Shown here one piece after another: positions 1 through 64,000 of a DNA stretch of 64,000 nucleotides. Below the pieces are notes generated by a model. The model was given only the letters and a program-made list of their open reading frames with translations, did not search any database and was not told where the DNA came from. The stretch lies in contig NZ_AP017898.1 of the NCBI RefSeq assembly GCF_003609835.1, positions 2,480,001 through 2,544,000 of the forward strand. Reading direction: 5' to 3'. Within the stretch, counting starts at the first letter, position 1. Every line of letters begins with the position of its first letter. The translations under genes and the position numbers were made by a program. This DNA comes from Sphingopyxis sp. FD7. Lineage in GTDB: Bacteria; Pseudomonadota; Alphaproteobacteria; Sphingomonadales; Sphingomonadaceae.

Positions 1-1213
1 CGATCGCATCATCGACGAGCACGCCGGCGACCAGGCTGAGCGCGAGCAGCGACAGGCCGTTCAGCGAAAAGCCCATCATTTCCATGAACCAGAAAGTCGG
101 GATCGCCGACAGCGGGATCGCGAGCGCGCTGATCAGCGTCGCGCGCCAGTCGCGCAGGAACAGGAAGACAACGACCACCGCGAGCACCGCGCCCTCGATC
201 ATCGCCAGCATCGAGCTGCGATATTGTTCCTTGGTATATTCGGTGCGCGTGAACAGGATCTTGAAGTCCACCTTGGGGTTCGCCTTCTTGATCTGTTCCA
301 GCTTCTTCATCGTCTCGTCATGCACGGTGACGTCCGAGGCGCCCTTGGCCTTTTCGATCGAGAAGCTGAGCACCTGCCGCCCCTTGATCTTCGCGAGGTT
401 GCGCTGCTCGGCATAGCCGTCGGTCACTTTTGCGACATCCGCCAGACGGATCGTGCGGCCGTTGCCGATCGAAATGCGCGTCTCGCCGAGCTGGAAGGCA
501 CTGCCCGCATTGCCGAGCACGCGCACTGCCTGTTCGCTCCCGGCGATTTCGGTGCGCCCGCCCGCGGCGTTGACGTTCACCTGCCGCAATTGCTGGTTCA
601 CCTGGCTTGCCGTCAGGCCATAGCTTTGCATCCGCGCGGGATCGAGGATCACGCGAATCTCGCGATCGACGCCGCCCGACCGGCGAACCTGGCTCATGCC
701 GGGAATCGAGAGCAATTCCTTCGCCACCGTATTATCGACGAACCATGACAGTTGCTCCAACGTCATGTCGGTCGCCTCGACCGCGAAATAGGTGATCGGG
801 CCGCCGGCAATGTCGACGCGGACAACCTGCGGTTCAAGGATGCCGTCGGGCAGGTCGCTGCGGATCTGCGAGATCGCCTGGTTGACATCGTTATAGGCGC
901 GGTCGATCGGCGTGCCGATCGCAAACTGCACGTTCGTTACGCTCGTGCCCTCGCTGACATAGGAGGACATTTCGTCGACCCCGCTCACGCCGCGAACCGC
1001 CGCCTCGACGCGCTGCGTGACCTGTGTTTCCAGCTCGGTCGGCGCCGCGCCGGGTTGCGATACGACAACACGAACGGCCGGGAACTCGACGTCGGGATTG
1101 TCGTTGACGTCCATCCGGTTGAAGCTGACGAGCCCCGCAAGCAACAACAGCACAAAGAGGACGATCGGCGGCACCGGATTACGAATTGACACCGCGGAGA
1201 TGTTACGTAGCAT
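1..1213 (-). CDS. RND efflux transporter permease, N-terminal part (window-truncated)
   Basis: Inner-membrane proton-driven pump of the AcrB/MexB (RND) superfamily; about 404 N-terminal residues are visible and the gene runs off the left edge. TM1 is at about residues 15-33. A periplasmic porter region follows, with TM2-TM4 near residues 335-404. The last residues, GVLVDDAID, match the TM4 motif holding the paired proton-relay Asp residues. The ATG at 1213 is preceded by a good GGAGG ribosome site. The membrane-fusion protein on the same strand (2401-3561) is the natural operon partner, but an insertion sequence now separates the two. The substrate cannot be read from sequence; organic compounds are likelier than metals because no metal-family signature was noticed. 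Confidence 0.93.
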   Translation of the reverse strand, partial: MLRNISAVSIRNPVPPIVLFVLLLLAGLVSFNRMDVNDNPDVEFPAVRVVVSQPGAAPTELETQVTQRVEAAVRGVSGVDEMSSYVSEGTSVTNVQFAIGTPIDRAYNDVNQAISQIRSDLPDGILEPQVVRVDIAGGPITYFAVEATDMTLEQLSWFVDNTVAKELLSIPGMSQVRRSGGVDREIRVILDPARMQSYGLTASQVNQQLRQVNVNAAGGRTEIAGSEQAVRVLGNAGSAFQLGETRISIGNGRTIRLADVAKVTDGYAEQRNLAKIKGRQVLSFSIEKAKGASDVTVHDETMKKLEQIKKANPKVDFKILFTRTEYTKEQYRSSMLAMIEGAVLAVVVVFLFLRDWRATLISALAIPLSAIPTFWFMEMMGFSLNGLSLLALSLVAGVLVDDAI

Positions 1214-1257
1214 TGTGCGCCTCCGAAGCGGGGGTGATTTCAACAGGGAGGTGAAAC

Positions 1258-1285
1258 GTGAAGAAAGACTTCGTTACCGGACTAA
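1258..1285 (+). pseudogene. Original 5' end of the secreted-peptide gene, severed by the IS
   Basis: A strong ribosome site (GGGAGGTGA) is followed by GTG at 1258 and nine codons, MKKDFVTGL. If the IS and one copy of its TAA target duplication are removed, base 1285 joins 2244 and the frame continues straight into KIAAVFALLS of the small peptide gene (end 2371). The restored gene would encode 51 residues with a signal peptide. In its present state this fragment reads into the IS. The GTG lies only 44 bp from the divergent start of the RND permease. Confidence 0.75.
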
Positions 1286-1303
1286 GAGCCTGATCCGAAA
1301 TTA
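1286..1303 (+). repeat. Left terminal inverted repeat of the IS
   Basis: Begins GAGCCTGATCCGAAATTA and pairs with the right end with three mismatches. The adjacent TAA (1283-1285) is one copy of the target duplication. Confidence 0.85.
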
Positions 1304-1388
1304 AGTTGAGTGGTGCCAGCGGGTTAGCTTGACGCGAGCCCAAGTCGCTGATTCACGGGGTTTTGCAACAAACTTCGGGAGTTCAACG

Positions 1389-2210
1389 ATGTGGACCGAC
1401 ACCACCCGGGCGCAGTATGCCCGTGCCGACCTGGCTTTGCCAAGCGATTTGACCGATGCGGAATGGGCCGTGCTGGAGCCGTTACTTCCGGGCCCTTGCT
1501 GTGTAGGGCGACCGCGCAAATGGCCGCTGCGGCGGATCATCGAGGCGATCCTGTATCTGCTGCGCGGTGGGCTGCCCTGGCGGATGTTGCCGCCCTGCTT
1601 TCCTCCGGTCTCGACGGTGCGGCGCTGGTTCTATCTGTGGCGCGACAATGGTCTGTGGCTCTCGCTCAATCACGCCCTGCTGCTGATCGGGCGGGAAGCC
1701 CTCGGGCGCGAGGCTTCTCCGAGCGCTGGGGTCATCGACAGCCAAAGCGTGAAAACCACGGAAAGCGGCGGGCCTTGCGGCTATGACGCAGGCAAGAAGA
1801 TCAAGGGCCGCAAGCGACACATCGTGACCGACACCGAGGGCAATCTCGTTCATGCCGTGATCCACACCGCTGACGTGCAGGATCGCGATGGCGCGCCGTT
1901 TGTTCTGGCCGAGATCATCCGCCGTCACCCTTGGCTCAGGCACATCTTCGCCGATGGCGGCTATGCTGGCGACAAGCTTCGCCAGGCGCTGCGCAAGATC
2001 GGGAAGTGGACGGTCGAGATCATCAAGCGATCCGACCATGCCAAGGGCTTCGAGGTCCTGCCCAGACGCTGGGTGGTCGAGCGGACCTTTGCGTGGCTCG
2101 GTCGCAACCGCCGCCTCGCCAAAGACTTCGAGCAGACCATCGCATCGGCAACCGCGTGGCTGTTCATCGCCTCAATTCAGCTCTTCGTCCGCCGTATCGC
2201 AAGAGCATGA
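1389..2210 (+). CDS. IS5-family DDE transposase
   Basis: Single-frame transposase of 273 residues. The N-terminal part (about residues 15-85) resembles the DUF4096 helix-turn-helix domain of IS5 transposases. The DDE core is visible as GVIDSQSVK (first Asp), IFADGGYAGD (second Asp) and the WVVERTFAW...RRLAKDFE block carrying the Glu. ATG at 1389 is preferred over an upstream TTG at 1329 because a GGGAG site lies about 8 bases ahead of it. The stop codon overlaps the ATG of the downstream peptide gene (ATGA), so the two may be translationally coupled. No frameshift or internal stop is seen, so the enzyme should be intact. Confidence 0.93.
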   Translation: MWTDTTRAQYARADLALPSDLTDAEWAVLEPLLPGPCCVGRPRKWPLRRIIEAILYLLRGGLPWRMLPPCFPPVSTVRRWFYLWRDNGLWLSLNHALLLIGREALGREASPSAGVIDSQSVKTTESGGPCGYDAGKKIKGRKRHIVTDTEGNLVHAVIHTADVQDRDGAPFVLAEIIRRHPWLRHIFADGGYAGDKLRQALRKIGKWTVEIIKRSDHAKGFEVLPRRWVVERTFAWLGRNRRLAKDFEQTIASATAWLFIASIQLFVRRIARA

Positions 2211-2371
2211 AATCTATCGCGATAATTTTGAATCAGACTCTAAAAATTGCCGCGGTTTTTGCGCTACTAAGCACGACCGGAGCCTCAGCGCAGGACTCTG
2301 GTCCTATAGTTTGTAATCCTGCCGACTTGTGGTGCATGGTTTGCCAATCGGTTCCTTGGATGTGCGGTTGA
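2207..2371 (+). CDS. Small secreted peptide with four cysteines; N-terminus supplied by the IS
   Basis: Encodes 54 residues. A signal peptide spans about residues 1-28 (hydrophobic KIAAVFALL, then ASA before the predicted cut). The mature part of about 26 residues carries four Cys spaced C-X6-C-X2-C-X6-C and two Trp. The first eleven codons come from the IS right end and the rest is host DNA; before insertion the gene began with GTG at 1258. The start overlaps the transposase stop as ATGA. The gene lies antisense in the gap between membrane-fusion and permease genes and ends 29 bp from the fusion-protein gene. The symmetric Cys spacing could make two disulfides or bind a metal. No family was recognised and function is unknown. 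Confidence 0.6.
   Translation: MKSIAIILNQTLKIAAVFALLSTTGASAQDSGPIVCNPADLWCMVCQSVPWMCG
2223..2240 (-). repeat. Right terminal inverted repeat of the IS
   Basis: Read on the minus strand it begins GAGTCTGATTCAAAATTA, matching the left end at 15 of 18 positions. TAA at 2241-2243 is the second target-duplication copy. The repeat is itself read as codons of the small peptide gene. Confidence 0.85.
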
Positions 2372-2400
2372 ACTGCATCTGACACGAAACGCGGGCGCCT

Positions 2401-3561
2401 TCACTTCTTCTGCAGCACCGGCTTCACCGTGTCGCCGACGTTGAGGAAGGCGCCGGCGAGCGTCACCACCCGTTCGTTGCCGGTCAACCCCGACGCGATC
2501 GACACGCCCGCGTCGCTGACCGCGCCGACCTTGACCGCCTTGCGTTCGATCTTGTTGTCCTTGCCGACGATCAGCACATAATTGCCCTCGGGCCCGCTCT
2601 GAACCGCGCTTTCGGGAAGCAACGGCAGCTCCGCCGTGCCCGACACGAGGCGTGCATCGGCAAAGCCGCCCGGCCGCAGCACCGACGAATAGGGAATCGC
2701 GATGCGCACCGTGCCCTGGCGCGTGTCCATGTCGATGACCGGCGACACCTGCCACACCTGGCCCGGAATCTCGACGTCGGTGCCGACCGGCGTCACCGTC
2801 GCGCGCGTGCCGACGCGCACGCGGGCAAGGTCGGCTTCGGCCATCTGGGCCAGCATTTCCATCTCGCCGCCGCGCGCCATGCGGAACAGCACCCCGCTGC
2901 CCGCGCCGACGATCTGGCCGGGTTCGACCTGCCGCGTCAGCACCAGCCCCGCCGCGGGGGCGACGATGTTGAGCCGCGCGTTGCGCGCCGTGGCCTCGGC
3001 ATATTGCGCCTGCGCGACGCGGACGCGCGCGTTGGCGGCGTCGCGCGTCGCGCGCTTGCGATCCATGTCGGCCTTGGAAATGAAACCGCGCGACACCAGC
3101 GCCTCGGCGCGCTCCAGCTCAGCCTGCGCCAGATTGGCATCGGCCTGCGCCACACGAATCTGCGCCGCGAGGCTCGCCGCCTGCTGCGACTGCACCGACC
3201 GGTCGATCACCGCGAGCGTCTGACCCGCGCCGACCCACTGGCCGGGCTCGACAAGCACGCGCTCGACCTGTCCCCCCTCGCCCGCAACGCCGACCGGCAT
3301 TTCACGCCGCGCCGCGATCGTGCCGTTGGCGGCGATCGCCGCCTCCACCGACACGCGACCGGGAATGACCACCGTAACGCTCGGCACCGCGGCCGCTTCG
3401 CCGCCACCGGCATCGGCGGCGCCCTTGCCGCTCGAAAAGGCATAATAGGCCGCCGCCAGGGCCAGCACGATGAGCACGACGGCGACGATCAGCCGGGTGC
3501 GCTTGCGCCGGCTGTCGTCGACCTCTTCGTAAAAGCTTTGCGTCCCCGCCAGGCTGTCCAT
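2401..3561 (-). CDS. RND efflux periplasmic adaptor (HlyD/AcrA-type membrane fusion protein)
   Basis: A 386-residue adaptor joining the inner-membrane RND pump to an outer-membrane channel. After a short cytoplasmic tail it has one membrane anchor (about residues 20-42). Next come a lipoyl-like half motif (VLVEPGQWVGAGQTLAVID), an alpha-helical hairpin rich in Ala, Glu and Arg, the second lipoyl half, and beta-barrel and membrane-proximal domains. ATG at 3561 is chosen over upstream Met codons because residues before it look non-native and GGAAAG lies ahead of it. The permease it should serve starts at 1213 on the same strand; an IS and an antisense peptide gene now lie between them. Confidence 0.9.
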   Translation of the reverse strand: MDSLAGTQSFYEEVDDSRRKRTRLIVAVVLIVLALAAAYYAFSSGKGAADAGGGEAAAVPSVTVVIPGRVSVEAAIAANGTIAARREMPVGVAGEGGQVERVLVEPGQWVGAGQTLAVIDRSVQSQQAASLAAQIRVAQADANLAQAELERAEALVSRGFISKADMDRKRATRDAANARVRVAQAQYAEATARNARLNIVAPAAGLVLTRQVEPGQIVGAGSGVLFRMARGGEMEMLAQMAEADLARVRVGTRATVTPVGTDVEIPGQVWQVSPVIDMDTRQGTVRIAIPYSSVLRPGGFADARLVSGTAELPLLPESAVQSGPEGNYVLIVGKDNKIERKAVKVGAVSDAGVSIASGLTGNERVVTLAGAFLNVGDTVKPVLQKK

Positions 3562-3684
3562 CGAATCCACTTTCCGCTCGTAGTTCACGCCGAAATCCCT
3601 CCCTGGCATCACGCGGCGTCGGTTCGGCGCGCATGGGCGCGCCCGCCCCAAAAGTCCGGCATGGCAGGACCAAAACTCTTTCGA

Positions 3685-3708
3685 GGTGTATTACCTAATT
3701 AAATCACC
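3685..3708. promoter_or_regulatory. AT-rich imperfect palindrome upstream of the efflux operon
   Basis: A 24-bp imperfect inverted repeat, outer arms GGTG and CACC with an AT-rich centre, lies about 125 bp upstream of the adaptor start in otherwise GC-rich DNA. It may be an operator or promoter for the efflux genes. No regulator gene is adjacent, so the identity of any binding protein is open. Confidence 0.35.
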
Positions 3709-3801
3709 ACTTGCAAGAGGCGATGCCTCGCCGTCCCGCCCGCGCCCCGGAGGGCGGTGCAGAAAGCGATCCGGCCGTGATTTCCAGTGGTTGCGCGCAC
3801 G

Positions 3802-3835
3802 AAAAAGGGCGGCGCGCCCCATGGGCGGCCACCCT
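3802..3835 (-). terminator. Rho-independent terminator after the first GlsB-like gene
   Basis: On the minus strand a GC-rich stem (GGGTGGC paired with GCCGCCC, with an inner CGCCC/GGGCG stem) is followed by TTTTT, 30 bp past the stop of the 3866-4138 gene. Confidence 0.6.
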
Positions 3836-3865
3836 CTTGTCGTCCGGCCGACGATGCTGGAGCGG

Positions 3866-4138
3866 TCAGCGCACGCGCCCGCGCCGGATCAGGTTGACGA
3901 CAGCGAGCAAAATGACCGCGCCGATAAACGCGGTGAGCAACGTCATCGGGTCGAAGGCGTCGCCGCGCAGATGACCGCCGCCAAGGAAGCTGCCGAACAG
4001 GAAGCGGCCGAGGATCGAACCGACGCAGCCGACGACGATATTGAGGAAGATGCCCTGCTGGGCGTCGGTGCGCATCACGATGCTGGCCAGCCAGCCGATG
4101 ATGCCGCCCATGACGATTGCGATAATCCAGGTAAGCAT
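3866..4138 (-). CDS. GlsB/YeaQ/YmgE-family small membrane protein (copy 1)
   Basis: A 90-residue protein of the transglycosylase-associated (GlsB/YeaQ/YmgE) family, which is linked to envelope stress. Three hydrophobic segments are visible, at about residues 2-22, 30-52 and 63-84, with GGIIGWLASIVMRTDAQQG at the first loop and a basic RRGRVR tail. The minus-strand sequence CGTAGGGGG before ATG is a plausible ribosome site. A paralogue follows at 4260-4526, sharing the GWLASIVMRTDAQQG core. This copy has an unusual loop (GSFLGGGHLRGD). The molecular function of the family is not established. Confidence 0.88.
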   Translation of the reverse strand: MLTWIIAIVMGGIIGWLASIVMRTDAQQGIFLNIVVGCVGSILGRFLFGSFLGGGHLRGDAFDPMTLLTAFIGAVILLAVVNLIRRGRVR

Positions 4139-4221
4139 GAATAACCCCCTACGATCTGTGATCGCCCGACTGTGCAGGCGTCCCGTTGGTAACCCAAATA
4201 TCTGAAATCGCCTAGCGGAAT

Positions 4222-4251
4222 GGCGAGCGTGCGGAGCGGCGCACGCTCGCC
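4222..4251. other. Perfect hairpin between the two GlsB-like genes
   Basis: An 11-bp perfect stem (GGCGAGCGTGC / GCACGCTCGCC) with a short loop lies just past the stop of the second GlsB-like gene. There is no T-run after it, so it may be a processing or stabilising element rather than a full terminator. Confidence 0.5.
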
Positions 4252-4259
4252 GTTCCGGT

Positions 4260-4526
4260 TCAGCGCACGCTGCCGCGGCGAATCAGGTTGATGATGCCGA
4301 GGAGCACGATCGCGCCGATAAAGGCCCAGAGCAGCCCGATCGGGCTGAAGCTGTCGAGGCTGGCCCCCATGCCGAAAAAGCTGCCGAGGAAATTGCCGAG
4401 AAATGCGCCGACAACGCCGACGACGATGTTGAGGATGATGCCCTGCTGCGCATCGGTGCGCATGACGATGCTCGCCAGCCAGCCGATGATGCCGCCCACG
4501 ATCAAAGTGACGATCAAACCAACCAT
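4260..4526 (-). CDS. GlsB/YeaQ/YmgE-family small membrane protein (copy 2)
   Basis: An 88-residue, three-helix membrane protein, paralogous to the 3866-4138 product, with the same GGIIGWLASIVMRTDAQQG segment and a GSFFGMG loop. The ATG at 4526 has a GAAGGGA ribosome site; the longer upstream reading is rejected because it lacks family similarity. The two copies are tandem on the minus strand with 121 bp between them, including a perfect hairpin, so they may be transcribed together or separately. The family is often stress induced, but no EcfG-type promoter was found ahead of either copy. Confidence 0.88.
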   Translation of the reverse strand: MVGLIVTLIVGGIIGWLASIVMRTDAQQGIILNIVVGVVGAFLGNFLGSFFGMGASLDSFSPIGLLWAFIGAIVLLGIINLIRRGSVR

Positions 4527-4750
4527 AATATATCCCTTCCCTGAACCGGCCGGACTGCCGATCGGCGCCGGCCCTTGCTGGAACGTTCCGCCGCAGCGGA
4601 GTCTCGCCTGGGCGATGTTCAAACAATGCCGAATGGATCGGAAAGGTTCCCGGCCGCCCCATCGGGGGCGACCGGGAAAGGGGGATCGGTTCCTGAACGG
4701 GAACGTCTCCGGGTCGCGGCACCACATAAGACAGCTGGATTTGACCGCGG

Positions 4751-4766
4751 TGTGACGCAGGTCACC
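4751..4766. promoter_or_regulatory. CRP/FNR-like palindrome
   Basis: TGTGACGCAGGTCACC matches the TGTGA-N6-TCACA pattern at nine of ten arm positions. It lies 225 bp upstream of the second GlsB-like gene. Binding by a CRP-type regulator is inference. Confidence 0.35.
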
Positions 4767-5470
4767 TGTGCGCAAATAAAGCGCTCTACCAGATGGGGTG
4801 CGCCGATCGGCGGCACCGGCGGCGCGTGGACCGACAACGGCGCGGACGGCGCGCATACGAAATGGGGGCCGACATCGCTGCCAACCCCCACTATCCGGTC
4901 CTGTCCCGTGCGCCTCGCCCCGCTTCATCCCGGTCCGCCTCTCTTTCGATCGGCAGCCCGCAAAACGACCGTTGCGACGCGCGCCGGAACGATCCGGCGA
5001 TGGTTTGGTCGGCCCCCTTTCGGGGGCCGGCCTCACCTGAAAAGCCCTTCATCATCTCGTCCCGCGCTTCTGCCGAAACAGCTGCGCTTCAAAAGCGATG
5101 GACTGCCTTTCAATTGCCCGATCGGGTTCGCATCAACTCGTGGGAATCGCTGCGTTCCGTGATCGAACTATCGGTCGATTTTCCTCGTCAAACCAATCCG
5201 TTCTCTTCCGGCTAGTCTTGCAACCACCCTTTATGTCCCGGCGGTCCGACGTCTCTGTCGTCCGATGATTTGAAGCTGTCACGAACGCTTTTCGACGCCA
5301 ACAAAAAAACGCCGCGAAGCCCGCTTCGACCATCCGCAATTGTGGATAAGTCCGGCATTAGCAACAAGCGGATTCGGTGCCGCATTTTTGTAACAGCGTT
5401 GCCGCATTTTTGGACTCGATTATCCCGACGTCGCAGCGCGACTCGCTTAACGACTCGCTTGCCGCAACTG

Positions 5471-5481
5471 TGTGAATCACA
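5471..5481. promoter_or_regulatory. Palindrome before the BrnT toxin gene
   Basis: TGTGAATCACA, followed by TATATA, stands 12 bp ahead of the GTG start of the toxin gene. This is the expected place for an autoregulatory toxin-antitoxin operator; the assignment is inference. Confidence 0.4.
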
Positions 5482-5493
5482 TATATACGACTC

Positions 5494-5769
5494 GTGGAGT
5501 TTGAGTTCGACCCGTCAAAGGACCAGGCCAACCGCTTCAAGCATGGACTGCACCTGACTTTCGGCGAACGGATTTTCCGCGACCCCTTCATGGCGCTGAT
5601 TCCGACGCTCCGCATCGGCGATGAAGAGGAACGGTGGAAGGCTGTCGGAATGGTCGATGGCAAACTCTACACAGCGGTTCACGTCTGGCGGGGAGAGGCG
5701 GTGCGACTGATCTCCGTCCGAAGGAGCAATGCAGGTGAGCAAAGAATCTATGATCGCCATTCCGGCTGA
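5494..5769 (+). CDS. brnT: BrnT-family ribonuclease toxin
   Basis: A 91-residue protein of the BrnT family, RelE-fold RNases of type II toxin-antitoxin systems. The family opening EFEFDPSKDQANRFKHGL, then F..A..IF.DP, and the closing RLISVRRSNAGEQRIYDRH are all present, including the conserved Arg residues and terminal Tyr. The start is GTG, giving MEFEF. It overlaps the downstream HTH gene by 41 bp, so the pair is a compact operon. Canonical partners are BrnA proteins; the partner here is an XRE-type HTH protein. Confidence 0.88.
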   Translation: MEFEFDPSKDQANRFKHGLHLTFGERIFRDPFMALIPTLRIGDEEERWKAVGMVDGKLYTAVHVWRGEAVRLISVRRSNAGEQRIYDRHSG

Positions 5770-6019
5770 TCCGAGCGACCCGGAGGATCGCGATGTTTCC
5801 GTCGCCGGGCTGGAGCGCGCGCATATGGGCCGACGGTTTCGCATTCTGCGCCACCGACTCGGCATGACGCAGGAGCAGTTCGCCAGCACCTATGGCATTC
5901 CGCTCGCCAGCCTGCGACAATATGAAATGGCGCGCTATATGCCGCCACCGGCGGTGCGCGCCTATCTCAAGGTCATCGAAGCGGAACCGGAGGTGGTGAA
6001 GCGGGCGATGGCTGGATAG
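5729..6019 (+). CDS. HTH (XRE-type) antitoxin partner of BrnT
   Basis: A 96-residue protein with one helix-turn-helix at about residues 34-90 (RFRILRHRLGMTQEQFASTY, then IPLASLRQYEMARYMPP). The preceding acidic stretch (about residues 10-30) could wrap the toxin. It begins inside the toxin frame and ends with EVVKRAMAG, a tail typical of DNA-binding antitoxins. It probably neutralises the BrnT toxin and represses the operon through the upstream palindrome. The start at 5729 is not certain; Met8 is an alternative. Confidence 0.8.
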   Translation: MQVSKESMIAIPADPSDPEDRDVSVAGLERAHMGRRFRILRHRLGMTQEQFASTYGIPLASLRQYEMARYMPPPAVRAYLKVIEAEPEVVKRAMAG

Positions 6020-6055
6020 CGCGTCGAAGGTGACATTTTCAACGCCACCCCAAAT

Positions 6056-6143
6056 CCGTTCGCCCTGAACTTGTCGAAAGGCCGCTCTTTCTCTGGCCAC
6101 TGAAAGACGAAGGATGGCGCTTCGACAGGCCCAACACGAACGG
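6056..6143. repeat. Dispersed palindromic repeat, family A (CCGTTCG / GTCGA ends)
   Basis: Outer arms CCGTTCGCCCTGAACTTGTC and the complement of ACAGGCCCAACACGAACGG pair imperfectly. Related copies lie at 50764-50846 and 61871-62003. It separates the antitoxin gene from convergent nadA. Confidence 0.75.
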
Positions 6144-6158
6144 GTCCAGATATAGCGG

Positions 6159-7148
<990 letters not shown>

Positions 7149-7363
7149 GGCGTAATCCTTATCTGGCCTGGCCGTGCCGCCGCCCCTACACGCTGCCCCG
7201 CCACAGGGCAATTCGCCGCGTCGGGCGGCAGGGCGCGCGGCGAGCGCGATGACGGGCGGCGTCATCGACCATGTATAGATGGTGAGGCGGATGGCGATGA
7301 CAATCGCCGCGACCGTCTTTGTTCGCGGATCGTCCACGCACCCGTCGGCCGACCCGGCTTGCG

Positions 7364-10000
7364 TCACGCGACGCGGCGCGCGCGTCCTCGCGGCGGCACG
7401 GCACGCACGCCGATCAGTTCGTCGATATCGACCGTGGCGGCGAACTGCACTCCGGTTCGATTCTCGGCCGACCATCGCGCTTCGGCGTCGATATGGAGTC
7501 CGGCCGCGAACTCCAGCGTGAGCTGCGTTCCCGGCGGCACGTTCCACAACCCCTCGATCAGCGCGCCACGCGGCGCGATGTTGCGCACGATCGCTTCATA
7601 ACGATGGCCGCCGCTGTCGACGTGGATCGTTCGGAAAACGGTGAGTCGCGGCGCGCGCGCACTCTTGTATCCCTGGGCCTCGACGCGCCCGCCCCCGGCG
7701 CGCAGCAGCGCAAGCACTTCGGCCAGCTGCATGGGCTGGCCATAGATATATCCCTGGACGTGGCTGCATCCGAGGCTGCGGACCAGCGCGAGGTCGTCGT
7801 GCGTCTCGACTCCCTCGGCGGTTGTTTCCATGTCGAGCGCGCTGGCCAGCCCCACGATCGAGGCGATGATCGCCGCGTTCATGCTGCTCTTGTCGGCCGC
7901 GCCGAGCACGAAACTCTGGTCGATCTTGATCTTGTCGAACGGCGCCTTCTTCAAATAGCCGAGCGCCGAATAGCCGGTGCCGAAATCGTCGAGCGCCAGC
8001 CGGACGCCGGTGCGTTTCAGCTTCTGGAACATCGCCAGATTTTCAGCGCTTTCGTCGAGGAAGACTCCCTCTGTGATCTCCAGTTCCAGCTGATCGGGGC
8101 GGATGCCCGCGCCCGACACCGCGTTCAAGATCGTCGCGGGCAGCGCCTCATTCGCAAACTGGCGGGGCGAGACGTTGACCGCGACGCGATAGCCGGGCCC
8201 AAGCGTCGCGATCGCGGCGCAGGCGGTGCGGATGATCCATTCGCCGATCGGGATGATCAGGTTCGATTCCTCGGCGATGGGAATGAACTTTTCGGGGCTG
8301 ATCGTTCCCGCCGTCGCATGGCGCCAGCGGATCAGCGCCTCGAACCCCGAAATCCGTTCGTTTCCGACATCGACGATCGGCTGATAGAGCAGTTGCAACT
8401 CGTCCTTCGCCAGCGCGTCGCGCAGCGCATCCTCGATCGCCTTGCGTTCGCTCGCCTGGTTGTGCATCGCGTCGGCATAAAAACGATAAACGCCGCGCCC
8501 CGCATCCTTGGCGGCGTAGAGCGCGAGGTCGGCGTTGCGCACGAGCGCCGACGCGCTCAAGCCCTCGCCATCCGAAACAGCGATGCCGATTGACGAACCG
8601 ATCCGCACCTGTTCGCCCTCGATCGCGAACGGCTTGGCCAGGCTCAGGATAATCGCATTGGCGATGGAGGCGATCTTGTCGGGGTGATTGATCTGCGGCA
8701 GCACGATCTGGAACTCGTCGCCGCCGAGCCGCCCGACCTGCCCCTTGTCGCCGACGATCTGGGTCAGCCGCCCGGCGACCTGCTGCAACAACTGGTCCCC
8801 GACGGGGTGCCCCAGCGTGTCGTTCACCGCCTTGAACCGGTCAAGGTCCATGAGCAGCAGCGCGCATGGCTGCGGCTGGCCGATATGCGTCCGCAGCGCA
8901 CGTTCGAGCAGGTCGGTGATGTGCCGCCGGTTGGCGAGGCCGGTGAGCGTATCATAGCGTGCGAGCTGGTTGATCTCGCGCTCCGACCGTTTCTGGTCGG
9001 TCAGGTCGGTGCCGCTGCCGCGAAATCCCTGGAAATGGCCGAGTGCATTGCTGATAGGTTGGCCCGAAATCGACCACCAGCGCTCCTCGCCGGGCACGGC
9101 CGCCTGGACCGTCAGTTCCTTGAACGGCGTACGCGACGACAGGCTGAACCCCAGGGTGCGCTCTTCGCTTTCGTCGTTACCGATGCGTTTGCGGATGATG
9201 TCGGTAAAGGGTCGGCCGATCAGCTCGCCGAGCGGTCGGCCGAGCCGCGCCGCGATCGTCGGCGAGATGTAGACGAGCTGACCATCGCGATCGGTTTCCC
9301 AGAACCAGCCGCGCCCGGCGCGCTCGAAATCCCGCATCAGATTGAGCGCGCGCTGCTGCTCGCTCACCGCGCGGCGCGCCGCCGCCGTCGCGCGCCGCTG
9401 GTGGCGGACATCCTCGCGCATCATCACGATCAGCAGCGCGAGAAAGACCGCGCCCGCCAGCGCAAAGGGCCAGGACGCCGCACCGACCGCGCCGCCGAAC
9501 GCCACCGCCCCGGCAAAGCTGAAGAACAGCGGCCGGACAATCGAGGCAGCCGAAGCAGCAACGAGCAACGACCCGATCTGGATTGCGACGAGGCCGTCGA
9601 AATGGCGCCCGCCGTCGGGCACCGCGATCGCGGCGAACATCGCTGCCGCATTGAACAGGGTGCCAAGCGCGACGAGCGCCGCCGAGAGCGTCGCGACCTG
9701 GCGCGCGCGCGCGGCAAGCGCGGGGGCGGGCGTGCGCATCGCCTGCCCGGTCACCGTCAGCACGGTGTCGCACATCAGCCCCACGGCCATCGTCAGCCAT
9801 AGCGAAGGCCGGTCGAGAAAAGCTGCAACACCCGGCAGAATGGCAAAGGCCAAAAAGGCCAGCACGCGCCCGACCAGCACATAATGCCACAAGGTCGCGA
9901 CGCGCAGCAATTGGGCGATGAATTCGGGTGAATCGAACAGCGATTCGCGCATCGCAAACTCGTCGCGTGACGGCCGGATGATGTTGCGCCGAACCCCCAA
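7364..10000 (-). CDS. Membrane-anchored PAS-GGDEF-EAL-PilZ cyclic-di-GMP protein
   Basis: An 878-residue protein for cyclic-di-GMP turnover and sensing. In order it has a multi-helix membrane region (about 30-195), PAS domain (about 220-340), GGDEF domain (345-505) with intact RLGGDEF at 425-431, EAL domain (515-765) with EALIRW at 554, NVSPRQ, ELEITE, DDFGTGYS, KIKIDQSF and EGVET, and a C-terminal PilZ-like domain (about 780-870). All catalytic motifs look intact, so both synthesis and hydrolysis are possible. The inhibitory RxxD site before GGDEF is absent. PilZ has NIAPRG where N/DxSxxG is usual. The start at 10000 has GGGGAAG ahead; Met17 is an alternative. Confidence 0.93.
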   Translation of the reverse strand: MGVRRNIIRPSRDEFAMRESLFDSPEFIAQLLRVATLWHYVLVGRVLAFLAFAILPGVAAFLDRPSLWLTMAVGLMCDTVLTVTGQAMRTPAPALAARARQVATLSAALVALGTLFNAAAMFAAIAVPDGGRHFDGLVAIQIGSLLVAASAASIVRPLFFSFAGAVAFGGAVGAASWPFALAGAVFLALLIVMMREDVRHQRRATAAARRAVSEQQRALNLMRDFERAGRGWFWETDRDGQLVYISPTIAARLGRPLGELIGRPFTDIIRKRIGNDESEERTLGFSLSSRTPFKELTVQAAVPGEERWWSISGQPISNALGHFQGFRGSGTDLTDQKRSEREINQLARYDTLTGLANRRHITDLLERALRTHIGQPQPCALLLMDLDRFKAVNDTLGHPVGDQLLQQVAGRLTQIVGDKGQVGRLGGDEFQIVLPQINHPDKIASIANAIILSLAKPFAIEGEQVRIGSSIGIAVSDGEGLSASALVRNADLALYAAKDAGRGVYRFYADAMHNQASERKAIEDALRDALAKDELQLLYQPIVDVGNERISGFEALIRWRHATAGTISPEKFIPIAEESNLIIPIGEWIIRTACAAIATLGPGYRVAVNVSPRQFANEALPATILNAVSGAGIRPDQLELEITEGVFLDESAENLAMFQKLKRTGVRLALDDFGTGYSALGYLKKAPFDKIKIDQSFVLGAADKSSMNAAIIASIVGLASALDMETTAEGVETHDDLALVRSLGCSHVQGYIYGQPMQLAEVLALLRAGGGRVEAQGYKSARAPRLTVFRTIHVDSGGHRYEAIVRNIAPRGALIEGLWNVPPGTQLTLEFAAGLHIDAEARWSAENRTGVQFAATVDIDELIGVRAVPPRGRARRVA

Positions 10001-10155
10001 TGCCTTGATCTTCCCCGCTCATTCGCCCACGCCGATCCACTGCGCGAAAGGGGGTTTCCAAAATCTTACCGGCGGCGCGTCGTTCGCGCCATTGCTGTGC
10101 CAAAACGGAAAGGCTTGGGTTTCGCTTCGCAACTTGTTATCATGGCGACGATCCG

Positions 10156-11187
10156 ATGCCTGCCGTTCGCCTCTTTCCGCCCGACCGCTTTTTCGACCGC
10201 GCCCGATGGTCGCAAATCACGCGCCCGTCGTCGTGGCGCGGAATCTGGCTCGTCGCGCATGCCTGGATCGTCAGCATCGCGCTCGTCGGTCTCGCCGCCT
10301 GGTCGCAGAACCCGCTGGCCTGGGCATTTGCCGTGATCTTCGTCGGCGGGCGCCAGCTCGGCCTCGCCATATTGATGCACGATGCCGCGCACGGGGCGCT
10401 GCATCCCGACCGCAAGATCAACAATTTCCTCGGCCAGTGGCTGACGGGTGCTGCGGTCGGATCGGACCTCATCGCCTATCGCACCTATCACCTCCAGCAT
10501 CACAAATATACGCAGCAGCCCGAAGACCCCGACCTCGCGCTGTCGAAACCCTTTCCCACCACGCGCGCAAGCCTGTGGCGCAAGGTCGTGCGCGACCTCA
10601 CCGGACAGACGTTTTTCAAACAGCGCATGGCGCAGTTCGGATTCGCGCTCGTCGGCCTGAAAGCGATGCTGCGCGGCGAGGCGGGCGCAACAGCCGGTGC
10701 GAGTACCAGGGCGGGAACGCCGTTCAACAAGCAGTCCGACGACGGCATGACGTCACCGACGATCGACGTCGCGGGCGCGATGGCGGTGACGCGCGCGGTC
10801 GGACGCTTCCTTTTCGTGCAGGCGGTGCTGCTTGGGTTGTCCCTCGCGCTGTATGGCTGGACGCCCTACCTGCTCTGGCTGGCCGGATTGGCAACGACCT
10901 TCCAGCTTTATCTTCGCATCCGCAACATCGCCGAACATGCCTGCACGACCACCGGCAGCGACGATCCCTTCACCCACGCGCGCACCACCCGCGCGGGCTG
11001 GCTCGCGCGCGCGACGGTTGCTCCATATTGGGTGAATTATCACGCCGAACATCATCTGTTCATGGGCGTGCCCTGCTATCGGCTGCCGGAAGTTCACGCC
11101 GCGCTCGGCCGCGCCGGAAAACATCACGCAATGACGATCGCGCCCAGCTACGCCGCGGTGCTGCGACAGGTCACCACCGCGGCCTGA
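10156..11187 (+). CDS. Membrane fatty acid desaturase-family protein
   Basis: A 343-residue integral-membrane di-iron enzyme. The three histidine boxes of the family are visible: HDAAH (about residue 75), HLQHH (about 115) and HAEHH (about 300). Hydrophobic helices lie near 25-75 and 220-255. It introduces a double bond into an acyl chain or acts as a related hydroxylase; the exact substrate is not readable. An AT-poor insertion of about 35 residues (165-200) between the helices is a variable region. It starts divergently from the GGDEF-EAL gene with 155 bp between, where promoters of both must lie. The ribosome site before the ATG is weak. Confidence 0.88.
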   Translation: MPAVRLFPPDRFFDRARWSQITRPSSWRGIWLVAHAWIVSIALVGLAAWSQNPLAWAFAVIFVGGRQLGLAILMHDAAHGALHPDRKINNFLGQWLTGAAVGSDLIAYRTYHLQHHKYTQQPEDPDLALSKPFPTTRASLWRKVVRDLTGQTFFKQRMAQFGFALVGLKAMLRGEAGATAGASTRAGTPFNKQSDDGMTSPTIDVAGAMAVTRAVGRFLFVQAVLLGLSLALYGWTPYLLWLAGLATTFQLYLRIRNIAEHACTTTGSDDPFTHARTTRAGWLARATVAPYWVNYHAEHHLFMGVPCYRLPEVHAALGRAGKHHAMTIAPSYAAVLRQVTTAA

Positions 11188-11550
11188 GGCTCTACACCAT
11201 CATCATGGCGAGCGTGAGCAAGTCGGACCAGACGCCGCTGCCCATATTCGTTATCCGGCGAAGACCGGGCTGACGAGACGCTGACGAACAGGGAGGCGGT
11301 GTTTCGGTCAAACCCCGATCGCGCCTGGGGCCGATCGACATTCAGAAGCTGGCGAGTCGGAAATGGTGGTTTTCCGTGATCCGGAGCGCAGCGGGCTTTT
11401 GCACGCGAGCAGCGGAAGCGCACAAGGCCGCCATTTGCAGACCGCCAGAGCTGAATGGCGATTGTCCAAGAGCAGATTGCGCGAAATCTGAATCATCCGC
11501 TTCCCCGGGCGAAGACGAGGGCAGGCGGTGCAGATTTATGGCACGATGCT
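11188..11550. other. Gap between convergent genes, holding a repeat
   Basis: This 363-bp stretch separates the desaturase from the convergent enoyl-CoA hydratase. It contains the family-D repeat at 11333-11464 and nothing else recognisable. Confidence 0.5.
11333..11464. repeat. Dispersed repeat, family D, copy 1 (about 132 bp)
   Basis: Ends GATCGACATTCAG and CTGAATGGCGATT are imperfect inverted repeats, and the interior contains GCGGAAGCGCACAAGGCCGC. A nearly identical copy in the same orientation lies at 33774-33905. Confidence 0.85.
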
Positions 11551-12339
11551 TTAGCGCTCGCGATATTCGGGCGCGCGTTTCTCCAGAAAGGCGGACAGCG
11601 CTTCCTTGTGATCCTCGGTCGCCGACAGGATCACCTGCTGCCGGTCCTCGATCGCCATCGCGGCGTCCAGGCTGGGCGCATCGAGGTTGAGGTTCAGCGC
11701 CTGCTTCGACAGGCGCAGCCCGTGCGGACTCGTCGCCAGCATCTCGTCGGCGAGCGCCAGCCCGCGATCCAGCAGCGCCTCCTCCGCCACGATCTCGCTC
11801 ACCAGCCCGGCGCGCAGCGCGCGCTCGGCGTCGATGAAGCGCCCGGTCAGGATCATCTCGGCGGCCAAGCTCGCGCCGACCAGCCGCGGCAGGAAATAGC
11901 TCGACGCCATGTCGCACCCGCCCAGCCCGATGCGGATATAGGCGGCGTTGCAGCGCAGCGACGGCGCGGCATAGCGCACGTCCGACGCAAGCAGCAGCGA
12001 CAGCCCGCCGCCGCACGCGGCGCCGTGCCCCAGCGCGATGACCGGCTGCGGACAGGCGCGCATCTTGCGATAGATATTGCCGATCCGCGTCTGCGTGCGC
12101 AGTGTGCGGAGCACCGGCGTTTCGTCGCCCGACCGATCCTCGTGAATATCCAGCCCCGCGCAGAAACCGGCCCCCGCGCCGCGCAGGATCACGACGCGCA
12201 CCTCCGGCCGCTCCGCGAGCCCGCCGAAATAGGCGTTGAGTTCGTCGACCAGCGCCTCGTTCAGCGCGTTCAGCCGCGCGGGGCGGTTGAGCGTCGCGAT
12301 CTCGACCGCGTCGCGCGCCTCGATCAGCAGCGCGCTCAC
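11551..12339 (-). CDS. Enoyl-CoA hydratase/isomerase family protein
   Basis: A 262-residue crotonase-fold protein. Family blocks are present: NRPARLNALNEALVDEL, the CoA-binding and oxyanion segment RGAGAGFCAGLD, and HGAACGGGLSLLLASDVRYA. The catalytic Glu of classical hydratases in the second segment is replaced by GLGGCDMASSYFLPRLVG, so isomerase or hydrolase activity is possible. The GTG at 12339 overlaps the upstream SDR stop as GTGA; the longer reading is rejected. Cotranscription with the SDR suggests a fatty-acid or aromatic acyl-CoA pathway, but the substrate is unknown. Confidence 0.88.
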   Translation of the reverse strand: MSALLIEARDAVEIATLNRPARLNALNEALVDELNAYFGGLAERPEVRVVILRGAGAGFCAGLDIHEDRSGDETPVLRTLRTQTRIGNIYRKMRACPQPVIALGHGAACGGGLSLLLASDVRYAAPSLRCNAAYIRIGLGGCDMASSYFLPRLVGASLAAEMILTGRFIDAERALRAGLVSEIVAEEALLDRGLALADEMLATSPHGLRLSKQALNLNLDAPSLDAAMAIEDRQQVILSATEDHKEALSAFLEKRAPEYRER

Positions 12340-13112
12340 AAGCTCTGCCCGTCGTCGATCGTGAACACGCTCCCCGTGATGCCCGCCGCGGCGTCGGAGC
12401 ACAGCAGCAGCAGCGGCGCGTGCAGGTCACTCGCGGGGCGCATCCGCTGGCGCGGAAAGCTTTTCACCATCGCCGCGCCCGCGTCGCTCTCCAACAGTTC
12501 GGCGGTCATTTCGGATGCGAAATAGCCCGGCTGGATGACATTGACGCAGATCCCGCGCCGCGCCCATTCCCGCGCCAGCGCCTTGCCCAAATGGCGCACG
12601 GCCGCCTTGGTCGCGCCATAGACCGAGGTGGCCGGAAACACCTTCTCGGCGGTGATCGATCCGATCAGCACGATGCGCCCATGCTGCTTTTCGCGGCTTC
12701 CCGCCCGGTCGAGCCGTTTCGCGCCCTCGTTCGCGGTCAGGAACACGCCGCGGACATTGGCGGCGAGCAGGAAATCGACGTCTTGGGCCCACAGGCCCAT
12801 CGCCATCTTCTCGGTCGCGACCCCGGCGTTGGCGACAATCGTGTCGACGGTGCCAAAGGCGACCTCGGCGGCGTCATAGGCGGCCCTGGTCGACGCTTCG
12901 TCGGTGACGTCCATGCCGACCGCGATCGCCTGTCCGCCCGCCGCCTCGATCGCCGCCACCTGCTCGGCCAGCTTGTCGGCGCGCCGCGCAGCGAGCACGA
13001 CCCTGGCGCCCGCCGCCGCCAGCGCCCTGGCAAAACCTGCGCCCAGCCCCGACGACGCCCCCGTCACCAGCGCCACGCGCCCCGTCAGATCGAACTTCGG
13101 TTGCTCGGCCAT
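12336..13112 (-). CDS. Short-chain dehydrogenase/reductase
   Basis: A 258-residue Rossmann-fold oxidoreductase. TGASSGLG (about residues 18-25) binds the dinucleotide, NAG is at about 95, and the catalytic Ser-Tyr-Lys set is in GSITAEK and YGATK. ARRADK after the second strand suggests NADP preference. The C-terminal GSVFTIDDGQSL is typical of the classical group. It is the first gene of a two-gene operon with the enoyl-CoA hydratase-like protein, overlapping by 4 bp. Likely a 3-hydroxyacyl-CoA or related alcohol dehydrogenase step; the substrate is inference only. Confidence 0.9.
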   Translation of the reverse strand: MAEQPKFDLTGRVALVTGASSGLGAGFARALAAAGARVVLAARRADKLAEQVAAIEAAGGQAIAVGMDVTDEASTRAAYDAAEVAFGTVDTIVANAGVATEKMAMGLWAQDVDFLLAANVRGVFLTANEGAKRLDRAGSREKQHGRIVLIGSITAEKVFPATSVYGATKAAVRHLGKALAREWARRGICVNVIQPGYFASEMTAELLESDAGAAMVKSFPRQRMRPASDLHAPLLLLCSDAAAGITGSVFTIDDGQSL

Positions 13113-13428
13113 GCGTCTCCCTTTCCCTGGCTTGCCCGGCCTTGGCGCCGACTGACGTTTACGTCAACCGCCCGAACCGATCGACGAAAAAGCGCCCCAA
13201 GGGGTTGACGAACGCATTTTGTTCCCTTAATGTTCTTCTCGTGCACAACGAACCTCATCCCCCGTCGCGGCTGCCAAGCGCGGCGGACGGGGGATAAAGG
13301 CTCCCTTCCCTCCCCTTCGGATCAATCCGCAACGGATCGGATAATGAAGCGGCAGCGCCGCATCTCGACCATAATGTCGGCGATCGCCCAGCTCGGGATA
13401 CGCCGCCGCGCCCCTTGATCACTATGAT
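13113..13428. other. Divergent promoter gap with an inverted repeat
   Basis: No gene is supported here. A 10-bp inverted repeat ATCCCCCGTC / GACGGGGGAT lies at 13257-13266 and 13286-13295. The stretch separates the divergent SDR and dmeR genes. Confidence 0.45.
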
Positions 13429-13450
13429 CATATAGGATAGGGGGGTATAT
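13429..13450 (+). promoter_or_regulatory. DmeR/RcnR-type operator with a G6 tract, overlapping the ribosome site
   Basis: A run of six G (13440-13445) is flanked by ATA and TAT inside an AT-rich stretch directly before the dmeR ATG. Such G-tracts with inverted AT arms are the known operators of RcnR/DmeR regulators. The same G-tract is the only ribosome-site candidate for dmeR, about 6 bases from ATG. Confidence 0.65.
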
Positions 13451-13451
13451 T

Positions 13452-13724
13452 ATGACGCATCTCACTTCCCGCCCTGACCTCATCGCGCGCGTGCGCCGCA
13501 TCGCGGGACAGGTTGCCGCCGTCGAAAAGGCACTCGCCGCCGATGCGCCGTGCGCGACGGTGCTGCACCGCGTCGCCGCGGTGCGCGGCGCGGTCAACGG
13601 CCTGCTCGCCGAGGTGATCGCCGAACATCTGAAGGACCATGTCGCGCTGCCGGGGCTCAGCGATGCCGAGCGCGCGACGGGGGCGGAAGATTTGCTCGCG
13701 GTGATCCGCCGCTACGCGAAATAG
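13452..13724 (+). CDS. dmeR: Metal-sensing CsoR/RcnR-family repressor (DmeR)
   Basis: A 90-residue all-helical repressor. The family core RPDLIARVRRIAGQVAAVEKAL, a Cys at about residue 34 (DAPCATVLHRV) and His at about 60 (EHLKDHV) are visible; these fit the metal-binding positions of RcnR/DmeR proteins. The CDF transporter starts 9 bp downstream, as in the dmeRF operon of rhizobia, where DmeR responds to Ni and Co. An operator-like G-tract precedes it. FrmR-type formaldehyde sensing is an alternative but is less likely beside a metal exporter. Confidence 0.85.
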   Translation: MTHLTSRPDLIARVRRIAGQVAAVEKALAADAPCATVLHRVAAVRGAVNGLLAEVIAEHLKDHVALPGLSDAERATGAEDLLAVIRRYAK

Positions 13725-13733
13725 GGCGCCGCC

Positions 13734-14639
13734 ATGTCCGACACCGCTCCCGCCCGCCATCGCCATGATTTTCTCGGCGCGTCGCACGACGACAATGCGC
13801 GGCGCACGCTGTGGGTCGTCGCGATCACCGCCGCGATGATGGTGGGAGAGATCGCCGCGGGTTACTGGACGGGGTCGATGGCGCTGCTCGCCGACGGTTT
13901 TCACATGGCGACCCATGCGGGCGCGCTCGGGCTGGCGGCGCTCGCCTATCGCTACGCCAAAAAGCATCGGCACGACCCGCGCTTCAGCTTCGGCACCGGC
14001 AAGGTCGGCGACCTCACCGGCTTCGCCTCGGCGCTGATCCTTGGCGTCTTTGCGATCGGCATCGCGGTCGAATCGACCTCGCGGCTGATCGACCCGGTGC
14101 GCGTCGATTTTGCGAGCGCAACGCTCGTCGCGGTGCTGGGGCTCGCGGTCAATATCGTCAGCGCGCTGCTCCTGATGGGCGGGCACCATCATCATCACGA
14201 CCATGAGCATGGCCACGGGCACGATCACGCCCACGGCCATGACAATAATCTCCGCTCGGCCTATTTCCACGTCCTCGCCGACGCGCTGACCTCGCTGCTC
14301 GCGATCGCCGCGCTGCTCGCGGGGCGCTATCTGGGGCTCGGCTGGATGGACCCCGCGATGGGCATCGTCGGCGCGATCGTCATCGCGCGCTGGTCGTGGG
14401 GCCTGATGCGCGACACCGCCGCGATTCTGCTCGACGCCCACGACGAACGCGCCGCCGCCGCGATCCGCGCGCGCGTCGAGGCGGCGGGCGCCGAGGTCAC
14501 CGACCTTCACGTCTGGCGCGTCGGCCCCGACGCGCGCGCCGCGATCGTCGAGGTCGCGGGCGCCGCCTCGGCCGCCGCGCTGCGCGAGCAGCTCGCGGGC
14601 GCCCCCGCCATCGCGCATCTGACGATCGCGGTGCGCTGA
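13734..14639 (+). CDS. dmeF: Cation diffusion facilitator, DmeF-type Co/Ni exporter
   Basis: A 301-residue inner-membrane metal/proton antiporter of the CDF family with six predicted helices. The transport-site motifs HMATHAG (helix II, with LLADGFHM) and HVLADALTS (helix V) are present. A long His-rich loop between helices IV and V (residues 144-164, alternating HHHHH, DHEHGHGHDH and AHGH) would bind or buffer divalent metal. A cytoplasmic C-terminal domain follows. It is cotranscribed with dmeR. The substrate (Co, Ni, possibly Zn) is inferred from family and operon. Confidence 0.9.
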   Translation: MSDTAPARHRHDFLGASHDDNARRTLWVVAITAAMMVGEIAAGYWTGSMALLADGFHMATHAGALGLAALAYRYAKKHRHDPRFSFGTGKVGDLTGFASALILGVFAIGIAVESTSRLIDPVRVDFASATLVAVLGLAVNIVSALLLMGGHHHHHDHEHGHGHDHAHGHDNNLRSAYFHVLADALTSLLAIAALLAGRYLGLGWMDPAMGIVGAIVIARWSWGLMRDTAAILLDAHDERAAAAIRARVEAAGAEVTDLHVWRVGPDARAAIVEVAGAASAAALREQLAGAPAIAHLTIAVR

Positions 14640-14711
14640 TCCCGGACGCCTTATTGGCGATTCGATACAATCCGAATAGGCAGGACGGCGCTAAGAGCGC
14701 GTCGGCGTAAA

Positions 14712-14721
14712 GGGGGGGGGG
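14712..14721 (+). repeat. Homopolymeric G10 tract ahead of a GMC oxidoreductase gene
   Basis: Ten consecutive G lie 8 bases before the ATG at 14730, immediately upstream of the AAGGACG ribosome site. Tracts this long are slippage prone and could alter expression by changing spacing; this is inference. Confidence 0.6.
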
Positions 14722-14729
14722 CAAGGACG

Positions 14730-16730
14730 ATGGCGGCACCGTTCAGTTCCGGGCAGCTCAGATTTCTGAAAGCCTTGACCGAGGCCTTGTTCGACGGCGC
14801 GGCCATGGCCATCACCCCCGATCAGGTCGTGGCCAATATCGCCGAACTGTTCGGCAAGGTCGGCGGCACCAAGCTCGACGAGATGCGCGTCTCGCTCATC
14901 GCCACCGAGATCGCGCTCGGCCCGCTGTTTGTCGAGGTCGATGTCCGGACGCGCGCCGAACGCATCGCCGACCGGCTGCGCGACAGCCGCATTGATCTGT
15001 TTCAGGACATGGGACGGCTGCGCGGCATCGTCTATGCCTGCTATTATGGCCACTGGCTGCCCGGCGATCAGGACGACAATGTCGCGAACCCCGTCCACCG
15101 CCAGATCGGTTTCGCGCTCCCCAGGTTCCGCGCACGCGGCCCGGACGACGTCCCGATCGCGCCCGTTCAGGGCCGCGAGATCGACCCCGCGCACATCCTG
15201 ACCGCCGACGGTGTCGGCGACGAATATGACGTGATCGTCGTCGGTTCGGGCGCGGGCGGCGCGGTCGCCGCCTATAACATCGCGGCGCAGGGCTATAAGG
15301 TGCTGATCGTCGAAGCCGGCCCATTCTATCCCAGCCATGCGATCACCCACCACGAACTCGACATGATCGCGAATCTTTACAAGCATGGCGCGGTGCAGAC
15401 GACGACCAACCGTGATTTCGTCGTCTTCCAGGGGCGCTGCGTCGGCGGATCGTCGACGATCAACAATGGTATCTGTTTGCGCGTGAACGAGCCCGGCCGC
15501 ACACATCCCGACGCGCCGGACGTGCTCGCCAAATGGGCGAGCATCGGCGCACCCATCGACCGTGCCGCCTTTCATGCCAGCTATGACGCGGTGCAGGCGA
15601 TGCTCGGCATTGCCCGCATCGAACCGCGCAGCGGGCGTCACAACGGCCCGCACCTGATGAACGGCTGGCGCGCCTATGCCGAAGCCTCGATCGACCCCAG
15701 GGACAAGCGCGCGGTCGCCGACTGGTTCGACAAGAACTTTGGGCCGCCGAACACGCCCAATGCCTGCGCTTATTGCGGCTATTGCAATGCGGGCTGCGCC
15801 TATGGCCGCCGCATGGGCGTCGCGCAAACCTATCTGCCGCAGGCGTGCCGCGACCATGGCGCGCGCATCCTGCCCGGCACCAAGGTCCAGCAGATATTGT
15901 GGCAGACCGCGATCGACGGGCGGCGCGAAGCCGAGGCGGTGCGACTCGTCCTGCCGGGTGGATCGTCCCGCCTCGTCCGCGCGCGCGTCGGCGTCGTCGT
16001 CGCCGCGGGCACGATCGCCTCGTCGAAACTGCTCGACCGCAGCGATATCGATCATACCGGCTATCAGGTCTCGCTCAACGTCGCCTCGCCCGTCGTCGCG
16101 CTGATGCCGCCGGGCGTCGGCGGCGATGCGTGGGACGAGGATCAGATGTCGAGCTATGTCGATTGCGGCGACTTCCTGCTCGAAAGCCATTTCCAGCCGC
16201 CGATGTCGATGGCCTCGCTGATGCCGGGCTGGTTCGCCGAACACGCCGCGCGCATGAAAAATTACGGCCGCGTCCATTCGGCGGGCATCCTCTTTCCTGC
16301 CGACCGGCGCGGCCGGATCGTCGATGGCAAGCTCAGGTTCCGTCTCGATACGGGCGACGAGCTGCCGCTGCTCCGTCGCGCGATGGCGACGCTGACCAAA
16401 GTGCATTTCGCCGCCGGGGCGCTCGAATGCTATCCCGCGCTGGCAAGGGGTCAGACGGTGACGCCCGACATGGATGTCGACGCTTTTTTCGACGCCGCGA
16501 TCCGCGAACAGGATGATGTCACCCTGTCGAGCAGCCACCCGCACGGCGGCAATGCGATGAATGAAGACCCGCAGCACGGCATTGTCGACCTGAACTGCCG
16601 CGTCCACGGCACCACCAACGTCCTCGTCACCGACGCCAGCGTCTTCCCCAGCTGCATCCGCGTCAATGCGCAATGGACGACGATGGCGATGGCGCATTAT
16701 GCGACGGCGCGCGGCGACCCGTTTCGGTAG
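14730..16730 (+). CDS. GMC-family FAD oxidoreductase with ferredoxin-like Cys motif
   Basis: A 666-residue flavoprotein. An N-terminal helical extension (1-160) precedes the FAD-binding VIVVGSGAGG (168-177). The GMC signature FQGRCVGGSSTINNGICLRVN is at 233-254, and the C-terminal SSSHPHGGNAM and TDASVFPSCIRVNAQWTTM blocks hold the catalytic His region. Four cysteines at 346, 349, 352 and 356 form C-X2-C-X2-C-X3-C, as seen in long-chain alcohol oxidase and gluconate-dehydrogenase relatives, where Fe-S binding has been reported for some. Likely an alcohol or sterol oxidase/dehydrogenase; the substrate is unknown. An AAGGACG ribosome site and a G10 tract lie before the start. Confidence 0.9.
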   Translation: MAAPFSSGQLRFLKALTEALFDGAAMAITPDQVVANIAELFGKVGGTKLDEMRVSLIATEIALGPLFVEVDVRTRAERIADRLRDSRIDLFQDMGRLRGIVYACYYGHWLPGDQDDNVANPVHRQIGFALPRFRARGPDDVPIAPVQGREIDPAHILTADGVGDEYDVIVVGSGAGGAVAAYNIAAQGYKVLIVEAGPFYPSHAITHHELDMIANLYKHGAVQTTTNRDFVVFQGRCVGGSSTINNGICLRVNEPGRTHPDAPDVLAKWASIGAPIDRAAFHASYDAVQAMLGIARIEPRSGRHNGPHLMNGWRAYAEASIDPRDKRAVADWFDKNFGPPNTPNACAYCGYCNAGCAYGRRMGVAQTYLPQACRDHGARILPGTKVQQILWQTAIDGRREAEAVRLVLPGGSSRLVRARVGVVVAAGTIASSKLLDRSDIDHTGYQVSLNVASPVVALMPPGVGGDAWDEDQMSSYVDCGDFLLESHFQPPMSMASLMPGWFAEHAARMKNYGRVHSAGILFPADRRGRIVDGKLRFRLDTGDELPLLRRAMATLTKVHFAAGALECYPALARGQTVTPDMDVDAFFDAAIREQDDVTLSSSHPHGGNAMNEDPQHGIVDLNCRVHGTTNVLVTDASVFPSCIRVNAQWTTMAMAHYATARGDPFR

Positions 16731-16923
16731 CGCCGACGCCGCCACAGAGGCAAGCCATCCGCGTCCTTTGCGACTTTACGAGAAAAGGCGGACAGCGACG
16801 AATTCAAAGAACCGGTCCGCAGGCCGGCACAGCGGAACAGGGCAGGAAAGCGACAGTTTTCCGCTTGTCCTCAACCTCGTCGCCCCGGCCGAGTCCGCAA
16901 TGGCGATGAAGGAAAGCGGGGGT

Positions 16924-18303
16924 TCAACACTCCACGACGCTGACCGCGAGCCCCCCCTTCGACGTTTCCTTATATTTGTCGCGCATGTCGCGGCCGGTTT
17001 GCAGCATCGTCGCGATCACCGTGTCCAAACTCACCACATGCGTGCCGTCGCCGATCATCGCGATGCGGCTGGCGTCGATCGCCTTGATCGCGCCCATCGC
17101 GTTGCGTTCGATGCACGGGATCTGGACGAGACCGCCAATCGGATCACAGGTGAGGCCGAGATTATGCTCCATGCCGATCTCGGCGGCATTTTCGACCTGC
17201 GCGTTGGTGCCGCCCAGCGCCGCGGTCAGCCCCGCCGCCGCCATCGAGCAGGCGACGCCGACCTCGCCCTGGCAGCCGACCTCGGCGCCCGAGATGCTGG
17301 CATTGCGCTTGTAGAGCGCGCCGACCGCGCCCGCGGCGAGCAGGAAGGTGCGCACCCCCTTCGCGTCGCCGCGGTAGCTGCGCCTGTAATAGCGGATCAC
17401 CGCCGGAATGATCCCCGCCGCGCCGTTGGTGGGCGCAGTGACGACCTTGCCGCCCGCGGCATTCTCCTCGTTCACCGCCATCGCCCACAGGTTGATCCAG
17501 TCCATCATCGCCATCGGATCGGACAGATTCGCCTCATGCCGTTCGCGAATGTCGGCGGCGATCTGCGGCGCGCGGCGCTTGACCTTGAGCCCGCCGGGGA
17601 GCGTGCCGGTGCTTGAGCAGCCCGCGTCGATCGACGCGTCCATCGCGGCGGCGATTTCGTCGAGCCCCGCCTCAACCTCCTCAATGCTGCGATGAACCAG
17701 CTCATTCTCGAGCATCATTTCGGCGAAACTCTTGCCCGACGCCGCACCCATGGCGAGCAGATCGGCGCCCGAGGTAAAGGCGAACGGAAGCTCGACCTCA
17801 TCCTCCGCCCCGCGGCTGTTGCGCCCCGCTTCGTCCTCGTCGACGACGAAGCCGCCGCCGATCGAGAAATACATGCGTTTGGCGAGGATTTCTCCCTCGC
17901 CATCGCGCGCGGTGAAGCTGAGCGCATTGCTGTGAAACGGCTGGCGCTGGCGCATCTGGAAATGCAGATCACGCACGGGCTGAAAGCGGACGCGCTGGCG
18001 GCCGAGCAGATAGAGGAAACCTTCGCTTGTCGCGCGGTCCCAATGCGCCTTGATCGCGGCAAGGCTGGTCGAGGCGGGGATTTCGCCGGCAAGGCCCGCG
18101 ACGACCGCGGTGTCGGCGGCGTGGCCCTTGCCCGTCAGCGCGAGCGAGCCATAAAGGTCCGCCTCGACATGCACGGTTTTGCCGAGCAGCATCTGCTCGT
18201 CGAGCCAGACGGTGAAGCGCCGCGCCGCAACCATCGGCCCGACGGTATGCGAGCTGGAGGGACCGACACCGATTTTGAAGAGTTCAAACAGGCTGATCGT
18301 CAT
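16924..18303 (-). CDS. sdaA: L-serine ammonia-lyase
   Basis: A 459-residue single-chain serine deaminase converting L-serine to pyruvate and ammonia with an oxygen-sensitive [4Fe-4S] cluster. The N-terminal [11 protein letters not shown] motif of the beta domain is at residues 14-24. Cluster cysteines are in [15 protein letters not shown] and IPCIERN, and the SSTGTLPGG loop is present. Length and domain order are typical of type 2 enzymes. No glycine riboswitch or obvious operator was seen. The gene is flanked by a gap before the GMC gene and a palindromic repeat towards sodB. Confidence 0.96.
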
Positions 18304-18375
18304 GGCGGCGCGTATAGAGGCGGCGGCGTCATGGCGATAGATAGCAGTTCAGTTTTCGTTACGGCTTCGGGGAAA

Positions 18376-18527
18376 TCCTCCCTGTCGCGAAGCGACGGGG
18401 GAGTCGCAGACGGCGCGCAGCGCCAGCGGGACCGCCGAAGGCCGTGGAGGGGCGGCGACGTCGCGCCATAGCCCCTCCGTCAGCGCTTCGCGCTGCCGCG
18501 TCCCCATGGCTTCGCCACAGGGAGGAG
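18376..18527. repeat. Dispersed palindromic repeat, family F, copy 1
   Basis: Opens CCTCCCTGTCGCGAAGCGAC and closes with GCTTCGCCACAGGGAGG, with inner palindromes (CAGCGCTTCGCGCTG). A related copy is at 40267-40400. It lies between sdaA and sodB. Confidence 0.75.
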
Positions 18528-18534
18528 CATTTTT

Positions 18535-19149
18535 TTACGCCGGATAGGTCCAGCTGCCGTCGCGCGCGAGATTCTCCGCCGCGAAATCCCAGTTGAGCAA
18601 TTCGTCGACCACCGCGTCGACATAGGCCGGACGCAGATTCTTGCGGTCGATATAGTAGGCATGTTCCCACAAGTCGATGACGAGCAGCGGCTTGATGCCG
18701 GCGACGAGTTCGGTGCCCGCGTCGTGCGTGTCGGTTACCGACAGCGTTCCGTCGCGCGAGACGAGCCACGCCCAGCCGGAGGCGAAGTGATTGACGGCGG
18801 TTTCCTTGAGCTTTTTCTTGAGCGCGTCCAGCGACCCGAAATCGCGGTCGATCGCGGCGAGGAGATCGCCCTTGGGTTCGGTCTTCGTCGGGCTCAGACT
18901 TTCCCAGTAAAAGGCGTGATTCCACGACTGCGCCGCATTGTTGAACAGAGCCTTGTTGCCCGACCCTTCGGCGTGATGGACGATTTCTTCGAGCGGCTTG
19001 TCCGCCAGCTCGGTGCCCTCGATCGCGGCGTTGACCTTGTCGACATAGGCCTTGTGATGCTTGCCATGGTGCGTCGCCAGCGTGTCGGCCGAAATATGGG
19101 GCGCGAGCGCGTCCTGAGCGTAAGGGAGGGGAGGATGGGCGATCGTCAT
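18535..19149 (-). CDS. sodB: Superoxide dismutase, iron type
   Basis: A 204-residue Fe/Mn-superfamily dismutase, no signal peptide, so cytosolic. Metal ligands are seen in HHGKHHKAYV, SWNHAFYW and DLWEHAYYID (Asp and His). The Gln in NNAAQSWNHAFYW is the residue typical of Fe enzymes, where Mn enzymes place the Gln elsewhere. The start at 19149 (MTIAHPPLPY) is chosen because GGAGA lies 8 bases ahead; the ATG four codons upstream has none. The gene stands alone between palindromic repeats. No Fur or EcfG site was noticed upstream. Confidence 0.96.
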   Translation of the reverse strand: MTIAHPPLPYAQDALAPHISADTLATHHGKHHKAYVDKVNAAIEGTELADKPLEEIVHHAEGSGNKALFNNAAQSWNHAFYWESLSPTKTEPKGDLLAAIDRDFGSLDALKKKLKETAVNHFASGWAWLVSRDGTLSVTDTHDAGTELVAGIKPLLVIDLWEHAYYIDRKNLRPAYVDAVVDELLNWDFAAENLARDGSWTYPA

Positions 19150-19245
19150 GGCAGTCTCCATATTGTTTTGAGATGTTTGCGGGCTTTAACTCGGTATCGC
19201 GTGCGAGGGTTGCAACCCCGTGACGGGGAAATTTTCGTATGTCCC

Positions 19246-19339
19246 GTCATTGCGAGGAGCGAAGCGACGAAGCAATCTCCAGCCATCGACGCCACGCCAC
19301 GCCGATGGCTGGAGATTGCTTCACTCCGCTCGCAATGAC
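19246..19339. repeat. Dispersed palindromic repeat, family C, copy 1
   Basis: Arms GTCATTGCGAGGAGCG and CGCTCGCAATGAC with inner AAGCAATCTCCAGC / GCTGGAGATTGCTT form a long near-perfect palindrome. A second copy lies at 42955-43046. Confidence 0.88.
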
Positions 19340-19347
19340 GAACGCGG

Positions 19348-21033
19348 CTAGGTCACCATCGCCCGCAGCGTCGCGATCCGGTCGGCCTCCTCGGCGGGCT
19401 TGTCGCGGCGGATGCGCGAAATGCGCGGGAAGCGCATCGCGAGGCCCGACTTGTGCCGCTTGCTGCTGTGGATCGAGTCGAACGCGACTTCGAGCACGAG
19501 CGACTTTTCGACCTCGCGCACCGGGCCGAAGCGGTTCAGCGTGTTGTCGCGCACGAATCTGTCGAGCCATTTCAGCTCCTCGTCGGTGAAACCCGAATAG
19601 GCCTTTCCCACGGGCAGCAACTCACCCGCGTCGGACCAGCAGCCGAAGGTGTAATCCGAATAGAAGCTCGCGCGCCGCCCGTTGCCGCGCTGCGCATACA
19701 TCATCACGCAATCGGCGGTGAGCGGGTCGCGTTTCCATTTATACCAGAGCCCGGCGCGGCGCCCCGCCACATAAGGTGCATCGCGGCGTTTGAGCATCAC
19801 CCCCTCGATCGCCGCGTCGCGCGCGCCGGCGCGGCGCTCGGCGAGGTCGTCGAAATCGCGTGCCTCGATAATCTGCGACAGGTCGAAATGGCTGGCGGCG
19901 AGGCGCGGGACGAAGCCCTCCAGCTGCCGCCGCCGCTCGGTCCATGGCAGGGGGCGCAGGTCACTGCCGTCGACCGCGAGAAGATCGTAGACGCGCACGA
20001 ACGCCGGATAGTCGGCGAGCATCTTTTTGGGCACCGTCTTGCGGCCGAGGCGTTGTTGCAAAGCATTGAAGCTCGCGGCTTGCCCACCCTGCGCATCGCC
20101 GCGCACGAGCAGTTCGCCGTCGATCACCGCCTCCTGGTCGAACGCCGCGACCAGTTCGGGAAAGGCCGCGCTGATCTCCTCGCCGCCGCGGCTGTAGATG
20201 CGCGTCGCGCCGCCGCCGCGGACGATCTGGACGCGGATGCCGTCCCATTTCCATTCGGCGGCATAGTCGGCGAGGTCGACGCGCTCCTCCTCCAGCGGAT
20301 GCGCGAGCATGAAGGGGCGAAAAAAGGCGACGTCGGCCAGGTCGGGGCGCGCCGCCCTCCCCTCGCCCCACGCAAAGAGCGGCGCATAGGGCGGCGGGAT
20401 CGCGTGCCACAGCTCCTCGACATCGTCGATCGCCAGGTCGAACGCCTGGGCAAACGCCTGTTTCGCGAGCCGCGCCGACACGCCGACGCGCATCCCGCCG
20501 AGCGCGAGCTTGAGCAGCGCGTAGCGGCCGTCGGCGTCGAGCCGGTCGAGCAAGGACGCGAGGATCGCCGGAGCGTCGGAGCGCGTGGCAGCGGAAAGCG
20601 CATCGACGGCCTGGGACACGCTTAATTCGCCCTCCCCTTCGGGGGAGGGCAGCGAGACTTGGGAGCTTTGCTCCCTAGTTGCAGCGGGTGGGGTCCATCG
20701 GCCTTGCGCAAGGCCGATGGACCCCACCCCAACCCCTCCCCTGAAGGGGAGGGGCTTTCCAGACTCCGGCCACAGCAACGCCGCGGTCTCGGCCGTATCG
20801 CCGACGAAATGCCGCGACAGGCGGAACAACTCCTCGTCCACGCGCGTCGCGAGCAAGGCGCGCACCATCCCTGCCTTCACCGCCGGAAAGTCGAGGCTTT
20901 CGGTCAGCGCCGCGATCGCCCAGCCGCGATCGGGATCGGGCGTGTGGCGCAGATAATCGACGATCAGCGCGAGCTTCGTATTGCGCGACCGCGTGTAGAT
21001 CAGCCGGTCGATCAGCGCGGCAAAGGCCTTCAC
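19348..21033 (-). CDS. ATP-dependent DNA ligase (PP_1105-type) carrying an in-frame repeat
   Basis: A 561-residue ligase of the bacterial damage-response type found with a dedicated exonuclease. The nucleotidyl-transfer motif WKWDGIR holds the active Lys. Later motifs IDGELL, GVMLKRRDAPY and LWYKWKRD are intact, followed by the OB-fold. The GTG at 21033 overlaps the exonuclease stop as GTGA. Residues of about 93-135 are encoded by a dispersed palindromic repeat (20628-20756) and interrupt the N-terminal domain between LLWPESGK and SVSQAVDAL without breaking the frame. Catalytic parts are untouched, so activity may survive. The helicase and PdeM-type endonuclease usually linked to this family are not adjacent. 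Confidence 0.93.
   Translation of the reverse strand: MKAFAALIDRLIYTRSRNTKLALIVDYLRHTPDPDRGWAIAALTESLDFPAVKAGMVRALLATRVDEELFRLSRHFVGDTAETAALLWPESGKPLPFRGGVGVGSIGLAQGRWTPPAATREQSSQVSLPSPEGEGELSVSQAVDALSAATRSDAPAILASLLDRLDADGRYALLKLALGGMRVGVSARLAKQAFAQAFDLAIDDVEELWHAIPPPYAPLFAWGEGRAARPDLADVAFFRPFMLAHPLEEERVDLADYAAEWKWDGIRVQIVRGGGATRIYSRGGEEISAAFPELVAAFDQEAVIDGELLVRGDAQGGQAASFNALQQRLGRKTVPKKMLADYPAFVRVYDLLAVDGSDLRPLPWTERRRQLEGFVPRLAASHFDLSQIIEARDFDDLAERRAGARDAAIEGVMLKRRDAPYVAGRRAGLWYKWKRDPLTADCVMMYAQRGNGRRASFYSDYTFGCWSDAGELLPVGKAYSGFTDEELKWLDRFVRDNTLNRFGPVREVEKSLVLEVAFDSIHSSKRHKSGLAMRFPRISRIRRDKPAEEADRIATLRAMVT
20628..20756. repeat. Family-E palindromic repeat embedded in the DNA ligase gene
   Basis: About 129 bp (43 codons): GCCCTCCCCTTCGGGGGAGG, then CAGCGAGACTT, a small hairpin, GTTGCAGCGGGTGGGG, a long palindrome around GGCCTTGCGCAAGGCC, and the closing CCCCTCCCCTGAAGGGGAGG. 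The intergenic copy at 59466-59586 shares CAGCGAGACTT, GAACTTTGTTCG-type hairpin and GCAGCGGGGTGGG. Confidence 0.88.
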
Positions 21034-22043
21034 GCCTCTTCCTCCAGATCGCGGCCGACGAGGTGCAGCGCGCGCGCCTTGCGCTGGGTGAGTTCGCACC
21101 AGCGCAAAAGGCCGTCCTCGCTGCCATGGGTGATCCACGTCTCGCCGGGGTTCACCTCGGCGATCGTCGCGGTCAGCTCGTCCCAGTCGGCATGGTCCGA
21201 AATGACGAGCGGCAGTTCGACCATCCGCTGCCGCGCGCGCTGGCGGACGCGCATCCACCCCGATGCCATCGCGGTCACCGGGTCGGGCAGCCGCCGCGAC
21301 CAGCGGTCGTTCAATGCCGAGGGCGGCGCGACAACGATCTGCCCCGCCATTTCCGCCTTGTCGGTTTCGCCGACCGGCCGCAGCTCGCCAAGATCGACAC
21401 CGTGCCCGGCATAGAGCGCACACATTTTTTCCAGCGCGCCGTGGATATAGATCGGCGCATCCCACCCCGCGCCGCGCAGTTCGGCGATCACCCGCTGCGC
21501 CTTGCCCAGCGCATAGGCGCCCACGAGGACGCAGCGGTCGGGTTCGGCGCGCACCGCGCCGACCAGCTTGGCGATCTCGCCCTCCGTCGGCGGATGGCGG
21601 AACACCGGCAGGCCGAAGGTCGCCTCGGTGACGAAGATGTCGCACGGCACCACCTCGAACGCCGCGCAGGTCGGGTCGGCGCGGCGTTTGTAATCGCCTG
21701 TGACGACGATCCGCTCGCCCGCATATTCCATCAATATCTGCGCGCTGCCGAGCACATGCCCGGCGGGATGAAAGCTGAACCGCACGCCGCCGCGCTCGAA
21801 TCCGTCGCCATATTTGACCGCCAGATTCTGGCTTGCTTCGGCATCGACGCCATAGCGCAGCGCCATGATCGCGAGCGTTTCGGGGGTCGCGAACACCGCG
21901 CCATGGCCGCTGCGCGCATGATCGGCGTGACCATGCGTCACCGCAGCGCGTTCAACCGGGCGCGACGGGTCGATCCACAGATCAGCGGGCCTCACATAGA
22001 TGCCGCCCGGATGCGGCTCGATCCAGGTCGTCGCCCTTGGCAT
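21030..22043 (-). CDS. Ligase-associated DNA damage response exonuclease (metallo-beta-lactamase fold)
   Basis: A 337-residue beta-lactamase-fold nuclease. The metal-binding THGHADHARSGH is at residues 36-47, with HPAGHVLGSAQI, VVTGDYKRRADPTC, ALGKAQR and VISDHADWDEL providing further metal and CASP-type residues. The family works with an ATP-dependent ligase in repair, and the ligase follows here with a 4-bp GTGA overlap. The SNM1/CPSF-like fold suggests 3' or 5' exonuclease trimming of damaged ends. Expression control was not recognised. Confidence 0.93.
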   Translation of the reverse strand: MPRATTWIEPHPGGIYVRPADLWIDPSRPVERAAVTHGHADHARSGHGAVFATPETLAIMALRYGVDAEASQNLAVKYGDGFERGGVRFSFHPAGHVLGSAQILMEYAGERIVVTGDYKRRADPTCAAFEVVPCDIFVTEATFGLPVFRHPPTEGEIAKLVGAVRAEPDRCVLVGAYALGKAQRVIAELRGAGWDAPIYIHGALEKMCALYAGHGVDLGELRPVGETDKAEMAGQIVVAPPSALNDRWSRRLPDPVTAMASGWMRVRQRARQRMVELPLVISDHADWDELTATIAEVNPGETWITHGSEDGLLRWCELTQRKARALHLVGRDLEEEA

Positions 22044-22055
22044 CGGCCGCTGCGG

Positions 22056-23600
22056 TCAGGCCTCGCGCCACCGGGCGGGGAGCGTGATGTCGACGATCAG
22101 CCCGCCGGGTTCCCAGCGCCGCGCGATCGTCCCGCCCAGATTGTTTCTGACGCTGCGTTCCATCAGCAAGGTACCGAAACTCGTCCGCTCGGGGGGTGTG
22201 ATTTCGCGGTCGGCGCCGCTTTCGGCCCAGGTCAGGCGAAAGCGGCGGTCGTCGGCGCCTTCTTCGTCCTGCGACCAGCTGACCTTCACCTCGCCGCGTT
22301 CGCCCGACAATGCGCCATGCTTGGCGGCATTGGTCGCCAGTTCGTTGAACAGCAGCGCCATCGCCACCAGCGCATTTTCGGGGAGCAACAGGTCTGGCCC
22401 CGACCAGCGGATACGCGGAAAGCTCGCCTCCACCTCGCGCAGCAGCGCGTGCATCGACCCGGTCATGAAATTGGCGCCGAGCAGCACATTCTGCGCGCGG
22501 TTGAGCGCGTCGAGCCGGCTGCTGATCCGTTCGACATAATCGTCGACGTCGCGCGCCGCGTGGCGGGTGAGCGAGATGATCGCGCCGACCGTCGCGAACA
22601 GGTTGCGCATCCGGTGATGCAGTTCGCGCATCAACAGATTGGCGTTTTCCTGGCGGCTTTTCTGTTCGGTGATGTCGATGCTGACCCCGGTCAGGATCGC
22701 ATCGTCGGTTCTGACGTCCCAGTCGGCGTGCACCGCGATCCAGCGCACCCCGCGTTCGGGATGCAGGATGCGATATTCGGTCGCATAATGGCCGCCATTT
22801 GCAACCGACTCGCCCAGCACGCCGCGCACGGCTTCGCGGTCGTCGGGGTGGAGACGGTCGAAGAAGCCGTCGACATGCGCCAGCGCGGTCGCATAGTCGG
22901 CGCCCCAAAGTTCGGCCACCGCCCCGCTCCAGAGGATCGTGCCGGTGCGCGCATCGTAGCGCCATGTCGCGATGCCAGAAAAATCGAGCGCGCGTTCCAG
23001 CGTCCGCCGCGCTTCGTCGCGTTCGCCGACGATCCGGCGCAGGTCGGCCTCGGCCATCACCAGCGCGGCGAAATCCTGAAGCCGCTCGACCTCGCGCGGG
23101 CTGGGCGCCGCACGCGGTTTGCGGTCGATGATGCAGAGCGTGCCGAGGATCGCACCATTATAGGCGAAGAGCGGCACCCCGGCATAAAAACGGACGTGGG
23201 GCTCGCCCGTCACGAGCGGATTGTCGCGAAAGCGCGGATCGCTGACCGCGTCGCCGACGATGAGCGGCTGTTCGTCCTCCACGACATGTTCGCAGAAGCT
23301 GATATCGCGCGGCGTCTCCCGAACGTCGAGGCCGTGCGCCGACTTGAACCACTGGCGGCAGTCGTCGACGAGCGAGATGAGCGCTATCGGGGCGTCGAAC
23401 AGGTCCGCGACCAGCTTGGTCACCCGGTCGAACGCCGGTTCGGCGCCGGTATCGAGCAGATGATATTCGCGCAGCGTTTCGACCCGTCGCCGCTCGCTCT
23501 CGAAGCGTTCGTCGTTGGTTTGCAGCAAATCCCGTCCCCCACGCGCCACCGATGTGGCCCGCGCCGCATCGCTCATGTCCCCAGGCGGCCGCTCTGCCAT
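22056..23600 (-). CDS. HWE-family sensor histidine kinase with GAF and PAS domains (PhyK-like)
   Basis: A soluble 514-residue kinase. GAF domain at about residues 45-190, PAS with PAC motif at 205-315, then an HWE kinase core: ELHHRMRNLFATV (phospho-His at 328 or 329), NELATNAAKHGAL, and the RLTWAESG segment with the W-x-E pair that names the family. No membrane segments are seen, so the signal is intracellular. It is divergent from phyR with 184 bp between, the expected place for the PhyR-phosphorylating kinase of the general stress response. The ATG at 23600 has AGGA upstream. Confidence 0.9.
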   Translation of the reverse strand: MAERPPGDMSDAARATSVARGGRDLLQTNDERFESERRRVETLREYHLLDTGAEPAFDRVTKLVADLFDAPIALISLVDDCRQWFKSAHGLDVRETPRDISFCEHVVEDEQPLIVGDAVSDPRFRDNPLVTGEPHVRFYAGVPLFAYNGAILGTLCIIDRKPRAAPSPREVERLQDFAALVMAEADLRRIVGERDEARRTLERALDFSGIATWRYDARTGTILWSGAVAELWGADYATALAHVDGFFDRLHPDDREAVRGVLGESVANGGHYATEYRILHPERGVRWIAVHADWDVRTDDAILTGVSIDITEQKSRQENANLLMRELHHRMRNLFATVGAIISLTRHAARDVDDYVERISSRLDALNRAQNVLLGANFMTGSMHALLREVEASFPRIRWSGPDLLLPENALVAMALLFNELATNAAKHGALSGERGEVKVSWSQDEEGADDRRFRLTWAESGADREITPPERTSFGTLLMERSVRNNLGGTIARRWEPGGLIVDITLPARWREA

Positions 23601-23734
23601 GAACTTGGTCCTAAAAAAACAATGTTGCCGCCCGGAGTGCGAAACGGCACGATTTCACCAACTTGCCCCTACCGCCACGGCGCGACCCGGCTGACTCTAC
23701 GCATCAGCACGCGACGGGTTGCACCCGCCGCCAA

Positions 23735-23758
23735 GGAACCGAAAGGCGGCGAGGGCGT
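23735..23758 (+). promoter_or_regulatory. EcfG-type promoter of phyR
   Basis: GGAAC at 23735-23739 is followed after exactly 16 bases by CGTA (23756), against the known EcfG consensus GGAAC-N16/17-CGTT. It lies 27 bp before the phyR start and predicts positive feedback. Confidence 0.75.
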
Positions 23759-23784
23759 ATCCAGTCGCAAAGGGAGGCGATTTG

Positions 23785-24579
23785 ATGAGTTTGGGCGACG
23801 AAATCCGTGGGCATCTTCCCTATTTGCGCCGCTACGCGCGCGCGCTGACCGGCAGCCAGCAGCATGGCGACAATTTTGTCCATGCGCTGCTGGAAGTGAT
23901 CGTTGCGGCGCCGGACGAGTTCCGCAGCGGCGCCAGCACCCGCATCGACCTGTACCGGAGTTTCCACCGCATCTGGGAAAGCGCCTATATCGACGATGGC
24001 GAGGGCAGCGACGACGCCGAAAACGTCCTCGTCCGCGCCGCGCACCAGCGGCTTCAGCAGATGACGCCGCTTGGGCGGCAGATCCTGTTGCTCACCGCGC
24101 TGGAGGGCTTTTCGGTCGAGGAAGCGGGACAGATCACGGGAACCGACACGGCGACGGTCGAATCGCTGCTTGCCGACGCGGTGGCTGACCTCGACCGCGA
24201 ATCGCGCACCTCGGTGCTCATCATCGAGGACGAGCCGCTGATCGCGATGGAACTCGAACAGATCGTCCGCGGACTCGGCCACGATGTCGCCGCGATCGCA
24301 ACGACGCACGAAGATGCGGTCGCGGCGTTCGAGAACACCGACGCCGGGCTGGTGCTTGCCGACATCCAGCTCGCTGACGGATCGTCGGGGATCGACGCGG
24401 TGCAGGATATTTTGGCACACGCGCCAGTGCCCGCCATCTTCATCACCGCCTTTCCCGAGCGGCTGCTCACCGGCGGACGGGTCGAACCGACCTTTCTCAT
24501 CTCCAAGCCGTTCCGCGAAAATACGGTGCGCGCCGCGATCAGCCAGAGCCTGCTCTTCACGCCCCAGCTCGCGGCATAG
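23785..24579 (+). CDS. phyR: General stress response regulator PhyR
   Basis: A 264-residue anti-anti-sigma factor. Residues 1-135 form a sigma-like domain resembling EcfG (LPYLRRYARALTGS in sigma-2, LTALEGFSVEEAGQITG in sigma-4). Residues 143-260 are a receiver domain with Asp193 in VLADIQLADG and the conserved Lys in LISKPF. On phosphorylation such proteins expose the sigma-like part and sequester NepR, freeing EcfG. ATG at 23785 has AGGGAGGCG before it. An EcfG-type promoter precedes it. Confidence 0.97.
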   Translation: MSLGDEIRGHLPYLRRYARALTGSQQHGDNFVHALLEVIVAAPDEFRSGASTRIDLYRSFHRIWESAYIDDGEGSDDAENVLVRAAHQRLQQMTPLGRQILLLTALEGFSVEEAGQITGTDTATVESLLADAVADLDRESRTSVLIIEDEPLIAMELEQIVRGLGHDVAAIATTHEDAVAAFENTDAGLVLADIQLADGSSGIDAVQDILAHAPVPAIFITAFPERLLTGGRVEPTFLISKPFRENTVRAAISQSLLFTPQLAA

Positions 24580-24626
24580 CATCGACACGATTTGCGGCAT
24601 CGGTCGGCGAAAGCCCGAAAAAAAAC

Positions 24627-25179
24627 TCAGTCCGGCGTCGGCGCACCACCCGTCAGCTCGTCGACATGGTCCATGATCGCGCGGAAGGCTTCGTTCGACG
24701 GCAATTCGTCGCTGCTCCGCCGCGGCATTTCGCCGCTTTCCAGGATCGCCTGGAGCGCCGCGCGTCCGCGCGACACGCGGCTTTTCATCGTGCCGATCGC
24801 GCAGCCGCAGATCGCTGCGCCTTCCTCATAGCTCAGCTGTCCCGCGCCGATCAGGATCAACGCTTCGCGCTGGTCGACGGGCAGCATCAACAGCGCGCGT
24901 TGAACGTCGGCGAGGTGGAGGCTGTCGTCCTGGTCGTCGGGCGCCACGAGCAGACGTTCGGCGGCGAGCTCGTCATATTCGGCGGTGAACTTCCTGCGCC
25001 GCATCTGCGACAGAAAACAGTTGCGCAGAATGACGAAAGCCCAGCTTTTCATGCTCGCAGGGCCGGGCACATATTGCGCGCGCCTTCCACGCCTTCAGCA
25101 TCGTTTCCTGCACCAGATCGTCGGCCAGATCCGCATTGCCCGTCAGGCTGCGCCCGAAGGCGCGCAGGTGCGGCAGCAT
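24627..25179 (-). pseudogene. Frameshifted EcfG-like sigma factor paralogue
   Basis: The sigma-2 part (MLPHLRAFGRSLTG...ETMLKAWKAR) and the remainder (QYVPGPASMKSWAFVILRN...GTMKSRVSRGRAAL...) are in different frames. The break is at about 25075-25084 in a GCGCGCGC run; comparison with the intact gene at 26137 suggests two bases lost. No ATG, GTG or TTG lies in frame upstream of Met 25179, though similarity continues for about 17 codons. The sigma-4 part is well preserved, so loss is recent, or the break is an assembly error in a GC repeat. It lies beside phyR and BLUF genes. Confidence 0.75.
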
Positions 25180-25303
25180 CGCCGCCAGCTCCTGCTTGAA
25201 GCTGGCGTCGTCGAGCGGTTGGGGCGTTATGGTGCTGATAAGAATCCCTTTGCCTGACGGTCGATTTTTCGCTGGCGTATGACGGGCTTAGCGCGCTCGC
25301 CGG

Positions 25304-25729
25304 TCATTGCAAGGGCGCCTGCCCGCCGGACGGCGGCGGGCGGCGGCCGAGCGCGACGAAATTGCCGAGCATCCGCTCGAACTCGGGATCGAGCCGGCCG
25401 TTCGCCGCCAGTCGGGCGAACTCCGCCTCGTGGCCGTGAAAGGCGGGTTCGTACAGCATGGCCCAGTCGGCGAAATCGCGTCGCTCGATCGCGCGGCGCC
25501 GGATTTCGATCATCCCGCTGTGCCGCGAATCGTCCCGAATCACCGCCAGGCAAGCATCGACGCGATCGGCAGGCCCTTCGAGCAATTGCATGAAATTATG
25601 CCCGTTATAGATGAGCGCGCCGGTCAGCGCGTCGCGGGCATTGTTGCGGCGCGAACTCGTCAATATGGCGTTGATGTCGGCGGGTGAAAGCAGCGGGTCG
25701 GCGACGCTGACATAGATTACGGAAAGCAA
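25304..25729 (-). CDS. BLUF-domain blue-light sensor protein
   Basis: A 141-residue protein that is essentially one BLUF domain. The FAD-site residues are in place: Tyr6 (SVIYVS), Asn30 (SSRRNNARDALTGALIY) and Gln48 (NFMQLLEG), with the later SGMIEIRRRAIERRDFADW segment. BLUF proteins bind FAD and shift hydrogen bonds on blue-light exposure. With no output domain it must act through a partner. The stress locus on both sides makes PhyR, NepR, a sigma factor or the HWE kinase candidate partners; this is inference. The short C-terminal tail (PPPSGGQAPLQ) is low complexity. Confidence 0.92.
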   Translation of the reverse strand: MLSVIYVSVADPLLSPADINAILTSSRRNNARDALTGALIYNGHNFMQLLEGPADRVDACLAVIRDDSRHSGMIEIRRRAIERRDFADWAMLYEPAFHGHEAEFARLAANGRLDPEFERMLGNFVALGRRPPPSGGQAPLQ

Positions 25730-25846
25730 GTGGTCACGCTCCAGTCGTTCGGCGCAATGGCCCTACCGTGTGACCCCTCACAGGCGCCTGATTAGGACGA
25801 GTGTGGCTTCCTGGCAACGCATTCGTCGCAAAAATCGGGTGGCGGG

Positions 25847-25871
25847 GGAACCCTGGGCGTATTTCCTCGTT
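25847..25871 (+). promoter_or_regulatory. EcfG-type promoter of nepR-ecfG
   Basis: GGAAC at 25847-25851 and CGTT at 25868-25871 are 16 bases apart, a perfect match to the EcfG consensus. The -10 element ends only 8 bases before the ATG at 25880. Confidence 0.82.
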
Positions 25872-25879
25872 GCTCTCGC

Positions 25880-26137
25880 ATGGCAACGCAAGGCAACAAA
25901 GGAATGGATGACAAGGGGTCACCGCGACCCCTGGGCGCCGATGCGCCGCGCCGCGCGCAGGGAAGCTTTCCCGGGACGCATGGCGACGAATGGCATCGCA
26001 CGCTGACCGGGCGGCAGGCGCCCGAACCGGTGAGCGCGAAACTGCGCATGATCTATGGCAATATCGTCGCCGAGCCATTGCCCGACCATATGCTCGACCT
26101 GCTTGCGCAGATCGAGCAAACAAGCCCCAAATCATAA
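25880..26137 (+). CDS. nepR: Anti-sigma factor NepR
   Basis: An 85-residue anti-sigma factor that holds EcfG inactive. The family core SAKLRMIYGNIVAEPLPDHM followed by LDLLAQIE is at residues about 52-80, after an unstructured N-terminus. ATG 25880 lies 8 bases past the EcfG-type -10 element, so translation from it would be nearly leaderless; Met9 at 25904 is an alternative start. The stop overlaps the ecfG ATG (TAATG), giving coupled expression of the pair. PhyR, its release factor, is encoded 1.3 kb upstream. Confidence 0.92.
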   Translation: MATQGNKGMDDKGSPRPLGADAPRRAQGSFPGTHGDEWHRTLTGRQAPEPVSAKLRMIYGNIVAEPLPDHMLDLLAQIEQTSPKS

Positions 26138-26772
26138 TGACCGCCCCCACCGCCGCCGCCTCGCGGCCGCAGGCCGACGCGCTTTCGGACAGCGAATTCA
26201 AGGCCCTGCTCGCGGACGTCATTCCCCATCTGCGCGCCTATGGCCGCAGCCTCTCGGGCAACCCCGACCTCGCCGACGACCTGACACAGGACACGATGGT
26301 CAAGGCGTGGGCGTCGCGCGACCGGTTCGAGCGCGGCACGTCGATCAAGGCGTGGACCTTCGTGATCCTGCGCAACACCTTTCTGTCGCAGATGCGCCGC
26401 AACAAGTTTGTCGGCGAATATGACGAAACCGCCGTCGAACGCTCCATGTCGACCCCCGCAAGCCAGGAGGAAAGCGGCGAAATGGCCGACCTGCAACGCG
26501 GGCTGATGGAATTGCCGCAGGATCAGCGCGAGGCGCTGATCCTGGTCGGCGCGGGCGGCATGTCGTACGAGGAAGCGGCGAGCATCTGCGGCTGCGCGCT
26601 TGGCACGATGAAAAGCCGCGTGTCGCGCGCGCGCGCCGCGCTCGAGGACATCATGGCGCGCGGCCAGTTCGCGCAGAAGCGCGCCGACACGCCGCCCGCA
26701 AGCGAAGCAGTCGATGCGATCATGGACAGCGTCGAGGAAATCGCCGCGCGCCGCGAGGCGGCGAACCGGTAA
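26137..26772 (+). CDS. ecfG: General stress response sigma factor EcfG
   Basis: A 211-residue extracytoplasmic-function sigma factor. Sigma-2 (about 20-95: HLRAYGRSLSGNPDLADDLT, then KAWTFVILRNTFLSQMRR) and sigma-4 (about 120-175: LPQDQREALILVGAGGMSYE, then CALGTMKSRVSRARAAL) are complete. It directs RNA polymerase to GGAAC-N16/17-CGTT promoters, two of which are in this locus. Translation is coupled to nepR by a one-base overlap, with no separate ribosome site. A second, frameshifted copy lies at 24627-25179. Confidence 0.96.
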   Translation: MTAPTAAASRPQADALSDSEFKALLADVIPHLRAYGRSLSGNPDLADDLTQDTMVKAWASRDRFERGTSIKAWTFVILRNTFLSQMRRNKFVGEYDETAVERSMSTPASQEESGEMADLQRGLMELPQDQREALILVGAGGMSYEEAASICGCALGTMKSRVSRARAALEDIMARGQFAQKRADTPPASEAVDAIMDSVEEIAARREAANR

Positions 26773-26778
26773 TGGCCC

Positions 26779-26867
26779 GTCGTCCCCGCGAAGGCGGGGG
26801 CCGTCGGCGGTTTACGCCACGCCGCCGGGCAAGGCTTCCAGCGGCCCCGCCTCCACGGGGGCGACGG
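26779..26867. repeat. Dispersed palindromic repeat, family B, copy 1
   Basis: GTCGTCCCCGCGAAGGCGGG at one end pairs with the complement of CCCGCCTCCACGGGGGCGAC at the other. Related copies lie at 42328, 49790 and 58215. It directly follows the ecfG stop. Confidence 0.75.
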
Positions 26868-26944
26868 ATGGTTTCACGTCCCTCGACAACGGCGCGCCGC
26901 TGCGTCAAAACAACAGCTCTTCCCCAGCCAAGCGAGATTTTCCG

Positions 26945-28120
26945 ATGAGAAATCTTCCTCCCCTTGCTTTGATCGCCGCGCTTGCGGTGGCCGCCTGCTC
27001 GGCGCCGGCGAGCACGAAAGCCGCGTCCGCCGACGCCGCCGCGCTCGACGCATCGGGCGACCATCCCGCCGCCCCGCTCGCCGATGCCCCCTTCACGGTG
27101 CAGGAGGTCGCGCGCTTCGACGAGCCCTGGGCGATGACCTTCCTGCCCGGCACCCGCGCCGCGCTGGTCACCGAAAAAGCAGGCAAGCTGAAACTGTGGC
27201 AGGAAAGCGGCCCGACGCTCGACGTCGCGGGGACTCCCGCGGTTGCCTATGGCGGCCAGGGCGGCTTCGGCGACGTCATCGTCGCGCCCGATTTTGCGAC
27301 CACCGGCACGATTTACCTGAGCTGGGTCGAAGCGGGCCGCGACGGCACCTATGGCGCGGTCGCGGGCCGCGCAAAGCTGGTCCAGGGCGCCGCACCGCGC
27401 ATCGAGGGGCTGGAGATCATCTGGAAACAGGCGCCGAAGGTCACGGGCCGCGGTCATTATTCGCACCGCCTCGCCTTCTCGCCCGACGGCAAATATCTGT
27501 TCATCGCCTCGGGCGAACGGCAAAAGTTCGACCCGGCGCAGGACATGACGGGCAATCTCGGCAAGATCGTCCGCCTCAACCCCGACGGCAGCGTCCCCGC
27601 CGACAATCCCTTTGCCGGCGAAGACGGCGTTACGGCCCAAATCTGGTCGCTGGGCCACCGCAACATCCTGGGCCTCGCCTTCGACGGTGCCGGGCGGCTG
27701 TGGAATCAGGAAATGGGGCCGCGCCACGGCGACGAGGTCAATCTGGTCGAGGCAAAGGCCAATTATGGCTATCCGATCGTGTCGAACGGCGACCATTATG
27801 ACGGCCGTGACATCCCGGACCATCCGACGCGCCCGGAGTTTGCGGCGCCAAAGCTGTGGTGGAACCCCGCGGTCTCGCCAGCCGGGCTCGCCTTTTATGG
27901 CGGCGACCTTTATCCGGGCTGGAAAAACAGCCTGTTGATGGGCGCGCTGTCGGGCGAGGGACTGGTGCAGATGCGGATCGACGGCGAAGCGCTCCACAAG
28001 GCGGGGCGCTGGGACTTCGGCACGCGCATCCGCGAAGTGGAGGTGCGCGATGACGGCACCGTCTGGCTGCTCACCGACGGCGACGACGGCAAGCTGGTGA
28101 AGCTGGTGCCGAAAGGATAA
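26945..28120 (+). CDS. PQQ-dependent sugar dehydrogenase-type lipoprotein
   Basis: A 391-residue beta-propeller of the glucose/sorbosone dehydrogenase (soluble aldose dehydrogenase, YliI-like) family. The signal peptide ends in the lipobox LAVAAC, so it is a lipoprotein of the periplasmic side. Conserved blocks are visible: FDEPWAMTFLPG, GGQGGFGDVIVAPDF, GRGHYSHRLAFSPDGKYLF, WSLGHRNILGLAFDGAGRLW and GPRHGDEVN. PQQ binding is family knowledge. The ATG at 26945 begins the signal peptide; upstream frame is repeat sequence. The hydrolase downstream starts 10 bp later, so they may be cotranscribed. Confidence 0.92.
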   Translation: MRNLPPLALIAALAVAACSAPASTKAASADAAALDASGDHPAAPLADAPFTVQEVARFDEPWAMTFLPGTRAALVTEKAGKLKLWQESGPTLDVAGTPAVAYGGQGGFGDVIVAPDFATTGTIYLSWVEAGRDGTYGAVAGRAKLVQGAAPRIEGLEIIWKQAPKVTGRGHYSHRLAFSPDGKYLFIASGERQKFDPAQDMTGNLGKIVRLNPDGSVPADNPFAGEDGVTAQIWSLGHRNILGLAFDGAGRLWNQEMGPRHGDEVNLVEAKANYGYPIVSNGDHYDGRDIPDHPTRPEFAAPKLWWNPAVSPAGLAFYGGDLYPGWKNSLLMGALSGEGLVQMRIDGEALHKAGRWDFGTRIREVEVRDDGTVWLLTDGDDGKLVKLVPKG

Positions 28121-28130
28121 GAGCCGCCGC

Positions 28131-28880
28131 ATGTTCCGCGGTTTCCTCACCCGGCGCGCCGAATGGCCCGCGCATATCCCCGATCCCGACGCGCCGCCGC
28201 CGCTGAAGCTCTTGTGGCGCGAAGTCGGGGCGCTGGCGCGCGCGGTGGCCGCCCGCATCCGCCCGCTGCCGCCCGAGCCCAATCCCGACAGCGACCATCC
28301 GCCCGTCATGGTGCTTCCGGGGTTCCTGTCGGGCGACTGGGCGACCAAGGGGCTGCGCGCCGACCTCCGCCGCGCGGGCTTTCGCTGCTATGCCTGGGGC
28401 CTCGGCTTCAACCGCGGCGCGACCCCCGACATCATCGAACGGATCGACACCCGCGTGCAATGGATCATCGACCGCACCGGCTATGCGCCCGCGCTGGTGG
28501 GGTGGAGCCTTGGCGGCATTTATGCGCGCGAATATGCGAAGCGCCACCCCGACAAGGTCGCGCGCGTCGTCACGCTGGGCTCGCCCTTTTCGGGCAGCCG
28601 CCGTGCCAATCGCGCCTGGCGGCTCTATCACCTGATCGCGCGCCACCCGGTCGACAATCCGCCGATCGACTTTCACCCCGCGCCGCGCCCCGAAATGCCG
28701 ACCTTCGCGCTCTGGTCAAAGCATGACGGCGTCGTCGCGGTGAACAGCGCGCGCGGCCAGCCGCACGAAAGCGACCGCGCGGTCGAGGTCGATTGCAGCC
28801 ATATGGGCTTTGCCTATGCCCCCACCTCGGTCGCGGCGATCGTCAAGGCGCTAACCGAAGAGGTAACGCCGTCAGCGTGA
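28131..28880 (+). CDS. Alpha/beta hydrolase (lipase/PGAP1-like)
   Basis: A 249-residue alpha/beta hydrolase without signal peptide. VMVLPGFLSGDW gives the oxyanion-side loop, GWSLGG (about 123-128) holds the nucleophile Ser, WSKHDGVV is the likely Asp strand and CSHMGFAYAP the His. Resembles triacylglycerol lipase-like or PGAP1-like esterases. It lies 10 bp after the sugar dehydrogenase gene on the same strand and convergent to fabF. The substrate is unknown. Confidence 0.87.
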   Translation: MFRGFLTRRAEWPAHIPDPDAPPPLKLLWREVGALARAVAARIRPLPPEPNPDSDHPPVMVLPGFLSGDWATKGLRADLRRAGFRCYAWGLGFNRGATPDIIERIDTRVQWIIDRTGYAPALVGWSLGGIYAREYAKRHPDKVARVVTLGSPFSGSRRANRAWRLYHLIARHPVDNPPIDFHPAPRPEMPTFALWSKHDGVVAVNSARGQPHESDRAVEVDCSHMGFAYAPTSVAAIVKALTEEVTPSA

Positions 28881-28966
28881 TCCGCTCGGCGCCATGGGCG
28901 CATGGCGAGGACCGCGCGTTCGCGAGCCAGGCTCGCCCCGCCGCAAGTCGACCGCAGGGATAATGG

Positions 28967-30226
28967 TCAGTCGACCGCCTTGACGATCAAACTCGCGTTG
29001 GTGCCGCCGAAACCGAAGCTGTTGTTGAGCGCGGCGCGCACCTTGCGCTTCCTGGCGACCTTGGGAACCAGGTCGGCGCCTTCGGTGCCCTCGTCGGGAT
29101 TGTCGAGGTTGAGCGTCGGGGGCACGATCTGGTCGCGGATCGCGAGGATGCAGAAGATCGTCTCGACCGCCCCCGCGCCGCCGAGCAGGTGGCCGATCGC
29201 CGACTTGGTCGAGCTCATCGACACATTGGCCATCGCGTCGCCGAACAGCCGCTTCACCGCACCCAGCTCGATCGTGTCGGCCATCGTCGAGGTGCCGTGG
29301 GCGTTGATATAGTCGATGTCGGCGGGGGTCATGCCCGCCTTTTTCAGCGCCGCGCTCATCGAGCGGAAGGCGCCGTCCATTTCCGGGTCCGGTGCGGTGA
29401 CGTGATAGGCGTCGCCCGACAGGCCGTAACCGACGACTTCGGCGTAGATTTTCGCGCCGCGCGCCCTGGCGTGCTCATATTCCTCAAGCACGACGACGCC
29501 CGCGCCCTCGCCCATCACAAAGCCGTCGCGGTCCTTGTCATAGGGGCGGCTCGCCTGTTCGGGACGATCATTATAGCTCATGTTGAGCGCGCGCGCCTGC
29601 GCGAAGCCGGCGATGCCGATCGGGCAGATCGTCGCCTCGGCGCCGCCCGCCAGCATGATGTCGGCATCGTCGTCACGGATCATCCGCGCCGCGTCGCCGA
29701 TCGAATGCGCGCCGGTCGAACAGGCGGTGACGACCGCGTGGTTGGGGCCTTTCAGGCCATATTTGATGCTGACCTGCCCCGAAATGAGGTTGATGAGGCG
29801 GCCGTGGACGAAATGCGGCGACACGCGGCCCGGCCCCTTTTCGGCGAGCAAGAGGCTTTCGCTTTCGATCCCCGGCAGGCCGCCGATGCCCGATCCGATC
29901 GAGCAGCCCGCGCGGACCTTCTGTTCCTCGGTCAGCTCGGTGAGCCCCGCATCCTCGAGCGCCTGGCCCGCGGCGTCGATGCCATAGATGATGAAGGGGT
30001 CGACCTGGCGCTGTACCTTGTGATCGACGCGCTTGCCGGGATCGAAGCCATATTCGTGATCGGCGGGCTTCACTTCGCACGCGATCGTGCATTTCTGGTC
30101 CGAGGCGTCGAACTTCGTAATCGGGCCCGCGCCCGATTTGCCCGCGATCAGATTTTTCCAGCTGGTTTCAACATCGCCGCCCAGCGGCGTCACCAAACCC
30201 AAACCCGTCACCACAACCCGGCGCAT
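28967..30226 (-). CDS. fabF: Beta-ketoacyl-ACP synthase II
   Basis: A 419-residue condensing enzyme of fatty acid elongation. The catalytic Cys-His-His triad is in TACSTGAHS, NAHGTSTMAD and SAIGHLLGGAG, and the C-terminal NNSFGFGGTNASL is present. The ATG at 30226 fits the AAAGGA ribosome site, whereas the ATG two codons upstream abuts it. acpP lies just upstream on the same strand, the common order, but a rho-independent terminator and a repeat separate them, so fabF probably has its own promoter or relies on readthrough. Confidence 0.97.
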   Translation of the reverse strand: MRRVVVTGLGLVTPLGGDVETSWKNLIAGKSGAGPITKFDASDQKCTIACEVKPADHEYGFDPGKRVDHKVQRQVDPFIIYGIDAAGQALEDAGLTELTEEQKVRAGCSIGSGIGGLPGIESESLLLAEKGPGRVSPHFVHGRLINLISGQVSIKYGLKGPNHAVVTACSTGAHSIGDAARMIRDDDADIMLAGGAEATICPIGIAGFAQARALNMSYNDRPEQASRPYDKDRDGFVMGEGAGVVVLEEYEHARARGAKIYAEVVGYGLSGDAYHVTAPDPEMDGAFRSMSAALKKAGMTPADIDYINAHGTSTMADTIELGAVKRLFGDAMANVSMSSTKSAIGHLLGGAGAVETIFCILAIRDQIVPPTLNLDNPDEGTEGADLVPKVARKRKVRAALNNSFGFGGTNASLIVKAVD

Positions 30227-30340
30227 AGTCATTCCTTTCGTCGGCCCTGTTCCCTCAGGGTGCCGCTTCATATGATTTGCATCGTCAACCCGACGGAGGC
30301 CGGGGTCTCGCCCTCGCGACCTGTGACCGCCGAACCGGCG

Positions 30341-30415
30341 AGATCCCGGCTTTCGGCCTTTCGGCTGAAGCTTACCCCGAGCGACTGCCAAGGCAGCCGA
30401 AGGGCCGGGATGACG
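30341..30415. repeat. Palindromic repeat between fabF and acpP (GATCCCGGCTTTCGG type)
   Basis: GAGATCCCGGCTTTCGG and CCGAAGGGCCGGGATGAC are imperfect inverted repeats. Similar ends occur at 51597-51670. Nothing else is recognisable in the roughly 300-bp gap except the acpP terminator. Confidence 0.6.
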
Positions 30416-30444
30416 GATGTAGCGCTGTGCCAGGCTACATCCAT

Positions 30445-30492
30445 AAAAAAAGCTTCCCGGCCACCGCGCACAAGCGCTCGGGACCGGGAAGC
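30445..30492 (-). terminator. Rho-independent terminator of acpP
   Basis: On the minus strand GCTTCCCGG and CCGGGAAGC form a perfect 9-bp stem followed by seven T, 44 bp beyond the acpP stop and before fabF. Confidence 0.85.
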
Positions 30493-30535
30493 CGGAAACG
30501 CGTGGACGGCTCCGGCATGGCCGGACCGCAGAGCC

Positions 30536-30772
30536 TTAGCCCTTGTTCGCTTCGATATAGTCGATCGCGTCCTTGACGGTGGCGATCTTTTCCGCCGCAT
30601 CGTCAGGGATTTCGACCCCGAATTCTTCCTCGAACGCCATCACCAGTTCGACGATGTCGAGGCTGTCGGCGCCCAGATCGTCGATGAAGCTCGCTTCTTC
30701 GGTGACCTTGTCGGCTTCGACGCCCAGATGTTCGACGACGATCTTTTTAACCTTTTCGGCCGAATCGCTCAT
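30536..30772 (-). CDS. acpP: Acyl carrier protein
   Basis: A 78-residue, strongly acidic carrier protein. The phosphopantetheine Ser is in [19 protein letters not shown], at residue 37. It carries acyl intermediates through fatty acid synthesis and feeds FabF, encoded next on the same strand. A good minus-strand ribosome site (AAAAAGGAA) precedes the ATG, consistent with high expression. A strong terminator follows it. Confidence 0.98.
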
Positions 30773-31005
30773 GCACAGTTCCTTTTTCTGACCTGTTCGT
30801 GAATGTTGGAAATTGCCCTAGTGTCCATGCGCGGGGCTGGCAAGAGGGCTGGCGCGGACCACCCGCCGATGCGGCCTGTCATCCCTGTCGCATTGCCCGA
30901 AACGCGGGCGCGCCCCTTTCCGCCCCTCTGGCGCCCGTCGCCGAAATAGGCACCGCGATCCCCGCGCGAAAGACCGGGCGCCGCGAATAATCGGCGCGCG
31001 GAGGC

Positions 31006-32751
31006 TCAGCCCGCCGGGGGGCCGACGACGCCGGATTGGCGCAGAGCCGCCGACGCCCGCGCGATCACCGTCGGCGTGATCATGAAGCGGCCGAGCACCT
31101 GTTCGGGCGACGCTTCGGCGGGCTGGCGCGTATGGTCGAGCAGGCGTCGCCACAGCGCGCGTGCCGCCTCAACCTCGCCCTGCCGCGCCAGCACGACCGC
31201 GCGCACCATCAGATATTGCGGCTCCAGGTTGGTCGGCGACGGCATCCGGTCGAGGATCGCCTGCGCCTCCGCCTGTTCGCCGCGCTGCGACAGGATGAAG
31301 GCCAACGCCACCGCGGGCACGCCGGGGTTGGAAGGGTCGAGCGCGAGCGAACGGCGCAGCAGTTCCTCGCCCTCCTGCGCGCGGTCGCACGCCACCTTGA
31401 ACAGGCCGAGAAAGCCGGCCATGTCGGCATCAAAGGGATTGAGCGCCCGCGCGCTGTCGCCCATCGCGATTCCCCCGGCGCAGTCGCCGGCATAGAAGTG
31501 CGCGCGCGCCATCGCGAACTGTCCGGCCGAGGCATTGGGATTTTCGCGATAGGCGCGCAGCGCGAGCGCGCGCGCCTCGACAAAGGCTTCGCGGCCGGCG
31601 GGCGTCCTGCGCTGCGGCTGCCAGTCGCCGAAACGCACGAGCGACAGCGCCGCGAGCGCAACCGGATCGCGCGGGTTGGCCTCGATCGTCGCGCGGAGGC
31701 AGCCGTCGACGCGCTTCGCCGTCGCCGGATCGCGCATCTGGCGCAACCGGTTGAACTGGGCGAGGCAGGGATAGCCGGGCGCATAATTGTCGGGCTGGCG
31801 CCGGATCTGGTCGCGCACGATCACGCCATAATCGCCCCCGAGCTGGGCGATGACGGGCTCGACGGCGGTGAACTCGGGCGTGTCGAAATGATCGAGCCGC
31901 AATTGCTGCGACCAGATCGCACGCTGATCGGCGACGCGATTGAGCACCAACGTCACATCGACAACCCCGTCGACCGTGCGGACGAGCGAGGTGTCGAGCC
32001 GATAATCGGCGGTGCGCGGAGCCGCGTCGCCCATGGCATTCGCGGCGAGCAGGTCGATCAGGTCGAACCGGCGCAGCCCATCGCGCAGCCTGCCGTCGAG
32101 CGCGCGAGCAAGCGCACGCGATTCGGGCAGATTGCCCGATTCCGGCGCGCTGATTTCGAGCAGGGGTTCCGGCACCGGATCGCGCCCGAGCAGGCGCAGC
32201 GCTTCGCCGCGCAGTGCCCAGAGCGCCAGAAAGGCGAGCGCCAGAAGCAGCAGGGCGACGATCCACCGACCGAAGCGGCCGCCGCCCGAGCTGGCGGCGG
32301 TCGGCGGCACCGCATCGCCGCCCATCGCCGCGGCTGCGGTCTTGACGTCATCGCCGTCGTCCAGCCCCTCGGTCCCGCGCGCGGCGGGCGGCGACGAGCG
32401 ATGCTGGACGACCACTTCGTAACTGCCTTGCGGCACGCGCAGCCGGTGGATCCACGGCGTCTCCGCATAATAGCGGTCGAGCAGCGTCCGCAGCCGACCG
32501 ACCATCACGCGCGGATAGCTGTCGACCGCGGGGTCGAAATCCTCGCTTCGTCCCAGCGCCTCGGTCGCGATCGCATAGGCCTTGGGCGCGCTGCGCCCAC
32601 CGCGCAGCCGATGCTCGACAAGGAATTGCAGCAGCCGCGACAACACCGGCGAGCGCGTGAACATGGGCGATTCGAGCAGACGCTGAAGCTCCTCGGCGAT
32701 GATCCGATCGACCTCGTCGGGGTCCATTTCGTTCGTTTTCGCCTGGTCCAT
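31006..32751 (-). CDS. Membrane-anchored TPR protein with N-terminal DNA-binding-like region
   Basis: A 581-residue protein. Residues 10-117 (VDRIIAEELQRLLESPMFTR...VGRLRTLLDRYY...LRVPQGSYEVV) resemble the N-terminal domain of adenylate-cyclase-like and CadC/ToxR-like regulators, with the final strand pair of a winged helix. A low-complexity linker, one membrane helix (162-181) and a periplasmic region with degenerate TPR repeats from about residue 380 follow. This suggests a one-component transmembrane regulator or sensor, but the target is unknown. The start at 32751 has GAGGGT upstream. A perfect 6-bp inverted repeat lies about 70 bp ahead of the gene. Confidence 0.72.
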   Translation of the reverse strand: MDQAKTNEMDPDEVDRIIAEELQRLLESPMFTRSPVLSRLLQFLVEHRLRGGRSAPKAYAIATEALGRSEDFDPAVDSYPRVMVGRLRTLLDRYYAETPWIHRLRVPQGSYEVVVQHRSSPPAARGTEGLDDGDDVKTAAAAMGGDAVPPTAASSGGGRFGRWIVALLLLALAFLALWALRGEALRLLGRDPVPEPLLEISAPESGNLPESRALARALDGRLRDGLRRFDLIDLLAANAMGDAAPRTADYRLDTSLVRTVDGVVDVTLVLNRVADQRAIWSQQLRLDHFDTPEFTAVEPVIAQLGGDYGVIVRDQIRRQPDNYAPGYPCLAQFNRLRQMRDPATAKRVDGCLRATIEANPRDPVALAALSLVRFGDWQPQRRTPAGREAFVEARALALRAYRENPNASAGQFAMARAHFYAGDCAGGIAMGDSARALNPFDADMAGFLGLFKVACDRAQEGEELLRRSLALDPSNPGVPAVALAFILSQRGEQAEAQAILDRMPSPTNLEPQYLMVRAVVLARQGEVEAARALWRRLLDHTRQPAEASPEQVLGRFMITPTVIARASAALRQSGVVGPPAG

Positions 32752-33267
32752 GCTACCCTCAAATGCCCGCGGCGGGCGATGCGGTAGATACGCCAATCGT
32801 CCGGCGCGCCTACCCTTTGTTACGCCCTCGTAACGGTAACACGCCGGCCGATCCTCATATCAGATGTCCAGAGCCGCTCCAATGCACGACCGAAAAAGGC
32901 GAAAACGGGTTAAGAAAGGGTTATCAAAAAGCGACACACCGGCATGTGACCCCTTGTAACTGCCCCGAAACGGGATTTCTGTCATTCTTTTCACCGCTGC
33001 ATCGTCGTTATATCGATGCGCCGTGAGGCCCAAGGCGAATGGTGCGAGCTGGTCCCTGGCACCCTTCGAATCCCCTCAGGCCTCATTTCAAGACTTCGCC
33101 GGGCGGCTCGACAGCCCCACCTGTTCTCCGCCCGGCAAGTCGATCCGCATGTCCGCGATCGAGCGCCGCGCGTGGCGAGGCAACAGGCGCGGCGACGCAC
33201 CGATGTCGAGGCAGGACAGGCGACAAGGAAGATCGGAAGCGCGGCGCGCGCTGCCAGCCCGCCGCGG
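32752..33267. other. 516-bp gap between the TPR protein and the VOC protein
   Basis: No gene is supported. It holds the inverted repeat at 32819-32834 and a comparatively AT-rich stretch at about 32880-33010. The latter probably includes the minus-strand promoter of the TPR gene. Confidence 0.45.
32819..32834. promoter_or_regulatory. Perfect inverted repeat GTTACG-N4-CGTAAC
   Basis: Both arms are exact and a third half, GGTAAC, follows at once. It lies 68 bp upstream of the TPR membrane protein start, as an autoregulatory operator would. Confidence 0.45.
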
Positions 33268-33669
33268 TCAGGCCGGCCCGATCCGAAAGGCGCAAAGCTT
33301 GTTGCCGTCGGGATCGCGGAAATAGGCGCCGTAAAAGGCGCGCGCGCCCTCATCGCCGCGCACCCCCGGCGGTCCTTCGCAGCGGCCGCCGAGTTCGAGC
33401 GCCCTGGCGTGGAGCGCGTCGACCTTCGCGCGCTCGTCGACGACGATCGCCGCCATATGGCCGTTGCCGGGATGCGGCGGCTGGCCGTCATAGGGCCGCG
33501 TCACCGCGATTCCCGGCTGCCCCCAGTCGGTCGCATAAAGGGTGAAGCCGTTCGCTTCCTCGTCGGACATCCGCATCAGTTCGCGCGCGCCGACGGTGGC
33601 GAGCAACTCCGAATAGAAACGGCGCGCGCGGTCAAGATCGCTGGCGCCCATGGTGACATAACCGAGCAT
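33268..33669 (-). CDS. VOC-family (glyoxalase/bleomycin-resistance-like) protein
   Basis: A 133-residue vicinal-oxygen-chelate fold protein. MLGYVTMGASDLDRARRFYS opens the first beta-alpha-beta unit, and FYGAYFRDPDGNKLCAF closes the second with the metal-binding Glu-position substituted by Asn/Lys surroundings. Typical for small lactoylglutathione-lyase-like proteins of unknown substrate. The ATG at 33669 has AAGGGCACG before it; the longer reading is repeat sequence. It stands alone on the minus strand. Confidence 0.85.
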   Translation of the reverse strand: MLGYVTMGASDLDRARRFYSELLATVGARELMRMSDEEANGFTLYATDWGQPGIAVTRPYDGQPPHPGNGHMAAIVVDERAKVDALHARALELGGRCEGPPGVRGDEGARAFYGAYFRDPDGNKLCAFRIGPA

Positions 33670-33773
33670 CGTGCCCTTCCCTTTCTGCCGTTGGCATTGG
33701 TCGCCAGGCTTGCCGAAGAGAGCCTCCGTTTCCACGGAACCCCTCCGAACTTCGTCATAGAAGGCCCAGGGCC

Positions 33774-33905
33774 GATCGCCATTCAGAAGCTGGCGAGTCG
33801 AAAATGGCGGTTTCCGTGACCCGGAGCGCAGCGTGCTTTTTGCACGGGAGCAGCGGAAGCGCACAAGGCCGCCATTTGCAGACCGCCAGAGCTGAATGGC
33901 GATTG
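33774..33905. repeat. Dispersed repeat, family D, copy 2
   Basis: Near-identical to 11333-11464 in the same orientation, sharing GATCGCCATTCAG... and ...GAGCTGAATGGCGATT ends, over about 130 bp. Confidence 0.88.
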
Positions 33906-33915
33906 GTCCTAGGCG

Positions 33916-34428
33916 TCAGCTGGTCGCCGGCGCCTTGCACGGACCGGTGTGCGTGCTCGTCATCTGCATCACCATCTCCATGTCGCCGCCGGTCGGTATC
34001 TTGCCCTTGGTGGTGATCGTCACGTCGGACTTTTTGGCTTCCATCGTGCCGTTCATCGCCATTTCAACGGTCTGGCCGTTGGCGGTGCAGGTGCCGGCAA
34101 CGTCGATCTTGCCGCCCGCGACATCCTTTTTCGACCAGGTGCATTCGCCGCCGTTGCCCGGCCCCTTGGCAAGCTCCGCCGCGATATCTTCCTTGTCGAC
34201 CTGTTCCTGCGTGAAGCACTGGTCCATGCCGCTGGCGCCTTCGACCATCTTGGTCATGCCGTCCCTCATTTCGGGCGGCATTCCCGGAACCTCGAACTTC
34301 ACCAGCTTGACCTCGGTCTTCCAGTTGCCCGCCTCGCGCTTCACCGTGCCGCCGGCATTCTCCGCCTTGCCGCAGCCCGACAGCGCCAGAAGCGTGCCGA
34401 GGGCCGCAATCACCATCATTTTCTTCAT
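33916..34428 (-). CDS. DUF3617-type lipoprotein
   Basis: A 170-residue secreted protein. A lipobox-like ALSGC at the end of the signal peptide (residues 1-20) predicts a lipoprotein. The mature part holds [14 protein letters not shown] and [12 protein letters not shown], with four Cys (at about 70, 96, 113 and near the end), fitting the DUF3617 family often found in sphingomonads. Function unknown. ATG at 34428 follows AGGAGA; upstream frame is rejected. Divergent from uvrB. Confidence 0.82.
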
Positions 34429-34510
34429 CGCCTGTCTCCTCTGGACTCGCAGCTGCTCGTTTCTGTCATTGCGATTGTGGACCCGCTCCATCGATACCAT
34501 ATTGGCAGCG

Positions 34511-36697
<2,187 letters not shown>

Positions 36698-36790
36698 GCC
36701 GCTCAGAATAGCAGCTTGTCGCTATGCGACTTGTGATTTGCCAAATGGCGTCCGATGACGGACGTGGGTAACAATCCAATCGAGCGATAA

Positions 36791-36805
36791 TTAGGACGTC
36801 ACTAA
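36791..36805. promoter_or_regulatory. Imperfect palindrome ahead of the HigB/HigA-like pair
   Basis: TTAGGACGTCACTAA reads nearly the same on both strands and lies just upstream of the toxin start, where an antitoxin operator is expected. Confidence 0.4.
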
Positions 36806-36819
36806 CTGGCGACCTACGA

Positions 36820-37185
36820 ATGCAGGATTGGATTGACATGGATGAAAATGTCCTCTATAAAGGACAAGCTTACCAACTGGCGGAAACGACCGAATTCGCC
36901 CGTTGGTTCGGTTCGTTGCGGGACGTTCGCGCGGTTGCCAAAATCGCCGATCGCCTGAAACGCGCGTCGAACGGCAATTTCGGAGACCATAAATCCGTCA
37001 AGGGCGGCGTCTTCGAAATGCGGGTCGACTATGGACCGGGCTATCGGGTTTATTTCTTCCGGCGCGGTAATGAGCTTGTCATTCTGCTTTTCGGTGGCGA
37101 CAAGCGCAGTCAGGATGACGATGTCGCCCGCGCCAAGCGGTTGAAGGAAGAGATTGAAGGACGTGACGGAGCTACGACCCTTTGA
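36820..37185 (+). CDS. RelE/HigB-like toxin (phage Gp49-type addiction module killer)
   Basis: A 121-residue protein (115 from Met7). It has TEFARWFGSLRDVRAVAKIADRL and the RelE-fold core FGDHKSVKGGVFEMRVDYGP, then GYRVYFFRRGNELVILLFGGDKRSQ, matching the small RNA-interferase killers of HI1419 type. The C-terminal Arg/Lys-rich end overlaps the antitoxin start by 32 bp. As toxin first, antitoxin second, it has HigBA order. The exact start (36820 or 36838) is unsure because neither has a strong ribosome site. Confidence 0.85.
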   Translation: MQDWIDMDENVLYKGQAYQLAETTEFARWFGSLRDVRAVAKIADRLKRASNGNFGDHKSVKGGVFEMRVDYGPGYRVYFFRRGNELVILLFGGDKRSQDDDVARAKRLKEEIEGRDGATTL

Positions 37186-37453
37186 CGCAGCGAACTACCT
37201 TACGACCGAGGAGCATATCCTTTATTATCTCGAAGCGGCGATGGAAGGGAATGACCCGAAACATATCGCCAGTGCGCTCGGCGACGTCGCCCGTTCGAAA
37301 GGCATGAGCGAAATCGCTCGCAAGACCGGACTCGGCCGGCAAGCGCTTTACAATGCCCTATCGGAAAATGGTAATCCCACACTGGAAACGCTGATGGCCG
37401 TGCTCGATGCCCTCGGCCTCGAATTGTCGGTGCAGCCCAAGAAGGCCGCCTGA
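37154..37453 (+). CDS. HigA-like HTH antitoxin
   Basis: A 99-residue partner with an XRE-type helix-turn-helix (GMSEIARKTGLGRQALYNAL, then SENGNPTLETLMAVLDALGL) and the conserved lead-in LTTEEHILYYLEAAMEGNDP of the HI1420 family. It begins inside the toxin frame, with TTG (37154, GGAAG ahead) or GTG at 37163 as start. It should bind toxin and repress the operon. It ends 94 bp before the peptidase gene. Confidence 0.85.
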   Translation: MKDVTELRPFDAANYLTTEEHILYYLEAAMEGNDPKHIASALGDVARSKGMSEIARKTGLGRQALYNALSENGNPTLETLMAVLDALGLELSVQPKKAA

Positions 37454-37547
37454 TACCTTCGACGAAACCCCGTCTGTAACCGACAAGTAGCCTTGCCGCC
37501 GTCCCTTGGGCTGCATAGGGTCGCCCCGCAATCGGGGAGATATATCC

Positions 37548-39053
37548 ATGAAATCGGGTCTTTCGTTCATGGCCTTGGCGCTTGCCTTCGCCGCGCCCCC
37601 CGCGCTTCACGCGCAGGACAAGCCCGACGACAAGGCCAAGGCCGAAAAGCCCGCCGACTATGAACCGCAAATCCGCACCACCAAGCTCAGCGGCACCTTC
37701 GGCGGCCAGCGCATCAATTACGCCGCGACGATCGGCGAGACGATCATCAGCAACAAGGAGGGCGTGCCCGAAGTCGCCGTCGTCACCACATCCTATGTCA
37801 AGGAACCGCGCGACCCCAGCCGCCCCGTGACCTTCCTGTTCAACGGCGGCCCCGGTTCGGGCACCGTCTGGTTGATGATGGGCGCCTTCGGCCCCAAGCG
37901 CGTCGCGATTCCGGGCACCGGCGTCGACGACGGCGCCCCGCCCTATCCTATCGTCGACAATCCCGACGCGCTGCTCGACGTCACCGACATCGTCTTCATC
38001 GACCCGCCGGGCACGGGCTTCTCGCACCTGATCGGCAAGGCCGACCCCGAGGATTATTATGGCGTGACGCAGGATGCCAAGCTGGTCGCCGAGGTGATCC
38101 GCCGCTGGCTCGCCGACAATGGCCGCTGGAACAGCCCCAAATATCTCGGCGGCGAAAGCTATGGCACGACGCGCACCGCCGCGGTCGCACACCAGTTGAT
38201 GAACGCGACCTATAACGACGTTGCCTTCAACGGGCTGATCCTGATTTCGGCGGTGCTCGATTTCGCAGCGGGCGCCGACACGCCGGGCAACGAGCTGTCG
38301 CCGATCACCAATCTGCCATCGATGGCGGTGACCGCGCTCTATCACGGCAAGGCGCAGGCGGCCTCACCCGAAGCCTTCGCCGAAGAGGCGCGGCAATGGG
38401 CGATCGGCCCCTATGCGACCGCGCTGCTCAAAGGACAGAAATTGCAGGGCGAGGAACGCGCCGCGATCCGCCGCGAGCTGGCGCGCTTTACGGGCCTGTC
38501 CGAAACCTATCTCGAACAGGCGGATCTGCGCGTCACGCCCGCGCGCTTCTACAAGGAACTGCTGCGCGATCGCGGCCTCACCGTCGGGCGGCTCGACAGC
38601 CGCTACACCGGCAAGGATTATGACAGCGCCGGCGAATCGCCCGACAACGACCCCAGCTTTTACGGGATCGACGCCAGCTACACCGCCGCGATCAACAGCT
38701 GGCTGCGCGACGGGCTGGGGTTCAAGACGACCCGCGAATATCAGTCGATCAGCGGCATCGGCAGCCAGTGGGACTGGCGCATCGGCGGGCGCGACAGCAA
38801 CGCCTATCTCAACGTAGCGCCCTGGATCGGGCAAGCAATGCGTGAGAACAGCGGGCTGCGCGTGCTCGTCGCGCAGGGCTGGTATGATTTCGCGACGCCC
38901 TTCTTCGCCGCCGAATATGCGCTGTCCCGCACCGGCATTCCGCAGGACCGGATCCGCTACACCTATTATGGCGCGGGCCACATGATGTATATTCGCGACG
39001 AGGACCGGCGGAAACTGTCGGAGGATGTGCGCGCCTTCATCCGCGCGCGATAA
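37548..39053 (+). CDS. S10-family serine carboxypeptidase-like protein
   Basis: A 501-residue secreted peptidase. Signal peptide at residues 1-22 (ends LHAQ). FNGGPGSGTVW forms the oxyanion loop, GGESYGTTR holds the catalytic Ser, WYDFATP the Asp and GAGHMM the His. Bacterial members of this group occur in xanthomonads and sphingomonads, often as extracytoplasmic dipeptide or polypeptide hydrolases. GGGGAGA is ahead of the ATG. The lysine-rich linker after the signal peptide is disordered. Confidence 0.92.
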   Translation: MKSGLSFMALALAFAAPPALHAQDKPDDKAKAEKPADYEPQIRTTKLSGTFGGQRINYAATIGETIISNKEGVPEVAVVTTSYVKEPRDPSRPVTFLFNGGPGSGTVWLMMGAFGPKRVAIPGTGVDDGAPPYPIVDNPDALLDVTDIVFIDPPGTGFSHLIGKADPEDYYGVTQDAKLVAEVIRRWLADNGRWNSPKYLGGESYGTTRTAAVAHQLMNATYNDVAFNGLILISAVLDFAAGADTPGNELSPITNLPSMAVTALYHGKAQAASPEAFAEEARQWAIGPYATALLKGQKLQGEERAAIRRELARFTGLSETYLEQADLRVTPARFYKELLRDRGLTVGRLDSRYTGKDYDSAGESPDNDPSFYGIDASYTAAINSWLRDGLGFKTTREYQSISGIGSQWDWRIGGRDSNAYLNVAPWIGQAMRENSGLRVLVAQGWYDFATPFFAAEYALSRTGIPQDRIRYTYYGAGHMMYIRDEDRRKLSEDVRAFIRAR

Positions 39054-39100
39054 GGCGTCAGGTCCGACCGGCCCCGGCGCCTGTCGGCTCCCGCATCCCG

Positions 39101-39685
39101 CTACCCCCGCATCTTGTTCGCCATGCCGAGGATGTCGTCGAGCGGATTGCCGTCGCCGTCCATATCGAGCATCTGGCCGATGCCCCCAAGCCCGCCCGCC
39201 GAGGGTGCCGCACCGCCGCCCAATGCGCCGCCGAGGATATTGCCGAGCATTCCGCCCAGGCCCCCGTCTTCCACGCTCCCCTGCCTGCCCTGCTTCGCCA
39301 TATAGCCCGCGACCATCATCGCGAGAATCGGCAGCATCTTCTTGAGCAGCCCGGTATCGAGCCCGGTCTCGGCCGCCGCCTGCCCCGCGACGGTGCGGCT
39401 GACGTCCTTCGACCCGAAGATCTGGCCGAGCACGTCATGACCCGCCTGAACCGGCGTCGGCTGGGGGCCAAGCACCGCGTCGAGCAGCCCGCCGCCGCCG
39501 AGCTGGCCGAGCAGCCCGCCGAGACCTTCGACGCCGCCGCCCGCCTGCGCCTGTTTCTTGAACCCGCCGAGGATCGCGGGGAGCAGCGCGTCGGCGCCCT
39601 GTTTCGCCATCGCGGGCGGCACGCCCAGTTCCTTCGCCATCGATTCGATGCCGCCCGCCTGCGCCAATATGTCGGTGAGGTTCAT
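39101..39685 (-). CDS. DUF937-type protein of unknown function
   Basis: A 194-residue protein, Gly-rich. The N-terminal helices TDILAQAGGIESMAKELGVP and PAMAKQGADALLPAILGGF match DUF937. The C-terminal tail is low complexity with GGLGGMLGNILGGALGGG and a short acidic MDGDGNPLDDILG. The same set appears near E. coli YidB-type proteins, whose function is unclear. The start at 39685 follows GGGAGA. Convergent to the peptidase and divergent from the DUF3597 gene. Confidence 0.8.
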   Translation of the reverse strand: MNLTDILAQAGGIESMAKELGVPPAMAKQGADALLPAILGGFKKQAQAGGGVEGLGGLLGQLGGGGLLDAVLGPQPTPVQAGHDVLGQIFGSKDVSRTVAGQAAAETGLDTGLLKKMLPILAMMVAGYMAKQGRQGSVEDGGLGGMLGNILGGALGGGAAPSAGGLGGIGQMLDMDGDGNPLDDILGMANKMRG

Positions 39686-39858
39686 CGCGCCTGTCTCCCG
39701 CCGGGGCGCCGATCGGTCCGCGCCCATGACCCGACTATAGCAGCACCGCAGCGCACGGCGAGACGTTCATTTGGCTGTCATTATCAACACCATAGTCCTA
39801 GCCTGCGGTTCCCCGACTCGGCCTTTTGGCCGGACCGCGCGATAGTGGGAGTGAAATC

Positions 39859-40257
39859 ATGGGCATTTTCAGCAGCATCAAGGATGCGATCTTCGGCAAG
39901 AAGGCCGAAGCCGCCGAACCCTTGGCCCCCGCGGCCCCCAGCCCCGTCGGCTCCGCGCTCGACGCCGCGACGCAGGCGATGGCGACCGCCGCCGCCCAGC
40001 CGGTCGATGTCGAGGCGATTTTGACCGCCGAGGCGGCCAAGACCGATCAGGATCTCAACTGGCGCACTTCGATCGTCGACCTGATGAAATTGCTCGGCCT
40101 CGATTCGAGCCTCGCCAACCGCAAGGAACTCGCGACCGAACTCGGCTATACCGGCGCGCTCGACGGCAGCGCCGAGATGAACATCTGGCTGCACAAGGCG
40201 GTGATGCGCGAGCTTGCGGCGAACGGCGGCAAGGTGCCCGCCGACCTGATGGATTGA
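39859..40257 (+). CDS. DUF3597-type protein of unknown function
   Basis: A 132-residue cytosolic protein. The N-terminal SIKDAIFGKKAEAAEP is followed by an Ala-rich linker. The folded domain at about 48-130 (VDVEAILTAEAAKTDQDLNW, MKLLGLDSSLANRKELATEL, LHKAVMRELAANGGKVP) matches DUF3597. The GGGAGTG ribosome site supports ATG 39859. Function unknown; in many relatives it is found near stress genes, but no EcfG promoter is visible here. Confidence 0.82.
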   Translation: MGIFSSIKDAIFGKKAEAAEPLAPAAPSPVGSALDAATQAMATAAAQPVDVEAILTAEAAKTDQDLNWRTSIVDLMKLLGLDSSLANRKELATELGYTGALDGSAEMNIWLHKAVMRELAANGGKVPADLMD

Positions 40258-40266
40258 CGAATCAAA

Positions 40267-40400
40267 TCCTCCCTGTGCCGCAGGCATGGGGAGGTGGCAG
40301 CGGCGCAGCCGCTGACGGAGGGGCCATGACGCACCGTCGCGGCCCCTCCACCATCCTTCAGATGGCCCCCCTCCCCACCGCTTTCGCGGCAGGGAGGATC
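40267..40400. repeat. Dispersed palindromic repeat, family F, copy 2
   Basis: Ends CCTCCCTGTGCCGCAGGCAT and GCTTTCGCGGCAGGGAGG pair, with the inner GCGGCGCAGCCGC stem. Related to 18376-18527. Confidence 0.7.
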
Positions 40401-40475
40401 GGCAATGACATTGACCGTCGCGGCCCGCCCCCTAAACAGGTTTCAACCGAAACAAGTCGCGCAAGGGAGCCGCCA

Positions 40476-42320
40476 GTGCATCATCCGCTTTCCGTCCCCG
40501 TCAGCCGCCGCCACACGCTTGCCGCGCTCGGCGCGGGCACCGCCGGCATCGCCCTCGCCGGTCCCGCCGCGGCATTGCAGGGCGCCCCCAAAAGCGGCAC
40601 GCAGCAGTTGCTCGATTCGATCGCCGACAATCTCCTTGCCCATTCGCCCGAGGGAGCAACGTCGCTTGGCATCGACACCGGCGCCCGCGCGGCGATGCGC
40701 GGCGAGCTGGGCGACCGGTCGCCGGCGGGGGTACAGGCGCTCGCCGACACGCTGAAGGCCGATGTCGCGCGCGTCCGCGCCGTCGACAAGGCGGGCCTCG
40801 ACCATGCGACGCGCACCAGCCTGGCGGTCGTCGAAAGCGCCTATGACGTCGCGCTCGCGGGCTTTGCCCTTCCCTATGGCGACGTCGCGGTCGGCGGGTG
40901 GCGCAACACGCCCTATGTCGTGATCCAGAATGTCGGCGCCTATCTCGACATTCCGAAGTTTCTCGACAGCGACCATCCGGTCAAATCGTCGGCCGACGCC
41001 GAAGCCTATCTCGCGCGCCTCAACGCCTTCCCGGGCGTCCTCGACGGCGAAACCGAACGGCTGAAGGCCGCGGGCGCGCAGGGGCTGATCGCCCCCGCCT
41101 TCCTGATCGACAAGGCGGTCAAGCAGATGGAGGCGAGCCTTGCCGACGCGAGATCGGGCGGATCGATGGTCGAAAGCCTGGCGCGCCGCGCGGCCGCGGC
41201 CAAGCTGGGTGGCGACTGGGGCGCGCGCGCCGCAAAGGTCGTGCAGGGCCCGGTCGCCGCCGCGCTCGAACGCCAACTTGCCGAGCTGACGGCGCAGCGG
41301 CCCAGGGCGACGATGGACCCTGGCCTGTGGGCGCGCCCCGGCGGCGACGAATGGTATGCGTGGGGGCTGCGCGCCTCGACCACCACGCGCATGACCCCCG
41401 ACGCGATTCACGAAATGGGGCGCCAGGAACTCGCCGAACTCCACGGCCGGATGGACCCGATTCTGAAGAAGCTGGGCTATACGAAGGGCAGCGTCGGCGA
41501 CCGGATGAACGCGCTCGCCAAAGACCCGCGCTATCAATTCCCCGACAATGACGCGGGCCGCGCCGAGATCGTCGCCTATATCCAGACCTGGCTGGGCAAG
41601 ATCCGCGCCGAACTGCCGCGCGCCTTCCGCACCCTGGTCAAGGGCAATGTCGAGGTGAAGCGGCTCCCTCTGGCCGAGGAACCCGGCGCGCCCGCGGCCT
41701 ATGGCGGCGCGGGGTCGATCGACGGCAGCATTCCGGGGCGCTTCTGGATCAACCTGCGCACGACCGAATTGCACAGCAAATACTCGCTCCCCGATCTGAC
41801 GATGCACGAGGCGATCCCCGGCCATGCGTGGCAGGGCGAATATGCGCATTCGATGCCGCTGATCCGCACGATGCTGGCGTTCAATGCCTATTCGGAGGGC
41901 TGGGCGCTCTATGCCGAACAGCTTGCCGACGAACTGGGACTTTACGACGATTTCGAGGTCGGACGGCTCGGTTACCTCCAGTCGCTCGCCTTCCGCGCCT
42001 GTCGTCTCGTCGTCGATACCGGCCTCCACGCGAAACGCTGGACGCGCGAGCAGGCGGTGCGCTTTTTCGTCGAGGAAAACGGCTCGAACCCGCTCGAGGT
42101 CGCGAGCGAGGTCGATCGCTATTGCAGCTGGGCCGGGCAGGCGTGCGGGTACAAGGTCGGGCACAGCGAGATCGTCCGCCAGCGCGGGCTGGCGCAGGCT
42201 GCGCTGGGACCGAAATATGACCTGCGCGATTTCAACGACGTCGTGGTGAAGGGCGGCAACGTCCCGCTTGACGTGCTGGCGCAGAATGTCGCGGAGTATG
42301 TGCGGGAGGCGAGGGGGTAA
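40476..42320 (+). CDS. DUF885-family metallopeptidase-like protein with Tat signal
   Basis: A 614-residue exported protein. SRRHTLAALGAGTAGIALAG at residues 10-29 is a twin-arginine type signal, so it is probably exported folded. HEAIPGH near residue 447 is the HExxxGH-like metal site of the family, with downstream ALYAEQLADELGLYD. Family members act on small peptides or are of unknown substrate. GTG at 40476 is chosen because AGGGAG lies just ahead; the longer ORF start is in a palindromic repeat. Confidence 0.85.
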   Translation: MHHPLSVPVSRRHTLAALGAGTAGIALAGPAAALQGAPKSGTQQLLDSIADNLLAHSPEGATSLGIDTGARAAMRGELGDRSPAGVQALADTLKADVARVRAVDKAGLDHATRTSLAVVESAYDVALAGFALPYGDVAVGGWRNTPYVVIQNVGAYLDIPKFLDSDHPVKSSADAEAYLARLNAFPGVLDGETERLKAAGAQGLIAPAFLIDKAVKQMEASLADARSGGSMVESLARRAAAAKLGGDWGARAAKVVQGPVAAALERQLAELTAQRPRATMDPGLWARPGGDEWYAWGLRASTTTRMTPDAIHEMGRQELAELHGRMDPILKKLGYTKGSVGDRMNALAKDPRYQFPDNDAGRAEIVAYIQTWLGKIRAELPRAFRTLVKGNVEVKRLPLAEEPGAPAAYGGAGSIDGSIPGRFWINLRTTELHSKYSLPDLTMHEAIPGHAWQGEYAHSMPLIRTMLAFNAYSEGWALYAEQLADELGLYDDFEVGRLGYLQSLAFRACRLVVDTGLHAKRWTREQAVRFFVEENGSNPLEVASEVDRYCSWAGQACGYKVGHSEIVRQRGLAQAALGPKYDLRDFNDVVVKGGNVPLDVLAQNVAEYVREARG

Positions 42321-42327
42321 CATATTT

Positions 42328-42416
42328 GTGTGTCCCCGCGAAGGCGGGGATCCATCTCCTGCGGGTTCAAGATGGCACCCGCCGAAGATGGGCTCCCGCC
42401 TTCGCGGGAGCACACA
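42328..42416. repeat. Dispersed palindromic repeat, family B, copy 2
   Basis: GTGTGTCCCCGCGAAGGCGG is paired with CCGCCTTCGCGGGAGCACAC, with TCCATC and GATGGG inside. It lies between convergent genes. Confidence 0.85.
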
Positions 42417-42419
42417 GCT

Positions 42420-42878
42420 TTACGCAATTCCCACAGGCAGCGGCGCCAGATCGGGCTCCACGAACCCGCGTCGCGCCGCGACCGAAAACAACCGCTCGCG
42501 GCTGTAAAAGCGCAGCGGCCAGTCGCGTCGGCCGACGTCGGACAACAGCAGCGCGTTGACGCGCGCGGTCAGGCCGCTCGCGGTCGTCTGCGACAGAAAG
42601 AGCCGCACTCCCGCCACATAGGCGCGGGTGATGCTGTCGTGATAGCCATTATGGTCGTCGTTCACCCCGCCGACGCTTTCGTTGAAACGGCGGATGAGCC
42701 CCGCGATCTCGGCATCGACGTCAATGTCTGCGCGCTCGGTGAGCAGCCACAGACATGCGGCGAGATGCGCCTCGTGCGTCCACGCCTCACGCGGGAGGGC
42801 ACAGGCGAGCAGCCCTTCGCCCAGCGCGCGAATGTCGGAATCGCGCTCGAACAGGCGCGGCGAAAAATCGGTGGTCAT
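42420..42878 (-). CDS. Hypothetical protein
   Basis: A 152-residue protein without signal peptide or membrane segment. Recognisable features are an EAWTHEAHLAACLWLL segment with two His, DDHNGYHDSITRAYVAGVRLF with three His/Asp, and a basic C-terminal third. The two His-rich stretches could bind a metal; no family is assigned with certainty. It is alone on the minus strand between two palindromic repeats and is convergent to the peptidase. Confidence 0.65.
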   Translation of the reverse strand: MTTDFSPRLFERDSDIRALGEGLLACALPREAWTHEAHLAACLWLLTERADIDVDAEIAGLIRRFNESVGGVNDDHNGYHDSITRAYVAGVRLFLSQTTASGLTARVNALLLSDVGRRDWPLRFYSRERLFSVAARRGFVEPDLAPLPVGIA

Positions 42879-42954
42879 TGGCGCGGTCCTTCCAGGTGAG
42901 TGAGCACCTGTAAGAAGTCGGCGTTTATCCCTTACCTTATGTAGATCCTACTTG

Positions 42955-43046
42955 GTCATTGCGAGGAGCGTAGCGACGAAGCAATCTCCAGCTATCGGCC
43001 ATGGCGCGACGAGCGCTGGAGATTGCTTCGCTGCGCTCGCAATGAC
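42955..43046. repeat. Dispersed palindromic repeat, family C, copy 2
   Basis: GTCATTGCGAGGAGCGTAGC with AAGCAATCTCCAGC and its inverted partner AATGACGCTT-proximal arm. Near-identical to 19246-19339. Confidence 0.88.
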
Positions 43047-43081
43047 GCTTATGGATGCGCGCGGGGTAAGCGCCGAAGAGG

Positions 43082-44683
43082 TTATGCGGCGACGGCGGCC
43101 TGCGGAGCTGCCTGACGGACGCCTTCGTCGACATGGTCCGCGAATTGCGCGAAATTGTCGATGAATTGCTGGACCAGCACCTGCGCGGTGCGGTCATAGG
43201 CTGCCTTGTCGGCCCAGGCTTCGCGCGGGTCGAGCAGGCTCGCATCGACCCCCGGCACCGCGACGGGGACCATGAAGCCGAAATAGGGATCGCGGCGGAA
43301 GGCGGCGTCGTTAAGGCTGCCATCGAGCGCGGCGTTGAGCAGCGCGCGCGTCGCCTTGATCGGCATCCGCTTGATCCCTTCCATCGTCGCCATGCCGCCG
43401 GTCCAGCCGGTGTTGACCAGCCAGCACTGGACGCCGCCTCTGGCGATGCGCTCTTTCAGGAGATTGCCGTACACCGACGGATGACGTGGCATGAAGGGCG
43501 CGCCGAAACAGGTCGAGAAGGTCGCCTCGGGCTCGGTCACGCCGATCTCGGTCCCCGCGACGCGCGCGGTATAGCCCGACAGGAAATGATACATCGCCTG
43601 ATCGGGGGTCAGCTTCGCGATCGGGGGCAGCACGCCATAGGCGTCGGCGGTGAGCATGATGATGTTCTGCGGCACCGGCCCCATATTATTCTCCGAGGTG
43701 TTCGGAATGAAATCAATGGGATAGCTGCCACGGCTGTTCTCGGCGAGGCTCGCGTCGTCGAAATCGAGCTCGCGCGTCACCGGGTCCATCACGACATTTT
43801 CGAGCACCGTGCCGAAACGCTTGGTGGTCGCGAAAATCTCGGGCTCGGCCTCGGGCGACAGGCGGATCATCTTGGCATAGCAGCCGCCCTCGAAATTGAA
43901 GACCGCAGTGTCCGACCAGCCATGCTCGTCATCGCCGATCAGCGTGCGGCTGGCATCGGCCGACAGCGTCGTCTTGCCGGTCCCCGACAGGCCGAAAAAG
44001 ACCGCGGTGTCGCCCTTCGGCCCGATGTTCGCCGAACAGTGCATCGGCATCACGCCCCTTGCCGGGAGCAGGTAGTTGAGGATGCCGAACACCGACTTCT
44101 TCATTTCGCCGGCATATTGCGTGCCGCCGATCAGGATCAGCTTTTCGGTGAAATTGACCGCGATCACCGTTTCGCTGCGCGTGCCATGCTTTGCCGGGTC
44201 GGCGCGAAAGCTCGGCAGGTCGACGATCGTATATTCGGCCGCAAAGCCCGTCAGCTCCTCGGCCGTCGGGCGGCAGAGCAGGGTGCGGATGAACTGGCTG
44301 TGCCAGGCGAATTCGGTGATGACCTGCACCGCGACGCGGTGTTCCGCCTGCGATCCGCCGAACAGCTGCTGGCGATAGAGGCGCGGACGCGCGGCGAGGT
44401 GCGCGAAGAAATCAGCCTTCAGCGCCGCGAAATGATCGGGCGCCATCGGCACATTGGTCTTGCCCCACCAGATCGTATCGCGCGTTTCGTCGTCCTGAAC
44501 GATGAACTTGTCCTTCGCGCTGCGTCCCGTGTGTTTGCCGGTCGCGACAACGAGCGGACCGTCCTTGGCAAGCCGGCCTTCGCCGTGCCGAACCGCATCC
44601 TCGACCAGCGGCGCGGTGCCCCAGTTTTCGGCGACATCCGCCTGCGTTTCGATGGTGTCGCCGCCGATCACAACCTTGGTCAT
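43082..44683 (-). CDS. pckA: Phosphoenolpyruvate carboxykinase (ATP)
   Basis: A 533-residue gluconeogenic enzyme, ATP plus oxaloacetate to PEP. Walker [19 protein letters not shown] (metal/kinase-2), the NFEGGCYAK block and the substrate loop [14 protein letters not shown] are all present. ATG at 44683 follows a GGAAAGG-type site; the upstream open frame continues into repeat-rich DNA and is rejected. The C-terminal [11 protein letters not shown] tail is slightly longer than usual. chvI/chvG next door is also found beside pckA in other alphaproteobacteria, where ChvI affects its expression; that link is inference here. Confidence 0.97.
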
Positions 44684-45294
44684 TTCACTCGCCTTTCCTT
44701 GGCCCGCGGCGCCTTTGCATAGGTATGCAGGACATGCCGTGCGAAAGCGATGGGCCCGCACGAACATGGGGTGCCGACGAAACGCCGATTCCGAAATCCC
44801 GGCCGCGTTAGCGAGGATGCGCGCCGAGGTCAAAAGATTAAAGGGTGAATCGAGACTGGGGACCGACGCGGTTGTCCTATGCTCCTTCCCCTTGATGGGG
44901 AAGGATACGCAGCCCTGGCCGCGAAGCGGCTTGGGCGAAGTTGGATGGGGGTGATGGTGCGTCCGAGCACGGTTACTGATGGCCGGGACCGCTCCCCTGC
45001 CGCTGCAACTAATCACCTGAATCTGAAGTTCGCCACATTGATGTCGTCACCCCGGGCCTGACCCGGGGTCCCGCTTCCTTTCGCGCACGGACGGAAGAAA
45101 AAGCGGGATCCCGGGTCAGGCCCGGGATGACGATGATGAAACGAACGTCGATTCCACCATGCTGGCAAATCCACCATGCTAGCGAACAAGTTCGCAAGTT
45201 TCGCTGCCCCCCTCGAGGGGAGGAGAGCAAGGCATGTGGTTGTGGCTAAGGGGCTTATCCGCTAATTCCCTTCCAACCCGCCAACGGAAAGAGC
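44684..45294. other. 611-bp divergent gap with repeats
   Basis: No gene is supported. It includes a partial family-E-like palindrome at about 44880-44955 (CCTTCCCCTTGATGGGGAAGG), a family-G repeat at 45046-45132, and presumably the pckA and chvI promoters. Confidence 0.5.
45046..45132. repeat. Dispersed palindromic repeat, family G
   Basis: Arms GTCACCCCGGGCCTGACCCG and CGGGTCAGGCCCGGGATGAC form a long near-perfect palindrome. A shorter relative is at 51597-51670. Confidence 0.85.
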
Positions 45295-46005
45295 ATGACG
45301 GCAACCATCGCGCTGGTCGACGACGACCGCAACATCCTGCAATCGCTGTCGATCGCGCTTCAGGCCGAGGGGTTCGCCACGCGCGTCTATTCGGACGGCG
45401 AGGCGGCGCTGAAGCCGCTCATCGACAATCCGCCCGACCTCGCCGTCTTCGACATCAAGATGCCGCGGATGGACGGGCTCGAGCTGCTCCGCCGCCTGCG
45501 CGAAAAAAGCCAGCTTCCGGTCATCTTCCTGACCAGCAAGGACGACGAGATCGACGAGGCGCTGGGCCTTGCAATGGGCGCCGACGATTATATCGCCAAG
45601 CCTTTCTCGCAGCGGCTCGTCATCGCGCGCATTCGCGCGATCCTGCGCCGCGTCGAATTGAACCGTGCGACGCCGAGCGAGGATGACGAACCCGTCGCCG
45701 AGCCGATCACGCGCGGGCGGCTGCAAATGGACCCCGCGCGCCACAAGGTCAGCTGGGACGGCAAGGACGTGACGCTGACCGTCACCGAGTTTCTGATCCT
45801 CGAAACGCTGGCCAGTCGCCCCGGCATCGTGCGCAGCCGCAACCAGCTGATGGACGCCGCCTATCAGGACGATGTCTATATCGACGACCGCACGATCGAC
45901 AGCCACATCAAGCGGCTGCGTCGCAAGTTCCGTGAGGTCGATCCCGATTTCGACGCAATCGCCACCCTCTATGGCGCCGGTTACCGCTTTGCCGACGAGG
46001 GCTGA
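45295..46005 (+). CDS. chvI: Response regulator ChvI
   Basis: A 236-residue OmpR-type regulator. Receiver domain (1-120) with phospho-Asp53 in [19 protein letters not shown], and a winged-helix DNA-binding domain (about 140-232: [37 protein letters not shown]). ChvI with ChvG controls envelope and acid responses in alphaproteobacteria. It overlaps the ChvG kinase gene. The order chvI-chvG-hprK is conserved in the class. Confidence 0.95.
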
Positions 46006-47602
46006 TCCCCTGCCCCCCGACGCGAGCGCGGCCGAACAGGAGGAATCGCCGCTCGTCTGGTCGGCGCGCTGGTCGCTGACGACGCGCATCCTGGCGGTCA
46101 ACATCCTCGCGGTCGCGCTGCTCGCGGGCGGCTTCTATTATCTCGACACCTATCGCACCCGGCTGGTCGATACGCGCATCGCGGTGATGGAAGATCAGCT
46201 CGCGATGCTCGACGCCGCGCTGGAAGCGGCGCGTCCCGAAGAACGCGACCGATTGATCGGCGAATTCGCCGAAGCGACCGAATCGCGCCTGCGCTTCTAC
46301 GCCGCCGACGGCCGCCTGATTTCGGACAGTTTCCAGACCGGCGCGCCGACCTATACGTTGCGCGATCCCAATTTGCAGGCGTGGCAGCGCGACGCCGCGC
46401 GGGCGATGGATCGCGGGATCGACTGGATCGTCGGCGCACCGACCTATCCCGACTTTCGCGAGCCTGCGGTCGATAATGCCGCGGCGTGGCCCGAAGTGAT
46501 CGAGGCGCAGCGCGGCGGGTTGCCGACGAGCCGCTTTCGCTATGCCCCCGAACGCACGCCGCTGCTCAGCGCGGCGCGGGTCGTCGATCTCGACACGCCG
46601 CAGACGGTGCTGATGACGCTCAACGCGCGCGATATCACGCGCACGGTGCGCGCCGAGCGCTTCCGCCTCGCCGTCGTCGTCGCGATGGTGCTGATCGCCT
46701 CGATCCTTTTGTCGCTGTTCCTTGCGCGCACGATCGTCCGCCCGCTGCGGCGGCTTGCGCGCGCCGCGGTGCGCGTTCGCCTTGGCCGGGCGCGCGAAGT
46801 CGTCGTCCCGCGCCTGCCGAGCCGCCGCGACGAGATCGGCACGCTCGCGCGTGCCCTCAGCGACATGACGCAGGCGCTGCGCGAGCGCATCGACGCGGGC
46901 GAGCATTTCGCCGCCGACGTGACGCACGAGCTCAAGAATCCGATCGCGTCGGTGCGCTCGGCGATCGAGGGGCTGGGGCGCGTCCAGTCCGACGAACAGC
47001 GCGCGCAGCTGCTCGCCATCGCCGACGAGGATGTGCGGCGGCTCGATCGGCTGGTGAGCGACATCAGCGAGGCGAGCCGCGTCGACGCGCAATTGTCGCG
47101 CACCTTGTTCGAGCCGATCGACGTCGGGATGATGATCGAATCGATGCTCGCGGCGCGCAAGGCGCGGATCGACCCCGACACGCCGCACCCCCGCCTCGCC
47201 TTCGCGCGCCCACGCAAGGGCACCACCATCGTGATGGGCGACGGCCACCGCCTCGAACGCGCCATCGACAATGTCATCGACAACGCCATCAGCTTCTCCC
47301 CCGAAACCGGCCTCGTCTGCATCGCCGCGACGCGGCTGGGCGATGAGGTGCATGTCCGCGTCGACGACGACGGTCCCGGCATCGACCCCGCGCAGCGCGA
47401 AGCGATTTTCCGACGTTTTCACAGCGAGCGCCCACCCGGCGAAGCCTTTGGCCGCCACAGCGGTCTCGGCCTTGCGATCGCGCGCACGATCGTCGAGGGG
47501 CATGGCGGGACGATCAGCGCGCGCGACCGCGACGACGGCAAGCCGGGTGCGAGCCTGCTCATCACCCTGCCCGCCGCCGAAAGCGGGACAGCCGCCAACT
47601 GA
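45971..47602 (+). CDS. chvG: Sensor histidine kinase ChvG
   Basis: A 543-residue membrane kinase. TM1 at about 36-60 ([18 protein letters not shown]), a periplasmic sensing region of about 150 residues, TM2 near 240, HAMP, and a HisKA domain with the phospho-His in [16 protein letters not shown]. The ATP-binding domain has [19 protein letters not shown] and [16 protein letters not shown]. The start is uncertain: ATG 45971 (inside chvI) or TTG 45989; neither has a clear ribosome site. Partner of ChvI. Confidence 0.93.
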
Positions 47603-47655
47603 CCGCAACAGCCTATCGCCTTGCGGCCCCGCTTCGCCGCCGGTAAGCCTTCGCC

Positions 47656-48102
47656 ATGCTTCCGAGCCGGACCAGACCCGAAATCGTCAACATCCATGCG
47701 AGCTGCGTCGCCGCGGGCAATGGCGGGGTGCTGATCCTCGGCAATTCGGGGCAGGGCAAGTCCGACCTCGCGCTCCGTCTCATCGACCGCGGCGCCAGGC
47801 TCGTCGCTGACGATCGCTGCGACATATGGTTCGACCGTGGCCGGCTGTGGTGCCGCCCCCCCGAGACGCTGGCGGGCAAGCTGGAGGTGCGCGGGATCGG
47901 TATCGTCGAACGGCCATGGACCGCGCCGGTGCCGCTGGCGCTCGCGGTGCGGCTGACCGACCGCTACGACCGGATGCCCGCGGTCGGTCAGGTCGAGACG
48001 GTCGCGGGCCATCCGCTTCCCGCGCTGCTCTTGTCGGCGTTCGAGGTGTCGGCGCCGATCAAGATCATGCTTGCGCTCGAACGGCTGGCGCCCGCGGCAT
48101 GA
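47656..48102 (+). CDS. hprK: HPr kinase/phosphorylase, short alphaproteobacterial form
   Basis: A 148-residue catalytic-domain-only HprK, as is usual in the class. Walker A GNSGQGKS is at 29-36 and VADDRCDIW follows; the N-terminal domain of Gram-positive HprK is absent. It phosphorylates HPr on a Ser and may respond to ATP and phosphate. ATG overlaps rapZ as ATGA. Its target HPr is encoded 1.4 kb downstream. Confidence 0.93.
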
Positions 48103-49049
48103 GCGGACAGGTAAGCCCGAGCGCCGAGTCGCGGCTGCTCCTCGTCACCGGCCTTTCGGGTGCAGGCAAATCGACGGTGCTGAAGGTGCTCGAGGATCTG
48201 GGCTGGGAGGTCGTCGACAATCTGCCGCTCGCGCTGCTCGAAGCGCTGATCGACGCGCCGGTGAAGCGCGGCGAGACGGAACGCCCGCTCGCGATCGGCA
48301 TCGACAGCCGCAGCCGGGGGTTTCGTCCCGCGCTGCTCGTGCGGCGGATCAAGGAATTGCGCGAGGGCGGCGGGCGCGACATCCAGACGCTGTTCCTCGA
48401 TTGCGCGGGCGCCGAGCTCGAACGCCGCTTTTCCGAAACGCGGCGCCGACATCCCCTCGCCGAGGATCGCCCCGCCGCCGACGGCATCGCACGCGAGCGC
48501 GAGATGATGGAGCCGCTGCGCCGCTGGGCCGAGCATGTCGTCGACACGACCAATTACAGCAGCAACGATTTGCAGCAGGAGGTGCGCCAGCGGTTCGGCG
48601 ACGCCGAGGACGATAACCCGGTGCTCAACATATTGAGCTTCGGCTTCGCGCGCGGGTTGCCGCGCAACGCCGACCTGGTGTTCGATATGCGCTATCTGCG
48701 CAACCCGCATTGGGATCCGAAGCTCAAGCCCGGCACCGGCCTCGATCCCGATGTCGCCGCCTATGTCATCGCCGACCCGGCCTATGAAGACAGCGTGTCG
48801 CAGATCGAGAAGCTGATCCTGACGCTGTTGCCGCGTTACCGGGCCGAAGGCAAAAGCTATGTCACCATCGCATTCGGCTGCACCGGCGGACGTCATCGTT
48901 CGGTCCATGTCGCCAGTCGTGTTGCCCGAACGCTACGCGATAACGGATATGAGCCAGTGCTGACCCACCGCAATCTTGACTCTGCCCCGCAAGATGGGCT
49001 TGAGGGCAAGCCCCCGCCCGCTGCCCGCGCGTCGGGCGGCAAACGATAA
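48099..49049 (+). CDS. rapZ: RNase adapter protein RapZ
   Basis: A 316-residue P-loop protein. Walker A GLSGAGKS is at 18-25, DNLP at 40, and the conserved C-terminal [14 protein letters not shown] region (about 265-280) is present. E. coli RapZ binds GlmZ RNA and RNase E; in alphaproteobacteria its role is less clear, but it is regularly next to hprK and PTS genes. The C-terminus has a low-complexity extension of about 20 residues. Confidence 0.92.
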
Positions 49050-49063
49050 GGGTCGATCACTGC

Positions 49064-49492
49064 ATGCCGAACGACAAGGCTCTGCCGCTCCTGGGAATGG
49101 TGCTCGTCACGCACGGCCGCCTCGCCGAGGAAATGGTCCGCGCGATGGAGCATGTCGTCGGCCCGCAGCGTGCCGTTGCTACCGTGTGCATCGGCCCCAA
49201 CGACAATATGGAGATGCGGCGCCAGGAGATCGCCGACGCCATCCGCAGCGTCGATGAGGGCCGCGGCGTGGTGATGCTGACCGACCTGTTCGGCGGCACC
49301 CCCTCGAACCTGGCGATCAGTCTGCTCGAGGCCGGAAGGACGGAGGTGATCGCGGGCGTCAACCTGCCGATGCTGATCCGCCTCGAAAGCGCGCGCAAGT
49401 CGATGGAACTGCGCGCCGCGGTGATCGCGGCCAAGGAAGCGGGTCAGAAATATATTTCGGTCGCATCCGAAATGCTGGGAGTGGGGCCGTGA
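49064..49492 (+). CDS. PTS EIIA component (mannose-family fold)
   Basis: A 142-residue EIIA of the Man family. The active His17 lies in GMVLVTHGRLAEEM, and the later VMLTDLFGGTPSNLAISLL is the conserved motif of the family. It receives phosphate from HPr. In the absence of transporter subunits in the operon it is likely regulatory. The HPr start overlaps its stop (GTGA). Confidence 0.92.
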   Translation: MPNDKALPLLGMVLVTHGRLAEEMVRAMEHVVGPQRAVATVCIGPNDNMEMRRQEIADAIRSVDEGRGVVMLTDLFGGTPSNLAISLLEAGRTEVIAGVNLPMLIRLESARKSMELRAAVIAAKEAGQKYISVASEMLGVGP

Positions 49493-49767
49493 ACGAGGTC
49501 TCCGAAACCGTCGAGATCACCAACCAGCGAGGGCTGCACGCGCGCGCGAGCGCCAAGTTCGTAACCTTTGTCAGCCGCCTGCCCGAAACGGTGACGGTCG
49601 AGGTCGAACGCAATGGATCGCGCGTCAACGGCACCTCGATCATGGGGCTGATGATGCTGGGCGCCGCCAAGGGCGACACGATCACCATCCACACGCGCGG
49701 CGACGGCGCCGACGCCGCGCTGCTCAAACTCGTCGGGCTGGTCAAGGACAGCTTCGGCGAGGATTAG
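49489..49767 (+). CDS. ptsH: Phosphocarrier protein HPr
   Basis: A 92-residue HPr with His17 in RGLHARASAKF and a Ser at residue 50 (NGTSIMGLMML) at the position of the HprK target Ser46. The GTG start overlaps the EIIA stop. Enzyme I is not in this window. Together with hprK, rapZ and EIIA it forms the regulatory PTS branch. Confidence 0.95.
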   Translation: MNEVSETVEITNQRGLHARASAKFVTFVSRLPETVTVEVERNGSRVNGTSIMGLMMLGAAKGDTITIHTRGDGADAALLKLVGLVKDSFGED

Positions 49768-49789
49768 CGGTCGGCCTTTTCTTGTTTGG

Positions 49790-49875
49790 GTGTCCCCGCG
49801 AAGGCGGGGATCCATCTCCCGCCGGTCCAGGACAGCGCCCACGAGAGATGGACCCCCGCCTTCGCGGGGGAGCGG
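49790..49875. repeat. Dispersed palindromic repeat, family B, copy 3
   Basis: GTGTCCCCGCGAAGGCGGGG paired with CCCCGCCTTCGCGGGGGAGC, TCCATC/GATGGA inside. It sits between HPr and the methyltransferase, just ahead of the latter's ribosome site. Confidence 0.85.
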
Positions 49876-49887
49876 GAAAGTAGAAAT

Positions 49888-50700
49888 ATGAGCGGTCGTC
49901 GTTCCACCATCGAAAGCCTGTCGAACCCGCTCGTCAAGCGGATGCGCCTGCTGCGCGAAAAGCGCCATCGCCGCGCCGAGGGGCTGTTCCTGGCCGAGGG
50001 GCTGCGCATCGCAACCGAGGCACGCGAGGCCGGCGTTCTGCCGAAATGGCTCTTCCTTGGTCCCGAAGGCACGGCGCATCCGCTGGCGCAAGAACTGATT
50101 GAAGCAACTCTGGGCGCGGGCGGCGAGGTGGTCGACACGACGCCCGCGATCCTGTCGAAACTGTCGGGCAAGGATAATCCGCAAACCATCGTCGGCATCT
50201 ATGCCGAACCCCGGGCGACGCTTGCCGACATCGACCGCGATGCGGCGCCGATCTGGCTGGTCGCCGAGCGGCTCCGCGATCCCGGCAATCTCGGCACGAT
50301 GCTGCGCACCGGCGACGCGGTCGGCGCGGGCGGGCTGATCCTCCTCGACGACAGCACCGACCCCTATGGCGTCGAGGCGGTGCGCGCGAGCATGGGGGCG
50401 ATCTTCACGCAAAGCCTCGTGCAGGCGCGCTGGGACGAATTCCTGCCCTGGCTGCGCAGCGGGCCCGGCGAGCTGGTGGCAACCTGGCTCGGCGACGACA
50501 GCGTCGATTATCAGGCGGTGCGTTACAGCGCGCCGACCTTCATCCTCGTCGGCAATGAATCGCAGGGACTGCCCGCCGATTATGCGTCGGCGGCCGACGT
50601 GCGCGTGAAAATGCCGATGCTGGGCAAGGCCGACAGCCTGAACGCCGCGGTTGCGGCGGCGGTGATGGCCTATGAGGTGCTGAACCAGCGGAGGCGCTGA
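49888..50700 (+). CDS. SpoU-family RNA 2'-O-methyltransferase
   Basis: A 270-residue SPOUT methyltransferase. The N-terminal substrate-binding part (NPLVKRMRLLREKRHRRAEG) is followed by the SpoU domain with AERLRDPGNLGTMLRTGDA, LVGNESQGLP and MPMLGKADSLNAAVAAAVMAYE, the trefoil-knot motifs. It methylates a ribose in rRNA or tRNA; the exact site is not readable. ATG at 49888 follows GGAAAG; the longer frame is a repeat. Confidence 0.93.
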   Translation: MSGRRSTIESLSNPLVKRMRLLREKRHRRAEGLFLAEGLRIATEAREAGVLPKWLFLGPEGTAHPLAQELIEATLGAGGEVVDTTPAILSKLSGKDNPQTIVGIYAEPRATLADIDRDAAPIWLVAERLRDPGNLGTMLRTGDAVGAGGLILLDDSTDPYGVEAVRASMGAIFTQSLVQARWDEFLPWLRSGPGELVATWLGDDSVDYQAVRYSAPTFILVGNESQGLPADYASAADVRVKMPMLGKADSLNAAVAAAVMAYEVLNQRRR

Positions 50701-50763
50701 TGAGGGAGCGGCATTTTGGTTCAGCCGGGCGCCAGCATCATGCTATTATCCCACGCTCACGTC

Positions 50764-50846
50764 CCGTTCGCATCGAGCGAAGTCGAAATGCCCCTCGACC
50801 ATGCTCCATGCCGATGGGTGTCTCGACTTCGCTCGACACGAGCGGA
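50764..50846. repeat. Dispersed palindromic repeat, family A, copy 2
   Basis: CCGTTCGCATCGAGCGAAGT paired with ACTTCGCTCGACACGAGCGG. It ends 7 bp before the ribosome site of the META lipoprotein gene. Confidence 0.8.
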
Positions 50847-50860
50847 ACCAGGGAGTGTCT

Positions 50861-51568
50861 ATGCCCAGATTCCTTTCCGCCTGCACCCTCGCCCTGACGC
50901 TCGCCGCCTGCGCTCCGGCCGCCAAGGCCCCACAAGGCCCCGGCGCGACCCCCGCCGCCTATATGGCGCTCGGCACCGAGCCCGGCTGGACGCTCGAGAT
51001 CACGCCCGCGCGGCTGAACTATGCCGGCGACTATGGGGAGACGATGATCGCGCTGCCCAATCCGGGGGCGCAGGTCACCACGGCGGGCAAACGCTATGCC
51101 GCCGGTCGGCTGACGGTCGAGGTGACGCCGGGCCCGTGCAGCGACGGGATGAGCGATCGCCGCTATGCCGACACGGTGACGGTGGTGGCCGATGGCAAGA
51201 CGGTGACGGGATGCGGCGGCGATATATTGCCGCCCGATGCGCTGGCGGGGACCAGCTGGACCTTCGTGTCGATCGCGGGCGTGCCGGTCGCGCCCGACCG
51301 GCCAACCTCGCTGGCGTTCGAGGGCGCGCGGCTGAGCGGCAGCGCGGGCTGCAACCGTTTTTCGGGGAGCTATTCGGTCGCGGACGGCACGCTCACCGCG
51401 GGGCCGCTGATGGCGACCAGAATGGCCTGCCCCGGCGCGGGGATGACGCAGGAAAGCGCCTTCTTCGCGCTGATGCGCGGGCCGGTGCGCCTGCACTTCC
51501 CGAGCGACGGGACGCTGGAGATCAGCGGAACGGACGGGCAGACGGCGGTGTTGAAACGGGCAATTTGA
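50861..51568 (+). CDS. META-domain lipoprotein
   Basis: A 235-residue lipoprotein with lipobox LTLAAC at residues about 12-17. The middle (35-120) is a DUF-like beta domain with PGWTLEITPARLNYAGDYGE, and the C-terminal META domain (about 125-230) has LAGTSWTFVSIAGVP, then GCNRFSGSYSVADGTLTAGP. Related to HslJ-type proteins, implicated in envelope or antibiotic stress. ATG 50861 follows AGGGAG. Confidence 0.87.
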   Translation: MPRFLSACTLALTLAACAPAAKAPQGPGATPAAYMALGTEPGWTLEITPARLNYAGDYGETMIALPNPGAQVTTAGKRYAAGRLTVEVTPGPCSDGMSDRRYADTVTVVADGKTVTGCGGDILPPDALAGTSWTFVSIAGVPVAPDRPTSLAFEGARLSGSAGCNRFSGSYSVADGTLTAGPLMATRMACPGAGMTQESAFFALMRGPVRLHFPSDGTLEISGTDGQTAVLKRAI

Positions 51569-51596
51569 TCCCTGCCCGGATAGACCAGAATAGCGC

Positions 51597-51670
51597 CAGC
51601 CCGGCGAAGGCCGGGATCTCACCGTCCCAGCCTCGCACACCGACGAGACCCCGGCCTTCGCCGGGGTGAC
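51597..51670. repeat. Palindromic repeat related to family G
   Basis: CCAGCCCGGCGAAGGCCGGG paired with CCCCGGCCTTCGCCGGGGTG. It lies between convergent genes. Confidence 0.8.
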
Positions 51671-51721
51671 GATCAATAAAAAGGATTTCTGCCTGTTCCC
51701 GCGAGGCGGGGGCGACGCGAT

Positions 51722-53077
51722 TCATTCGCCCGCGTCGTTCACCGCGCTCGGCGCCGCCGCGAGCTTCGCCAGCGGCCGCGCCGCCTGTTCGGCGACCGGG
51801 AGCGTCGGAATCTCCCGTCCCCCGGTTTCGATGTCGAGCGCCTCGAAACGCCTGGCCTGCGTCAAAACCTGTGATTCGAAGCTGCCGACAAAGGCGTTGT
51901 AGGCGCCGGTCGCCTGATCGAGATTCTTGCCGACGCGCGCGATGTGCGCGCCCATCACCGACATGCGCGCATAAAGCTCCTTGCCCAGCATCGCGATCTC
52001 GCGCGCCTGGTTGGCAAGCTTTTCCTGTCGCCACACCGCCGCGACCGTGCGCGCGATCGCGATGAGGTTGGTCGGCGTCGCGAGCAGCACCTTGCGCTCG
52101 AACGCATAGTCCCAAAGCTCGTGATCATGGTCGAGCGCGGCGGCGAGGAAATGTTCGCCGGGGACGAACATCACGACGAAATCGGGCGTGTCGTCGAACT
52201 GGTTCCAATAGGCCTTGGCGCCGAGCGCGTTGACATGCGCCTTCATCGCTGCGGCGTGCGCGGCGAGATGCGCCGCCCTTTCGCCCTCGTCGACCGCGCC
52301 GAAGGCGTCCTGATAGGCGTTGAGCGAAACCTTGGCGTCGATCACCAGGCTCTGGCCGCCGGGCACTTTCACCACGACGTCGGGACGCAGCCGCGCGGCC
52401 TCGCCGCTATCGACGCTCACCTCGGTCTGGAAATCGGCATGTTCGCTAAGCCCGCAGCTTTCGAGCACGTTGCGAAGCTGCTGCTCGCCCCAGCGGCCGC
52501 GCGCCTTGGGCGCGTGGCGCAGCGCGTTGACGAGCTTTGCCGCCTCGCTCGACACGCGCTCGCTCTGCGCGCGCATCGATTCGATCTGACCCTGCAATAA
52601 TCCGAATGCGCTCTGGCGCTCGGTCTCGACCTTCTTCACCTCGGTTTCATATTTCTCCAGCCGTTCATGGACGGGCTGGAGCAGCGCCTTCAGATGCTGG
52701 CCCGCGCTTTCCTCGCTCTGCCGGAAGCGCGCCTCGGCACGGTCAAGGAACGCCTTCTGCGCTTCGCTCAGCATCGTCTGCCCGACTTCGCGAAACTGCG
52801 CGGTGAGCGCCGCCTGCGCCTGGGTGAGCTGCGCGATCTGCGCGTCGTGCGCCGCATCGCGCGCCTTTTGCTCGGCGAGCAGCGCCGCGAGTTGAATGTC
52901 CGCGGCCTTGCGAGCCTCGGCCTCGGCGGCCAAATCGGTCACGGCCGCCTTGAACCGCTCGGCCAGCCCGTCGCGCTCGGCCTTCAGCGCCCCCGCCTCA
53001 CGACCGGCGAACAGCCAGCCGACCAGGGCGCCGACGACAAGGGCAACAAGGGCGACACCAAGTGATAGTCCATCCAT
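51722..53077 (-). CDS. rmuC: RmuC-family DNA recombination protein
   Basis: A 451-residue protein with an N-terminal membrane helix (4-26), a long coiled coil (30-190) and the RmuC nuclease-like domain (about 195-400) with RGRWGEQQLRNVLESCGL, LRPDVVVKVPGG and VIDAKVSLNAY. The last two fit the PD-(D/E)XK metal site. Loss of rmuC raises inversion rates in E. coli; precise role unknown. The tail after residue 405 is low complexity. Confidence 0.92.
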   Translation of the reverse strand: MDGLSLGVALVALVVGALVGWLFAGREAGALKAERDGLAERFKAAVTDLAAEAEARKAADIQLAALLAEQKARDAAHDAQIAQLTQAQAALTAQFREVGQTMLSEAQKAFLDRAEARFRQSEESAGQHLKALLQPVHERLEKYETEVKKVETERQSAFGLLQGQIESMRAQSERVSSEAAKLVNALRHAPKARGRWGEQQLRNVLESCGLSEHADFQTEVSVDSGEAARLRPDVVVKVPGGQSLVIDAKVSLNAYQDAFGAVDEGERAAHLAAHAAAMKAHVNALGAKAYWNQFDDTPDFVVMFVPGEHFLAAALDHDHELWDYAFERKVLLATPTNLIAIARTVAAVWRQEKLANQAREIAMLGKELYARMSVMGAHIARVGKNLDQATGAYNAFVGSFESQVLTQARRFEALDIETGGREIPTLPVAEQAARPLAKLAAAPSAVNDAGE

Positions 53078-53491
53078 GGACGGAACATAGGACGAACGCT
53101 GCGGGCTTGGCTAGGGGCTAATTGGTGGTAGGACGAACCGCCGGCCTTGGGGTCCGAAGCGGTCGGCGCGGCCCCGGCGCAATCGGTCCAAAGGTCAGGA
53201 AAGGTCAGCCTTGTGCGGCGGCCGATTGGCTGCTCGCGGCGCGCAGGTCGCGCGATTGACGCCCCTGTTTTCACGCCGGGCGGCGAGCGATTTGTCCACA
53301 TTTGAAAGAGCCGGGATGAAGGCTGGCACAGCCGGGCCATGTCGGACAGCTTTTGGGTGGCCGGTGTGGGGTGGGGAGCGGACGTTGGGCTCCTCCCCGG
53401 AACGGGGAGGAGCGCCGCGTCCGCAATCGGTCGCTTGCGGACATTCAAATCAGTCCGCGCAGCCTGTGATATGGACGCGGGAGCAAGGTTG
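53078..53491. other. 414-bp gap with repeat fragments
   Basis: No gene is supported. A short palindrome CTCCTCCCCGGAACGGGGAGGAG lies at about 53391-53413 with family-E-like flanks (GGTGTGGGGTGGGGAGCGGA at 53360s). The rest is featureless. Confidence 0.45.
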
Positions 53492-55813
53492 CTACTCCCT
53501 GGGGCCAATCTCCGTCCGCAGCTCCGCGATCAGCGCCTCCACCTTCGGCAGCCGCACCTCCTCTTCATCGAGAATCGCATGGAAAACGCGGCGTTTCATC
53601 GTCGCCAGCACCGCTGCGGACAGCGCGCCCTCACCGGTCACGCTCGACGCCACGATGTCGATCAGCCGGTCGGCACCGTGCAAGCGCCCCCAGAGATAGT
53701 CATTCTCGCGATAGGCGCGGCTGAAGAAAGCGCCGAAGCTGTTGAACTCGATCCCCTTCAGCATCGCCGCCGCGCCGCCCTGGCGGATCGCGGTCGCGTC
53801 GGAGGGCGAGATGCGGTCGATCTTGATCGGGTCATATTCGTCGAATCCTTCGCCCTGGAGCAGCGGCAAGGTCGCGATGTCGTAAAAGGGATAGCCCAGA
53901 TAGGCGAGCAGCAGCACGCGCCGGTCGTCCTTCGGCATCGCCGCGAGCCCCGCGGCGATCAGCGCGTCGGCCTCGCCATCGACGGCGGCGAGATCGCGGC
54001 GCGCGGCGATCGCGTCGATCCAGTCGCCGGGTCCGGCGTCGGCAGGCAGGTCGAGATCGGCGAGCCAGCTGTCGCCTTCGCGGTCCAGATAACGACCGAG
54101 CGCCGCAAAGATCGCCTCGCGCATCGCGTCGCACGCAGGATCGCGCGCGTCGCGCCTTGCCTCGACCGCGGTGTCGAGCTCGCGCGCCAGGAAACGCAGA
54201 CGACGGATGCGAAAGCCGAGGTCGTGGGTGCGGAAAAAGACGATCGCATCGCCGCTTGCCCCGGCTCCCTTCTTCCCCGAAATCCGGTCAAGCCCGCGCG
54301 CACGAACCTCGTCCCACAGCGCGAGGCGCCGGTTCGCCCGGTGAATCGCCCCCTCGGCAGGCCGAAGCCGGTCGATCAGGCGCGCGAGATCCTCGATCAC
54401 CGCCGACAATTTGAGGTGGCCATAAGGCGCAAAGGCAAAGCCCGCGCGCGCCGCGGCCTGTTCCTGCGCCTTCGCGCGCCATTTCTGGAGCCGCGCGGGC
54501 GTCGGCGTGTCGAGGAAAAAGGTCGTGCCGAACAGCGCCGCCACCTGTTCCTCGACCTCGACCTTCATCGCGTCGACGATATGCTGCATCCGGCGAATGC
54601 GCCGCGACATGCCCTCGATCGCCTCGACATTGTCGCGGATCGGCTGTTCGCGCGGGATTTCGGAAAGCGCGCCGAGAATCGTCGGCACGAAACCCGGCAA
54701 GCGCGGCTTGTCGCCATCGGCCGGGTCACCGGGCTTGCCGAAGCTGATCGAGCGAAAGTCGGGCTTGGGGTCGATATAGACGAAGCGGCGGTCAATCTCG
54801 CGCCGTGCCGGGCGCTGCTTCAGCGCCGCGATCGCCGGGCGGAAGGGCGCGTTGGCGAGCACCGAACCGTCGATCAGCACGCGGTCGGCGGGGTCGCTCG
54901 CCTCGCCCGGCGGCAGTTGCACGCGGATGAAAGCATCGCGGCCGGGCCAGTCCAGCCCGCGCTTTTCGAGCACGCGGTCGATCTCGCGCAAGGTGAAGGG
55001 CGGGAAGGCGCCCGGAAAGCTGGCGGTCGCGCGCGCCGCCGCCGCGAGCGCCGGCACGTCGTCGAGCCGCTTGCCGACGCGGCCATCCTCGCGGAAATGC
55101 AGGATCAGCCGATGCTCGTCCTCGGTGACGCGCGGTGGGCTGTTGAGCGCGAGGGGGACGCTGTGCCCCGCAAAATCGGTGACCGACACGAACAGGTCGA
55201 CGGGCTGGCCGTCCGGCACCAGCACCGGGCCGCGCGGCGCCGCGTCCATTGCCGCAAAGGCGTCGAACAGCAGGTGCGAAAAGGTCTCGCCGCCAAAGGG
55301 CGGCTCGAACCAGCGCGCGCGCACGAAGCGCGACAGCTTGGCGCGCACCTCGTCCTGCGCGGCTTCGCCGACGGTGCGGTCGATGCTGTTGCCGCGCCGC
55401 TTCATCGCCCAGCCGGCGATCGGCACCGCCCAGAACTTCGTCATTTTCGATAGCGGTCGGGCGTCGGGATCGAGCAGATTGTCGACATCGGCGCTCTCCA
55501 GCCAGAGGTCGGTGAGCGGATCGAGCGATTCGCCCGTCGCCAGCGCGCGGGCAAGAAAGATACCGTTGATGCCCCCCGCGCTGGCGCCCGCGATAATGTC
55601 GGTAAAGACGCGCAGCCGCACATTGCCCTGCGCCTCGATGGCGGCGATCAGGTCATGATACACCGCTCCCGCGCCGTCGATCGCGCCGCCATCGTGAAAG
55701 GCGCGCGACGCGACCGCGAGCCGCCACACTTCCTTGGTGACGCCGTGCATATAGACGGCAAGGCTGATGCCGCCGTAACAGATCAGGGCGAAGCGCAGTT
55801 CCTTTTCCCGCAT
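53492..55813 (-). CDS. Patatin-like phospholipase-family protein
   Basis: A 773-residue cytosolic protein of the large bacterial patatin type (TIGR03607-like). The oxyanion CYGGISLAVYM, the nucleophile in GASAGG (residues 76-81) and the Asp of the dyad in LIDGSVLANAP are all visible, so it should be catalytically competent. A long C-terminal extension of about 400 residues of unclear function follows. ATG 55813 is chosen because the patatin domain starts directly after it; no good ribosome site is visible and the longer frame is repeat DNA. Confidence 0.9.
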   Translation of the reverse strand: MREKELRFALICYGGISLAVYMHGVTKEVWRLAVASRAFHDGGAIDGAGAVYHDLIAAIEAQGNVRLRVFTDIIAGASAGGINGIFLARALATGESLDPLTDLWLESADVDNLLDPDARPLSKMTKFWAVPIAGWAMKRRGNSIDRTVGEAAQDEVRAKLSRFVRARWFEPPFGGETFSHLLFDAFAAMDAAPRGPVLVPDGQPVDLFVSVTDFAGHSVPLALNSPPRVTEDEHRLILHFREDGRVGKRLDDVPALAAAARATASFPGAFPPFTLREIDRVLEKRGLDWPGRDAFIRVQLPPGEASDPADRVLIDGSVLANAPFRPAIAALKQRPARREIDRRFVYIDPKPDFRSISFGKPGDPADGDKPRLPGFVPTILGALSEIPREQPIRDNVEAIEGMSRRIRRMQHIVDAMKVEVEEQVAALFGTTFFLDTPTPARLQKWRAKAQEQAAARAGFAFAPYGHLKLSAVIEDLARLIDRLRPAEGAIHRANRRLALWDEVRARGLDRISGKKGAGASGDAIVFFRTHDLGFRIRRLRFLARELDTAVEARRDARDPACDAMREAIFAALGRYLDREGDSWLADLDLPADAGPGDWIDAIAARRDLAAVDGEADALIAAGLAAMPKDDRRVLLLAYLGYPFYDIATLPLLQGEGFDEYDPIKIDRISPSDATAIRQGGAAAMLKGIEFNSFGAFFSRAYRENDYLWGRLHGADRLIDIVASSVTGEGALSAAVLATMKRRVFHAILDEEEVRLPKVEALIAELRTEIGPRE

Positions 55814-56011
55814 GGCCGCGTGATAGCGCGGATCGCCGGGCCGCGTCACCCCCGACGCCGCGAGGTGTCGGCAATGCGGTGGGGAGCGGGCGTTGCGGCC
55901 ATTTAGGGTCAGGCCCCGCCCTTTCGGGGGAGGGGCTGGACAGCGAAGCGTCCGGAATCGGTCGAAACCAGCCGCTCCCACCCGCCCCTCTCCAACAAAT
56001 CCTCTTGCATT

Positions 56012-56026
56012 TGCGAATGTGTCGCA
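56012..56026. promoter_or_regulatory. Fur-like palindrome TGCGA-N5-TCGCA before the TonB receptor
   Basis: An exact 5-bp inverted repeat in an AT-richer patch 30 bp ahead of the receptor ATG. Placement and gene type suggest iron-responsive control; the site match to any Fur consensus is only approximate. Confidence 0.4.
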
Positions 56027-56056
56027 CTAGCGGCGACCTCCCAACAGGAGTTGATA

Positions 56057-58207
56057 ATGAATCGCAAATGGCTCGTCGCCGCGTTGCTGTCAGGCGCGCT
56101 TCCCTTCCCCGCATTCGCGCAGGACACGCGGCCCGTCGACGAAGCGATTGCGGGAGATGCGGGCGAAACGATCGTCGTCACCGCCGCGCGCACCATCCTG
56201 CCGCCCAACGCCCTGCCGCTGACGATCGACGTCATCGACAAGGACACGCTCGACCAGCAGATCGCCATCTCGGGCTCGGTCACCGACGCGGTCGCAACGC
56301 TGTCGCCCAGCTTTTCGCCGACGCGGCAGAAACTTTCGGGCGCGGGCGAGACGCTGCGCGGCCGCTCGCCGCTCTATGCCATCAACGGCATTCCGCAATC
56401 GACCCCGCTGCGCGATGGCAGCCGCGATGGTTTCACCATCGACGGCTTTTTCGTCGATCGGGTGGAACTGATCTTCGGATCGAACGCCTTGCAGGGAATC
56501 GGCGGCACCGGCGGCATCGTCAACCAGGTCACCGTCGGCGCGCCCGCCGACGAGGGTGTGTCGGGCCGCGCGTTGCTCCAGGCGAGTGCCGACAATGACT
56601 TTTCCGACGAAGGCATGGGCGGCAAGGTCGCGGGCCTCGTCCAGTATAAGGCCGGGCGCTTCGACGCCTCGGTCGGCGCCGCATGGGAACGCCGGGGCGT
56701 CTTTTTCGACGGCGAGGGGCGCCCCGTCGGCATCAACCTGACGCAGGGCGAGACGCAGGATTCCGAAACCCTCTCCTTGTTCGGTCGCTTCGGCTACGCC
56801 GTCACCGACACGATGCGGCTCGACCTGATCGCGAGCCGTTTCGAGCTCGAAGGCGACGGCGATTACGCCGCGGTTGCGGGCAACAAACTCGGCGGCGTGC
56901 CGACGAGCGCGCGGCCCGGCACACCGCCCGGCGTTCCCGCGACGAATCGTACCGAAAGCCTGGCATTGTCGCTGACCGACAGCGACCTTGGCGGCGGCAA
57001 TTTCGTCAGCCAGATTTTCTGGAACCGCAGCCGCGACACCTTTGGCGGCGAACCCAATCCGATCGCGACCTTTCAGGATGCGGCGATCGCGCCCGTCGGC
57101 ACGCTGTTCGACCAGTCGCAGAACCGCAGCCGCAAATATGGCGGCAAGCTTTCCTATGAACGCGCGGTGCCGGGGCTGGAAGCGCTGACGCTGATCGCCG
57201 GGTTCGACGCGCTGTGGGACACGACCGAACAAAGGCTGATAGCAACCGACCGCGTCTGGGTGCCACCGACCGATTTCCGCAGTCTGGCGCCCTTCGGCCA
57301 GGCGAACCTCAAGCTTGCGGGCGGGCTTGTCCGGCTCGCGGGCGGGGTGCGCTATGAAAATGTGAAGATCACGATCGACGATTATACGACGCTCGCGTCG
57401 GCGGGCCGCACGTTCGTTTCGGGCGGCAGCCCGACCTTCGACGATGTGCTGCTGAACGGCGGGGTTATCTTCGAGCCGATCCCCGGCATCCGCGCCTATG
57501 CGAGCTATGCCGAGGGCTACACCGTCCCCGACGTCGGCCGCATCACGCGCGCGGTGCGCACGCCCGGAATCGACATCGACAGCTTCCTCGACATCTCGCC
57601 GATCGTGTCGAACAATCGCGAACTGGGCGTCGAGGTGAAGCGCGGCCCGCTCGACGCCAGCGCGACCTATTTCTGGTCGTCGAGCAAGAAGGGCCAGTTG
57701 CTGATCGCACGCCCCGACGGCATTTTCGATGTCCAGCGCCAGCGCGTCGAGATCGAGGGGCTGGAGATCAATCTGGCGGTCAAGATGCCGATCGACGGGC
57801 TGACGCTGTCGGCGGGCTATGCGCATATCGTCGGCCAGTTCGACGACGACGAGGACGGCGTGGTCGAAACCGACCTCGACGGTGCGAACATTTCGCCCGA
57901 CCGGCTGAACCTCGCGGCGGCCTATGCCAGCGGCCCCTTCTCGGCGCGGGTGCAGACGCAATTCTATCTGGCGCGCACCTTCCGCGGCCCGAACCGCGAC
58001 GCGCGCAACGATTTCGAGGGCTACAACCTCACCGACGCGATCGTCCGCTATCAGACCAGCCTCGGCGGGGTCAGCCTCGCGGTGCAGAATCTGTTCGACA
58101 AGCAATATATCAGCTACGCGAGCGACACCCAGCGGCCGACCGACAATTTCTTCAATTTTGCCGGGCGCGGGCGCAGCTTCACACTGGGGTGGGATTATCG
58201 CTTTTAA
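56057..58207 (+). CDS. TonB-dependent outer-membrane receptor
   Basis: A 716-residue siderophore-type receptor. The signal peptide ends PAFAQ (about residue 22), followed by a plug domain (about 35-160) opening GETIVVTAAR, the TonB-box-like region, and a beta-barrel ending in Phe (LGWDYRF). ATG 56057 has AGGAG six bases ahead; two codons earlier a TTG is less good. The PepSY protein follows 120 bp later. A palindrome in the promoter suggests iron control. Which siderophore it takes is unknown. Confidence 0.93.
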   Translation: MNRKWLVAALLSGALPFPAFAQDTRPVDEAIAGDAGETIVVTAARTILPPNALPLTIDVIDKDTLDQQIAISGSVTDAVATLSPSFSPTRQKLSGAGETLRGRSPLYAINGIPQSTPLRDGSRDGFTIDGFFVDRVELIFGSNALQGIGGTGGIVNQVTVGAPADEGVSGRALLQASADNDFSDEGMGGKVAGLVQYKAGRFDASVGAAWERRGVFFDGEGRPVGINLTQGETQDSETLSLFGRFGYAVTDTMRLDLIASRFELEGDGDYAAVAGNKLGGVPTSARPGTPPGVPATNRTESLALSLTDSDLGGGNFVSQIFWNRSRDTFGGEPNPIATFQDAAIAPVGTLFDQSQNRSRKYGGKLSYERAVPGLEALTLIAGFDALWDTTEQRLIATDRVWVPPTDFRSLAPFGQANLKLAGGLVRLAGGVRYENVKITIDDYTTLASAGRTFVSGGSPTFDDVLLNGGVIFEPIPGIRAYASYAEGYTVPDVGRITRAVRTPGIDIDSFLDISPIVSNNRELGVEVKRGPLDASATYFWSSSKKGQLLIARPDGIFDVQRQRVEIEGLEINLAVKMPIDGLTLSAGYAHIVGQFDDDEDGVVETDLDGANISPDRLNLAAAYASGPFSARVQTQFYLARTFRGPNRDARNDFEGYNLTDAIVRYQTSLGGVSLAVQNLFDKQYISYASDTQRPTDNFFNFAGRGRSFTLGWDYRF

Positions 58208-58214
58208 CCGGGCC

Positions 58215-58300
58215 TGTTCCCCCGCGAAGGCGGGGGTCCATCTCCGGACGGTGTCGTGTCGAACCAACCGGAGATGGGTTCCCGCCTTCGCGGGAACACA
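58215..58300. repeat. Dispersed palindromic repeat, family B, copy 4
   Basis: TGTTCCCCCGCGAAGGCGGG paired with CCCGCCTTCGCGGGAACACA, TCCATC/GATGGG inside. It separates the TonB receptor from the PepSY gene. Confidence 0.85.
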
Positions 58301-58327
58301 CGGTTTTTTCAGGATGACCTTTCCAAA

Positions 58328-59413
58328 ATGATGAACCTGCTCGATACGCTGCACCGCTGGACCGGAGGGCTGATCGGCCTCGTGCTGGCGCTGCTCGGCC
58401 TGTCTGGCACGATCCTGCTCTATGAGCATCTGTGGATCGGCGTTCCGGGCGCCAGCGACCCGCTGCGCGGCGACCTTGCGAGCGTCGCCGCCGCTACCGA
58501 AACGCTGATGGCAGCGCCGGGCGCGCAGGGCATCATCTATGCCGACGACCGCTTTGGGATGCATCAGCTGCGATTGGAGCAGGGGGCGGGCGCCTATGCC
58601 AGCCAGTCCGGCGAGATCGCCGCGCGCTGGGCAAGCCAGTGGGAACGGCCCGAATTGTGGATCTTCGATTTCCACCACCATCTCTTCGCGGGCGACAATG
58701 GCGAGTGGGTGATCGGCATCGCGGGGCTTGCCGGACTCTTCTTCGTCATCAGCGGGGCGATCCTCTGGTGGCGGACACGGCGGACCTTCCAGCTGCGCCT
58801 CTGGCCCAGGCGCCTGTCGCGGCCGTCGATCGTCATGCACCACCGCGACCTCGGCATCATTGTCGCGCCGCTGCTGCTGATCTCGATCGTCACCGGCACG
58901 ATGATGATTTTTCGTCCGTTCGCCCTGGGGATGGTCGCGCCCTTTGGCCCGGTCGCGGAGACCGCCAGGGCGCTCGAACCGCCGAAATACAAGGGCGGTC
59001 CGCTGGCGGCGAAGCCCGATTACGCTGCGATGCTGACCAAAGCGCGCCGCCGCTTCCCCGACGCCGAGTTCCGCATCCTCAGCCTGCCGCGCAAGGATGG
59101 CGACCCGATCAGCCTCAGGATGAAACAGCCCGCCGAATGGCTCCCCAACGGCCGGACGACCCTGTGGTTCGACGCCGCAACGGGCGACCTGCTCGGCGCG
59201 CGCGACGCGCTCGCGATGCCGCCGGGGGCGCAGGCGTTCAACATGGCTTTCCCGATCCACGCATCCAGGGTCGGCGGTTGGGCCTGGCGCGGCCTGCTGA
59301 CGGTTTCGGGCCTGTCGCTGACGCTGCTCGGCAGCCTTGCGGTATGGACCTTCTGGTTCCGGCGGCCGAAAGCAGCGAAGCGCAGGGCGCAGGCAGCGCT
59401 GGTTTCGATTTAG
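58328..59413 (+). CDS. PepSY-associated transmembrane protein
   Basis: A 361-residue inner-membrane protein with four likely helices (about 12-32, 137-157, 180-200, 325-347) and the typical LLDTLHRWTGGLIGLVLALLG opening split as LLDTLHRWTG and LIGLVLALLG. DFHHHLFAGDNG gives a His pair suited to haem, and MHHRDLGI a second. Members adjoin siderophore receptors and may act as reductases for ferric-siderophore release. The start is one of two adjacent ATG codons (58328 or 58331). Confidence 0.87.
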   Translation: MMNLLDTLHRWTGGLIGLVLALLGLSGTILLYEHLWIGVPGASDPLRGDLASVAAATETLMAAPGAQGIIYADDRFGMHQLRLEQGAGAYASQSGEIAARWASQWERPELWIFDFHHHLFAGDNGEWVIGIAGLAGLFFVISGAILWWRTRRTFQLRLWPRRLSRPSIVMHHRDLGIIVAPLLLISIVTGTMMIFRPFALGMVAPFGPVAETARALEPPKYKGGPLAAKPDYAAMLTKARRRFPDAEFRILSLPRKDGDPISLRMKQPAEWLPNGRTTLWFDAATGDLLGARDALAMPPGAQAFNMAFPIHASRVGGWAWRGLLTVSGLSLTLLGSLAVWTFWFRRPKAAKRRAQAALVSI

Positions 59414-59465
59414 GGGTGCATGGCGGCTTCGGGGTGGGAAGCGGACATTGAGGGGTTGCGCTGGT

Positions 59466-59586
59466 CTCCCCTCCCGCAAGCGGGAGGGGCAGCGAGACTT
59501 ACGAACTTTGTTCGTTAGTCGCAGCGGGGTGGGCCATTGCCACGCTGCTGCCCACCCCCGACCCCTCCCGCAAGCGGGAGGGGAGA
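59466..59586. repeat. Dispersed palindromic repeat, family E, intergenic copy
   Basis: CTCCCCTCCCGCAAGCGGGA, then GGGGCAGCGAGACTT, AACTTTGTTCGTTAG hairpin, GCAGCGGGGTGGG, and the closing CCCTCCCGCAAGCGGGAGGG. Shares its core with the copy inside the DNA ligase gene (20628-20756). Confidence 0.88.
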
Positions 59587-59670
59587 GAATGGCAGCTTCC
59601 GGCCGAAACCCGTCATCGCCGACCACGCCGCTTTCCTATTCTATCCGCCACCCTATATCCTCCCTCATCC

Positions 59671-61839
59671 ATGATCCGCGCCCGTGTCCTCCTGCTCACC
59701 GCTGCTCTCGGCCCGCTCGACTATCGCGTGCCGCAGGGGAGCGAAGCGCCGCTCGGCAGCGTCGTCGTCGCGCCGCTGGGTCCGCGGCGGATGGGCGGGG
59801 TGGTGTGGGAGGACGAAAGCTTTGGCGCGCCCGATCCGGTCGGCGACAACCGGCTGCGCAACCTCTATGAAATCGTGCCCGTCCCGCCCGTGCCTGCGCC
59901 GCTCCGTCGCCTCGTCGAATGGACCAGCGACTATTATCTCAGTCCCCCCGGCGCAGTGCTGCGCATGGTGCTGCCCGGCGTCGCCTTTGCCGACGCGCGC
60001 CGTCCGATCGTCGAATATCGCGCAACCGGCGAAATCCCGAAGCGGATGACGCCGCAGCGGACGCTCGCGCTCGAAAAGATCGGCGACCGGCAGGGCATCG
60101 TGCGCGAACTCGCCGCGCTTGCCGAGGTGAGCGAGGCCGTGATCCGCGGGCTTGTCCAGACCGGCGCGCTCGAAGCCGTGACCGTCTCCGCCGACCAGCC
60201 TTATCCCGAACCTGACCCCCTCTTCGCGCCGCCCGACCTGTCCGCCGAGCAGGCCGCCGCCGCCGCGCAGCTGCGCGATGCCGTCGCCGCCGCAAAGTTC
60301 GACACGCTGCTGCTCGACGGCGTCACCGGGTCGGGCAAGACCGAAGTCTATATGGAGGCGATCGCCGCCGCGATCGAAGCGGGCAAACAGGCGCTGGTGC
60401 TGCTCCCCGAAATCGCGCTCACCGAGCCAATGCTCACCCGCTTCGCCGCGCGCTTCGGCTGCGAACCCGTTGCGTGGCACAGCGGACTTCGCTCCACCGA
60501 GCGCCGCCGCGCGTGGCACGCGATCGCGAGCGGTGAGGCGAAGATTATCGTCGGCGCGCGCTCGGCGCTCTTCCTCCCCTATGCGAATCTCGGCGCCATC
60601 GTCGTCGACGAGGCGCATGAGACGAGCTTCAAGCAGGAGGATGGCGTCCATTATCACGCGCGCGACGTCGCGGTGATGCGCGGGCATTTCGAGGCGTTGC
60701 CGGTCATCCTCGCGAGCGCGACCCCGGCGCTCGAAAGCCTCGCGATGGTCGAGGCGGGGCGCTATCGCCACATCCGCCTCCCTGCCCGCTTCGGCGGCGC
60801 GACGCTGCCCGGTCTCGCCGCGATCGACATGCGGCGCGATCCGCCCGACCGCGGCCGCTGGCTCGCGCCGCCGCTCGTCGATGCGCTCGCCGACCGGCTC
60901 CACAAGGGCGAGCAGAGCCTGCTTTTTTTGAACCGCCGCGGCTTTGCGCCGCTGACCCTCTGCCGCACCTGCGGCCACCGCATCCAGTGCCCCAATTGCA
61001 CCGCCTGGATGGTCGAGCACCGGCTCGTCCATCGCCTCGCCTGTCACCATTGCGGCCATGTCATGCCGCCGCCGCGGCTTTGCCCCGAATGCGAGGACGA
61101 GGACAGCCTTGTCGCCTGCGGCCCCGGCGTCGAGCGTATCGCCGACGAGGTGGCGTTGCGCTTTCCCGAAGCGCGCGCCGCCATCGTCACCTCGGACACG
61201 CTCTGGTCGCCCGCGAAAGCCGCCGAGTTCGTCGCCAATGTCGAACGGGGGCTCGTCAACATCATCATCGGCACCCAGCTCGTCACCAAGGGTTATCATT
61301 TCCCCAATCTCACCCTCGTCGGAGTGGTCGACGCCGACCTCGGCCTCGACGGCGGCGATTTGCGCGCGTCCGAACGCAGCTTCCAGCAGATCGCGCAGGT
61401 CGCGGGGCGGGCCGGGCGCGGGGTCAAGCCCGGCGACGTGCTGATCCAGACGCGCGTGCCCGAGGCCCCGGTGATGGCCGCGCTGGTCGCGGGCGACCGC
61501 GACGGTTTCTATGCCGCCGAGGCCGCGGCGCGGCGGCGGGCGGGCGCGCCGCCCTATGGGCGCTTCGCCGCGCTCATCATCTCGTCGGAAGACCTCGACG
61601 TCGCGCGTGGCGTCGCCAGGCGGCTGGGCGACAAGGCGCCGGTCGCCGACGGCCTCGCCGTCTATGGCCCCGCCCCCGCGCCGCTGGCGATGCTGCGCGG
61701 CCGCCACCGCTTTCGCCTGCTGCTCCACGCCCCGCGCAGTTTCGACCTGCAGGGCACGATCCGCAGCTGGGTGAACAGCATCGACTGGCCCGCAAAAGCG
61801 CGGCTCGCCATCGACGTCGATCCCTATAGTTTCGTTTAG
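59671..61839 (+). CDS. priA: Primosomal protein N' (PriA helicase)
   Basis: A 722-residue replication-restart helicase. The 3'-DNA-binding domain (1-105) is followed by a helicase core with Walker [13 protein letters not shown] (about 217-228), DEAHE, and the zinc-binding set CRTCGH, CPNC, CHHCGH and CPEC (about 430-475). GRAGRG is near 585. It loads DnaB at stalled forks. A palindromic repeat precedes it. Confidence 0.97.
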   Translation: MIRARVLLLTAALGPLDYRVPQGSEAPLGSVVVAPLGPRRMGGVVWEDESFGAPDPVGDNRLRNLYEIVPVPPVPAPLRRLVEWTSDYYLSPPGAVLRMVLPGVAFADARRPIVEYRATGEIPKRMTPQRTLALEKIGDRQGIVRELAALAEVSEAVIRGLVQTGALEAVTVSADQPYPEPDPLFAPPDLSAEQAAAAAQLRDAVAAAKFDTLLLDGVTGSGKTEVYMEAIAAAIEAGKQALVLLPEIALTEPMLTRFAARFGCEPVAWHSGLRSTERRRAWHAIASGEAKIIVGARSALFLPYANLGAIVVDEAHETSFKQEDGVHYHARDVAVMRGHFEALPVILASATPALESLAMVEAGRYRHIRLPARFGGATLPGLAAIDMRRDPPDRGRWLAPPLVDALADRLHKGEQSLLFLNRRGFAPLTLCRTCGHRIQCPNCTAWMVEHRLVHRLACHHCGHVMPPPRLCPECEDEDSLVACGPGVERIADEVALRFPEARAAIVTSDTLWSPAKAAEFVANVERGLVNIIIGTQLVTKGYHFPNLTLVGVVDADLGLDGGDLRASERSFQQIAQVAGRAGRGVKPGDVLIQTRVPEAPVMAALVAGDRDGFYAAEAAARRRAGAPPYGRFAALIISSEDLDVARGVARRLGDKAPVADGLAVYGPAPAPLAMLRGRHRFRLLLHAPRSFDLQGTIRSWVNSIDWPAKARLAIDVDPYSFV

Positions 61840-61870
61840 AGCGTCGTGCGCTAAATCGGCGACGCTTCAA

Positions 61871-62003
61871 TTCCGTTCGTGTCGAGCCCTTCGACTGCCT
61901 TGCAGGCGCTCAGGGTAAACTTCGACCTTTGGTCGAAGTCGAGACACCCCTCGGCATCGCGCAAGGTCGATGGGTGTCTCGACTTCGCTCGACACGAACG
62001 GAA
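61871..62003. repeat. Dispersed palindromic repeat, family A, copy 3 (double unit)
   Basis: TTCCGTTCGTGTCGAGC and GCTCGACACGAACGGAA are perfect inverted ends; inside is a second palindrome around GGTCGAAGTCGAGACACCC / GGGTGTCTCGACTTCGC. Twice the size of the other family-A copies. Confidence 0.85.
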
Positions 62004-62109
62004 AGATGGCTCTGATTAAACGTGCGCTGCTCTAAACGTCGCTGTTTACATCGGTACGGAGCGCCGTCAAAATCCCGGCCGGAATCGTCACGTCCGGGGG
62101 GAACCACAG

Positions 62110-63654
62110 ATGCGGAAAGCCACGATCGCCGCCACTGCGCTGATCGCCGCCACGATAACGACGGGCGCGGAGGCAAAGTGGCTGCGCGCCGACACCGACA
62201 ATTTCATCATCTACAGCGAAAGCAGCGAGCGGTCGCTGCGCAGCTTCGCCGAAAATCTTCAGCGTTTTGACGCCACCCTGCGCGCACGACTCCGGGTTCC
62301 GGGCGGCAAGGAACCCAATCGGCTGACCATCTATCTGGTGCCCCGCGCCGCCGACGCGGGGCGACTTGCAACGGGCGAGTCCGGATCGTCGATTGCGGGA
62401 TTTTACAGCGCCGACCTCGACGGCAGCTATGCCGTTTCAAATCGCGAGGTGATCGAGTTCAAAGGCACGTCCGCGGCGCAGCAAACGCTGTTCCACGAAT
62501 ATACGCATCATTTCATGAAACGCTATTTCGGCGCCGCCTTTCCGGCCTGGTTCATCGAGGGGTTCGCCGAATTCTATTCGACGACCGATTTCACCAGCAA
62601 GGGCCAGTATCAGGTCGGTCGTCCCGCCTATTTCCGGGCGCACGGGCTGGTCAACATGCCGCGCATCCCGGTGGCGGATTTGCTGCTGAAGCAACCGCGC
62701 GAAATGCGCTCGTCGGGCCAGATGGACGTCTATTACGGCCGGGCATGGCTGCTCACGCACATGCTTTATTACCATCCCGATCGGAGCGGCCAGCTGACCG
62801 CCTATATCGACGCCATCAATCGCGGCGCAGATGGAGAGCAAGCGGCGATTGCGGCCTTTGGCGACCTCGCCGCGCTCGATCGCGACCTTCAACGCTATCT
62901 CGGACGCCCGCTCACCTATATGACATCGGCCGCCCCCGTTCCGATCCCCGGAACGATCACCATAAAGGCGCTGTCCAATGCGCAGGATGCGCTTTTGCCA
63001 TGGCAGCTGGAACGGCGGAGCGCGCGTGACAGCGAACGACTGGTCGAGGTGCGCGACGAACTGAAAAAGCTCACCGCCGAATATGGCGACAGCGCCGGTG
63101 TCTGGTACGAACTGGCGCGCGCCGAATGGGATCTGGGCGACGAGAAGCGCGACGCCGTGGCGGCGCGCGCGGCAGTGGACAAGGCGCTCGCGATCGAGCC
63201 GAAGCATGTTCGCGCCAATATATTGTTGGGCGAAATGATGATCCACGACCTTGGCCAGCGCGATACGGTTTCGGACGCGGACTGGGCGGCGGCGCGAAAG
63301 CCGATCATCCTCGCCAACAACACCGACCCCGACGACCCGGTCCCGCTCTATACCTATTATGACAGCTTTCTGCGGCAAGGCGTTACCCCGCCGAAAATTG
63401 CGGTCACCGGACTCGAACGCGCCTTTGCGTTGGGCCCCGAAAGCGCCAGCGCGCGCATCGCCTATGCCTTTGCCCTCGCCCGCAATGGCGATTTCGAACG
63501 AGCGACCCGCCTTGCAAAGGTGGTGGCGTTCGACCCGCACGACGGCGGGCAAGGTGAACAGATTCTGGCGCAGATCGAAACGATGCGCAAAAGGAGCGGC
63601 GACGCCGGAAAGGGCGACGCCAACCTGTCCGCGGCGGCCGACGCCGATCAATAA
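62110..63654 (+). CDS. Secreted gluzincin-like metallopeptidase with TPR region
   Basis: A 514-residue exported protein. Signal peptide at 1-22 (TGAEA cut). LFHEYTHHFMKRYFG (about 128-142) has the HExxH zinc motif and WFIEGFAEFYST the third-ligand Glu, as in gluzincins (DUF1570-type). The C-terminal half (about 310-480) contains helical TPR-like repeats. The last 25 residues are low complexity. Substrate unknown. Its stop overlaps the convergent neighbour by 7 bp. Confidence 0.82.
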   Translation: MRKATIAATALIAATITTGAEAKWLRADTDNFIIYSESSERSLRSFAENLQRFDATLRARLRVPGGKEPNRLTIYLVPRAADAGRLATGESGSSIAGFYSADLDGSYAVSNREVIEFKGTSAAQQTLFHEYTHHFMKRYFGAAFPAWFIEGFAEFYSTTDFTSKGQYQVGRPAYFRAHGLVNMPRIPVADLLLKQPREMRSSGQMDVYYGRAWLLTHMLYYHPDRSGQLTAYIDAINRGADGEQAAIAAFGDLAALDRDLQRYLGRPLTYMTSAAPVPIPGTITIKALSNAQDALLPWQLERRSARDSERLVEVRDELKKLTAEYGDSAGVWYELARAEWDLGDEKRDAVAARAAVDKALAIEPKHVRANILLGEMMIHDLGQRDTVSDADWAAARKPIILANNTDPDDPVPLYTYYDSFLRQGVTPPKIAVTGLERAFALGPESASARIAYAFALARNGDFERATRLAKVVAFDPHDGGQGEQILAQIETMRKRSGDAGKGDANLSAAADADQ

Positions 63655-64000
63655 TCGGGCTCGGCGCCGCCAAAAACCTGCGCGGCCTGCGCGCTCAGCC
63701 ATTCCATCGCCCCCGCCCAGGGCTGGTGCCCGTGGCTGATCCGCGCGACGCCAAGCTCGGCGAGTTGCTTGTGCGTCGGGCCGCCCTTGCCGCGCAATAT
63801 GTTCACCGGCAGCGGCGAAGCGTCGCAGATCGCGCCGATGCAGCGGGGGTCGAGCAGGAAGGGCACGAACAGCGACCCCGCGCCAGCATCGGCATAGGCG
63901 CGCGCGCGTTCGAGCGTCGCGGCAACCAGCGCATCGCCATCCTTCGCGACGTCCTGCCCGCGAAACGCGTCGCAGCGGGCGTTGACGAAAATGCCGGTGT
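63648..64000 (-). CDS. Isocitrate lyase/PEP-mutase superfamily protein, C-terminal part (window-truncated)
   Basis: About 117 C-terminal residues are visible; the gene starts outside the window. VNARCDAFRGQD, ERARAYADAGAGSLFVP and the LPVNILRGKGGPTHKQLAELGVARISHG end match the oxaloacetate-decarboxylase/methylisocitrate-lyase-like group. Reaction not assignable from this part. It overlaps the convergent peptidase gene by 7 bp. Confidence 0.87.
   Translation of the reverse strand, partial: TGIFVNARCDAFRGQDVAKDGDALVAATLERARAYADAGAGSLFVPFLLDPRCIGAICDASPLPVNILRGKGGPTHKQLAELGVARISHGHQPWAGAMEWLSAQAAQVFGGAEPDY

Follow-up and report, generated by a model that had tools for sequence, protein, structure and literature searches.

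When an insertion sequence (IS) enters a gene, is the gene simply broken, or can the element also hand it a new start? This question is raised by a locus in a 64-kb window (the whole stretch of DNA that was analysed, to which plain positions refer) on a 3.70-Mb contig of a genome of 3.94 Mb in total. Here an RND efflux operon on the minus strand has an IS and a short peptide frame between its adaptor and permease genes:

1..1213, minus strand: RND efflux permease gene, 5' portion, with the start codon at 1213 (337.2 bits to Pfam ACR_tran, cut-off 28).
2401..3597, minus strand: RND periplasmic adaptor gene (TIGR01730, 178.9 bits, cut-off 94.9).

In profile searches the permease scores above the Pfam cut-off and below every NCBIfam permease cut-off. 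Most likely, the IS inserted recently into an orphan gene for a predicted secreted peptide, and a fusion peptide could be made at a low level. The reading that the IS split this gene and that an ATG at its right end allows low-level synthesis of the fusion via reinitiation is given a probability of about 0.5. Among the points against the fusion, no homologue of the peptide was found in the collections searched, no Shine-Dalgarno sequence precedes the new ATG, the IS part of the fused signal is interrupted and the supporting statistics are post hoc.

The element and its single gene are placed as follows:

1286..2240, plus strand: IS5-family insertion sequence of 955 bp, ends fixed by nine full-length copies.
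1283..1285 (left) and 2241..2243 (right): target duplication TAA, as read from the sequence.
1389..2210, plus strand: IS5-family transposase in a single frame (NCBIfam NF033580.1, 249.7 bits, cut-off 110).

The element is a member of the IS5 family, with a DDE transposase, terminal inverted repeats (15 of 20 end positions alike) and a short target duplication. Pfam DDE_Tnp_1 and DUF4096 were matched on a version of the transposase that starts at TTG 1329. The transposase is one frame of 273 codons, whereas the IS427 group of this family is described, in the excerpt consulted, as mostly having two frames that overlap and are connected by frameshifting (PMC3281130). The same excerpt reports one single-frame member of the IS427 group, and assignment to that group is therefore left open.

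The genome contains nine full-length copies, which are 100% identical, and two split ones. All nine full copies have 3-bp target duplications (TNA in eight, TAT in one), which bears out the element boundaries and the TAA duplication of the original prediction. A recent burst may explain why the copies are identical. The split copies (C1:1003840-1006067 and C1:1207325-1209552) have one common arrangement, with IS bases 1–930 and 921–955 about 1.26 kb apart. This looks like the insertion of a second element, with a 10-bp duplication, followed by copying of the entire structure. Related IS DNA is found in 65 plasmid records, and the relatives among the 20 records listed are 82.4–83.9% identical over the full length. 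A related stretch is present in at least 6 of 79 other genomes of the genus, a lower bound because scoring was limited to the first few candidates in each genome; the best full-length one is 86% identical. The RND permease gene is flanked by two direct copies (C1:2473377-2474331 and C1:2481286-2482240), which are 7.9 kb apart and have differing duplications, TTA and TAA. Recombination between them would delete the permease gene.

The frame that received the insertion retains the following 5' elements:

1247..1254, plus strand: Shine-Dalgarno sequence GGAGGTGA of the interrupted frame, an 8-nt perfect match 3 nt before the GTG.
1258..1293, plus strand: 5' remnant of the peptide frame, nine codons of its own from the GTG start, followed by IS bases.
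1186..1213, plus strand: promoter-like TTGACA-16-TAGCAT (10 of 12 matches), lying antisense over the first codons of the permease gene.

At present the frame from GTG 1258 is 11 codons long and ends at a stop within the IS (1291–1293). Removal of the IS and one TAA yields an empty-site frame of 51 codons, split by the IS after its ninth codon. Together with the 8-nt Shine-Dalgarno match, this confirms the earlier claim that such a removal restores a frame with a strong ribosome site. The 51-codon product contains two lysines, a hydrophobic run and Ala-Ser-Ala before Gln-Asp, and four cysteines lie within its last 19 residues. Its front and that of the fused peptide both pass a crude signal-peptide rule, which makes the two products candidates for Sec export. 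The interrupted frame probably was a functional gene.

The 229-bp empty site was subjected to 20,000 first-order shuffles, with thresholds chosen post hoc when the sequence was already known. Frames of 51 codons or more, on either strand, arose in 5,486 shuffles; frame length alone thus carries no meaning. The same minimum length combined with a Shine-Dalgarno match of at least 7 nt was obtained in 18 of the 20,000 shuffles, and at least 40 codons with a match of at least 6 nt and the crude signal rule in 6. Between 1100 and 2500, two promoter-like sites with at least 9 of 12 matches were found versus 0.4 expected. The second of these is a minus-strand site within the IS. The site at 1186–1213 may once have driven the peptide frame and would now read into the IS, towards which it points. 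Transcription from the IS, as originally assumed, is thus not required.

No peptide homologue was found in the protein collection, plasmids, phages or viral contigs, nor any match to a known peptide or bacteriocin family in Pfam and NCBIfam. The best match in PHROGs has only an E-value of 0.3 and the best in the PDB, at 0.029, is only a designed protein. Weak matches are present in 27 other genomes among 396 of the family (E 0.008–0.1) and in 2 of 79 genomes of the genus (E 0.01–0.02). Seven of the weak-match regions were read in three forward frames and 21 were scanned in six frames. The spacing C-6-C-2-C-6-C occurs in one of these 21 (L132); this stretch is broken by a stop and lies opposite another open frame, and it was taken as a chance match. 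Since no collection searched holds a homologue, the peptide frame may not be a gene. On the minus strand, a 50-codon GTG frame spans 2233–2385 of the window, in the reading frame of the adaptor and past the adaptor stop. It is not regarded as a gene.

According to one alternative, the plus-strand frame never was a gene, and the 229-bp segment is a recombined-in, non-coding spacer that served as a target for the IS. The missing homologues, the frequency of long frames in the shuffles and the presence of the minus-strand frame agree with it. However, an 8-nt Shine-Dalgarno match, a signal-like front and four cysteines are jointly rare (6 of 20,000 for a weaker combination), and a promoter-like site with 10 of 12 matches lies upstream. 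This alternative is considered improbable, and the preferred reading remains that a peptide gene was split.

Comparison with relatives sets the history of this gene. The sequence around the IS that they do not have consists of two parts:

1214..1285, no strand assigned: left part of the segment absent in relatives; the nearest-relative alignment ends at 1207 and 2408.
2241..2400, no strand assigned: right part of this segment, holding the 3' end of the peptide frame with its stop at 2369–2371.

The gap between adaptor and permease is 1,187 bp here; beside the IS and one additional TAA, it comprises 229 bp of other sequence. In the nearest relative, Sphingopyxis sp. LK2115, the gap is 41 bp. 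The two genomes are 94.4% identical on both sides; the alignment breaks at 2408 and resumes at 1207. The gap is too short for the peptide gene in all of 109 relative loci (two overlapping collections, 94 distinct junctions), and it measured 1–54 bp in 100 of them. The original prediction had expected an uninterrupted gene in relatives lacking the IS, and none of the 109 loci has room for one. The possibility that the peptide gene is ancestral at this site was rejected for this reason. The lack of an open frame in relatives had been named in advance as speaking against the reconstruction. That lack is literally observed, but the whole 229-bp segment is absent there. The latter indicates that this lineage probably acquired the peptide gene first and the IS afterwards.

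The G+C content of the 229-bp segment is 0.541, and equally low values occur in 1.0% of 3,189 windows of the same size. The right part (2241–2400) has a DNA match in none of 59 other genomes. The flanking genes also differ at their ends. The final codons of the adaptor gene are unlike those of relatives, and the permease N-terminus reads ISAV versus ISAW in 108 and ISAL in one of the 109 relative loci. ISAW is also found in all 120 permease N-termini among the database matches listed (461 matches). In the simplest reading, a segment replaced the junction and brought in the peptide gene with its ribosome site, along with a promoter that overlies the first codons of the permease. A donor of the altered permease start was found neither among the listed database matches nor in the genomes of the order or in a paralogue. 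Across 395 other genomes of the order, no match to the permease-start DNA extends past the start codon apart from three of 23–29 bp, and the best-matching paralogue in this genome (67%) starts normally. The two parts of the segment share no direct or inverted run of at least 8 nt and thus have no end repeats of that length; a small mobile element was rejected as an explanation of the segment. GGAGG, derived from the replaced segment (1214–1230, minus strand), is located 6 nt 5' of the permease ATG and is absent at that position in all seven close relatives compared. Permease translation may therefore also be altered.

Orphan gene gain on the 229-bp segment would thus be the first step, and the splitting of a predicted secreted four-cysteine frame by the IS5-family element the second. 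The right end of the element opens a new frame:

2207..2371, plus strand: fusion frame of 54 codons with stop TGA at 2369–2371, putatively translated.

This frame comprises 11 IS codons, one junction codon and 42 codons of the interrupted frame. As the original prediction stated, the right end supplies an in-frame ATG at 2207 that overlaps the transposase stop (TGA, 2208–2210) as ATGA. In the excerpt of PMC10666635, a 4-nt overlap of stop and start, as found here at 2207–2210, is the arrangement in which termination–reinitiation is efficient. No Shine-Dalgarno sequence of at least 4 nt is present at usable spacing before ATG 2207, and without one, translation would rest on reinitiation at the overlap. 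Ribosomes that end the transposase would then re-initiate at 2207, so that the 4-nt overlap would couple translation of the two frames. Transposases generally receive little translation. The in-frame TTG 2228 is a second candidate start.

The outward codons of the IS read MKSIAIILNQT. In the fused signal, Asn-Gln-Thr of the IS part and a lysine interrupt the sequence ahead of the original hydrophobic run. Charge, hydrophobic run and cleavage-like site are retained in the fused frame, and the new front end may still direct export of the fusion peptide.

The ATG is carried by all nine full copies, 34 bases from the end. After a TNA duplication the next two codons are CTN and Axx, neither of which is a stop; in the copy with the TAT duplication, the outward frame stops at the duplication. 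Five of the nine full copies were counted as co-directional disruptions, namely the one in the peptide frame and the following four:

C1:1271513-1272467: IS in a molybdopterin oxidoreductase gene (nitrate reductase/formate dehydrogenase-like), ATGA start in frame.
C1:42616-43570: IS in a sulfotransferase gene, co-directional, IS start out of frame.
C1:1000734-1001688: IS in a DUF6933 gene, co-directional, out of frame, family match on the left side only.
C1:1623520: IS in a 300-codon frame without a family match, co-directional, IS start does not fit.

The last frame is unconfirmed as a gene because it has no family match. In two of the five, the peptide and the molybdopterin oxidoreductase, the IS start is in phase with the interrupted frame. 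In the latter, a second such fusion, 595 codons remain in frame with the IS start. The other four full copies, which are intergenic, antisense or of unclear setting, were excluded. On the left side, two of these touch frames of 244 and 168 codons that have no family match and would not fit; their inclusion gives two of seven. The chance expectation is one in three. The fit at the peptide frame is thus at chance level. The original prediction had the start of the gene re-created by the insertion. An in-frame ATG indeed exists, but the wording overstates the case, because this start is present in every full copy, fits in two of five cases and has no Shine-Dalgarno sequence of at least 4 nt. In summary, the sequence had been read correctly; the history was probably a different one, a gene gain followed by a chance in-frame start from the IS.

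The same counts bear on two further explanations. In one, the insertion was selected, as the new front end yields a useful, differently regulated secreted peptide. The preserved charge, hydrophobic run and cleavage-like site would suit this. However, the other eight full copies are just as identical and scattered, and the insertion is known from one strain. The frame fit has the one-in-three chance of any co-directional insertion and is best read as not reflecting selection, which is very improbable here. In the other, the insertion simply knocked out the peptide gene, and the ATG is in frame by coincidence and never translated. The missing Shine-Dalgarno sequence at 2207, the chance-level fit and nine identical, scattered copies as expected of ordinary transposition are in line with this. 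The ATGA, on the other hand, has the form of a coupled-translation overlap (PMC10666635, excerpt), and the promoter-like site points into the IS. A knock-out is a plausible, though less likely, explanation, and low-level reinitiation on the split gene is preferred.

Several known systems resemble parts of this arrangement. ISEc61-like plasmid elements of the IS5 family match this IS over its full length and have the same ends. Among six plasmid copies read, all from sphingomonads or Croceicoccus, four have ATGA 34 bases from the right end and an open outward frame, with outward codons more charged than MKSIAIILNQT. The other two, unlike this IS, have TAG as the stop and no ATG. Coupled genes described in the excerpt of PMC10666635 likewise have 4-nt overlaps, here again ATGA without a Shine-Dalgarno sequence of its own. 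In contrast to those pairs, the upstream gene is a transposase, the downstream one is whatever the IS adjoins, and the case is known from sequence. In Acinetobacter, insertion of ISAba1 leads to a truncated AdeS, and the effect is lost when the start codon is removed (PMC3498117). That case shares an IS inside a gene, a shortened product and a start codon near the IS; it differs in that ISAba1 brings a promoter. The excerpt of that report does not establish whether the AdeS start lies within the IS or overlaps the transposase stop. In Paracoccus, IS5-family elements alter expression of downstream genes via outward promoters, although IS1248 of the IS427 group, another IS5-family member, gave none, which counts against the preferred reading (PMC3281130). 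Those elements offer promoters, whereas the present one offers a start codon. The literature searched, in part as excerpts, yielded no earlier account of an IS end at which an ATG shares bases with the transposase stop and opens a fusion with a neighbour; other wording may have been used there.

A broader idea is that this IS lineage carries a portable translation start, with ATGA 34 bases from the end and a frame that the usual TNA cannot close. One in three co-directional hits in genes would then give a transposase-coupled fusion instead of a knock-out, and at this locus a secreted peptide would have been given a new signal sequence. This idea is rather unlikely.

Two steps within one efflux operon seem to be recorded in the window: an orphan peptide gene, with a promoter-like site over the first codons of the neighbouring permease, was gained and then split by an IS. 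If the fusion frame is translated, an IS would do more to genes than break them or supply promoters, as it would also provide a start codon linked to its transposase. Such fusions could then be predicted for any genome by reading the frame at the right IS end.
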